Shown one piece after another: positions 1-39,737 of a stretch of 39,737 nt of DNA. Positions within the stretch are counted from its first letter, which is position 1. Every line of letters begins with the position of its first letter. The notes beneath the pieces were generated by a model. It saw only the letters and a program-made list of their open reading frames with translations, had not been told where the DNA came from and made no database searches. The translations under genes were made by a program, and so were the position numbers. The DNA lies in contig JAUHWN010000017.1 in assembly GCA_030424665.1 (NCBI GenBank), forward strand, positions 1-39,737. The letters run 5' to 3'. Source of the stretch: Bdellovibrionia bacterium (GTDB lineage Bacteria > Bdellovibrionota > Bdellovibrionia > Bdellovibrionales > JAGQZY01).

Positions 1-53
1 CAAATTCTTTTAGGAAAGAATTGGCTTAGAATTTATTTAGTAATTTCAAATAT

Positions 54-1220
54 TTAAACTTGTTGAGAGGCAAGCTGGGAGAGCTCTTCAACTGGTTTTG
101 CAGCCCCTTCGTCGCCAGCTAATTCTTCGCTCAGAAACTGACTGACTTGGAGCAGGAGGTCTTGTCCTTGTATGAATTCTGCGAGAAGTCCGCCGGCGGG
201 TGACATGCCAGGTCCGCAAACCCACAAATTATTGATTTTATTAATCTTATAACCGCTTACGAGCTTTTCAACAAAGCTTAAAGCATTGGGTTCGAGGTAA
301 ATTCTCTCGAATTGAATGCCTTCGTGTAGCTCTGGAAAAGCTCTTTTGATTTGCTTTTTGATATCTCTGAGAGCCTGACCAGCAGTTTCATCATCATCGG
401 CTAAATCGTAGGGGATGTAACTCACCCAGCGACTAATGTTAAAGACTTGGTCTTCTCTTTGTTCCTGAAAAAAACGTCCCAGGCAGGGCTCAGTCTTAGA
501 GCCTTTGAGAAGGTAGCTGTAATCGAGCTTCTCAGGGAGTGAGTCGTGGACAAGAAACATATGAACCGCTGCCCACGCGGGGATTTTAGCGAACTTTGAG
601 ATGAGTTTGCTTCCTAGATCGTCGTGGTGAAATAAGCGCTTTATCTCTTTGAGTGAATTTCCGTATACGACGGCTGTCGTAGTATAGTTTTTTGCCCCAT
701 TGAGAATGAAGCTTGAAATTTGTCCGTCTTCTACCTCAAGTTTCGTAACCATTTGTAGGGTGTAAATATCTCCGAGATCGACATTTTCAAAGCGATGGGC
801 CCATTGCCCGGGGCTGTAATTATAGTTGTTATAAACCTTTTGTGCCAGAGTGCTTTCAAGAGCATCAAAGCTTTCGGGTTTTTCATTTCCGAAGCCAACA
901 AACTCTTGCGTTTTTCCGGAATCATAGGTTTGCCAGATCATTTCAGACTCCGAGTGGTGGAGTTCTTCGCACCAATTTGTAAAAAGCTCTGAAATATTCT
1001 GAAAACCATCTTCGTGAAATGGGGAAAATTGAACACATTGATCAAAAAAATGGCCTTTGTACTGAATCAAACGAGAAGAGCCACCTAATTTGTCATCTTC
1101 GGTAATGATTGCGACCTTTAAGCCAGTTTTTCGCAGGTGATAAGCCATAAAGAGCTGGGAAAGGTTGCTGCCGATAAATGTGACGTCGTAGTGATTTTTT
1201 TTATTTCGTTTTAAAGCCAT
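54..1220 (-). CDS. FAD/NAD(P)-dependent oxidoreductase-like (amine oxidase/phytoene desaturase-type fold)
   Basis: N-terminal Rossmann-like DVTFIGSNLSQLFMAYHLRKTGLKVAIITEDDKLGGS and C-terminal NLWVCGPGMSPAGGLLAEFIQG typical of FAD-binding ends; glycine motif is degenerate. Confidence 0.6.
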   Translation of the reverse strand: MALKRNKKNHYDVTFIGSNLSQLFMAYHLRKTGLKVAIITEDDKLGGSSRLIQYKGHFFDQCVQFSPFHEDGFQNISELFTNWCEELHHSESEMIWQTYDSGKTQEFVGFGNEKPESFDALESTLAQKVYNNYNYSPGQWAHRFENVDLGDIYTLQMVTKLEVEDGQISSFILNGAKNYTTTAVVYGNSLKEIKRLFHHDDLGSKLISKFAKIPAWAAVHMFLVHDSLPEKLDYSYLLKGSKTEPCLGRFFQEQREDQVFNISRWVSYIPYDLADDDETAGQALRDIKKQIKRAFPELHEGIQFERIYLEPNALSFVEKLVSGYKINKINNLWVCGPGMSPAGGLLAEFIQGQDLLLQVSQFLSEELAGDEGAAKPVEELSQLASQQV

Positions 1221-1240
1221 AATAAGAAGATGACTCGGCC

Positions 1241-2149
1241 TTAGAGTTCTTTCAAGTGGAATCTCTTATTCAGGGCCAGTGCAGCGCGTTTTAAGCTCCC
1301 AGCAATTATTTTTTTGCATAAAGGCTTGGTGTCGAGCCATTTCGCGATTCTGGGAGAATATCGATAATAGAAATAAATAAACTTTTTTCCAACTGGGTGT
1401 GTGCGGAGAATGTGGTCACGAAACAGGCAAAGCAGCACAACGGTTTCTGTTCTTTGTCCCTCAAAAGCCGTTGTCGAGATAAAACAGCGGGGTCGGTCAG
1501 CACGTGTTTTCTTTAAAAACCGCTTGTAGGCCTCCGGGTAGCGCGCTCTTTTTAATTCTGCTTCGGCATTGCGAATTAAGATGGCGTAGGAATTTGAATA
1601 GCGTGCAAACTCGGTCAGTTTATCTGCTGCCTCGTAGGCGCGTTGAGCATGGGATGAGCTTTTGTCGTATATTTTCAAAAGATCCCAAAGGACTGAGGCA
1701 ATTAAATTTAGTTCTTGAGCTTGTCCTTGGAGGTGATCGGGAGAAAGAGTGCCATGGGGAACCTTACAAACTATTTCGAGAATTTTAATATATTTTTCGT
1801 AACTCAAGGCCGCTTCCGAATAGGCCTTTTGCTTCATGAGTTGTCGCGCTTGTTTCACGACCCCAAGGCGACTTTGCCAAAGAAAATGACGGTTTTTTTC
1901 TTTTGCAACTTGTTCGGCACGAAGTTTAGCGCCCTTTGAAACCATTTTGTCGAACTCACTAAAGCATTCGGAACAAGCCTCGCTGGGAATATCAGAAAGG
2001 CCCTCTTTGCCCAGGCGAAGTCGCATTCCCGCGTCAACACTCTTGAGCGGAGGGCTTACGGTCTTCATACAACGAGGGCATTCAACTTTAGAGTTTTCTT
2101 CTTCAATTTTTTTTGAAGCAGATTTTATCTTGTCGTCTTCTTCGGCCAT
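1241..2149 (-). CDS. Zinc-ribbon protein with C-terminal CFI-box-like domain
   Basis: N-terminal CPRC...CSEC cysteine pairs; C-terminal CFISTTAFEGQRTETVVLLCLFRDHILRTHPVGKKFIYFYYRYSPRIAKWL. Confidence 0.6.
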   Translation of the reverse strand: MAEEDDKIKSASKKIEEENSKVECPRCMKTVSPPLKSVDAGMRLRLGKEGLSDIPSEACSECFSEFDKMVSKGAKLRAEQVAKEKNRHFLWQSRLGVVKQARQLMKQKAYSEAALSYEKYIKILEIVCKVPHGTLSPDHLQGQAQELNLIASVLWDLLKIYDKSSSHAQRAYEAADKLTEFARYSNSYAILIRNAEAELKRARYPEAYKRFLKKTRADRPRCFISTTAFEGQRTETVVLLCLFRDHILRTHPVGKKFIYFYYRYSPRIAKWLDTKPLCKKIIAGSLKRAALALNKRFHLKEL

Positions 2150-2237
2150 TAAATTATTATAGCTAAAGAGTTGAATCTTTTAAGCCTAAATAACAGATCT
2201 GTAGTGAAATGTTAGCCGGACAAAAGTCCCAATGTCG

Positions 2238-4262
2238 CTAAAAGAGATTTTGTGGATCGATATCTACTAGGAGTTTTGTGCCCGAAGGAATCCATTTCGC
2301 CTTATTGTCGATCAGTCTTCGGCAAAGCTCTCGCAAATGATTGGGATTTGATGATTTCAACAGGAGTTGATAGCGATATTGATTGCGAACCCGTGCCAAG
2401 GGGGCGGGGCTCGGCCCCAAAATATGAATGTCACTAAAAACTTCGAATCGAGATTGCATTGCTTCGGCTCGTTGTCTTAATTTTTGGCTCAATGATTTCG
2501 CCTTTTCTTGAGACAAGCTCGAGATACGAAAAGCGGCCATCCTCGCATAAGGCGGATAGCTTAAGCTGCGGCGAAACCCTAGTTCAAAATCTGCAAAAGC
2601 CGAAAAGTCTTGCTTGATCGAGTATTCGATACTTGGGTGATCAGAATTCATAGCCTGAATGATCACCTTTCCTTTTCGATCTTTAAGGTGGCGACCTGCC
2701 CTACCAGCCATTTGGGTTATGAGTTGATAGCTTCTTTCACAGGCCCTGAAGTCCGGCATATTAAAACCAATATCGGCCAAAACTAAGCCAACGAGAGTCA
2801 GGTTTTTAAAGTCTAGGCCTTTAGCTATCATTTGCGTGCCGACCAAAACATCGACTTCGTTATTTTCAACTCTTTTGATTAAGTCTTCTAAATCTTTTCG
2901 TGAAGTGATTTCGTCGCGATCGGCTCTGGCCACTTTGATATCCGGAAACAAATCTCCCAGATCAGATTCGATTTTTTCAGTACCGAGACCCAGAGGCTTG
3001 AGTTCTTCTGAGCCCATTCTTTGTGTCGCGTACTCGAGGCTTTCACTGTAATCACAGTAGTGGCACAGCAAATGGTTTTTGCCGTGGAGAGTGAGGCTAA
3101 TATCACAGTTGGGGCAGTGGGGTGATTCGCCACTAATAAAGTCAACGACAGTGCCGGCCATGCCCCGCCGATTTAAAAATAGGGCGACTTGCTCACCACG
3201 AGTTAGTGTTTCTTGAATGGCTCCATAGAGTTCTGGGCTCATCCAAAAAGGAAATGGGGAGTTTTTAGACTCTTCCCGCTCCGTGCTGTCTTGTTTGAGC
3301 GGCACTACTTTGATGTCTGGAAGCTGTACGCTGCCAATTCGACTTTTTATTTGGTGATAATGGTAACGATTTTCTTTTGCGTTTCGGTAGCTTTCCATTG
3401 ATGGAGTTGCGCTCCCTAAGATGATAGGGCAGTCAAAAAGCTGGGCTTTTTTAACGGCGGCATCACGACCGTGATATTTTAATTTTTCATCTTGCTTAAA
3501 ACTCGGTTCGTGTTCTTCGTCGATGACGATGAGGCCGAGATCGGGAAGTGGGCAAAATAGTGCTGATCGAGCACCCAGTAGGACTTTCTTTTCTCCTAGG
3601 TAGGCCTTCCACCACTCATTGGTTTTTTCTCTCTCTGTTAGGTGGGAATGAATAACTGCTATTTGTGGGCCCAGGTGGTCTACAAATCGCTGTACGAGTT
3701 GAGGCGTTAGGCTGATTTCGGGAACTAAAAAGAGGCAGCTTTGACCGCGATCAATAACTTCTTTGATGAGTTCCAAATAGATTTCAGTTTTGCCCGAACC
3801 GGTAACTCCATGAAGAAGGTGTGCTTGAAAACCCGACAGGCTTTTAATGGATTGAACGCATTTTTGCTGATCTTCGGTGAGGACTTTTTCGTCAGTTGAT
3901 CGCGCTTCTGGTAAAAGTTCAGGGCGCTCTTTTTTAATGCGTGAAAATCGTTTTAATGGCGGAAATGCGGTTTCGATGACCTGACCAAGAGGATGAATAT
4001 AGTATTCGGAGACCCAGCTTAAAAAGTCGAGCTCTTTCTGGTTGATACTTAATTGATCTTCGTCAATTTCACCAATAGCTTTGACTTTAAATTCTTTGTT
4101 AGGATTTTCATCGGGCTCAATAAGGGTTCCCTTAACTTTTCTTTTGCCCAATGGAACTTCTACTCGAAGACCTGCGCGCGCAGGAGTTTCTGATTGCCAC
4201 AAATAGGTTAGTGGCTCGGGAAGGGGGGCATTAACTGCCACCCGCCAGGCTTTATGGGTCAA
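2238..4262 (-). CDS. priA: Primosomal protein N' (replication restart helicase PriA)
   Basis: GVTGSGKTEIYLELI, LVPEISLTPQLVQRF, DEEH, LGSATPSMES, GTQMIAKGLDFKNLTLV, QMAGRAGR motifs. Confidence 0.95.
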   Translation of the reverse strand: MTHKAWRVAVNAPLPEPLTYLWQSETPARAGLRVEVPLGKRKVKGTLIEPDENPNKEFKVKAIGEIDEDQLSINQKELDFLSWVSEYYIHPLGQVIETAFPPLKRFSRIKKERPELLPEARSTDEKVLTEDQQKCVQSIKSLSGFQAHLLHGVTGSGKTEIYLELIKEVIDRGQSCLFLVPEISLTPQLVQRFVDHLGPQIAVIHSHLTEREKTNEWWKAYLGEKKVLLGARSALFCPLPDLGLIVIDEEHEPSFKQDEKLKYHGRDAAVKKAQLFDCPIILGSATPSMESYRNAKENRYHYHQIKSRIGSVQLPDIKVVPLKQDSTEREESKNSPFPFWMSPELYGAIQETLTRGEQVALFLNRRGMAGTVVDFISGESPHCPNCDISLTLHGKNHLLCHYCDYSESLEYATQRMGSEELKPLGLGTEKIESDLGDLFPDIKVARADRDEITSRKDLEDLIKRVENNEVDVLVGTQMIAKGLDFKNLTLVGLVLADIGFNMPDFRACERSYQLITQMAGRAGRHLKDRKGKVIIQAMNSDHPSIEYSIKQDFSAFADFELGFRRSLSYPPYARMAAFRISSLSQEKAKSLSQKLRQRAEAMQSRFEVFSDIHILGPSPAPLARVRNQYRYQLLLKSSNPNHLRELCRRLIDNKAKWIPSGTKLLVDIDPQNLF

Positions 4263-5140
4263 CGAAACCTCGCGTAGAACTCTTTAATTAGCGCATTGCG
4301 AGGTTCTCTGCGATCAGAAGATATAGTTTTCTTTAAGCTGAGAAGGGTGTTGGGTTGAAAGCGAGACTGAAGAGAAGATCTCGACCCAAGGGATTTGGCT
4401 GAAATGGTACGAATAAAAACCGCATTATTATTCCAGGTGATGGTTCGATCTTTGGGAAGCTTCAAGCCAGAGTTGTATGACTGGTATTTATTGGCTTGAA
4501 CTTCAGCCTGGCTTTTAAATCGGAGCTTTCGCAAGAGAAAAGAATCTTGTTCGACCCAAACACCTGGTAGTGAAACATCTGAGCCTGCCGGAGTTGGTTG
4601 GCCAAAAGCATACGCAATGTAACCACTCACTCGAGAGAGCCTGGCATAGGGCTCTGGTTCATATTTTACCTGGTTGAGAGAGTAGGCCGGTTGATTGGGC
4701 TTTAGAATTGTATTGGGTAAAACATCAATTCTAATGAGTTGATAGAGAAGGTTGTCGAGTTTTCTAAAGTGAAAGTATGGCTCAGCAAACTCAACACTCT
4801 GAGGATAATTGTGAACTTTATCATCGCCTTCAAAAACAAATCGTCTGCCGTCTTTGTAGATGGCATTAAACTCCCATTGATCAGAAAGGGTCGTTCCCCC
4901 TGTCGCTTTTAAGCGAAGTGTTTTTCCATCGATCACCGTCCATAATTCTTTAACAACAAGGGCATCGGTTTCAGTTTTGAAGTGCACTTCTTGAATTACT
5001 TGGTAGGTCTGACTTCCGCTGTTTTTAATGGCGCGAGAAAGAATCATTCGTGTTTTGGGAATGTAGGCCCAAGCACTAAATGCCAGGAGTGATATTGCAA
5101 GGAAGCTAACTAAAATCTTGAAATTATTGAATATCTTCAT
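4259..5140 (-). CDS. Conserved secreted protein of unknown function
   Basis: Signal peptide ILVSFLAISLLAFSAWA; 4-bp ATGA overlap with priA suggests translational coupling. Confidence 0.6.
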   Translation of the reverse strand: MKIFNNFKILVSFLAISLLAFSAWAYIPKTRMILSRAIKNSGSQTYQVIQEVHFKTETDALVVKELWTVIDGKTLRLKATGGTTLSDQWEFNAIYKDGRRFVFEGDDKVHNYPQSVEFAEPYFHFRKLDNLLYQLIRIDVLPNTILKPNQPAYSLNQVKYEPEPYARLSRVSGYIAYAFGQPTPAGSDVSLPGVWVEQDSFLLRKLRFKSQAEVQANKYQSYNSGLKLPKDRTITWNNNAVFIRTISAKSLGSRSSLQSRFQPNTLLSLKKTISSDRREPRNALIKEFYARFR

Positions 5141-5350
5141 AATGTCTCAAAAAAGCACATTGCCGTGATGTTGACAAGTTTATACTCCGATTGGAGCTCA
5201 GTGACCATTCTTTCTGAAATTATTTAATCAATATTTACATATACTTATGGGTCTTATGGGTTAGCATTTAGACTGAGGTCGTGTTTCGGGCTAAAACGTT
5301 TAGTGACTTAAACCGATATGAATAAATGTGAGTCGTCAGAGGGGTAATGG

Positions 5351-6553
5351 ATGAACCAAAGCTTTTTGTCTAGGGCTTGGGGACCGATGTTTCTGTTGGT
5401 CTTCTCGGGACTAAGCTCAATATTTCTTTTTCAAAATTGTGATATGGGTGGCGTTCCAGCAACCCAAGATCGGCTGGCTCTTTTAGCCGCGGATCAAGAT
5501 TTTGTTTACGATACAGTTGTTGATCAAATTGCCTACATGTCCTGTTCTGAAGTGAATAGTCCAGCGGGAAGAGACCCAAGTGCTTACTTTACTTTTCGCG
5601 TAGGCGCTTATGGTGACGATGCCGGAATTAGTTTAACCGATGAATTCTTTGAATTAACTGAAAAGTCTTCCGCAAAAGAGCGCTTGGATCTCTTAAATAT
5701 TGGCCCCGGTAGCAAAGCAATGAATTTGCAATTAGCTCTACGAGGTAATCAGAATCTACAAACTATATTTGTAACAACCAGTGGTAGTGATGGAACTGAG
5801 GGTATTGATTATTCTACTATGTTCACGACTCTTGGCGAAGATTATCCGTCAGCCTACTTACTCGATTACTACTCTCAAGGAAAACGCTTAAAGTACCTTC
5901 GTGATGACTTTGGTAAGGGTATTCGGATTGAAGGGTCCCTGAGTTTTGCTTCATCTTCTGAAACAGAAGATCAGGCGAGAAATTACTCTTCGAATAACTC
6001 TGGTGTATTGGCGCTCACATATCGCGATACTGCAACTGGTGGTGTGGCAGCTATTTCACCTGAAGATCTCGGTCAAGAAGGCGAAAGACAAAAAAGCGTT
6101 TTTGGCCGTGGCTTTGAATTAAATTACCGAGTACCGGTAGGCGCTAACTCAGGCTTTCCGCCGCGAATTCTTTTTGGAGTAACAGAGAGAAGTCTTGAAA
6201 ATGCCTCTGATGCAAGCAAGAGAAAGAATTGGACTTGTAATTCTTCAATGGTTTTCAAAATCGTAGACAAAGATGATGCGATAGCTGGAACCAATGTAAC
6301 TTGTAATATGGTTCCGGACAATTTGGCGGGTAACCAAGCCTTACTCTCGAAAGTAAGAAACATACTTAAACCTGAGGACTGGTGGGTCGATCTCACTAAT
6401 AATTGCATCATTGCTAAAACAGCTCAAACAGGTGGATGCTACAATAAGCGTAATGATAAAACTGTGGAGTACAACCTCAATCAACCGTGTTCAATTGATG
6501 TCGAGGGGCCTAATCCACTTTGTTCTCACTTTGTCAGTATCTGTGAGCGATGA
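5351..6553 (+). CDS. Putative secreted or lipoprotein of unknown function, Cys-containing C-terminus
   Basis: N-terminal hydrophobic segment ending in LFQNC; followed by a strong terminator hairpin. Confidence 0.6.
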   Translation: MNQSFLSRAWGPMFLLVFSGLSSIFLFQNCDMGGVPATQDRLALLAADQDFVYDTVVDQIAYMSCSEVNSPAGRDPSAYFTFRVGAYGDDAGISLTDEFFELTEKSSAKERLDLLNIGPGSKAMNLQLALRGNQNLQTIFVTTSGSDGTEGIDYSTMFTTLGEDYPSAYLLDYYSQGKRLKYLRDDFGKGIRIEGSLSFASSSETEDQARNYSSNNSGVLALTYRDTATGGVAAISPEDLGQEGERQKSVFGRGFELNYRVPVGANSGFPPRILFGVTERSLENASDASKRKNWTCNSSMVFKIVDKDDAIAGTNVTCNMVPDNLAGNQALLSKVRNILKPEDWWVDLTNNCIIAKTAQTGGCYNKRNDKTVEYNLNQPCSIDVEGPNPLCSHFVSICER

Positions 6554-6559
6554 AGATAA

Positions 6560-6599
6560 GAAGAGGTGAAAGTGGACGTTCGGCACCTCTTCATTTTTT
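6560..6599 (+). terminator. Rho-independent terminator
   Basis: GAAGAGGTG / CACCTCTTC stem followed by ATTTTTT, just downstream of the 6553 stop. Confidence 0.8.
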
Positions 6600-6634
6600 C
6601 GAATCCTATCTAGTTACAGTTAAATAATTTTGCA

Positions 6635-7381
6635 CTAAATATGATCCTTTGCATAGTTTTGACCCTCTATGGTGTAACCCACTCCATAAATGCTCTTAAT
6701 CTGCCTTCCGCATGGGCCCATCTTCTTGCGCAGATTTGCAATGTGAACATCGAGAGTTCGATTCATTGACTTCTTCATTGGCGCATTCCAAACGGATTTT
6801 ACAATGGCATCTCTGGTAAGGATTGAGTCTTTGTGGTCCATTAGTGTTTTCATGATTCGAAACTCAATTGGTGTCAGACTAACAGTCTCTTCTTCTTCTA
6901 GTCCTGTACGCACTCGAGCGTCAAATTTTTGCAAATTCAGCGTTAAGTCTCCGACACTGATTTCTTGCACATTCATTCCTTTTGAGATTCGACTCTTCAG
7001 CAACATACTGTGTAGTCTGAGTTTCAGTTCCACGATATCTACTGGCTTGGTCATATAGTCCCAAATTCCCATATAAAACCCTGCGACTTTTGCATTCATC
7101 TCTTTCGATGCGGTCAGCAGTAGTGTTGGAATCGATAATTGACCATTTGATAGTTTTATCTTTTCACAGAACTCGAGACCCGAACCATCGGGTAATTGGA
7201 GGTCAATAATAGCTAGGTCGAAACTCACAGAGTCAATCAAGCTCTTTGCTGATTGAATGGAGTCGAGACAAGTGACCTCATACTCGTCTCTTAAATAGGT
7301 TTTGATTAATGCTTGGTCCACTTTAGAGTCTTCAACGAGCAATAGTTGTGGTTTATTTGATTCTTGCATAAAGCGATTCAT
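6635..7381 (-). CDS. OmpR/PhoB-family response regulator (orphan in this window)
   Basis: Receiver LLLVEDSK...AIIDLQLPDGSG...TKPVDI plus winged-helix RTLDVHIANLRKKMG...IKSIYGVGYTIEG; ATG at 7381 preceded by AAAGGAGAG, so start trimmed from ORF-track 7402. Confidence 0.9.
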   Translation of the reverse strand: MNRFMQESNKPQLLLVEDSKVDQALIKTYLRDEYEVTCLDSIQSAKSLIDSVSFDLAIIDLQLPDGSGLEFCEKIKLSNGQLSIPTLLLTASKEMNAKVAGFYMGIWDYMTKPVDIVELKLRLHSMLLKSRISKGMNVQEISVGDLTLNLQKFDARVRTGLEEEETVSLTPIEFRIMKTLMDHKDSILTRDAIVKSVWNAPMKKSMNRTLDVHIANLRKKMGPCGRQIKSIYGVGYTIEGQNYAKDHI

Positions 7382-7529
7382 AAACTCTCCTTTCTTTAGC
7401 AACTCTAAATTCAGTCTAGAGGGTAAGTATTGGGAGAATTTTTTTAGAATATTGAATCGTGTTCATAATTCCGTTCGGAATTGAGAATGTTGGGGAATTG
7501 TTCTGAAAATATGACCCTGAGGTCACATT

Positions 7530-8723
7530 TCAAAGGGTGGTTTCGCTGATATCTGAAAAATCTCTTAACAATTGGGTCCGCGTGGACTCGATGACAGGCG
7601 CTTGTATAGCGGAATAGGTCCGAATGACCTGAGCTGGGTCAATAAATCGTCCCTTTTTCTTAACCGCAAAATGGAGGTGCGGTTTTGTACAGTAGCCACT
7701 GCAGCCTATGGTGCCTATATCTTCTCCGGCCAAGACTTCATCGCCAATTTCGAGATCTTTTTCGATACTGTTGAGATGGTTGTAATAAGAAACAACCCCA
7801 TCTTCGTGTTCAATGACGACGTATCGGCCAGCACCACGAGATTTGCCGATTTTCATGATGGTCCCATCTTCGGCTGATAGAACGGGGGATCCCAGAGGAA
7901 GTTCAAAGTCGATACCCAGGTGAGCGACTCTTCTTCTTTTGATCGGGTGGAATCGTCTTTTTTGAAAGAGACTCGTGATATTGAGATAGTTCACCGGAGA
8001 ATAGAGAAGCTTGTTATCCTGATTTTTTTGCAGGTCTATAAAAGCTCCACCCTCTTCGGTCGGAATGAAAAAGCGCTCACGAAGTTGACCTTTGATTTCG
8101 AGAGAAGCTTCTAAAACCTCACCACTTCGAATTCGCAATCCACCGTCATAGAGATCTTCGTATTTTAGAGAATAATAAGCGCCTCTTTGTAAGTTACGCA
8201 TCTTTGCGTCGAGTTTAAAGGCATTGAGAAAGCGATAGGCGAGGAGGGTGTCATCAGTGTGATCGACGATGTTTTGAATAATAGAACCCTTCAGGTGTCC
8301 TTCAACTTGCTTATAGCGTTTTTCAAAATTTACAGGGGCGAGGAATACTCCGGCCGTCGTCCCGGACTTCCAAATGACGTAGGCTTGGCTTTTATGGGCG
8401 TCATAGAATTTCACCTCTTTAGCTTTGGACTTCTTGTGGGTTCCAACTCGAAAATTGAGCCCTTGAGAGATGACGAATTTTTTGGGAAGTACTTGAGCCT
8501 GAATTATTTGGCTCCAATGATTTTGCGAAAAGCCCTCTCTTTTAATTATTGTAAAAAGAGTATCTCCCTTGCGCGCTTTTTTCAGAAAGACTTTGTCTGG
8601 TTGGCTTTGATTGACCATACTCAATACTGGGAGTCCGGAGGCAGCATAGGCGGGCTGCTGCAGAGTAGCAAGGGGAGTGAACATGATTAAAAATAGAGCA
8701 AAAGCTTTGAATCCCATCTTCAC
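7530..8723 (-). CDS. M23/LytM-family metallopeptidase with N-terminal LysM/OapA-like region
   Basis: Signal peptide; RKGDTLFTIIKREG; HLGIDFELPLGSPV, YYNHL, PHLHFAV zinc/catalytic motifs. SD AGGAGA at 8734-8739 favours start at 8723 (GTG) or 8717 (ATG). Confidence 0.85.
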   Translation of the reverse strand: MKMGFKAFALFLIMFTPLATLQQPAYAASGLPVLSMVNQSQPDKVFLKKARKGDTLFTIIKREGFSQNHWSQIIQAQVLPKKFVISQGLNFRVGTHKKSKAKEVKFYDAHKSQAYVIWKSGTTAGVFLAPVNFEKRYKQVEGHLKGSIIQNIVDHTDDTLLAYRFLNAFKLDAKMRNLQRGAYYSLKYEDLYDGGLRIRSGEVLEASLEIKGQLRERFFIPTEEGGAFIDLQKNQDNKLLYSPVNYLNITSLFQKRRFHPIKRRRVAHLGIDFELPLGSPVLSAEDGTIMKIGKSRGAGRYVVIEHEDGVVSYYNHLNSIEKDLEIGDEVLAGEDIGTIGCSGYCTKPHLHFAVKKKGRFIDPAQVIRTYSAIQAPVIESTRTQLLRDFSDISETTL

Positions 8724-9597
8724 GACGCACAATCTCCTAAATCTTGTAGTTGTACTTAGTTGCTTTTTATTTCAACTGCATTTCGCTTTGTCCCAAGAAT
8801 CTCAAGGACCGATTTTTAGGTCAATGGGAGGTTCTGGTCGCGCCGCGTCTGACGCCACGGAAATGGGTCGAATCAACCCTGCGGGTCTCGTTCAGCTTGA
8901 AAAATACTATCTCGGCGGTCAGGTCACGCGCCAGGGTTCAAGGAACTCACTAGAATCCAGTAGTTATGGTGTGACCTTAACCGATGGAACTGTGGGCTTG
9001 GCCTTTCCGGGGAGTTTTACCTACGAAAGCATTCGCTACAGCAATAGCTCCGGTTTTAGGGCCGATGGTCAGCTTTTCCATTTAGCGATAGCTGGTTTAG
9101 TTGCCAAAGGGGTGTCCATTGGGATCTCCGCCAGTCGGTTAGAGATAAAGCCAGAAGGTGGAGAGAAGGTGAATCGCGACAATATAGACTTCGGGGTGCT
9201 TGCAGCCTTCAGTCCCCAGTTGGCCTTTGCATTGGTATTTGAAAATCTGCTCGGCAAAGACGATGAGGTTCTCCTCCCTCTACAGCGGCCCACAACGGCC
9301 TCGGTGGGGGTCCAGTTTGTCGCTAATGACCTCTTCAGGGTGAGGGGGGACTACAGCTATCTCCTCGAAGACAACGAAGACCTGCTCGGCCGGCTCGGCC
9401 TTGGGATCGAGAGTAAATTTCTCGACTTATTTAAATTTCGCCTGGGATTTCAAGAAGATGGGATATACGACCACTCCTTTTTGACGGCTGGCTTTGGCTG
9501 GCACGGGCCACGGCTGCGAATCGATTATAGCTATCAGTACGATCAGCGCTCTAACGGAGCCCAGATTCACAGTCTTGACTTATGGCTAGACTTTTGA
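8683..9597 (+). CDS. Outer-membrane beta-barrel-like secreted protein
   Basis: Signal peptide LLNLVVVLSCFLFQLHFALSQ; alternating beta-strand pattern ending RIDYSYQYDQRSNGAQIHSLDLWLDF; SD AGGGGAG at 8671-8677 before ATG 8683. Confidence 0.65.
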   Translation: MIKNRAKALNPIFTTHNLLNLVVVLSCFLFQLHFALSQESQGPIFRSMGGSGRAASDATEMGRINPAGLVQLEKYYLGGQVTRQGSRNSLESSSYGVTLTDGTVGLAFPGSFTYESIRYSNSSGFRADGQLFHLAIAGLVAKGVSIGISASRLEIKPEGGEKVNRDNIDFGVLAAFSPQLAFALVFENLLGKDDEVLLPLQRPTTASVGVQFVANDLFRVRGDYSYLLEDNEDLLGRLGLGIESKFLDLFKFRLGFQEDGIYDHSFLTAGFGWHGPRLRIDYSYQYDQRSNGAQIHSLDLWLDF

Positions 9598-9633
9598 TAA
9601 CACACCATTTCTTATCCTAATGAGGAGATAAAA

Positions 9634-9768
9634 ATGGCTTCAGACGCAAAACAAACTTCAAGAATTCGACGTCGTAAGCGTGCTATGCAAGGACGTAAGA
9701 GAAAAGCTAAGAACTTAAATCAAGGCACGACTCAGTCTAAAGCTGCACTATTCGGCGACGAGGAATAG
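9634..9768 (+). CDS. 44-aa highly basic small protein MASDAKQTSRIRRRKRAMQGRKRKAKNLNQGTTQSKAALFGDEE
   Basis: Complete ORF with SD TGAGGAG 6-12 nt upstream of ATG and a strong terminator 44 nt after its stop; below the ORF-track size cutoff. Confidence 0.75.
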   Translation: MASDAKQTSRIRRRKRAMQGRKRKAKNLNQGTTQSKAALFGDEE

Positions 9769-9811
9769 GGTCCTTTTAGGGAACTCAATTCAAAAGTTCG
9801 TGAATAAATAT

Positions 9812-9843
9812 AAAAAAGCCAAGATAGAATCTTGGCTTTTTTT
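9812..9843. terminator. Bidirectional intrinsic terminator
   Basis: AAAAAGCCAAGAT-AGA-ATCTTGGCTTTTT perfect stem with T-run on both strands; serves the 44-aa ORF (+) and 9880-11661 (-). Confidence 0.9.
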
Positions 9844-9879
9844 GTTGGGTCTTGCGGGTGTGTTTTCTGAAGTATCTTT

Positions 9880-11661
9880 TTAGCGTATGGATCGCATGAT
9901 CGCTTCTCTTAACTCGACTAAAATTTCTGCCGTTGTCGTAGAGACCTCGGGATTGGCTGGATTGAAGCTGTCTTGAAAACGCTCAACAATATCTCTTTGC
10001 AAATTGAGGTTTGCTTGCATTTCAACAAAAGCTGCTTCGGCTTTTTGAATTTGTTGTTCATACTTCTCTACAAACTCTAGGCCCAGTTTGGCCGATTCAG
10101 CAACATTCTCGTTGTCTGAATTTACTTTTTCTTTAAAAAACTCTTTTAGTTCCTGGGCTTTTAATTTAAGGCTTCCGAGGCGAGAAAAAACCGACGAGAG
10201 CTGCCGAATATGATTTATTACGAATTCGCGACGTCTCTCTAGTATTCCTGAAACTTGCATCATTGTACTGAGATTGAGCGCTTTAACTGATTCTTTGTCA
10301 CTAAAGCTTTGAACAAACGTGAAAAGTTCCGGATTTGTGCTCATTCCATTCATGTAAACGTCGCCGGCCTCTAGTTTAAGGTGGTTAACTATACTTGGTA
10401 TTTGCTCTCCCAGAAGACTGACCTCAAAAGGGTTGTTTGCTAATTCACCCTCTAGGTTTACTGGAATTTGTTCGATCTCTTCGGCCGAAATCACTTGGTA
10501 ATTAATAGCCTCATCTGCTGGGGGCGGGGAGAGTTCAGGGATATCATTTGGATTAATATTTTCATCCGCTGCAGATGCAATTGCAGTTCTAGCTGAACGA
10601 GCCAAAAGTTTTCTGGCTCGACGCTCTGTAATTCTTCGCATAATAGGAGCAGTAATTCTGTTGCGGTAGAACTGTCTAGTATCGGCAACCCGGTTGTTAA
10701 TAAAGCGAAGAACCTTCCCATTCCATGGTGTATAAGGCCAAAGAGCGTGAAAGAACCCAAAGGTAGGAAGTATGAGTGCCGTTTCAATTGCAAAAAATGC
10801 TTCTGGAGTAAATGGCCCCATCACGACTGCGCTGCCGGTTGTGGCAAGAGAAACGATCCAGCGACCGAAATGAGGTAATCCTGTAGACTCAGAGGCCCAA
10901 ATATTTTGAATTTCATTGCCGTTTATTCGATTTTCAATGACGGTTCTTTGTTCTTCAATAAGGTTTCTGCGTCGTTGCTGAAGGACTAAGAGTTCAAAGT
11001 AGTCTTGAATTTTATCAATCGAATGAAGGATTAGGGCCTTAAGAAATTTTTCACCCTGCTCACCTGTAGAGAGTGCAATATATTGAGCTCTCATACTTTG
11101 GAATTGCTGAGCCGAATAGTTAAACCTTGGATCAACACCCTTGTTAACGGATTCAGTTATTTTTTTGGCGAGGAGATCGGCATCGAGCATTGAAAGTGGC
11201 TGATTTCCACGTTCAGTTGCAAGGTCCGATTTAAATTGTTGAATCATTCTTTCTGCGAGTGAAGTCATCGTGTCGAGACTCCACTCGGTTTGATCAAGCT
11301 CAACGTCAGAAATTACCATGCTAAAGCGCTTTAAAAAGAGTTCACTACCAAACAATCCACCGTCCCTTTTGAGGATTTCTCTTATGGCGTCTCCTTTTTC
11401 ATAATGTTTTCTGAAATAGGCTGCCAAAAACTGGGGATCGTTAAAATCAAGCGATGCAATTAGGATATCGTTTTGAGCGATCTCTGGATTAGTTCCATTA
11501 CTTAATACTCTGACCTCTCTTGAGGGAGATAAAGCAAGGGCGTTATTAGAGTTTGAGAAGTAATCTTCACAAGTTTTTGCTGCTAAAGAGTCTTGCGAAA
11601 AAGCCGCAATAGCAAAGGCTGTAAATAGCACGGGCAGCTTTAATGCCGAAAGCGTCATCAT
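9880..11661 (-). CDS. Large exported protein with coiled-coil C-terminal half and central hydrophobic segment
   Basis: Signal peptide MMTLSALKLPVLFTAFAIAAFSQDSLAAK; GGAGGA SD before ATG 11661; hydrophobic segment HFGRWIVSLATTGSAVVMGPF...FFAIETALILPTFGFF. Confidence 0.6.
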   Translation of the reverse strand: MMTLSALKLPVLFTAFAIAAFSQDSLAAKTCEDYFSNSNNALALSPSREVRVLSNGTNPEIAQNDILIASLDFNDPQFLAAYFRKHYEKGDAIREILKRDGGLFGSELFLKRFSMVISDVELDQTEWSLDTMTSLAERMIQQFKSDLATERGNQPLSMLDADLLAKKITESVNKGVDPRFNYSAQQFQSMRAQYIALSTGEQGEKFLKALILHSIDKIQDYFELLVLQQRRRNLIEEQRTVIENRINGNEIQNIWASESTGLPHFGRWIVSLATTGSAVVMGPFTPEAFFAIETALILPTFGFFHALWPYTPWNGKVLRFINNRVADTRQFYRNRITAPIMRRITERRARKLLARSARTAIASAADENINPNDIPELSPPPADEAINYQVISAEEIEQIPVNLEGELANNPFEVSLLGEQIPSIVNHLKLEAGDVYMNGMSTNPELFTFVQSFSDKESVKALNLSTMMQVSGILERRREFVINHIRQLSSVFSRLGSLKLKAQELKEFFKEKVNSDNENVAESAKLGLEFVEKYEQQIQKAEAAFVEMQANLNLQRDIVERFQDSFNPANPEVSTTTAEILVELREAIMRSIR

Positions 11662-11790
11662 AAAATCCTCCAAATAAGTTTGAAAGATTTACATCACTGT
11701 CGACGATTTTGACAGATGCCCATTTGCGGCTAAAGCCGAACGCGGCCTTGTTCTAGTTCATTTAAATTATGAATGAAATTTCAACTAATT

Positions 11791-11821
11791 TTGTAGAGAG
11801 AACGAGAGAAACTCTCTACAA
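11791..11821. repeat. Perfect 10-bp inverted repeat with 11-nt loop, 3' of the tonB-like gene
   Basis: TTGTAGAGAG-AACGAGAGAAA-CTCTCTACAA. Confidence 0.7.
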
Positions 11822-11864
11822 ACAGTTCGGTTGGCGCTTTATTAGAAAAATAGGAGGAAAAAGA

Positions 11865-13166
11865 CTAACGGCTTCCAAGGCTGGCAGGTACATATCCAGT
11901 GTCGCCAGAAAGCCTAAATACATAGGTTTGTCTGACGTAGCCAGCTTGACCCTTGTAGAATCGGTACTTCGTGAACGCTCGCAAAGAGTTTGCGTTCATG
12001 CGATTAGTACCACTGGATTGCGCAACTTTGATCTGAGTTGGCTTACCAGAGTTTGTGACGTATGCAACTAGAGTGACCACACCTTCTTTTCGGGAAAGAC
12101 GATCTCTTTGCGGGTAAACGGGAGGTCTATTGCCGGGAAATTGCTTGAGATTGTCGGCATCACGCAAGCCATCAACTGATCCAGGCGCTCCAGAAGCATT
12201 ACCCTGAAGGTCAGGAGAGTCGGCCTCTTCGTTTTCTAGGGGTGATTGATCGGATTCCTCATCGGAGGCTTCACCCATCATCGCAGCAACAGCATCGTCT
12301 TCGCTAAAATTCGGATCAACTGTTTCTGAAGATTCTTCATCATCTTCTAGAGTTTGATTGAGGTCAGCGGCAAGGGCGGCCGTTTCGGGATCAACAGCCT
12401 CTTCGCTCGGCTCAGGTAGTTCATCAAAACCACCTGTGGCGCGGGCAGAGTTAACTGCAGAGATATCCTTCAAGTTGAGTGGCTCGTTAGTGTCTTCTGC
12501 GAAACTATCTCGAGGAGATGGTTCATCGTTAACTGCCGATTTAATTTGAGGCGCAACAACAACTGTTTTTTCTGGAAGGCCAACGTCTGAGTCCTTTGTC
12601 GTAGTCACAGTTTTTCGGCCGGGAAGAACTGTGGGTATTTTATTGGACTTGGTCTTTGACTTTTTAGCGACCTTCTTAGCTGGGGGTTTCGCTACTTTTT
12701 CTTTTTTGAGCCCTTTTGTAGGCTGTTTTGCGGGAAGTTTACTTTGCTTTATGATAGCTTCGGGTTTTTTTGTATTTTGTGGTTTCGCCTCTGGCAATTT
12801 GGTCGGAAGAACAACATCGGCTTTATCGTCAACGATTTGGGGCTTAGAGGGCGCGGGCTCTTTGAGTTGCATCTTAGCTTTATTGAGTTCTAATTCCGCC
12901 GCCTTCAACTCGGCTTCTGGGATTTCATTAACCTCAGGGGCCGCATCTGGTGTACCAATATCAGGTTTACCAAGGGGGGACTGCACTACTTCTAGTGCGC
13001 TAACGCCGAGACTCGTGGGGGTTTCGGGTAGGGCCTCTGGGCTACTGAGTTTGTAGTAAATAAATCCAACAACAGCACCAAAGTGAATGAGGATTGATAG
13101 TGCCAAGAATCCTGAAAGTTTTTGTTTGTTATCGCGATGGCTATTCCACATCTGTTTCTCTCCCAA
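11865..13166 (-). CDS. TonB-like energy transducer / TonB C-terminal domain protein
   Basis: Single N-terminal TM, long Pro/Lys/acidic spacer, C-terminal RKEGVVTLVAYVTNSGKPTQIKVAQSSG...AFTKYRFYKGQAG. Confidence 0.8.
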   Translation of the reverse strand: MGEKQMWNSHRDNKQKLSGFLALSILIHFGAVVGFIYYKLSSPEALPETPTSLGVSALEVVQSPLGKPDIGTPDAAPEVNEIPEAELKAAELELNKAKMQLKEPAPSKPQIVDDKADVVLPTKLPEAKPQNTKKPEAIIKQSKLPAKQPTKGLKKEKVAKPPAKKVAKKSKTKSNKIPTVLPGRKTVTTTKDSDVGLPEKTVVVAPQIKSAVNDEPSPRDSFAEDTNEPLNLKDISAVNSARATGGFDELPEPSEEAVDPETAALAADLNQTLEDDEESSETVDPNFSEDDAVAAMMGEASDEESDQSPLENEEADSPDLQGNASGAPGSVDGLRDADNLKQFPGNRPPVYPQRDRLSRKEGVVTLVAYVTNSGKPTQIKVAQSSGTNRMNANSLRAFTKYRFYKGQAGYVRQTYVFRLSGDTGYVPASLGSR

Positions 13167-13310
13167 AGCCGTGAGTATCGATACTGTCTGGAAGGATTAC
13201 AAAATATAGGCCAGAATTTGGGATCTGAAGTCAAAGGAGCAAGTTTTGGACCATGCTCCTGCAGCCTCTAAGGCGATTTTTTACAATGAACATGAAATTT
13301 TTCTAAAACA

Positions 13311-13336
13311 AAAAAGAGGGCCAAAGCCCCCTTTTT
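13311..13336 (-). terminator. Intrinsic terminator of nagZ
   Basis: AAAGAGGGC-CAAA-GCCCCCTTT hairpin (one mismatch) with T-run on the minus strand, directly after the nagZ stop. Confidence 0.75.
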
Positions 13337-13359
13337 AAACGCACGATGTAATCAAGTTG

Positions 13360-14466
13360 CTAGGTGGCCAACAGATCTTCGGGTACATCGCCCTCAATAA
13401 TAGATTGGGAAAGTCTTTTATGGTTAGCGTGGCCTACAAGTTTGGCCGCTTGATCAAAAGGAACGGGATCGATTTGTTGAATAAAATTTTCTTTAATTTC
13501 TGCAACAAGTTTCGCGTTTTCTTCAAGAGTTCCTTTAGAAATGGCGCCGTCACTAACAGCCTTTTCAATGGCGTCGATAGCAATCTGCGGGCTATCGAAT
13601 TCGTTACAATAGAGCAAGATGTTACACCCTGCTTGAATAGCTCGCACGGCAATTTCTCCGACTTCCCAGTGATTGCGAAGAGCCTTCATATCTAGATCAT
13701 CGGAAATAACTAAGTTTCTAAATTTAAATTCTCCTCGGATATAATCACGAATTATCGATTCAGATAGAGTAGCTGGCCATTCCGGATCTAAGTTTTTGTA
13801 GCGGATATGGGCGGTCATCACCATGGGAAGGCGCGCTCGAAATACTTTTTTGAATGGAGACATGTGGATGTTTTTAAGGGTATCAAGATCGGTGTCGTCT
13901 TCGGGCAATTCAATATGGGAATCAGGCTTGACACCACCATGACCTGGAAAGTGTTTGGCACAGGGGATGATACCCGACTTAATAAATCCTCTGACGAGTG
14001 CTGATCCTAGCTTCGCAACGATCTCTGGCTCCTTGCCAAGGGCTCGATCACCAATGATTTCATTTTCTGGATTAGTGAGAACATCAATACAAGGGGAAAA
14101 ATTGAGGTTTATTCCCATGGCCGTAAGTTCGCTTCCCATCATATTGGCAAACTTAAAGGCAACAGATGTAGAGTCGAGTGCCGACATTTTTTCAGCGGTT
14201 GGCCATTGGGTAAAAGGGGCTTTTAGGCGAGCGACGCGGCCGCCTTCCATATCAATAGCAACAAAGAAGGGTGAGTGGTCTGACTTTTGATTGCGCAGAC
14301 CCTGGAGTTCGCTGACTAGGGCGTGGATTTGTTCGGGGCTCTCTACGTTGCGCCCAAAAAGTGTTACGCCGGCAATGTCATTCTCCGTTAGGAACTTTTT
14401 TTCGTCCTCAGTTAGACTTGTTCCTTGAATTCCAATCATCATCTGTTGGCCAATTAACTTCTTCAC
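13360..14466 (-). CDS. nagZ: Beta-N-acetylhexosaminidase (glycoside hydrolase family 3)
   Basis: FVAIDMEGGRVARL, NLNFSPCIDV, IIGDRALG, CAKHFPGHGGVKPDSHIELPED, ISDDLDMKAL. Confidence 0.92.
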   Translation of the reverse strand: MKKLIGQQMMIGIQGTSLTEDEKKFLTENDIAGVTLFGRNVESPEQIHALVSELQGLRNQKSDHSPFFVAIDMEGGRVARLKAPFTQWPTAEKMSALDSTSVAFKFANMMGSELTAMGINLNFSPCIDVLTNPENEIIGDRALGKEPEIVAKLGSALVRGFIKSGIIPCAKHFPGHGGVKPDSHIELPEDDTDLDTLKNIHMSPFKKVFRARLPMVMTAHIRYKNLDPEWPATLSESIIRDYIRGEFKFRNLVISDDLDMKALRNHWEVGEIAVRAIQAGCNILLYCNEFDSPQIAIDAIEKAVSDGAISKGTLEENAKLVAEIKENFIQQIDPVPFDQAAKLVGHANHKRLSQSIIEGDVPEDLLAT

Positions 14467-14558
14467 TCGATCTCCCTGGCTCGGAAATTATTAACCTTTA
14501 ATTTCTCACTATTCAGAGGCCAAATCAATCTAGCCTTTTGTAAAGGACGGGATATTTA

Positions 14559-15383
14559 CTAAATAACTTGGCTGCTTTGTCCCTGGAGCCTTCTGCGCAT
14601 TTCATCTCCGAGCACGAAGATGCTCAGAACAAATAGAAAGAGAAAGAGTCCAGGAAAAAAGCTTATATGCGGAGCCTCCCATAAAAATTGCCGTCCTGAA
14701 CTTAAAAGAATACCCCACGAAGGTTCAGTAGGGGGTATTCCGAAGCCGAGAAAAGTCAGGCTCGATTCGGCGAGTAAAACTCCGGCAAACCCAAAAGTCA
14801 TCTGCACAAACAGAGGAGAAAAAATATTGGGCCAAATATGGAAAATAATGAGTCTTGGATTTTTAGCTCCCAAGGATTTAGAACTTTGAACGAAGTCTTT
14901 GAGTTTAATTGATTGAACTTCGCCGCGCACGAGGCGAGCGTATCCAGCCCATCCAGTAATTGAGAGGGTAATTATCAAACTCCCTATTGAGGCGGACTGA
15001 ATAACTGCAGCAATTGTAAGTACCAGAAGAAGACCTGGAAATGAAAAACATATATCTACAATTCTCATTATTATTTGATCAGTTATCCCGCCGAAATAAC
15101 CAGACAGGGTTCCAAGGATAAGGCCCAATAAAACTGAAAGTAGGGTGGTGCCCAGTGAGATCGTTAGTGAAGTTTTTGTTCCTAGAATAACCTGACTTAA
15201 AACATCGACACCGTTTTGATCGCGACCAAAAGGAGCTTCCAAACTCGGAGCACTGAGGCGTTGACTCAGCTCCATATCTAAAGCCCCATCGTTTGAGAAA
15301 ATTGGAAACAGGAAACTTCCAGAGACTATTAAAATCAAAAAAGCGATGGATAGAAGGGTTTTATAGTTTAATTTTCTTTTCAT
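14559..15383 (-). CDS. ABC transporter permease, DppC/OppC family
   Basis: PFGRDQNGVDVLSQVILGTKTSLTISLGTTLLS..., ESSLTFLGFGIPPTEPSWGILLSSGR. Confidence 0.92.
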   Translation of the reverse strand: MKRKLNYKTLLSIAFLILIVSGSFLFPIFSNDGALDMELSQRLSAPSLEAPFGRDQNGVDVLSQVILGTKTSLTISLGTTLLSVLLGLILGTLSGYFGGITDQIIMRIVDICFSFPGLLLVLTIAAVIQSASIGSLIITLSITGWAGYARLVRGEVQSIKLKDFVQSSKSLGAKNPRLIIFHIWPNIFSPLFVQMTFGFAGVLLAESSLTFLGFGIPPTEPSWGILLSSGRQFLWEAPHISFFPGLFLFLFVLSIFVLGDEMRRRLQGQSSQVI

Positions 15384-16303
15384 GACCCACCTCGTAGTTT
15401 GGGCTGGGTCAAGACATAGAGAAAATCGGTAATAATTCCGGCGAGTACATAAGTACTAGCTACAAAAAGTACACTCCCTTGAATCACGGGGAAGTCTCTT
15501 CTCTGTAAGCTTTCAAAAATAAGAGTACCAAGACCAGGCCAATCAAAAATTGTTTCGACGATAACTGTCCCAGTGAGGAGGACACCGAGTAGAATTCCGA
15601 GAAGTGTGAGTATGGGGCTTAGTGCATTCTTTAGTACATGTTTAAATAATACTTGATTAGGAGTATTCCCTTTTGCCAGAGCGACTCGCACGTAGTCTTC
15701 TCCGAGAACTTCTTGCACGCTTGCAAGAGTCATGCGGTAAATCAGAGCAATTAATCCCGAAGACAAGGTAAGAACGGGTAGAATTAGGTTAGCTATTCCT
15801 CCTCGTTCTGAAACCGGTAGAATTTCTAATTGAACTGCAAAAATAAAAATAAGAATGGGTCCTAGCCAGAATGACGGCATCGCCAAGCCCACGAGACTTA
15901 ATGTTGATGACAATCCTCTAGTCATTTTTCTTTTTCTTGGAGCAGCCCATACGCCAAGGGGCACACCAATTAAGAATGAAAATATAAGAGCGACGGCCCC
16001 CAGTTCGAGGGTTGCTGGTAGCCGTTCAATAATTTCTTGGCTGACGGGGCGCTTTGAAAAGAGCGAGTGACCGAGATCCCCTTGCATAAGACCTAGAAAG
16101 TAATTTTTAAATTGGGTAAAGAAGGGCTGATCGAGGCCCAGGCTTTTTCGAAGAGCTTCTTTGTCAACGGCAGAGGCTTGTTCGCCGAGCATGAGATCAA
16201 TAGGGTCGCCAGGCACAAAGTGAATCAACAGAAACGTAATTAACAGCACCCCTAAAAGACTCACCAGTGATCCTATGAGTCTCTCAAGGATGGATCGACT
16301 CAA
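15380..16303 (-). CDS. ABC transporter permease, DppB/OppB family
   Basis: LITFLLIHFVPGDPIDLMLGEQAS, YRMTLASVQEVLGEDYVRVALAKGNT, VETIFDWPGLGTLIFESLQRRDFPVIQG; 4-bp overlaps with both neighbours. Confidence 0.93.
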   Translation of the reverse strand: MSRSILERLIGSLVSLLGVLLITFLLIHFVPGDPIDLMLGEQASAVDKEALRKSLGLDQPFFTQFKNYFLGLMQGDLGHSLFSKRPVSQEIIERLPATLELGAVALIFSFLIGVPLGVWAAPRKRKMTRGLSSTLSLVGLAMPSFWLGPILIFIFAVQLEILPVSERGGIANLILPVLTLSSGLIALIYRMTLASVQEVLGEDYVRVALAKGNTPNQVLFKHVLKNALSPILTLLGILLGVLLTGTVIVETIFDWPGLGTLIFESLQRRDFPVIQGSVLFVASTYVLAGIITDFLYVLTQPKLRGGS

Positions 16304-17193
16304 TTGGATTTTCCCGATTGGTTGCCATTGCCTGAATTATTCACTTTTACTTTTTGTTGATCCATCATTTGTTGTTGCTGAATCATTGTACTGGCATTGG
16401 GGTTTTTATGAAGTTCATTGATTTTTCCACTGGGCATGCCGCCAAAGAGTAACTCAATGTTTTTGGGGTTGTAGGGCTGGTTCGAAGTCGCATCGATCGG
16501 ATCGTTAACGAGTTCGAGAGTCATGCCACTTGCGGGGGCTCGAACAAATAGGGGCTCTCCCTTAATGTTCATAACGTTAACAAATTTAGAACCCTTAAAA
16601 GTGTTGAGAATGCGAAATGCCTTTTGCCCTTTGTAAGCAATTTCGCTTTCGACATAAACTTCTCCGGGGTAAACCTTTGCCTCTTCTTCGGCAATAGCCT
16701 GAAAGCGAAACTTATTACCCTTGGAAACGCCCTCTTTACTTTGTAGGAGCATGTAGGTGAGAAAGGTGGATTGGAAGGTGTGGGGTCCAATCTTTGACTG
16801 GAGCTTTTGCGGCCTATTGTTGACTGTCACGATGGCATCCATGACGCCATTAATATAAGAGGCATCGATAGATTTCGTTTGTGTGCCGCGAACGAGAGTA
16901 TAACGGTGCCTTAGGGGCTTTAGGCTTTGATCAGCTGTCGCTTGTATACTCTCTTGGATGTCACCTGCCGAGGGACTCGTTCTTAAAAAAGATGTGCTCG
17001 TGAATTGCTTTTTTTTAGCGTCGTACTCATATCTTTGAATGAAAAAGCCGATATGTTGGTTTTGTTGCATGATTCGGAAGTAGCCTTCAAAGATCACATT
17101 TGCCTGCACGTTTACTGAAAAAAATAAGACACCAATGAAGAGTGAAAGACTGTAAAAGCTCGATTTTAGTCGATATTTTGCCGCTATTTCCAT
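16300..17193 (-). CDS. Secreted protein of unknown function co-transcribed with the permeases
   Basis: Signal peptide SLSLFIGVLFFSVNVQA; 4-bp overlap with dppB-like gene. Confidence 0.6.
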   Translation of the reverse strand: MEIAAKYRLKSSFYSLSLFIGVLFFSVNVQANVIFEGYFRIMQQNQHIGFFIQRYEYDAKKKQFTSTSFLRTSPSAGDIQESIQATADQSLKPLRHRYTLVRGTQTKSIDASYINGVMDAIVTVNNRPQKLQSKIGPHTFQSTFLTYMLLQSKEGVSKGNKFRFQAIAEEEAKVYPGEVYVESEIAYKGQKAFRILNTFKGSKFVNVMNIKGEPLFVRAPASGMTLELVNDPIDATSNQPYNPKNIELLFGGMPSGKINELHKNPNASTMIQQQQMMDQQKVKVNNSGNGNQSGKSN

Positions 17194-17271
17194 ATCTGAT
17201 TCTCTCTTGAGAACAGAGAACTGTCAAAGCAGGGAATGCTTATTTATAATGACGGATTAGGAGGACTAGGG

Positions 17272-19218
17272 ATGTTACGCAATGAAAAAGGACAAATGGC
17301 CATTTTTGTTGCCCTTATTTTTCAGGTGCTTTTTGTTTTCTTTGCCATGGTCGTGAATGTCGGACTTATCGTTCACGATAAAATCGCCTTACAAAATGCT
17401 GTCGATTTATCAGCCTATTACGGAGCCATGAAGCAAGGTGAAATTCTCAATAACATGGCCCATATTAATTACCAAATCAGACAGGTTAACAAATTAGCGA
17501 CGGTTCGCTATCGCGTGATCGGGGATTTTGGTTTAACAAGTCACCCGGTTCGCTCGGGCACTCCTAACTCTGATACAACAGCGTACTCCGCCATACCAGG
17601 AACAGATTCGGCCAATGTTTGTGTGACCCATGCCGATTGGCAAGAGTCCAATGCCACGGATAGAGATGCAACCCTCTGTAATGATATTAACTTTTCAGTT
17701 TCAAACCTTCCATCGGTCAATGTGATCGCCGGGTTCTTGGGTTTTGTTAATGGGATTGCGAGTTTAGTAAATTCACTCCAGGGCGCTTTCGACCGTCGCT
17801 GTGAAATGTCGGGCCCTATCAATTGGAATTTTGCCGCAAAAATAATGGCCATGTATCGAATGGACCTCAATGTCAGAAAGAAAATGTTTGAGTCCCTGGG
17901 TAGAAATTTAACGGGTAGCCCTTCAGATTTTCTCGATAAAAATGGTGATTCGGTTGCAGAGGGTGCACAAAAGACACTTTTTAAAAACATGAGTGTCCAA
18001 GACTTTTCTTTTAGAAATATAGATTTCGAATTTATGAACGGTTTAGCTCAAGGGGATTGCGGTAGTTTTGAACAGGCATTTAGCGACATTCAAATTCTTC
18101 CCATGCTCTTTTATTCTGACTTCAATGATCCTGGTGGTGGTTGTCAGCGAGTGGTTCAACCAATTTCAACTCTTCCGCTTTCGGCGGGAGCCTACCCTGG
18201 CTTGGTTCCCATGGGTCAACCTCTAGAAGTTATGGCACGAGGAGAGCCCGCCGACCCCCTCATGCGTTCAAGTCTTGGTTACGAAAAAAATCCGTGGTGC
18301 ATGGCCTATGTCGGAGTGAAAGCATCAATGACAACGAGAAAACCTTTTATGCCCTTTGGTGGTACCATTTCAATGGAGGCCAGAAGTTTCGCAAAACCTT
18401 TTGGTGGGCGAGTGGGACCATGGCACGGAAGTACCTGGTCCCGGGCGGCGGTTCGATCTTCGGGCGCGCCGACTGATGCTGTAGCACCGCCAAGAGCCAA
18501 TGCTGCAGGCGGAGGTGCTACCGGAAGAATGAACTTTGCGCGCTATCCTGGCGATGGCTTTGGCTATCGCTCAGCGGCAGCTCTAGCGGCGTGGAATCAG
18601 TTTTTCGTCAACAATATCGTTGCGAAAAATGCAGTTCGTTACGCTGATTACGATCACCTCATCACGCCAAATCAATACGAGGGTGCTGGTGACTCATTGG
18701 CTAGGGGTATCTTTAGAAATTTTGAGCTTGCGGCCATCGCTCCTGATATTTTTGATATTACTTACTATTCAATCGAACCACGCTATTATAATAATTATTT
18801 GCGAACCCAACTGGCTCGCGGAACTTATCCATCTCTTTCTCCGATACCCGATTTAGGGGCTGTTAAACCAGATTCCCCAGCAATTGCGAGAAATGTAGAA
18901 GATCAACTCAATGTCGTTCTCTCTGGAAATGCACAAGATCTCGGTCTCGCTTTTTGGAAGGTGCGAAACATCGATCATGTTTTAACAAGCTGGGCGCAAA
19001 AACGGGCCGTTGAATACTCCTTTCCCGACGAGCGCTTTGGTGCTTGTTTTGCCAAACCGAACGATGCTAGGCCCAACCCAGGAAACTGTATTGCCGGCGG
19101 CCGGAATGGCTATTCGGTGAAGCATGTTGGTAAGAAGTATTTAAACTTCAATGGACATGAGCTCGGTAACGACGGGAGTTCTGGTCCGATCCGCAATAGT
19201 CCCCCGGATGACTTTTAA
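17272..19218 (+). CDS. TadG/TadE-like membrane-anchored protein
   Basis: MLRNEKGQMAIFVALIFQVLFVFFAMVVNVGLIVHDKIALQNAVDLSAYYGA is typical of TadG-like N-termini; SD TAGGAGG at 17258-17264 supports ATG 17272 over ORF-track 17236. Confidence 0.75.
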   Translation: MLRNEKGQMAIFVALIFQVLFVFFAMVVNVGLIVHDKIALQNAVDLSAYYGAMKQGEILNNMAHINYQIRQVNKLATVRYRVIGDFGLTSHPVRSGTPNSDTTAYSAIPGTDSANVCVTHADWQESNATDRDATLCNDINFSVSNLPSVNVIAGFLGFVNGIASLVNSLQGAFDRRCEMSGPINWNFAAKIMAMYRMDLNVRKKMFESLGRNLTGSPSDFLDKNGDSVAEGAQKTLFKNMSVQDFSFRNIDFEFMNGLAQGDCGSFEQAFSDIQILPMLFYSDFNDPGGGCQRVVQPISTLPLSAGAYPGLVPMGQPLEVMARGEPADPLMRSSLGYEKNPWCMAYVGVKASMTTRKPFMPFGGTISMEARSFAKPFGGRVGPWHGSTWSRAAVRSSGAPTDAVAPPRANAAGGGATGRMNFARYPGDGFGYRSAAALAAWNQFFVNNIVAKNAVRYADYDHLITPNQYEGAGDSLARGIFRNFELAAIAPDIFDITYYSIEPRYYNNYLRTQLARGTYPSLSPIPDLGAVKPDSPAIARNVEDQLNVVLSGNAQDLGLAFWKVRNIDHVLTSWAQKRAVEYSFPDERFGACFAKPNDARPNPGNCIAGGRNGYSVKHVGKKYLNFNGHELGNDGSSGPIRNSPPDDF

Positions 19219-19519
19219 TGGTAGTTTTTAAAAGTGTATGAAAGTGAATAGACAAAATATTTGTCACTGTCTAAAGACTTACCAGGTGTCGGACCGAAAT
19301 TGCCTCAAAATGAAACACTGTTGTTTTCTGAGACCCTAGTTTCGGCAAAAATCCCAGTATTCATCTATACTAATTTAAAGGGATAAGTGCGAAAAAACTC
19401 AGTTTTTGTTGCCTCATTCCGATAAAGACTTATGTCGTGGAGGACTCTCGTAGTCCGTTCTCTGCAGGTCAAAGACCTCCTCCGCTAAAAAACTGATCTC
19501 CAAAGAAGAGGGGGAGTTC

Positions 19520-20848
19520 GTGTCGAAAAACATTCGATTACTATTCATTTTAATCAGCGGCCTTAGCCTTTCATTGATGGCTCACGCCAACCAGCCAGAT
19601 CCTAACGATATGGATGGTGATGGTTATCGAGATTCAACCTATGGTTCTGGTACCGAGGTTAACGATATTTCGAATAACCAGTATTACAATAATACGAATG
19701 CGAACTCTAACCGACATGACTCTCGAACCATGAATGAGCGTTTAACCGACGCACGAAATGGTCTTGATTCGGCCCAAGGAAATCTTGGTGCTAGTCAACG
19801 AGCTCTATCAGAAGCCATTCGAGCGGCCGAGCAAGCCAATCGCTACCGTGATGACTACAACCCTTACTCGGATCCAGCTGTGCAAGCAGCACAAAGGCAA
19901 GTTCAAGCCAATGAACAAGCCGTCATGCAGGCTGAACAGCATTTACGAAGTGAACAGAGAGTCGCCGGAGCCACTAACAACGCTACAGATGATATGCGTG
20001 ACGATGTGGCCAACGACTTAAATGATGCTGCAAATACCTATGAACTCGGCGGACCCGATTCGGTGAACCGAGGTGCTAAAGGAGCTCAAGCCCAACAAAT
20101 GATCGGTGCGGCCATGAGTGCTGCTGCTGCCGCCGCCTTCTTTTCGAAGTGCGGTTGTCCTGGTTGTCAAATTAACTGTGTACTCGGCGGTCTTTCTGCT
20201 GCCCAAGCTGCCATGATGATGATGGGGGCTGCGCAAACGGGTTCAGGTACAATTAATCCAACCAATGTTGGCTATGGAAGTAGTGGAACAAGTTATGACC
20301 CATCAATATATAGTGGTTCTAACAATCCCAACGCTAGCGGTGTTAGCACAATGGGAGGGCTCAATTCCAACGATCCGGCAGCCATACAGGCCCGAGGGGT
20401 CCTCAATAAACTCAAAGAAATGGGCTATGAATTTAATTCTGATGGAACAGTGACTCTGCCTGACGGAACTAAAGTTTCTTCAAGTGCCTTCAACTCAGCT
20501 AAAGGAATGAAGGACGCTGGATTCTCTGATGCAGAAATCGCCAATGCATTGGCGGCGATGGATCAGGTAAAAGCACAAAACGCTAAGGCCAATGTTGTGG
20601 CTGTTGGTGTTGAAGGCGGCGGCGGTGGCCGTTCTGCCGGAGCTGTGAATGCTTATGGATCTGCGAGCCGTTACGGGAAAAATAAATATGGACGCAAGGG
20701 TAAAGATGCCAAGCGTGGAATTGCCAGCGTTGCTGGAATGAAAAAGAAATTCGGAAGTGACATGATTGGTGTTGCTAGTGACGACATCTTTAAAATGATC
20801 CGTCGTCGATATGATAAGAAACGTAAATCGAAAGCCTTTTTGGAATAA
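19520..20848 (+). CDS. Secreted protein P1: coiled-coil, Ala/Met-rich helices around CxCxxCxxxC, Gly-rich basic C-terminus
   Basis: GTG start with GAGGGGGAG SD; signal peptide LLFILISGLSLSLMAHA; C-terminus DDIFKMIRRRYDKKRK. Confidence 0.8.
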   Translation: MSKNIRLLFILISGLSLSLMAHANQPDPNDMDGDGYRDSTYGSGTEVNDISNNQYYNNTNANSNRHDSRTMNERLTDARNGLDSAQGNLGASQRALSEAIRAAEQANRYRDDYNPYSDPAVQAAQRQVQANEQAVMQAEQHLRSEQRVAGATNNATDDMRDDVANDLNDAANTYELGGPDSVNRGAKGAQAQQMIGAAMSAAAAAAFFSKCGCPGCQINCVLGGLSAAQAAMMMMGAAQTGSGTINPTNVGYGSSGTSYDPSIYSGSNNPNASGVSTMGGLNSNDPAAIQARGVLNKLKEMGYEFNSDGTVTLPDGTKVSSSAFNSAKGMKDAGFSDAEIANALAAMDQVKAQNAKANVVAVGVEGGGGGRSAGAVNAYGSASRYGKNKYGRKGKDAKRGIASVAGMKKKFGSDMIGVASDDIFKMIRRRYDKKRKSKAFLE

Positions 20849-20865
20849 AGGGAGCGAGAAGCATT

Positions 20866-22131
20866 ATGAAAAAGAGTTTATCTATTATTTTTTGTATGAG
20901 TTTACTAGCGGCTGCCCCCAATGTTTTGGCTCAGGCAACTAGAACCCAGCCAGGTCAATCCGAAGGTGGATGTCAGCAAATCGCAAATGACACTCACAAT
21001 TACGTCAACGAGATCCGTCAGCCAGGCGGAGCCCTTGAGCAGGCACAAATTATTTCTGCAGAGGGTGCTGATCAGTCAGAGCTGTCACGCGAAGGTGCGC
21101 AAACAGGCTTCGATAGCATGGTTGATACGAATGCTCGACTTCTTATGTTGAGAGAGCGTTTAAGTGGTCTAACAGGATCTTGTGAAGAAACCTGTTCGCA
21201 ACTCGAAAGAGATCTTGCTCAACAGAAAAGCTATCATGAGCAAATGGCTTCGTCGACAATGATGCCAGCCTCAGCCCAGCACCAGCAGATGGCTCAGGAC
21301 TTCGAAAGCAGAAGGTCGCGTGCTGAACAGGATTTGAATTCCTGTCGAACAGCTGAAAATGAAGAAGGTGGCCAGATGGATGGTCAGCTCGGCAACCTAG
21401 CTCAATTACTTCCAGCCCTCATGGCAATGATGCAAGGAATGGGTGGAGCCGACGACCCTGAAGCGGTTGAGTCGGCCGACAATAGCTGTATTGGTATGGC
21501 AAAACAAAAAATTGAAGCTGCACAAAATGGTGAAGATCCGGCCTATATCGATGCCATCGAAAAAACCTATAACAATCTATGTAACGATAGTGGTGTTGCC
21601 ATTGCTGACCTTGGTTCGGTCGGTGGAGCGACTCCTAACGGAAGTGTCACTGCCAGCCGTACAGGTAACTTGCCCGATAGCCGTGCTATCGATCAAAGTT
21701 TTGCCGGCGGTCTTGAAAAAGACGGTCAGAGCTCTAAAGTCGAAAGCTTTGGTGGATCTGGCGGTGGATTCAACGGTGGATCTGGTGGTGGCGGTCGAGC
21801 AGCGAGCCTCAATGGTCGTCGTCGCGGTGATCCTAATAAATTAAATACCGACATTATGAAGGGAACTTCAGGTGGTGGAATTGGTGGTGGTCGTCGCGGT
21901 GGCGGTGGTGCCTATGCCGCTGGTGGACCTCGTAGTGGTCGATATGGCCGCACACCAAACGCCGACGCTAGTAAAGCCAATTTAAAGCAGTTTTTACCAG
22001 GTGGAAAAAAGTATCGTGGTCCCGCATCGGCTGCCGCTAAAAAAGGCGAAGTCAGTGGTGCTCTTGGGCCATCGAATTTTGAAAAAATAACTCGACGATA
22101 CCAAAAGGTACAGAAGTCGTTACTTCCCTAG
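20866..22131 (+). CDS. Secreted Gly-rich protein P2 with shared C-terminal module
   Basis: Signal peptide SIIFCMSLLAAAPNVLAQ; KVESFGGSGGG...LNTDIMKGTSGGGIGGGRRGGGG...LKQFLPGGKKY...GPSNFEKITRRYQK. Confidence 0.85.
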   Translation: MKKSLSIIFCMSLLAAAPNVLAQATRTQPGQSEGGCQQIANDTHNYVNEIRQPGGALEQAQIISAEGADQSELSREGAQTGFDSMVDTNARLLMLRERLSGLTGSCEETCSQLERDLAQQKSYHEQMASSTMMPASAQHQQMAQDFESRRSRAEQDLNSCRTAENEEGGQMDGQLGNLAQLLPALMAMMQGMGGADDPEAVESADNSCIGMAKQKIEAAQNGEDPAYIDAIEKTYNNLCNDSGVAIADLGSVGGATPNGSVTASRTGNLPDSRAIDQSFAGGLEKDGQSSKVESFGGSGGGFNGGSGGGGRAASLNGRRRGDPNKLNTDIMKGTSGGGIGGGRRGGGGAYAAGGPRSGRYGRTPNADASKANLKQFLPGGKKYRGPASAAAKKGEVSGALGPSNFEKITRRYQKVQKSLLP

Positions 22132-22151
22132 GGAAGGTAATAAATAAATCC

Positions 22152-22190
22152 GTGAGTTTTTCAAGAGTAGGGAGGCTTTGAGAAACTCAC
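22152..22190 (+). other. Intercistronic RNA stem-loop between P2 and P3 genes
   Basis: GTGAGTTTTTCAA / TTGAGAAACTCAC: 13 bp stem with one G-U wobble, 13-nt loop containing AGGGAGG; no following U-tract. Confidence 0.7.
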
Positions 22191-22203
22191 AAGCGAGGGT
22201 TTA

Positions 22204-24426
22204 ATGAAAGTATATGTAGTGATTATTTTAACTTTAGCGAGCTTCGGCTTGGCTAAAGCCTCAGAAGTCTTTCTAGCTCCGGTGGATCTAGATGGGGGAC
22301 TATCTGCGTGGGTTCAAGATATTGAACTCCTTCGAATCGAACATCAAAGTAACTACGTAGAAGTCGACCCTGACAGTCTTTTTGTTCAAGCACTATTAAA
22401 GTTTGAAGAAAGTTATCCAACGAAAAATTACGTGGTTTTAAAGCCGTCGATACAGAAGCGCCCAAATCGTGGCTTAGCTTCAGTTGGTTGTGACCCTACA
22501 GACTTCTTTTGTGAAGATCCCAGCGGAACTTCTGTTTACGAAGACGTGGCAGCGGAACCAGTAGATGCAGAAGAAATTGTGGATTTTCCGCAAGAGAATA
22601 ATGATCTGGTCAGATATAATGAATGTGTGGCAGAGGGAATGAGTCGTGAGGATTGTGCTCAGTCTTTGCTTCCACCAATACCTGAGGAGCGTCCATCGCA
22701 AGCAATGGATGCTTATAATGAGTGTGTTGCCTCCAGAGATCCTTTGGACTGTAATCATCTTCATCCCGATTGGCAGGGTCCAGCGGCTCCGATAGCAGAA
22801 GACCGGCCCCAAGGATGGCATTATCCAGATCCAGTGAACCCAGATATTGAAGTAACAAACTGGGACACCTGTATGCAGGCCTATGAAAATTCAAGTCTTT
22901 GCGGTTACTGGGGTTTTGATCCAAACAATCCAGATGCTGAGTATGATCCCACACAAGTCGGGCGCGTAGATCCTAGTGCCGTTCCTGAAGGGGTTATTGA
23001 CCCGAGTGCAGAAATTACCCCTGGAAGAGTCAACCCCAACGCTGAGGTCCCTCCCGGTGAAGAGGCACCGAGGGTTGCTGGTCCGAGGAAACCCAGTGAA
23101 GAAGTCTTCAATAGATGTGAGCGCAGTTACTCAAGGGCGGCTCCCATTTGTGGATCGGATATGAATGATCCCGACCGCAATGCTGTACAAAACTTTTTAA
23201 GGACTCAAGCCGGTCCAACAATGATGACGGTCGCAAATTTACTCTCCCAGTTTTCTGCCATGAATTCTGCGAGTTCAGCACAAGACACCCAGGGGATGCT
23301 CAATGCCTGTAAAAGAGCGCAAAGAGTAGCTACTGGAATGACGGCACTCAACGGAGCTTGGGCTGGTGGTTGTGCTCTTATGCGAAGACAGTGTGAAGAC
23401 TCTTGTGTTGAGTACATCGATGCGGCCACAATCTATCGTCGTTCGGGCGATGTTTCTCCTGAAGATTTTGACGAAGTGACAGAAAAATTTCAAAGAGCGC
23501 GTCGCCTAGCTTATCAATGTCGAACCAATGGTCCAATGACCCAATCGACACGAGCGGGAATCATGGGTGGTGCTCAGTCGGCCGTTTTAATGTCACAATC
23601 GAGACTCTGTGTAGAGCAACTCGAGGCTTTGGGGCCATGTTCCGGACCGGATGCCCATACAAAGCCAGAGTGTAGTGATTACTGTGGTCGCCCCGAAAAC
23701 GCTGGGAGTCCTGCTTGTGCAACCATTGCAGGAATTGATTGTACGGATCCCTCTCAAGCTCGATCCAATCCAGCCTGTATTTGTCAGCAAAACCCCAACG
23801 ATCCAGCTTGTACTGGTGGCCTTAATCCGATGCCCACTGGAAACAACACAAATAATGGCGGGCGCACGGGCTACGGAACTCCTTCGGGTACTGGTGGAAG
23901 CACGAGCTTTGCCAGTTCTACAACAGGTTATGGCCCTGCTTCAGGCCCTGCTTCAGGCCCTGGTGGCCCCGGAGCGCGCAATCGAAATGGTGGTAATCAA
24001 AATGCCAAAGTCGAGAGCTTTAACGGTTCAGGCGGTAGTGGTCCAGCTGGTGGCGGTGGCGGCGGAGCCACAGGTTTTGGTGGTGGATCGAACCCTGGAG
24101 CTACTGGTATAGCTCTTAAAACTGATATTATGGGCGGTACAACTGGTGGAGGACTTGGTCGTCGTCGCGGTGGCAATGGTCGCCTAGGGCGTGTGGTTCG
24201 TGGTCGTCGAGCCGGTACTAATAACCAAAACCAACAAAACCAAGGTGTGGATCTCGCCTCCTTTTTACCAGGTGGCGCTGGCTATGCCCAGTACCAGAAA
24301 CAAAGAGGTCTTGCTGGAAATATGACGATCAAAGCGAGAGATGGAATAACTGGACCTTATGGGCCGAGCTTATTTGATAAGGTGTCGCGACGCTATCGAA
24401 TTAAAGAAAGAACGCTCACTCCATAA
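22204..24426 (+). CDS. Secreted Cys/Gly-rich protein P3 with shared C-terminal module
   Basis: Signal peptide VVIILTLASFGLAKAS; repeated Cys-pair units; KVESFNGSGGS...LKTDIMGGTTGGGLGRRRGG...LASFLPGGAGY...GPSLFDKVSRRYRIK. Confidence 0.85.
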   Translation: MKVYVVIILTLASFGLAKASEVFLAPVDLDGGLSAWVQDIELLRIEHQSNYVEVDPDSLFVQALLKFEESYPTKNYVVLKPSIQKRPNRGLASVGCDPTDFFCEDPSGTSVYEDVAAEPVDAEEIVDFPQENNDLVRYNECVAEGMSREDCAQSLLPPIPEERPSQAMDAYNECVASRDPLDCNHLHPDWQGPAAPIAEDRPQGWHYPDPVNPDIEVTNWDTCMQAYENSSLCGYWGFDPNNPDAEYDPTQVGRVDPSAVPEGVIDPSAEITPGRVNPNAEVPPGEEAPRVAGPRKPSEEVFNRCERSYSRAAPICGSDMNDPDRNAVQNFLRTQAGPTMMTVANLLSQFSAMNSASSAQDTQGMLNACKRAQRVATGMTALNGAWAGGCALMRRQCEDSCVEYIDAATIYRRSGDVSPEDFDEVTEKFQRARRLAYQCRTNGPMTQSTRAGIMGGAQSAVLMSQSRLCVEQLEALGPCSGPDAHTKPECSDYCGRPENAGSPACATIAGIDCTDPSQARSNPACICQQNPNDPACTGGLNPMPTGNNTNNGGRTGYGTPSGTGGSTSFASSTTGYGPASGPASGPGGPGARNRNGGNQNAKVESFNGSGGSGPAGGGGGGATGFGGGSNPGATGIALKTDIMGGTTGGGLGRRRGGNGRLGRVVRGRRAGTNNQNQQNQGVDLASFLPGGAGYAQYQKQRGLAGNMTIKARDGITGPYGPSLFDKVSRRYRIKERTLTP
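23932..23962 (+). repeat. 12-bp tandem repeat GGCCCTGCTTCA x 2.6, in frame (GPAS)
   Basis: Direct reading: ggccctgcttca ggccctgcttca ggccctg. Confidence 0.9.
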
Positions 24427-24458
24427 AAAGTAAATTAAAATTTACGGATCAACGACTT

Positions 24459-24491
24459 GCCTGAGCTCAAACGCTCAGGCATTGTTTTTTT
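24459..24491 (+). terminator. Rho-independent terminator (or attenuator/operator) abutting the anmK start codon
   Basis: GCCTGAGC-TCAAAC-GCTCAGGC then ATTGTTTTTTT; ATG of anmK is the next base. Confidence 0.8.
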
Positions 24492-25619
24492 ATGACTAAG
24501 AAAAATTTAAACATCGTTGGAATTATGAGCGGAACGAGTATGGATGGAGTTGACTACGTCCTTTGTCGTTTCAAAAATGTTGGATCGTCGCCAAAGATTG
24601 AATTCCTAGATTTAAAGTCGGTGCAATTTTCAACTAAGCTTCTTGATAAACTTCATTTGGCAGCACAAAACAAGCTCAGTCTCTGGGAGAGTTCTGAACT
24701 CCATTTTGAATTGGGAGAGTTTTATTCTAAAAAATTGAAGGCCATCGCCAAGTCAAAGGCTTGGAAGATCGATTTAATCGGGCTCCACGGGCAAACGGTT
24801 TACCATAGGGGGAGGCATTCAAGCTTGCAATTGGGAGATGCAAATTTTCTAAGCCAAGACTTCAATTGCCCGGTGGTTTCTAACTTTCGAGCGGCTGATG
24901 TCGCTCTGGGCGGCCATGGTGCGCCCTTAGCGCCTTTCTTTCACAAAACCTTGCTATTACCCCTCTTGAAGTCAAAGGCCCTGGCATTTCACAACCTCGG
25001 GGGAATTTCTAATCTTACCTATCTTAAAAAGACGGGATCAGGCCGTCTTCAATTTCATTCATTCGACACGGGACCGGCTAACATTCTCATGAATCTCGAA
25101 TACATGCGTAATTTTCCGGACTCTCGAGGTTATGACCGAAATGGTTTGATGGCATCCAAGGGCACAGTTTCGACTACAATTTTAACTAAAATGTTGAGGC
25201 ATCCTTTTTTGCGTAAGAAGTTTCCGAAGAGTTGTGGTCGCGAAGAGTTTGGTGAAGAGTTTTTAAAAATCTACCGCAATTCCTTGAATCGTCTGAGTGT
25301 TGAAGACCGCTTAGCGACACTTTGTGAGTTTTCGGCCCTTACAATTGCCGAGGCCTATTCGAAGCTTTTAAAAGACCTTCCCGAAACGATCTACTTTTCT
25401 GGAGGTGGTGTTTACAATAGAAGTCTGATGTCTCGCATACAATACTACTTACCCGATGTCGAAGTTAAAACTTCTCTAGATTTAGGCTGGCCTGCCAACG
25501 CTATTGAAGGCGGTGCTTTTGCTCTTTTAGCCGGCTATCGCTATTTCGAAATGCCTTTAGAGTTAAAGCCTATTACTGGGGCAAGAAAAAATAGTTTATT
25601 GGGTCAAGTGACGATTTAA
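24492..25619 (+). CDS. anmK: Anhydro-N-acetylmuramic acid kinase
   Basis: IVGIMSGTSMDGVDYVLC, GLHGQTVYHRG, QLGDANFLSQDFNCPVVSNFRAADVALGGHGAPLAPFFHK, FHNLGGISNLTYL, FDTGPANILMN. Confidence 0.95.
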   Translation: MTKKNLNIVGIMSGTSMDGVDYVLCRFKNVGSSPKIEFLDLKSVQFSTKLLDKLHLAAQNKLSLWESSELHFELGEFYSKKLKAIAKSKAWKIDLIGLHGQTVYHRGRHSSLQLGDANFLSQDFNCPVVSNFRAADVALGGHGAPLAPFFHKTLLLPLLKSKALAFHNLGGISNLTYLKKTGSGRLQFHSFDTGPANILMNLEYMRNFPDSRGYDRNGLMASKGTVSTTILTKMLRHPFLRKKFPKSCGREEFGEEFLKIYRNSLNRLSVEDRLATLCEFSALTIAEAYSKLLKDLPETIYFSGGGVYNRSLMSRIQYYLPDVEVKTSLDLGWPANAIEGGAFALLAGYRYFEMPLELKPITGARKNSLLGQVTI

Positions 25620-25625
25620 AGCTTT

Positions 25626-26522
25626 CTAAGCGGGTCTCTTATTGAGTTCATCGAGGCTGTGAATATACTTTTCTTCCCAAATGGCTTGGGCAATAATGTA
25701 ACCGGCCTCAGTTTTAAGGGGTATCGAAATCCCTCTTGAGCTGGCCAAACTTTTCTGTGCTACTTCGTTTTCTTTAGCAATGTGAGAGCACTCAATTAGA
25801 ATGGGCCTTGCATTTGATTCTTTCCAAAGGTAGGTACTCGCTCTTCTAAATATGGTCTTAGCAGCCGTAACACAGATCAATTGAGAATCCAGTGCCACGT
25901 CTGTATTGAGAGATTTACTAATGCGATCAACAACTGAACGATCAAAGCTGATTACAAAAACACAGCGGGACTTACCCGATTTGAAGGTAATGCGAACATG
26001 TTCTCTTTCGGAGTTAAGGTTACCAGGCTTTTTGAGCTGAGTTAATTCTTGCTCGGGCTCAAGATTCATAACCTTCGAGATAAATCCCACAGTACCCTGG
26101 ATATAGGCATTGAGAACGGCAGCACCTATTCTCTGATCGATTTTTCCAAGTCTAAGTTGATTATTGACCTCATCGAGAAGGGTACTCATCTCGAATGGTT
26201 TTGGAATCATTTTAAGGTGAGAGTATTTTCTCTCTAAGTTGGGATCGGGATACCCGGTGATAACGATAATCGGAGTATTATTATTGAGCTGGCTGTCGAG
26301 TGCCGTTTGAATAAAAGCCTGGCCCTCTCGTTTTGGCATTTTAAGATCAGTGATAATTATATCGAAAGCTTGAAACTTAATCTTATGACTAGCCTCAACA
26401 CCATCGCTGGCGTGAACCACCATCAGGGATTCACCGTAATTCATCTCTATGTAGTTATCGATAAGCTCTCTAACCTCTGGTTCATCATCGGCTATAAGAA
26501 CCCATTTTTTGGCTCCAGACAT
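25626..26522 (-). CDS. CheY-like response regulator fused to a CheX-like/unknown C-terminal domain
   Basis: Receiver VLIADDEPEVREL...IIITDLKMPKREGQ...IVITGYP...MIPKPFEM; C-terminal IGAAVLNAYIQGTVGFISKVMN... weakly resembles CheX. Confidence 0.7.
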   Translation of the reverse strand: MSGAKKWVLIADDEPEVRELIDNYIEMNYGESLMVVHASDGVEASHKIKFQAFDIIITDLKMPKREGQAFIQTALDSQLNNNTPIIVITGYPDPNLERKYSHLKMIPKPFEMSTLLDEVNNQLRLGKIDQRIGAAVLNAYIQGTVGFISKVMNLEPEQELTQLKKPGNLNSEREHVRITFKSGKSRCVFVISFDRSVVDRISKSLNTDVALDSQLICVTAAKTIFRRASTYLWKESNARPILIECSHIAKENEVAQKSLASSRGISIPLKTEAGYIIAQAIWEEKYIHSLDELNKRPA

Positions 26523-26677
26523 ACACTATTTAATTCGGCTTTTCGTGCTCTTACGAAAGGCCAAGGGGACTAAAAATAGTAAATTTAAAGAATACTTAAC
26601 TAAACCTTAGTCTTGGTCTTAATCTAGGATGGCTCGTATCGAGATAAATCTTATAACGATAATGATAAGTCATATTC

Positions 26678-27457
26678 TCATGTTGAGATAGATTTCTTAA
26701 GTTCAACGTAATACGAATGATCGTTATCAGCCAAAGCTTGTAGTTTCAACTCCGCTTCCTTCAAACCTTCGGGGTTTCCAACTTCAAACCATAATCCTTC
26801 GGCGCGAAGAACATTTACTGAGAAGCCTTTTTCGATGGCCTTGTCTAATACTCCGTAGAGAATATTGGACTCTCCGTCGGCGGGGATATGATCAATGATT
26901 TCTTTTGATAAGGCCATGTATCCTGTAAAGTGAAGGCCGCTTAGATGTTTTTCGGGTGTGTTTTTGCCAAAACCTTTAACCTCGTCATTGCCATTAACCC
27001 AGACACCACCAAATTGAGTTCCGACACCGGGGTGCTCAATACACAAGATCGTGGCAAGAGAGTCGCTGCTCTTTCGATATTCCGAGAGCTGTTTCAAAAT
27101 GCCATCGGACTTTGGAAGAAAAATTTCATCACCATTGCAGTACAAAATATCATCGCAGTTATCTAAGAAACCCCAGGCATGCCTCAACCCTCCAGCTCCA
27201 CCAAGTATGGCATCCCTTTCGAGACTAAAAGAAAACTCTTCACCATCTAGTCTGAGAGGCTCTAGGGCTTCGCGCATTTTTTCTGGAAGATAGTGGAGAT
27301 TAAAAATAAAATTTTTAACACCGCTTTTTCTTAGTAAATGAATGCTGTGATAAACCAAGGGGACCTGATTAACTCTTATTGCAGGCTTGGGCGTCGAAAG
27401 GGTGAGTGGTTTTAACCGTGTTCCCTTTCCGGCAGTGAGTATAAATGATTTTGTCAT
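26678..27457 (-). CDS. murU: MurNAc-1-phosphate uridylyltransferase-like nucleotidyltransferase
   Basis: FILTAGKGTRLKPLTLSTPKPAIRV, YCNGDEIF, WFEVGNPEGLKEAE; 4-bp overlap with amgK-like kinase. Confidence 0.82.
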   Translation of the reverse strand: MTKSFILTAGKGTRLKPLTLSTPKPAIRVNQVPLVYHSIHLLRKSGVKNFIFNLHYLPEKMREALEPLRLDGEEFSFSLERDAILGGAGGLRHAWGFLDNCDDILYCNGDEIFLPKSDGILKQLSEYRKSSDSLATILCIEHPGVGTQFGGVWVNGNDEVKGFGKNTPEKHLSGLHFTGYMALSKEIIDHIPADGESNILYGVLDKAIEKGFSVNVLRAEGLWFEVGNPEGLKEAELKLQALADNDHSYYVELKKSIST

Positions 27458-28518
27458 GCTTCGAATCTTTTATCGTAGAGACCGTGATTTTCTAAAATGT
27501 CATTAAAGTCTTTGTATTCACTAAAGTGCTCTAAGGACGCTCTGACGTGTTTAAGAGTTCTTCGAAGGTATTTTAAATAGCGACTATCATTTCGATTGAC
27601 CTTAAAGCTTGCAAAGCTGCCGCAGGCCTTGAAACATCTTTGAATCGATTGAAGTTGATAAACGTTTAAAAACTCATCTTTAGAATTTGGTACATAGGAA
27701 TGTTCTTTAGCAGATTCCAGGTAGTAATCGATACAGTAATCGTGGACATGAGAATTCAGTTTTACATAAGAATCTTTAAATAGGCTGACTAAGTCATACT
27801 GAATGGGGCCCATGCGAGCATCTTGAAAATCAATGACCCGCATTTTACCAAACTTAATCATGACATTTCGAGAGTGATAATCGCGGTGACAAACATACTG
27901 TTCTTGGTTTGAGAGCTTTTCACAGATATCAGAAAAAATGGAAGCTAAAGATTTTTTCTCCGATTCACTGAATTGAATTTTACAAAGATTTTCTAAGAGA
28001 TGCTCCCGTCCGTAGTTCATTTCCCAAAGGAGCTTTTCTTTATCAAAAACTGTGGTGAAGGCAGTAGATTCTTGATCGAGCTTTTTTGTAGCGAAGTGAA
28101 TCTTTATGAGTTCATCAATAGCAAGTTGATAAAAAGGAATAACTAATTCTTGGTTCTGATTCTCCCAAAATTTTCTCTCTAGAGTGAGGTCGCCCAGGTC
28201 TTCAAGTAACATAAGGCCTAGCTTTGGAGATTTTTTAATGACTTCTGGAACTTGAACACCAGCTCTTGAAAATAAACTGTGAACACTTAAAAAGGGAAAC
28301 TGTGGAGAATCTTCAAACGGCTCCCAAGCCATAATGACATAGGATTTTTCCTCCTGTACGAGCCGATAATACCTTCGGGTTGAGGCATCACCTGCCAACG
28401 GGAAGATTTCGTATTTTCCAGATTCAAAAGTGGGACTCAAGAAATCAGAAATATTTTTTTCGTCCTTAGACTCTCTAAATACCTTCATAGGCAAACTTTC
28501 TACAGCATTTAAACTCAT
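27454..28518 (-). CDS. amgK: N-acetylmuramate/N-acetylglucosamine anomeric kinase-like (APH family)
   Basis: PLAGDASTRRYYRL, MLLEDLGDLTLE, VCHRDYHSRNVM, VIDFQDARMGPIQYDLVSLFKDS. Confidence 0.85.
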   Translation of the reverse strand: MSLNAVESLPMKVFRESKDEKNISDFLSPTFESGKYEIFPLAGDASTRRYYRLVQEEKSYVIMAWEPFEDSPQFPFLSVHSLFSRAGVQVPEVIKKSPKLGLMLLEDLGDLTLERKFWENQNQELVIPFYQLAIDELIKIHFATKKLDQESTAFTTVFDKEKLLWEMNYGREHLLENLCKIQFSESEKKSLASIFSDICEKLSNQEQYVCHRDYHSRNVMIKFGKMRVIDFQDARMGPIQYDLVSLFKDSYVKLNSHVHDYCIDYYLESAKEHSYVPNSKDEFLNVYQLQSIQRCFKACGSFASFKVNRNDSRYLKYLRRTLKHVRASLEHFSEYKDFNDILENHGLYDKRFEA

Positions 28519-28621
28519 TAAAGTATTTTTCCAAAGATTGTTGGAAGAGGCAAGCCTCTAGATAGAAAGCTACAAAAAAGCTACATTGGGACAAGTATAC
28601 ATAAGTATAGTTATTAAACTC

Positions 28622-29539
28622 TTAGACAAGAGCGAGGTGGTTGTGAATGGGCAAATCTTCGATTTCATCGGACCCAAAGCTCGCTTTTGCTAGGATCTTA
28701 AGTGACAATTTTTGTAAAATTCTCTTTTGTTCTTTTAAGTCATACATTGAATCATCTAGTTCTCTATCTTTGTACGAAATGTAGTTTCGTTTACTGAGGT
28801 GATTGAGAATATCTGAACAATCTGAGTTTTCTGGTACTTCAAAGATAAACAGTGGAAGCTCTTGGCTGGGAATCCAATCAATTATTTTGTGAATTCGTGC
28901 TTGCTCCTCAAAGCTCAATTCATGAAAGTCAGAGACATAGACAACGGCAGAGCCCATGCTTTTTATTTCATCAGCATTTTGAACGTCGAAAAAACTAGAG
29001 TCCACTCGCATGAAAGCCCACCGTCGACTCATTTTATGAATCTCATGGGCGATCTTTAGATTTTTTAGGCTTTCATTTTCGGTGAGTAAAATGTGTTTGA
29101 GTACTTTTCGTGGCTGCGATGCCTTGGGGATCGTACCAATTGACTCAAAGAGCTCCTGAAACTGACAGAAACTCGAGATATTTATGATTTCGGAATTTTT
29201 AATTTCTGGGTCTTTCGAATAATCCCATCTCTCAAGGTCTTGAATCAATGACTCTAGGCTGGTCGCTAAAAACAGAGCCATCTGTTCTTGTATCGAATCG
29301 CTGGGGTTACTTAGACCAAGAATCTCGACAACGCAAATGGGTTGATACATTCCACTAATGAAATAAACCCATTGATGGGTCTCATCATTATATATAAGAC
29401 TAGTTTGCGATTTCTGGAGTTGCTGAGACGATAGCTCCCATGAACTACAATAGCTCATAGGATGAACTAAGATTTCTAGTTCGAACCGGTTTAAGAATAC
29501 TTCGTTTACACGTTCAACGACTTTTTCAATCATCTCCAT
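28622..29539 (-). CDS. Degenerate sigma-54 enhancer-binding-protein-like protein (pseudo-AAA+)
   Basis: ILLTENESLKNLKIAHEIHKMSRRWAFMRVDSS aligns by eye with the Walker A region of AAA+ activators; VVYVSDFHELSFEEQARIHKIID with the Walker B region. Confidence 0.5.
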   Translation of the reverse strand: MEMIEKVVERVNEVFLNRFELEILVHPMSYCSSWELSSQQLQKSQTSLIYNDETHQWVYFISGMYQPICVVEILGLSNPSDSIQEQMALFLATSLESLIQDLERWDYSKDPEIKNSEIINISSFCQFQELFESIGTIPKASQPRKVLKHILLTENESLKNLKIAHEIHKMSRRWAFMRVDSSFFDVQNADEIKSMGSAVVYVSDFHELSFEEQARIHKIIDWIPSQELPLFIFEVPENSDCSDILNHLSKRNYISYKDRELDDSMYDLKEQKRILQKLSLKILAKASFGSDEIEDLPIHNHLALV

Positions 29540-29796
29540 GAGCCCCTATAAGGCAAAGCCTGTGCCTGGTGAATATAGTACTCTTGCTCCTGTCTGATGG
29601 CTGGTCACCCTTTTAGAGGGGTGTTACTCTGGTAGCGCTCATTAATCTAAGTGCATGTAATTACTGATGAAAATTTATTAGAACGAGGGTGTAGTGATTT
29701 TGAACAGTTTGGGGGCGAGACTCCGAATTCAGGCACCCTTGAGGAAACTACTCTTTTCACCGCTTGTTTCGACGTAGATCTTTTAGACATCCCCAA

Positions 29797-29828
29797 ATAA
29801 AAAGTCCCCTTACAAGAGTAAAGGGACC
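29797..29828 (-). terminator. Intrinsic terminator of the sigma-54 regulator gene
   Basis: Minus strand GTCCCTTTAC-TCTT-GTAAGGGGAC followed by TTTTTATTT. Confidence 0.75.
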
Positions 29829-29858
29829 AATAAATTTCTTTTTTTAATCGAGTCAGAG

Positions 29859-31433
29859 CTATGATTTAGCGATTCGACGCTTATCTAGTCCGTACTTTTC
29901 GACTTTCATGATCAATCCAGCGCGAGAGATACCGAGTTCTTTAGCAAGTTTCGACTTGTTCCAGCCCGTTCTTCTCAAACCTTCTTTAATCATCTGGCGC
30001 TCAAGTTCTTCGAGGGCATCTTTAAGCTTACCGTGAACTCGGGCACCCTGAACTTTCCCTTTTTCAGAGCTTTCGATGATTTTCGGAGACAGCATATCAG
30101 CTGTTAACTTCGTTTCATCACTTGAAAGGACGACCATTCTCTCCATCTCGTTTTGGAGCTCACGGACGTTACCTGGCCAAGAGTAATCATAAAGCTTTTC
30201 AAGAGCTCTCTTGGTAAGAACCTTCTTCTTAACTCCTGTTCTTTCGGCAGCAAGTTGCAAGAAGAACTCAGAAAGAAGAGGAATATCTTCTTTTCTCTCT
30301 CTTAATGGCGGTACACGAATATTGATAACGTTGAGGCGATAGTATAAATCCTCACGGAATGTCCCTTGCTCAACCATATCTTTTAGCGGCTTGTTTGTTG
30401 CCGCAATCACGCGGACATCAACCCGGCGAGTATCAACGGCACCAACTGGCGTGTAAGTTCCTTCTTGAAGAACGCGGAGAAGCTTTACCTGCATCTGTGG
30501 AGAAGTATCACCAATCTCATCCAAGAAGAAAGTTCCCTTATCAGCAATTTCAAAGAGACCCTTCTTATCTTTATGGGCACCAGTAAATGAACCTTTAACG
30601 TGACCAAAAAGTTCTGATTCGAGTAGGTTATCGTTAAACGCCGAACAGTTCTGTAGAACAAAAGGCTTATCTTTTCGACTCGAATTGTAGTGAATTGCCT
30701 TAGCAATCAATTCCTTACCAGTACCGTTTTCCCCTTGGACAAGAACAGTACTGTCTGCGCTCTTGATTTTATCGAGTAGAGCATAAAGTGATTGCATGGG
30801 CTTAGATTTACCAATCATATTGTCGTATTTATAGCGACTTCCCAATTCTTTATTGAGTTCGCGGATGCGATCTTCTCGTTGTGTGATTTCAAGGTGAAGA
30901 GTCACGATCTCTTTAGCAACGAGGTCGACGAGATCATAGAAGTGCTCACGATCTTGGTCGTCCATAAATTTGATTTTAGATAGTGCCTGATCAATAAGAT
31001 CCGCACTGGCACCAAATGCTGCTAGACGCTCACGAACTTCAGACAGTCTGTGGGCTTCGCTTGGATCTTTAATAAAACCCATTGCCACAACAGTTCCCAT
31101 GAAATCGTTATCTATTAAAATAGGAAAGATAGCGATATCAAAACCAGCCATATCCCATTTTCTAATGGAGTATCGATTTTCTGAAAGTCTTAAATCGTCG
31201 ATAGCTTTGGCAACGGTTTGTGCCAAGTTATCCTTTGCCGAATCCTTAGTTAAATAGGTTTCAACTGACGGGTTAATTAACTTTGCTTTTTGATTGTCGA
31301 ACCCTCTGATGTGTCCACGCTCATCTGTAAAAACAGTATCGATATTCCACCAGGAGTTTAGAATTTGTTTAAGCTTTCGAATCACATGTATGTGTTCAAA
31401 TTCATCCCAATTAATCACGAACTTCCTCCCCAA
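29859..31433 (-). CDS. Sigma-54-dependent transcriptional activator (sensory domain + AAA+ + Fis HTH)
   Basis: GENGTGKELIAKAIH, ELFGHVKGSFTGAHKDKKGLFE, GTFFLDEIGD, FREDLYYRLNVI, WPGNVRELQN, C-terminal NKSKLAKELGISRAGLIMKVEKYGL. Confidence 0.93.
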   Translation of the reverse strand: MGRKFVINWDEFEHIHVIRKLKQILNSWWNIDTVFTDERGHIRGFDNQKAKLINPSVETYLTKDSAKDNLAQTVAKAIDDLRLSENRYSIRKWDMAGFDIAIFPILIDNDFMGTVVAMGFIKDPSEAHRLSEVRERLAAFGASADLIDQALSKIKFMDDQDREHFYDLVDLVAKEIVTLHLEITQREDRIRELNKELGSRYKYDNMIGKSKPMQSLYALLDKIKSADSTVLVQGENGTGKELIAKAIHYNSSRKDKPFVLQNCSAFNDNLLESELFGHVKGSFTGAHKDKKGLFEIADKGTFFLDEIGDTSPQMQVKLLRVLQEGTYTPVGAVDTRRVDVRVIAATNKPLKDMVEQGTFREDLYYRLNVINIRVPPLRERKEDIPLLSEFFLQLAAERTGVKKKVLTKRALEKLYDYSWPGNVRELQNEMERMVVLSSDETKLTADMLSPKIIESSEKGKVQGARVHGKLKDALEELERQMIKEGLRRTGWNKSKLAKELGISRAGLIMKVEKYGLDKRRIAKS

Positions 31434-31452
31434 GACTCTGTCAAAAAATTGA

Positions 31453-31479
31453 GGGTTTTTACAGTCCTGTCAAAAACCC
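31453..31479. repeat. Imperfect palindrome upstream of the sigma-54 activator start
   Basis: GGGTTTTT-ACAG-TC-CTGT-C-AAAAACCC; CTGTCAAAAA also repeated at 31438-31447. Confidence 0.7.
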
Positions 31480-31599
31480 AGACAATTTACTTATCGTCCA
31501 AGAAGTTTACGACTTAAGTGAAACTGAAAAAAATTTTTGCAGAAGTTGTCAGGATCAAACAGGGGGCTTTATAAATAAATTAGACAATAAATAGTCGGA

Positions 31600-33357
31600 T
31601 TAAGTCTCAGAATGAGACATCTGCAGTTGATAGAAGTTATAGTATTCCTGCTTATTGGCCACCAGTGAGTCGTGAGAGCCTTGTTCAATAATTTGGCCAT
31701 CTTTTAGTACAAGGATTCTGTCTGCGTTTCTGACAGTGGATAATCTATGGGCAATTATGAGGGCCGTCTTGCCCTTCATCAATTCGTCTAATCCTTGTTG
31801 TACAGAAACTTCACTGGCTGAATCGAGTGCACTTGTGGCCTCGTCTAGAATGAGTATATCAGAATCCTTAAACATAGCCCTGGCAATACTGATTCTTTGT
31901 CTCTCGCCACCAGAAAAAAATGAGCCCCGCTCTCCGGCCATAGTTTTTAGGCCCTTACTCTGTTTTTCAATAAATTCCTGGGCTTTTGCGAGTCTCACCA
32001 CCGTTTGTATCTCGTCGGGGGTTCTGTCGAGGTTTCCGTAGTGGATATTCTTCTCTAGAGTATCATTAAACAAGAAGACATCTTGGGTGACCAGGCCGAT
32101 GTGTTTTCGCAAATCGTGAAGTTTAAACTCCTTTGTCGAAATACCGTCGACAAGAATTTCGCCTTCACTAGGATCAAAGAAGCGACTGAGAAGATTGACG
32201 AGGGTCGATTTACCACTTCCACTTTCGCCAACAAATGCAATTTTTTGTCCGCGATCAATAGTCAGGTTAATATTTTTAAGTACATAACTGTCATCGTACT
32301 TAAAGCTCACGTTTTTGTACTCAATTTTCTTCCAATCAACAGGGAAGGACAGGGGCTGGGCGATTTCTTTGACCTCTTCGTTAGCCTCTATAATTCCGTA
32401 AATTCGGTCAATCACCACGATGTTTTGCTGAATCTTAACGAAAGCCGTTTGTATCTTTTTAATTGGTTTTTGTAAGAGGCCGGCGGCCATAATAAAACCG
32501 ACAAACTCTCCGGTAGAGCTTTCTCCAGAAGATATGAGGCTAATTTGATAAAAACAGATGATGGCCACAAGAATTGAGGCAAAGAACTCATTAAGGGGGC
32601 TGACAAATTCCTCCCGTTTTATGATCGTTTTTCTTTGCTCGACGTAGTGGTCATTACGTTTTTTGAAGCGACTTTTCATTTCAGTTTCTAAATTAAAAGA
32701 CTGAATGATTTTAACGCCATCGAGATTTTCTTTTACTGCTGAAGTTAAATGATCCATGGCCTCTTGGCTGCGATAGCCATACTTCCGCAACGACTTAGAC
32801 ACTTGTTTAATTATCAAAATGAAAATCGGCGCAAATATCAGGCAAAAAAGCGTTAATTTCCAGTTGGTATATATCATAAAGCCGATAAGACTTAGGGCAA
32901 TGAGTGGCTCTCTAACAATATCCGAATAGTAATTCAGGCCCTGTTGCAGAACATTGGTATCATTGAGCACCTTACTTAAAATACTTCCGGAGCCTTCAGA
33001 GGATTTCATATGAAAGCTCAATTTATAGTCGAGAATCTTATTAATAAGTAATTCCCTGACTCGTGCAATCACTCTTTCTGAAACCAGCTTCACTAAATAG
33101 AAGTGATAAAATCGCGTAATCCCTGAAATTAAAAAGAGGGCGGGTAAGCCTAAAAGAACAAGCTTGGCTTCTTTGAGTTCCGTGACACTCAATTGGGTGG
33201 TTGAAGCTTTCTTAAAAACATCTTCGATAAGGAATTCAAGCATCAGTGGCATTACTGGTGCCAGGGCACTCAAGATAATAGCCAAAAACATATAAGTAAT
33301 AATATTGTACTTATGTAGTTTTATTTCTGGCCACAATTTCATGAGGCTTTTGTACAT
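31600..33357 (-). CDS. msbA: ABC exporter, MsbA/lipid A flippase-like
   Basis: TM domain + VGESGSGKSTLVNLL, SGGERQRISIARAMFKDSDILILDEATSALD; SD AAGGAG 7 nt before ATG 33357. Confidence 0.8.
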   Translation of the reverse strand: MYKSLMKLWPEIKLHKYNIITYMFLAIILSALAPVMPLMLEFLIEDVFKKASTTQLSVTELKEAKLVLLGLPALFLISGITRFYHFYLVKLVSERVIARVRELLINKILDYKLSFHMKSSEGSGSILSKVLNDTNVLQQGLNYYSDIVREPLIALSLIGFMIYTNWKLTLFCLIFAPIFILIIKQVSKSLRKYGYRSQEAMDHLTSAVKENLDGVKIIQSFNLETEMKSRFKKRNDHYVEQRKTIIKREEFVSPLNEFFASILVAIICFYQISLISSGESSTGEFVGFIMAAGLLQKPIKKIQTAFVKIQQNIVVIDRIYGIIEANEEVKEIAQPLSFPVDWKKIEYKNVSFKYDDSYVLKNINLTIDRGQKIAFVGESGSGKSTLVNLLSRFFDPSEGEILVDGISTKEFKLHDLRKHIGLVTQDVFLFNDTLEKNIHYGNLDRTPDEIQTVVRLAKAQEFIEKQSKGLKTMAGERGSFFSGGERQRISIARAMFKDSDILILDEATSALDSASEVSVQQGLDELMKGKTALIIAHRLSTVRNADRILVLKDGQIIEQGSHDSLVANKQEYYNFYQLQMSHSET

Positions 33358-36277
33358 TTGCTTTCTCCTTAGAGGATCCCTTTTTGCTTTTTAGATTCTC
33401 TGGAAGTAAATACTCTTTTAAAAATCGAGCCGTGTGGCTCTTTTTTTGGTTCATTAATTCATCGGGTGTGCCGTGGGCGACAATTTTTCCGCCCTTATCT
33501 CCCGCCTCGGGACCAATATCAATAATATAGTCCGAGCGGCTAATGACTTCGAGATTGTGTTCAATTAGTAGTACGGATCCGCCATTTTCTACGAGCTGAT
33601 TGAGGACTTTCATCAATAAATCTATTTCACGAAAATGAAGGCCCGTAGTCGGTTCGTCCAAAATATAAAGTGTTGCCTTTTGATTAGTTTGCAAAAGTTC
33701 TTTTGCAATTTTTAAGCGCTGACTTTCACCACCACTCAGTGTGCTCGCGGCTTGACCGAGCTGCAAATACTCAAGGCCCACTTCTTTTAAAAACGAAAGG
33801 GGTTTACGAATATTCGGATAAGAGACAAAGAAGTCCATGGCTTCTTGAACAGTTAAATTGAGGACATCGAAAATATTTCTCTTATTAAATTTAATTTCTA
33901 AAATTTCGTCTCGATAGCGTTTGCCATTGCAGGACTCACAGGGAATAGAAACATCGTCCATAAAAAGCATATCGATGGTTTCAGAGCCAAGCCCTTTGCA
34001 GACTGGGCACCTGCCGCCTTCGACATTTAAACTAAATGTCCCCGGTGTATATCCGCGATCTTTAGACTCTTTTGTACCGGCAAAGACATTTCGAATGGCA
34101 TCGAAAACTTTTAAATAGGTAACGGGGCTACTTCGAGCGGATTTTCCGATGGCTTTTTGATCAATTAGTAGAACATTTTTAATAAACTCGTAGCCGGCTA
34201 TACTTTTAAACTCTTTGGTTGGCAGAAAATCAATACCCAAGGCTCTGGCCACGGCGGGGTAAAGAGTTTGTGTAATCAATGTCGATTTACCCGAACCAGA
34301 AACACCGGTGACGGTGACCAGGCGATTAAGTGGTAGCTCTAGATTCACGTTTTTAAGGTTATTACCCTTACATCCCTCGAGCTGAATTTTATACTTGTAA
34401 GTTTCTTTATCGACGGGTCTTGGTGTTAGTTGCGGAATCCATTTTTTAGTCAGGCTCAGGTAGGGAACTGTTGGGGAGTCTGGAAAGTTATAAAAATCTT
34501 CGGTTTTTCCTGCGTAAACGACTTTTCCGCCGAGCATTCCAGAGCCCGGACCCATTTCGATAATATGAGTGCTGTTTTCAATCACATCGCGATCGTGTTC
34601 AACAACCACTAGGGTGTTACCTAGGGCTCTAAGATCTTTTAAAATATTGATGAGGCGCTCGTTATCTCGCGGATGAAGGCCAATGGTCGGCTCGTCCAGA
34701 ACATACAGCGCTTGAGAAAGGCCCATGCCCAATTGCTTTGCGAGGGTGAGTCTTTGAAACTCACCGCCAGAAAGAGTTTTTGTGGGGCGATTGAGTGTTA
34801 AGTAGCCAACTCCCACATCCACTAGAAATTTGAGTCTAGCGTTGATCTGCGAGAGGATCTCTCCGGCCACCTCTTCTTCAAACTCGTTGAGCTCTATATC
34901 AACCATCGCTTCATAGAGTTCGCTGATGGTCATTTCTGAGAGCATATTGATGGTGTAGCCAGCAATATCTACAAGTTCTACTTCGGGCTTTAAGCGAGTT
35001 CCCTCACAGTCAGGGCAGCCAAATGGACTTTTAAAGCGCGAAAGAAAAACGCGCACGTGCATTTTATATTTCTTTGTCTCGAGGTAATCGAAAAGACCAC
35101 GCACTCCAAAGAACTCATCATCGCCTTCCCAAAGAAGTTCTTTTTGCTTTTCTTTAAGTTCTTTATAGGGTTTTTCAATAGAGATTCGTTTTTTTCGACA
35201 GTAAGAAAGTAATTTTCGGCGATCGTTGGCCGCGCTTGGCATAGCGAAGGGTTGTATAGCTCCTTCGGCCAGTGACAGATTGTGATTGGGAATTATTTTA
35301 TCGGGATCGAGATCGAGAATATTACCAAAACCATTGCAGGTTTCACAGGCACCGAGAGGGTTATTAAAGCTAAAAAGTCTTGAACTGAGATCTGGAAAGC
35401 TAAAACCACAAATAGAGCAAGCGTTGTCCTCGCTAAAAGCCGATTCGTCACCTTCTGTGGTAACAACTCGGGCCCTTCCACCGGGAATTCCCGTATTAAA
35501 TTTAAGGCTGGCCTCGTAGGCCTGTTGGAATGAATCAATCAGCCGCGCGCGATCGTCTTGCTTGAGCACGATCCGGTCGACAATGACGTAGAAATCTCGC
35601 TTGGGTATTTGACTGAGTTTTGTCGTCGGAGAGAGTTCAATAATTTCTCCCAATTGGCCCGACTTTGGCTCTTTTAAGCAGGGGGCAATAAGGTACTCAT
35701 CGAGTAGTTCTGTTTCGGCCTTGGTCTTTTTTGGGGGGACATAAATGCGGATATATCCTTCCTTCAAAAGATAGTGCAGAAGTTTTTTACCGCTGAGAAT
35801 TTTTTTATCGTAATAAACAGGTGCAAGTAAGTAGGCCCTCTTGTCTTCGTGTTCTTTAAGGGCTCTTTTTGCCGCCTCGGCCGGTGTTTCTCCCTTTAGT
35901 TCAAATTCGTATGTGGGGCAGCGAACGACACCAATTTTTTCATAGAGAAGTCGCAAGTAATCGATGACCTCTGTCGAAGTACCTACCGTTGAGCGACTGG
36001 TTTTTACAGAATTTTTTTGTTCGATAGAAATAGCCGGCGGAATATTCTCGATGCCATCGATGTCGGGCTTTGGTGCTTTTCCTAAAAACTGTCGGGCATA
36101 ATTCGACAAGCTTTCGATATAGCGGCGCTGTCCTTCAGCAAATAGAGTTTCAAAGGCCAAAGAACTTTTACCAGATCCACTGGGCCCACAAATTACTGTG
36201 AAAGAACCCAGGGGAATTTTGATATCGATATTTTTAAGATTATTCTGTCTTACACCCCAAAGGTGAATATCATTCAT
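33311..36277 (-). CDS. uvrA: Excinuclease ABC subunit A
   Basis: CGPSGSGKSSLAFETLFAEGQRRYIESLS, SGGEFQRLTLAKQLG, VTGVSGSGKSTLI, GGRCPVCKGLG, LSGGESQRLKIAKEL. Confidence 0.97.
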   Translation of the reverse strand: MNDIHLWGVRQNNLKNIDIKIPLGSFTVICGPSGSGKSSLAFETLFAEGQRRYIESLSNYARQFLGKAPKPDIDGIENIPPAISIEQKNSVKTSRSTVGTSTEVIDYLRLLYEKIGVVRCPTYEFELKGETPAEAAKRALKEHEDKRAYLLAPVYYDKKILSGKKLLHYLLKEGYIRIYVPPKKTKAETELLDEYLIAPCLKEPKSGQLGEIIELSPTTKLSQIPKRDFYVIVDRIVLKQDDRARLIDSFQQAYEASLKFNTGIPGGRARVVTTEGDESAFSEDNACSICGFSFPDLSSRLFSFNNPLGACETCNGFGNILDLDPDKIIPNHNLSLAEGAIQPFAMPSAANDRRKLLSYCRKKRISIEKPYKELKEKQKELLWEGDDEFFGVRGLFDYLETKKYKMHVRVFLSRFKSPFGCPDCEGTRLKPEVELVDIAGYTINMLSEMTISELYEAMVDIELNEFEEEVAGEILSQINARLKFLVDVGVGYLTLNRPTKTLSGGEFQRLTLAKQLGMGLSQALYVLDEPTIGLHPRDNERLINILKDLRALGNTLVVVEHDRDVIENSTHIIEMGPGSGMLGGKVVYAGKTEDFYNFPDSPTVPYLSLTKKWIPQLTPRPVDKETYKYKIQLEGCKGNNLKNVNLELPLNRLVTVTGVSGSGKSTLITQTLYPAVARALGIDFLPTKEFKSIAGYEFIKNVLLIDQKAIGKSARSSPVTYLKVFDAIRNVFAGTKESKDRGYTPGTFSLNVEGGRCPVCKGLGSETIDMLFMDDVSIPCESCNGKRYRDEILEIKFNKRNIFDVLNLTVQEAMDFFVSYPNIRKPLSFLKEVGLEYLQLGQAASTLSGGESQRLKIAKELLQTNQKATLYILDEPTTGLHFREIDLLMKVLNQLVENGGSVLLIEHNLEVISRSDYIIDIGPEAGDKGGKIVAHGTPDELMNQKKSHTARFLKEYLLPENLKSKKGSSKEKANVQKPHEIVARNKTT

Positions 36278-39081
36278 TCAGCTAAATCCTGCTTAAAGAA
36301 ATCGACCTCTTCTTCTTTAGGAGCTGGGTTGTTCGTATCGAGCTTTGGTTCGGTTCCTTCAGCAAAAGCCTGGGTCACCACTTCTTGGGATGAGGCCGAT
36401 GCGAGTTCACCAGACTGGGCATCAATATTGGCAAACACAATTCCTTTGGGTACTGGAAAGCTGAGTTCTGGAAGCTTATTGGTGTGAAGATCATCCATGT
36501 ACCCGAGCCAAATGGGGAGGGCAGCTCTACCGCCAGCCTCACCGCGGCCGATTGTTTTCTCATCGTCATATCCGACCCATACGCCGGTGGCAACCTGTGG
36601 CGTGTAGCCAATAAACCAGGCATCAAAGTAGCCGTTGGTGGTTCCGGTCTTACCGGCCACATCCCTATTTAGAGCACGGGCCCGTACAGCGGTTCCTCCT
36701 CGCTCTCGCACTGCCGCCTGTAGGATATTTGTCACCAAATAAGCCGTTTGCGGGCGAATTAATTGATCTGGTGAGTTAAAGAAAAAGGGCGAAGTTTTTG
36801 GTTTTTTCTTCTCTTTGGCCTCGGCAGTTTCCTGGCCTGGGGCCTGATCTTGATTGTTCGTTGGCGAACTAATCTCGTTGGGGAACTGGGCATCAGCATT
36901 CTGAGTTTGCAGAAGTTGTTCCTGTTTCTTTGTCAGATACTCTTCTTTTTTGAGGTCCCAAAACTCATCGAGTTGAGTGAGTTCCTCTTCGAAGCGAATA
37001 TCGAGCGAAACCTTACCCATGACTTCTTCATTCATGCGCGTGTCTACACGGTGGATGAGAACCGGGCGGATGCGCTTTCCGAGGCGAGCAAATTGAGAAA
37101 ACACCTTGGTCATTTCGTAGAGTGTGACACCGCTTGATCCGAGCGCGAGCGAAAGATCTTGATTGAGTGGACTAAAGATCCCCATTCGGCGGGCAAAGTT
37201 AGTGACCCAATCAATGCCGACATCTTCGAGAATTTTAATCGTTGGAATGTTGAGCGATCTTCGCAAGGCATTTCTAAAAAGAACGTCACCCTTAAAAGAA
37301 CCCGTGTAGTTGTGGGGCTTCCAGGTTTTTTTGTCGATATCTTCTTGGCCCTCGTTGGCTTCGGGGTCGTCATCTTGATAAACAATGGGCGAATCGGTGA
37401 CGAGGGTCGCCGGCGTATAGTTTTTCTCTAAAGCGGCGGCGTAAACTAAAACCTTAAATGATGAGCCGGTTTGTCTCTTGGCCATAATGGTTCGGTTAAA
37501 TTCAGACCGTTCAAAGTCGTTCCCACCAACGAGCGCTAAAATATCTTGGGTTTTATTGTCGAAACTAATGAGAGCCCCCTCGGTCAGAGGGTCTTGTTCC
37601 AATTCAACTTCGGCAAACTCATTAAAGTTTGGTAGATCTTCGGGGCGTTCGTATTTATCTTTTTGCCTTTTCTTGAGTTCACCAAGTTTTTTGACAATTT
37701 CGGTCGAGTAAAACTTTGGAGACTTAATCTTTACTTGAATCACGTCCATGGGCTTAAGGGCCATTGAGGGGCGCTCAATATGAACATCCTCAGTATACTT
37801 CACTTCTGGGTTTGGCTTTCTGGCCCAGCCCATGGTTTTTAAATCGATAAGGCCCTGGCTTTCGGCAAAGCGCACATAAACCAGCCCCCAGCGGTCATCC
37901 ACTTTAGTAACAACACCCTTTACGATTTGTCCCTTTCGCAGGTAGGGAGGAATGGTGTTGGTGACTTCACCTTCATCATTTTTTTCTTGAAAGAGGGCGA
38001 ATTCACCAAGTTCTGGAATCGTTCCATCTTCGGCAATCATGATGAATTCTTCTTTATCCTTGAAGTACTCCTTTCTCGATTCATCGAGAAAGGCAGTGAT
38101 TTCTTCTTCAGTCGTTAGAGTTTTAAGGGGTCCACGAAATCCTTGGCGCTTATCGAGCTCCCTCAGACCCTCTTCGACTCTTTTTTCGGCTGATTTTTGC
38201 GCTTCAAAATCAAGGGCTGTATAAACGCGAAGTCCTTCATCGAGGACTGCTTTCTCGCCGAGTTTTTCAAAAAGAATTTGTCGAACGGTTTCAACAAAGA
38301 AGGGGCCGGTTTCGCTAAAATCTTTGCGGTAATAAACCTTTAAGGGTTCTTTCATGGCGGCTTCAGCCACTTCGGGACTAATAAAGCCCACGTCTCGCAT
38401 TCGACCCAATACATACTTTTGTCGAGTTTTGGCTCGGGATGGATTTCTTACGGGGTTAAAAGCCGACGGAGCTTTTGGTAGGCCCGCGAGCATGGCCATT
38501 TCAGGAAGGGTGAGTTCTTGAACGGGCTTTCTAAAGTAGGTTTTTGCCGCAGTTCCTATTCCATAGGAGCTTTGCCCAAAATAAATCTGGTTGAGGTAGA
38601 GAAAGAGTATTTGCTCTTTTGTGAAGTTGTCTTCGATTCGGTAGGAGAGAACCACTTCTTTTATTTTACGGGTATAGGTTCGCTCAGGGCTTAAAAACAA
38701 GGTCTTAGCCAGCTGTTGGGTTATGGTTGATCCCCCCTGAACCTTTCGACCGGCCTTGATATTGGCCATCATAGCTCGAACGATGGCCATGTAATTAATT
38801 CCACCGTGTTCAAAGAAGCTTTCATCCTCGGCGGCAATAAGAGCTTCGATCATTTGCTTTGGAATATCTTTATAGGCAGTGAGCTGGCGGCGCTCGCGAA
38901 AGAATTCACCAATTTTGCGGCGATCCCGTGAGTAAACTTCGGTAACAAGAAGGGGTTTGTAATCTTCCATAGAGAAGATGGGCGGAAGGTCTTGGGCGAG
39001 ATAATATACAAAGCCAGCAACACCGGCGGCTCCAATTACACAGACCGCGATAAGAGAGAGTATAATCTTTTTTGAATTCAT
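36274..39081 (-). CDS. Penicillin-binding protein 1A (bifunctional transglycosylase/transpeptidase)
   Basis: EDESFFEHGGIN, GGSTITQQLAKTLFLSPERTYTRKIKE, KRQTGSSFKVLVYAAALE, AGKTGTTNGYFDAWFIGYTPQVATGVWVGYDD. Confidence 0.95.
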   Translation of the reverse strand: MNSKKIILSLIAVCVIGAAGVAGFVYYLAQDLPPIFSMEDYKPLLVTEVYSRDRRKIGEFFRERRQLTAYKDIPKQMIEALIAAEDESFFEHGGINYMAIVRAMMANIKAGRKVQGGSTITQQLAKTLFLSPERTYTRKIKEVVLSYRIEDNFTKEQILFLYLNQIYFGQSSYGIGTAAKTYFRKPVQELTLPEMAMLAGLPKAPSAFNPVRNPSRAKTRQKYVLGRMRDVGFISPEVAEAAMKEPLKVYYRKDFSETGPFFVETVRQILFEKLGEKAVLDEGLRVYTALDFEAQKSAEKRVEEGLRELDKRQGFRGPLKTLTTEEEITAFLDESRKEYFKDKEEFIMIAEDGTIPELGEFALFQEKNDEGEVTNTIPPYLRKGQIVKGVVTKVDDRWGLVYVRFAESQGLIDLKTMGWARKPNPEVKYTEDVHIERPSMALKPMDVIQVKIKSPKFYSTEIVKKLGELKKRQKDKYERPEDLPNFNEFAEVELEQDPLTEGALISFDNKTQDILALVGGNDFERSEFNRTIMAKRQTGSSFKVLVYAAALEKNYTPATLVTDSPIVYQDDDPEANEGQEDIDKKTWKPHNYTGSFKGDVLFRNALRRSLNIPTIKILEDVGIDWVTNFARRMGIFSPLNQDLSLALGSSGVTLYEMTKVFSQFARLGKRIRPVLIHRVDTRMNEEVMGKVSLDIRFEEELTQLDEFWDLKKEEYLTKKQEQLLQTQNADAQFPNEISSPTNNQDQAPGQETAEAKEKKKPKTSPFFFNSPDQLIRPQTAYLVTNILQAAVRERGGTAVRARALNRDVAGKTGTTNGYFDAWFIGYTPQVATGVWVGYDDEKTIGRGEAGGRAALPIWLGYMDDLHTNKLPELSFPVPKGIVFANIDAQSGELASASSQEVVTQAFAEGTEPKLDTNNPAPKEEEVDFFKQDLAE

Positions 39082-39233
39082 AGGCGCTAATATCCTTCAG
39101 CATCTACCTTCAGTTGGTTTATGGGGGTGAGTTCTAAATTCAACTCCCGAGCGAGATTTTTTTAATTACTCACTCTAAACCAGGACTAAAGCTATAGATA
39201 GAGACTAATTTAACGCCTTATAGTAGCAGATTC

Positions 39234-39271
39234 ATAAAAAAAAGGCGGCAATTAATAGCTTCTGCCGCCTC
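39234..39271 (-). terminator. Intrinsic terminator of the window-edge gene
   Basis: Minus strand AGGCGGCA ... TGCCGCCT stem followed by TTTTTTTT. Confidence 0.75.
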
Positions 39272-39312
39272 TTGTAAACATGTTTTTACCGTCTTGAAAG
39301 ACTATTGAGTTT

Positions 39313-39737
39313 TTACTCAACTGTTTCTGTGGTTACTGCTGGATCTGTCTCTCCTGTCGGAACTCTCGCCGGAGTGCCAGAGAACGTTTCTATTCTGCTC
39401 AAATATCCGCTACAAACATCGGAGCAGGCTCCGCCACCACACATCGCTCGAATTTCTTCTACTTTAGACCTTGCGCGAGCAACTGGGTGGCCACCATCAT
39501 CTGTGGCATTCGCTTCACCGCGATCCTCACCACCAAGAATTGTTCCGCAGCTGATAACACACTGATTAAGAGTTTCCTCTTCTTCCATGCGGGCAATGTC
39601 GTTGTTAATGGCCGCAGTATTAGGGTCTTGTCCAGCACCAGCTATGGCAGGGTCTTGTCCTGGAGCCGCGCTACCGCCACCAGCGAGGGCACTAGCAACT
39701 CCCATCAGGGCACCATTCATGTTTTGCTGTCTTTGTG
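39313..39737 (-). CDS. Partial Ala/Gly- and Cys-containing protein, open to the window edge
   Basis: ORF 39313-39720 continues open upstream (QRQQN-M) to the edge; ...ALMGVASALAGGGSA...CVISCGTILGG...MCGGGACSDVC. Confidence 0.6.
   Translation of the reverse strand, partial: QRQQNMNGALMGVASALAGGGSAAPGQDPAIAGAGQDPNTAAINNDIARMEEEETLNQCVISCGTILGGEDRGEANATDDGGHPVARARSKVEEIRAMCGGGACSDVCSGYLSRIETFSGTPARVPTGETDPAVTTETVE

Follow-up and report, generated by a model that had tools for sequence, protein, structure and literature searches.

A tadG-linked, syntenic gene set for exported proteins with a common C-terminal tail in Bdellovibrionia: a candidate prey-attachment locus

Analysis of a 39,737-nucleotide stretch of DNA from a Bdellovibrionia bacterium (contig JAUHWN010000017.1; hereafter, the window) supports the existence of an undescribed, syntenic gene set, in which a gene for a TadG-like protein is followed by 3 genes for exported proteins, P1, P2 and P3, with a common C-terminal element. 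We give an even chance to the reading that this locus is an attack-phase prey-attachment module, with the TadG-like protein as the tip or anchor of a Tad/Kil pilus and P1–P3 as exported partners docked through their tails. The 4 plus-strand ORFs in a row all exist as an earlier note on this DNA had described them, and the signal peptides that it assigned to P1–P3 were borne out. The features of the locus are as follows.

16300..17193, minus strand: divergent gene, a conserved neighbour of tadG, for a conserved secreted protein of 297 aa with no known family
17272..19218, plus strand: gene for the TadG-like protein P0001, 648 aa, with a PF13400 'Tad' domain; HD100 counterpart at G031:C1:131949-134168, probably Bd0148
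19399..19425, plus strand: FliA (sigma-28)-like site TCAGTTTT-N11-TCCGATAA upstream of P1, equalled in score by 2 of 100 shuffles
19520..20848, plus strand: gene for P1, 442 aa, A family; HD100 counterpart probably Bd0150
20741..20845, plus strand: C-terminal tail of P1 (..MIGVASDDIFKMIRRRY..)
20866..22131, plus strand: gene for P2, 421 aa, B family; HD100 B-family counterpart probably Bd0149
22024..22128, plus strand: C-terminal tail of P2 (..GALGPSNFEKITRRY..)
22204..24426, plus strand: gene for P3, 740 aa, B family, with signal peptide, Cys-rich body, Gly-rich linker and tail
24319..24423, plus strand: C-terminal tail of P3 (..GPYGPSLFDKVSRRY..)
24458..24490, plus strand: intrinsic terminator after P3, 9 pairs (6 G-C) and a T-run

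The TadG-like nature ascribed to the N-terminus of the first protein was confirmed by Pfam: the PF13400 'Tad' domain spans residues 19-65 of the longer P0001 ORF with an E-value of 4.7e-8, above the curated cut-off (33.7 bits against 22.3; 39.6 bits in the genome-wide search), and P0001 is the sole PF13400 protein in the whole 4.4 Mb genome. Inspection of the sequence identifies the ATG at 17272, preceded by GGAGG, as the start of the tadG-like gene. In its N-terminal Tad domain, which scores above the cut-off, P0001 resembles the TadG of the widespread Tad locus; unlike the latter, P0001 has a distinct conserved C-terminal part of ~550 residues and is encoded outside a tad operon. Conserved motifs are found far from the Tad domain (EKNPW, FGGRIGPW, APDLFD.TYYSI and GGRTGYSVK). 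Across 52 sequences, Gly7 is invariant, as is Phe12 at position +5, and the +5 Glu of type IVb prepilins (Gly -1, Glu +5; G/XXXXE) is absent. In line with the earlier note, no tadA/B/C, flp or secretin gene is present among the window ORFs examined, for which reason we file the locus as TadG-like rather than as a canonical tad locus; on the contig, no pilus or secretion ATPase was found. A TadG-like protein is encoded by 98 of the 99 relatives within the order (identity ~40%) and, according to the profile search, by 328 of 369 genomes of the phylum, with weaker matches outside the class. Tad ATPases are present in all 99 order relatives, and co-occurrence cannot prove a link between the two, because each is near universal in the order.

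P1, P2 and P3 match no Pfam or NCBIfam family above the cut-off. Candidate matches for the locus proteins to TIGR04320, Csp1-like, WGxxGxxG, DUF7626 and New_glue were rejected as below the cut-off or of low complexity. P1 consists of a signal peptide, a coiled coil, an Ala/Met-rich helical hairpin, a small domain, a Gly-rich linker and the C-terminal tail; its predicted model reproduces the coiled coil, the hairpin with conserved Cys and the small domain, followed by the Gly linker at low confidence and, with modest confidence, a tail made up of 2 short strands plus a helix. The hairpin of the A family contains 2 near-invariant Cys, with Cys in the turn. A Foldseek search of the PDB with the P1 model returned nothing significant, and likeness to colicins or MakA was dismissed as that of generic coiled coils. 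In P2, the signal peptide is followed by a coiled coil with Cys, a Gly-rich part and the tail, and the body of P3 has 24 Cys, including the CIC motif of the B family. The description of all 3 proteins as Gly/Cys-rich needs correction in that P1 is poorer in both residues (4 Cys) than P2 and P3. As a lone query, P2 retrieved relatives in 17 of 99 genomes, since little besides the tail is conserved in it, and profiles were needed.

The C-terminal element suspected in the earlier note is real and can be delimited more precisely, to a tail of ~35 residues near the very C-terminus, with the approximate pattern [IV][TG]G..[GA].[SD][NS][IF][FW].[KM][IV]..RY. When the C-terminal ~60 residues of the two families, A and B, were compared profile to profile with hhalign, they gave an alignment of 34 columns (probability 70%, E 4.1e-5). 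The joint tail profile recovers exactly P1, P2 and P3 in this genome, with the next match at E 1.0, and 5 proteins in Bdellovibrio bacteriovorus HD100. Although built from C-termini, the profile can be checked independently by where it matches in other proteins: in all 75 tail-bearing ORFs around tadG, the C-terminus lies at most 28 residues beyond the end of the match. Profile alignment and tail position together establish a common C-terminal element on otherwise different Sec-exported bodies, akin to PEP-CTERM and the T9SS CTD, which are also short elements common to otherwise different Sec-exported proteins. Unlike those tags, the tail has neither a membrane helix nor an Ig-like fold and has few carriers per genome, and, in contrast to them, we know of no dedicated enzyme for it. 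The A-family tail is found in 125 of 144 genomes of the class, mostly once per genome. Nine class genomes lack TadG and 6 of these also lack the A tail, a joint absence that is weak evidence because most of these assemblies are incomplete.

Conservation of the gene set among relatives, named beforehand in the earlier note as a point on which its proposal could fail, was found: the observed set is 93-99% conserved in a sister genome and is also conserved across the order, which is beyond chance. In the synteny sample (the loci of named relatives plus the window, with denominators of 61, 48 and 44), 29 of the 48 loci with enough sequence have tail genes after tadG at a distance of no more than 5.5 kb, and the other 19 have no tail gene within that distance of tadG. 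One relative, G002, splits the set, with A and B beside anmK-murU-amgK and tadG on another contig. The gaps within the window measure 301 bp between tadG and P1, 17 bp between P1 and P2, as the earlier note had given, and 72 bp between P2 and P3; the strong terminator that it placed after P3 is also there. Given the width of the first gap and its own FliA-like site, a single transcript of all 4 genes is unsupported. As an individual match, the site at 19399-19425 is weaker than the motif in the loci of relatives, where the related AAG-N13-18-CCGAWA occurs downstream of tadG on the coding strand in 15 of 37 loci (0.38 expected) and once on the other strand.

The connection with predation comes from B. 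bacteriovorus HD100, for which we take genome G031, whose sequence fits the published coordinates of the bd0108 inversion and which carries tadG, a B gene and an A gene at 131949-136742. Two biofilm-forming host-independent strains, also with bd0108 frameshifts, have the bd0149 mutation c.767G>T, G256V (PMC11323537). This change fits the B gene read from its first ATG (codon GGT) and likewise the gene for a NamZ muramidase just after the A gene; it fails for TadG whichever start was tried and, with the first start in each case, for nagZ, A and the divergent gene. TadG, the candidate considered first for Bd0149, was thereby rejected. Since bd0152 has been termed a 'muramidase' (PMC11656739), we assign the NamZ gene to Bd0152, which leaves B as Bd0149, and A, which fills the space up to NamZ, as Bd0150. 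On position and codons, then, the probable HD100 counterparts are Bd0148 for TadG, Bd0149 for the P2/P3 type and Bd0150 for the P1 type; our literature search found no further HD100 locus tags for the set. In HD100, a FliA-like AAG-N14-CCGAAA lies directly upstream of the B gene, in independent agreement with its assignment to Bd0149, because the bd0149 promoter has a FliA (sigma-28) motif, with robust attack-phase activity (PMC12622784). A transposon study describes Bd0150::tn as defective in prey attachment, killing and rounding alike; this phenotype is that of a transposon insertion, and Bd0150::tn is not among the complemented mutants named in the text consulted (PMC6561027). An attachment role is therefore fairly well supported, provided that the locus tags deduced here are correct, and the tie to predation raised in the earlier note is indicated by the attachment-negative Bd0150 and the attack-phase promoter of bd0149. 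The source organism presumably uses the locus as HD100 does. The hit/Tad operon of HD100 is ~30 kb from the tadG-B-A locus, and a link with the hit locus, also raised earlier, is circumstantial.

The closest parallel for the TadG-like protein is found in the Kil (Tad-type) pilus of Myxococcus xanthus, which has KilLMN tip complexes and whose authors predict a tip complex in Bdellovibrio (PMC12075869). The AF2 model of TadG (pLDDT 85.9, pTM 0.89) comprises an 80-residue N-terminal helix (residues 5-84), a second long helix (157-214) and then a beta-strand region or scaffold, and had no significant fold match in the PDB with Foldseek. Compared by description only, this secondary structure agrees with the verbal account of KilN, likewise a large minor pilin of the TadG type, whose extra domain combines 2 long helices with a beta scaffold and has no relative in the PDB (PMC12075869). 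In M. xanthus, Kil tip genes can stand apart from the pilus operon, as tadG does here, and both systems have a predation context. Unlike for KilLMN, there is no adjacent TadE/TadF-like (KilL/KilM) gene, and the locus has Sec-exported tail proteins instead. By homology and analogy, the TadG-like protein may be the tip of a Tad/Kil pilus: it would act as a membrane anchor or as a minor pilin of large size, with its gene lying outside the Tad operon. P1 of the A family and P2 and P3 of the B family, expressed from their own FliA-type promoter and exported via Sec, would serve as Gly-rich partners, stabilised by disulphides and sited either in the periplasm or outside the cell, and their common helix-containing tail would dock on a common receptor, which could be TadG or another envelope component.

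The same tail can be accommodated without a pilus. P1–P3 could be secreted, Cys-crosslinked, Gly-rich adhesins retained by their tails as an independent adhesive layer, with TadG a mere neighbour and the Tad pilus uninvolved. Such a layer would account for the attachment defect reported for the probable Bd0150 mutant (PMC6561027) and for the A and B genes having a FliA-type promoter motif of their own, and is favoured by tail proteins found away from tadG: Bdellovibrio also has them in tandem arrays beside flagellar genes, and in another class of the phylum (family f12), the carriers are large proteins with hydrophobic N-termini on stretches without tadG, an occurrence that the earlier note did not mention. 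However, nearly all class genomes with an A tail also have TadG, and in each of the 29 loci where the genes have stayed together, they share a strand; we consider this reading unlikely. Alternatively, P1–P3 might remain in the periplasm and act there as chaperones of Tad/Flp pili or in their assembly, roles to which their signal peptides, Cys pairs and coiled coils and the conserved A-family hairpin with Cys in its turn would be suited. The number of tail carriers differs between genomes, unlike that of a fixed assembly factor, and we know of no Tad-system partner of such a Gly-rich kind, which makes a biogenesis role improbable.

The genomic setting invites yet another reading, in which the locus and the flanking recycling enzymes jointly serve to turn over peptidoglycan or to remodel the prey wall. 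The neighbours encode a NagZ-type GH3, AnmK, a MurU-like nucleotidyltransferase and an AmgK-like kinase, the latter 2 presumably with MurU and AmgK roles, as we assume from their families. The locus usually sits in this recycling island (nagZ, anmK, murU, amgK), which the earlier note had passed over: 31 of 44 loci have murU/amgK no more than 9 kb from tadG, and the NamZ gene next to A in HD100 is of a similar bent. Yet no catalytic or peptidoglycan-binding domain was found in the 4 proteins or in the A family, and the terminator separates P3 from anmK, so that a cell-wall function appears improbable to much the same degree, if not slightly more so.

Prey attachment by Bdellovibrio is poorly explained, with many attachment mutants mapping to 'hypothetical' genes. 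If our mapping holds, Bd0150 and its neighbour Bd0149 are now tied to a conserved locus with the sole TadG of the genome. The short tail would mark partner proteins across the phylum, which yields a defined set of genes and a docking motif open to testing. Extending the attachment reading to an undescribed, Bdellovibrionota-wide tail system, in which a few attack-phase, Sec-exported, Cys/Gly-rich adhesins or effectors with a docking tail are loaded on a TadG-tipped prey-binding pilus, is a tentative step that we hold to be possible rather than probable. The locus has one further conserved component, also absent from the earlier note: the divergent gene at 16300-17193, whose product matches no Pfam family and which is no farther than 1.5 kb from tadG in 52 of the 61 loci.

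A peptidoglycan-recycling island, composed of NagZ-type GH3, AnmK, MurU-like and AmgK-like genes, surrounds the tadG/P1-P3 locus and is conserved around it across the order, and other neighbours of the locus are conserved as well:

13360-14466, NagZ-type GH3 gene
16300-17193, minus strand, conserved secreted protein matching no known family
24492-25619, AnmK gene
26678-27457, MurU-like gene
27454-28518, AmgK-like gene
28622-31433, sigma-54 activator gene with a smaller gene beside it, adjoining amgK

The secreted-protein gene is divergent from tadG in most relatives, and the sigma-54 activator gene and its smaller neighbour are likewise retained near the locus.

Bdellovibrio genomes carry additional genes for B-type (P2/P3-like) tail proteins away from the tadG locus, in tandem arrays of 2 to 4 (L035, L036, L039, L041; G031:C1:489.6-492.6 kb in HD100). 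Where the flanks were read, these arrays neighbour flgF/flgG/flgA and an aspartokinase gene. Large proteins exported through Sec in a different class of the phylum bear a C-terminal tail resembling SIFE[IM]IS.RY (L236, L237, L240, L271, L274), their genes often forming adjoining pairs; no tadG was found in the stretches examined around these tail-protein genes.

In most genomes the Tad ATPases are of two kinds, one short (~373 aa) and the other long (~750 aa; examples of Tad ATPase genes in HD100, G031:C1:99867-100916 and 743496-744587), the long kind being that contained in the HD100 hit/Tad operon.

Follow-up and report, generated by a model that had tools for sequence, protein, structure and literature searches.

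Short, homologous modules at the C-terminus of otherwise unrelated, Sec-exported proteins, many per genome and confined to one lineage, define several described sorting systems, including the T9SS CTD, GlyGly-CTERM/rhombosortase, PEP-CTERM/exosortase and MYXO-CTERM. The C-terminal tail described here resembles them in each of these respects. A different type of system is found in the Tip complexes of Kil/Tad pili, which consist of TadE/F/G-type minor pilins with interchangeable tips in Myxococcus and have been predicted for Bdellovibrio (PMC12075869). It remains an open question how Bdellovibrio-like predators display the proteins that touch prey, and many of the class I attachment genes are hypothetical. 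No described Bdellovibrio C-terminal tag was found in a literature search limited to open-licence papers.

The window analysed here, a stretch of 39,737 nucleotides from a Bdellovibrionia bacterium, contains an operon in which a leading TadG-like gene is followed by three tail-bearing genes, P1, P2 and P3 (Table 1). Their tail is an undescribed C-terminal tag; in the predatory-bacteria phylum Bdellovibrionota a genome can encode as many as about 15 secreted proteins that bear it and are otherwise unrelated. It is almost certain that this short, conserved tail is a portable C-terminal module on unrelated secreted families throughout Bdellovibrionota.

Table 1. Coordinates and properties of the tail-bearing genes and their neighbours in the window.
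Feature	Position	Strand	Remarks
TadG-like protein, 660 aa	17236..19218	+	N-terminal Tad (TadE/G) domain, PF13400 E 4.7e-8, over cut-off
P1, 442 aa, GTG start, secreted	19520..20848	+	Founder of the P1-tail family; conserved pairing with P2-type gene
P1 C-terminal tail (SVAGMKKKFGSDMIGVASDDIFKMIRRRYDKKRKSKAFLE)	20711..20845	+	A2/A6 profiles E 1e-24 / 1e-20; DDIFKMIRRRY at 20780-20812
P2, 421 aa, secreted	20866..22131	+	N-terminus unrelated to P3; C-terminal half same
P2 shared C-terminal region	21736..22128	+	KVESF 21736-21750; Gly-rich linker; LNTDIM 21841-21858; FLPGG 21991-22005; GPSNF onward 22066-22128; tail GPSNFEKITRRYQKVQKSLLP, tail profiles E 4e-22 / 6e-20
P3, 740 aa	22204..24426	+	Canonical member of order-wide Cys-rich family; Gly-rich linker, tail
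P3 shared C-terminal region	24007..24423	+	KVESF 24007-24021; Gly-rich linker; LKTDIM 24115-24132; FLPGG 24262-24276; GPSLF onward 24361-24423; tail GPSLFDKVSRRYRIKERTLTP, tail profile E 2e-21
anmK (muropeptide recycling), downstream neighbour	24492..25619	+	PF03702 E 3e-79; adjoins P genes again in several relatives (synteny)

A first-pass annotation of this DNA had described ordered C-terminal blocks common to P2 and P3, the last of them also ending P1, on proteins with dissimilar N-termini. All of the peptides that it quoted are present in frame, and shuffle tests place the blocks common to P2 and P3 far above chance. Over their last ~55 residues the two proteins align with a score of 88, where shuffles average 23.5 (SD 4.7; 0/5000), the region from KVESF to the end scores 208 against 63 in shuffles (0/5000), and BLAST aligns the shared region with an E of 2.9e-11. 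The inclusion of P1 was also correct: its last 45 residues beat shuffles against both P2 (0/5000 as good) and P3 (3/5000), and outside the tail its similarity to P2 is at chance level. Chance level likewise describes the N-termini of P2 and P3, where 482 of 5000 shuffles score as well; a profile of the P3-type N-terminal domain matches P3 at 2e-29 and does not match P2.

The individual blocks differ in their reach. KVESF is restricted to the window's genus and looks like a local partial duplication. The L[ND]T[ND]I[LM] block was found in part of the P3 family alone, chiefly in the members from TadG operons, and FLPGG is present in most P2/P3-type proteins of the order. It is the F-x-x-[IV]-x-x-RRY tail, P1 included, that extends through the phylum, with a rough consensus of G-[IV]-[TGA]-x-x-x-[DS]-N-[IF]-[FW]-x-x-[IVM]-x-x-[RK]-Y-x-x-[K/x] and a last block of D/S-N-I-F/W-x-x-I/V-x-x-R-Y at 0-25 residues from the C-terminus. 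The P1 tail is homologous to the P2-type tail (profile-profile E 2.9e-7, probability 93%), and the order-wide tails are homologous to those of a second family of the phylum (E 2.7e-6 and 2.4e-10).

Tail counts in genomes were taken from six-frame profile searches. Within the order, the P1-type tail is found in 69/72 genomes at about one per genome, and the P2/P3-type tail in 58/72 at 1-10 copies. Genomes of the second family encode 1-15 large proteins, putatively secreted, with a homologous tail at the end. The expectation that a genome should hold many tail proteins is fulfilled in relatives; in the window's own genome, P1, P2 and P3 are the only three carriers. Placement is strictly C-terminal, as the tail lies 0-24 residues from the C-terminus in 73/73 P2/P3-type and 53/53 P1-type proteins. 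Among the second-family matches listed, about 32 residues or fewer separate the end of the match from the C-terminus in every case except one, an obvious false match.

The proteins that bear the tail are diverse, most clearly in the second family, where BLAST sorts 33 of them, taken from three genomes, into 13 clusters by N-terminus. None of these resembles the P1 or P3 bodies of the order, no N-terminal sequence is common to them and the window's proteins, and a YkuD_2 match (E 1e-46) identifies one of the proteins as an L,D-transpeptidase. A Pfam search of 27 tail proteins from relatives returned only YkuD_2, DUF3011, DUF7107/Dickkopf-like and two sub-cut-off DUFs. These observations support the module reading of the first-pass annotation, with an extreme C-terminal tail, among the proteins recovered, on many unrelated N-terminal clusters. 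Within the order, it is chiefly P1, P2 and a handful of unusual architectures that argue for modularity, because most multi-copy carriers belong to a single Cys-rich family, with P3 as a member; 12 Cys are near-invariant in this family (columns 96-100% in a 70-protein alignment). N-terminal hydrophobic cores are commoner in carriers (88/81/78%) than in other ORFs (49%), and TM-like windows within the last 60 residues are nearly absent (0/73 P2-type, 1/53 P1, 0/90 others). A flexible Gly-rich linker usually precedes the tail, and in the AF2 model of P3 a disordered linker leads into a helix at the C-terminus, that block having a mean pLDDT of about 79. The AF2 models of a P3 fragment and of TadG gave no PDB fold match at E <= 0.001, and hmmsearch of the tail and TadG profiles against PDB gave no match.

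The TadG-like protein, a candidate for the receptor or for a partner at the pilus tip, has a homologue over its full length in 72/72 genomes of the order. Its AF2 model (pTM 0.83) has a long pilin-type N-terminal helix at residues 15-95, and a large, conserved periplasmic domain follows this first helix. The Tad_N/pilin-type N-terminus of this first gene meets a criterion for Tad/Kil Tip complexes. TadG, P2-type and P1 genes adjoin one another in most of the loci that are long enough, and Tad RcpC was found in 30/30 relatives checked. In one genus (g2) of the window's family, and only there, TadG has a complete tad locus no more than 10-15 kb away; elsewhere it is distant or on other contigs. 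Two observations speak against the connection: in the second family TadG is not adjacent to tail genes, and two genomes (G026 and G044) have a full-length TadG yet no P1 or P2/P3 tail detectable by profile search. That the TadG-like minor pilin or the Tad/Kil pilus is the tail receptor is an inference without binding data, and we hold it only tentatively, with the odds somewhat against it.

The explanation that we favour, at a probability of roughly 55%, is that P1, P2 and P3 are Sec-exported proteins that each bear a portable C-terminal docking tag. After export, the tail would fold as a short amphipathic helix on its flexible Gly-rich linker, and one common envelope partner would bind the tails of all carriers, thereby gathering differing N-terminal payloads at one site. 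These payloads would include the Cys-rich helical domain of P3, others in P1 and P2, and the L,D-transpeptidase in another family. In the order, the most likely partner or site would be the TadG-like minor pilin from the operon's first gene together with the Tad/Kil-type pilus, so that payloads might be positioned at the prey-contact apparatus. There is no binding, localisation or secretion experiment for the tail. A function in docking or sorting is probable, although inferred, and polymerisation is likewise only an inference. We lean modestly towards a need for the tail in prey contact in predatory members, again by inference. The broadest version, in which a phylum-wide address tag delivers an adhesin-like, Cys-rich and enzymatic set of at most ~15 proteins per genome to a prey-contact Tad/Kil-type pilus, is doubtful.

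Some of the same observations could be explained if the P1-type and P2/P3-type tails paired with each other as co-assembly helices, forming a two-component surface fibre or complex, so that the tail would not be a sorting signal. Genes of the two types sit side by side throughout the order, several second-family loci have tail types A7 and A8 at a short distance from each other, the P1 and P2/P3 tails are homologous yet distinct, and about one P1 against 1-10 P2-type proteins per genome suits a common core with interchangeable partners. However, many second-family carriers stand alone, one of them an enzyme, and a shared receptor fits this better than a fixed pair; we regard pairing as unlikely. 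Ordinary descent, with P2 a partial duplicate of P3 with a swapped N-terminus and the tail merely the conserved end of a family without special function, could draw on the presence of KVESF only in this genus's P2 and P3, which points to a lineage-specific partial duplication, and on the Cys-rich domain of most multi-copy carriers in the order. It is very improbable, as the tail exceeds the rest of P1 in conservation by a wide margin (mean identity 0.57, compared with 0.36) and also ends many unrelated second-family proteins, including the enzyme. A simple full-length duplication of P2 and P3, the case that would have refuted the first-pass annotation, is excluded because the three carriers have three unrelated N-termini; pure duplication was likewise rejected given chance-level N-termini and a tail on unrelated proteins.

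A dedicated signal for secretion or outer-surface anchoring, comparable to T9SS CTDs and CTERM tags, unconnected with the Tad pilus and recognised by a transporter or peptidase not yet known, would account for strict C-terminal placement, cargos without relation to one another, N-termini that resemble signal peptides and the numerous copies in a genome. Against this, the tail has no TM segment of the LPXTG/PEP/GlyGly/MYXO-CTERM kind and is predicted as a short helix, not a beta domain, P1-P3 match no CTERM or T9SS model in Pfam or NCBIfam, and no peptidase or transporter stood out as a conserved neighbour, albeit without a systematic search. We consider such a signal quite improbable.

The docking-tag explanation can be related to phenotypes in B. 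bacteriovorus HD100, where the operon order is TadG-like, P2-type, P1-type. Two biofilm-forming, prey-independent strains have in common the mutation c.767G>T (G256V) in Bd0149 (PMC11323537), and codon 256 of the HD100 P2-type ORF is GGT, which fits this change (TadG has N256 and P1 has W256). By gene order and this published point mutation, Bd0149 is inferred to be the putative P2/P3-type counterpart. The mutation co-occurs with others, and its own effect has not been isolated. NamZ adjoins the P1-type gene, fitting Bd0152, a muramidase for which epibiotic predators have no homologue (PMC11656739). Since the P2-type ORF fits Bd0149 and NamZ fits Bd0152, gene order alone, without annotation, suggests Bd0150 as the P1-type counterpart; a second locus tag between Bd0149 and Bd0152 remains unexplained. 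A Bd0150 transposon mutant belongs to class I: it neither attaches to prey nor kills or rounds it (PMC6561027 Table 2). The promoter Pbd0149 has a FliA motif and robust attack-phase activity (PMC12622784), and our scan for FliA-like promoters gave a weak site, near background, upstream of HD100 P2 and window P1, on which no argument here depends. Both genes are only hypothetical or uncharacterised in PMC6561027 and PMC11323537, where the shared tail and its phylum-wide spread are absent.

If the tail is an address tag, its carriers can be searched for in every genome, a single peptide could be used to fish for the receptor, and Bd0149 and Bd0150 gain a testable molecular role. Were the address the Tad/Kil-type pilus, the surface arsenal of predation could be listed from a genome.

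Compared with known systems, the tail, if the docking-tag explanation is true, would represent a kind of C-terminal module for sorting or docking that differs from the CTERM and T9SS types on record. Unlike CTERM tags, it is without a hydrophobic TM segment and basic tail, and existing models do not match it; membership of the LPXTG, PEP-CTERM, GlyGly-CTERM or MYXO-CTERM groups was rejected on these grounds, with none of these models among the NCBIfam and Pfam matches of P1-P3 listed to an E of 1. Membership of the T9SS CTDs was rejected for want of a match to Por_Secre_tail type models (~80-residue beta-sandwich); the tail follows a Gly-rich linker and is predicted to be a short amphipathic helix whose core is RRY, and its receptor is unknown. 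The Bdellovibrio hit locus, Bd0108/Bd0109, is similarly predation-linked, exported and near tad genes. It was rejected as the HD100 counterpart, since its products, a disordered protein of 101 aa (Bd0108) and a protein with RHS/YD repeats (Bd0109), are unrelated to P1-P3, in which Pfam finds no RHS match. Kil/Tad Tip complexes are similar in the TadG-like minor pilin that starts the operon, the Tad machine in all relatives checked, the predatory lineage and the multiple tip-like payloads per genome. Unlike Tip pilins, P1, P2 and P3 bear a tag at the C-terminus and are secreted, Sec-type proteins, and the lack of any Tad/pilin match in Pfam/NCBIfam indicates that they are not minor pilins; unlike the Tip system, the TadG-like gene lies outside the tad locus, although in genus g2 it is near it. 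Bd0149 and Bd0150 of HD100 resemble the window's P2/P3-type and P1 genes in their TadG-led operon, with orthology inferred.

The window is one contig (G000:C229) of a 4.4 Mb draft genome. Within it, a TadG-like gene is followed by the genes of three neighbouring, putatively secreted proteins, P1, P2 and P3, all on the plus strand, and this genome encodes exactly these three carriers of the C-terminal tail. The signature peptides quoted in the first-pass annotation were all found in the three proteins, and its claim that P2 and P3 combine shared C-termini with unlike N-termini was borne out. The P2 and P3 tails aligned with a score of 88 (shuffle mean 23.5; 0 of 5000 shuffles as high) and those of P1 and P2 were likewise beyond 5000 shuffles, whereas a tenth of shuffles scored as well as the N-terminal parts of P2 and P3. 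Furthermore, a profile of the canonical P3-type N-terminal domain matched P3 (2e-29) and did not match P2. The C-terminal halves of P2 and P3 are therefore related and their N-termini are not. Profile-profile comparison supports homology of the P1 and P2 tails (probability 93%, E 2.9e-7).

Tail-bearing proteins and their locations
Protein	Location	Strand	Source
P1	19520-20848	+	window
P2	20866-22131	+	window
P3	22204-24426	+	window
L,D-transpeptidase (YkuD_2)	L186 428-2779 (G066:C1:1098500-1102000)		second family

An alignment of 70 proteins was used to define the P3 family, in which a signal peptide is followed by a helical domain and a Cys knot (DCxxPxxAxxxxCxCxxNPxxxxC), with 12 near-invariant cysteines in total; next come a long linker rich in Gly, then FLPGGK, and last the tail. 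In AlphaFold2 predictions for P3 residues 255-740 the Cys domain is helical, the linker (fragment 286-426) is disordered and the tail contains the last helix. The C-terminal blocks differ in their range: KVESF is limited to this genus, L[ND]T[ND]I[LM] was found only in some P3-family members (mainly those of TadG operons), P2/P3-type proteins of the order commonly have FLPGG, and F/W-x-x-I/V-x-x-R-Y is present also in P1, where conservation is far higher in the tail than in any other part. An ORF with cysteines that ends just short of the contig end (39313-39720; ...CVISC...ACSDVCSGYLSRIETF) is similar in style to the Cys-rich P3 and has no tail; its N-terminus may be cut off.

Of 72 whole genomes of the Bdellovibrionales searched with tail profiles, 69 had P1-type tails and 58 had P2/P3-type tails, the latter numbering 1 to 10 in each; a full-length TadG-like gene was present in all 72. 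Apart from two weak deltaproteobacterial TadG matches, the named loci all belong to Bdellovibrionales or relatives. Where a locus is long enough to contain all three, the TadG, P2-type and P1 genes are in most cases next to each other. Every recovered protein of P1-type (n = 53) or P2/P3-type (n = 73) has its tail 0-24 residues from the C-terminus. In one Bdellovibrio genome (G028:C1:3666320-3668562) the TadG-like gene is apparently two ORFs, possibly through a frameshift or sequencing error, with the P1 and P2-type genes intact.

Weak matches in a second family of the phylum, probably Bacteriovoracaceae/Halobacteriovoraceae, pointed to putatively secreted proteins encoded close by, whose tail is of this kind. 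In most genomes of the family between 1 and 15 proteins match a profile built from these (SIFxxISNRYxxSGLxRLF), and the two sets of tails are homologous (E 2.7e-6 and 2.4e-10). BLAST comparison of 33 such proteins from three genomes (roughly 500-1100 residues), with the tail removed, gave 13 clusters, none resembling the P1 or P3 bodies of the order. Among the proteins is an L,D-transpeptidase (YkuD_2, E 1e-46), which may be a cargo of this tag that modifies peptidoglycan. All 162 occurrences of a strict core motif in carriers lie in the last 60 residues, compared with 7 occurrences in other ORFs over 356,000 residues; this location is partly built in, as carriers were picked by tail profiles. 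N-terminal hydrophobic cores are commoner in carriers than in other ORFs, and C-terminal transmembrane segments are essentially absent from carriers. The carrier numbers, diverse N-termini and terminal motif in this family match the pattern expected at first reading, a C-terminal module on many proteins per genome.

Counterparts of P1 and P2 occur in a genome (G031) that we take to be B. bacteriovorus HD100. Its operon runs TadG-like, P2-type (486 aa) and P1-type (336 aa), then NamZ, adjoining P1, and MurU-like and AmgK-like genes. In G011, presumed to be the epibiotic P. exovorus, NagZ is kept and NamZ was not seen at this locus. A mutation of Bd0149 is known, c.767G>T, G256V (PMC11323537). 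Among the neighbours upstream of NamZ, codon 256 is Gly (GGT) only in the P2-type ORF, with Asn in TadG and Trp in P1; since NamZ also lies next to P1, we infer that Bd0149 is the P2-type protein. P1, as the one ORF of gene size that separates P2 from NamZ, is then most probably Bd0150. Both assignments rest on gene order and a single mutation, not on annotation. A mutant with a transposon in Bd0150 neither attaches to prey nor kills or rounds it (PMC6561027), Bd0149 G256V is common to two biofilm-forming host-independent strains (PMC11323537), and the bd0149 promoter has a FliA motif and robust attack-phase activity (PMC12622784). Weak FliA-like matches lie 5' of the first P gene, at 19399-19425 in the window and ~48 bp before the P2-type start in HD100; they are near background here, though consistent with that published motif.

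The operon is flanked by muropeptide-recycling genes (window 13360-17193 and 24492-28518), and this neighbourhood of nagZ, oppBC-like permease genes, anmK, and amgK-like and murU-like genes is found repeatedly in the order, with NamZ in Bdellovibrio at the place that AnmK takes in others. NamZ beside P1 fits Bd0152, described as a muramidase without a match in epibiotic predators (PMC11656739).

In the mechanism we favour, exported proteins would bear differing N-terminal payloads and share a docking helix at the C-terminus, joined through a flexible linker, by which one envelope partner could collect them. The best candidate for that partner in the order is the product of the operon's first gene, a TadG-like minor pilin, with the Tad/Kil pilus; that it acts as the receptor is an inference to which we give a probability of only about 0.35-0.4. 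All 30 of the 30 relatives have RcpC, and one genus (g2) of the window's family has TadG within 10-15 kb of a complete tad locus. There (L237 17718-19742; L238 15065-17356) TadG is outside the P1/P2 operon, and the nearby tad locus includes a Bd0109-like (RHS) gene as well. Structure prediction for TadG gave a confident model (pTM 0.83) in which the first helix is long and resembles that of pilins; it had no match among solved structures. The main rival explanations are that the tail is an interface for co-assembly of P1 and P2, or a secretion or anchoring tag independent of pili.

The tail matched nothing in Pfam, NCBIfam or PDB sequences, no description of it was found in the literature searched, and it falls outside the definitions of both CTERM and T9SS tags. 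It is proposed as a new case of a portable C-terminal sorting or docking module; the module is well supported, and its receptor and function are inferred without experimental data. One comparable known system is the Kil pilus of Myxococcus, which has interchangeable TadEFG-type tips; a tip has been predicted for Bdellovibrio too (PMC12075869). A TadG-like minor pilin gene heads this operon.
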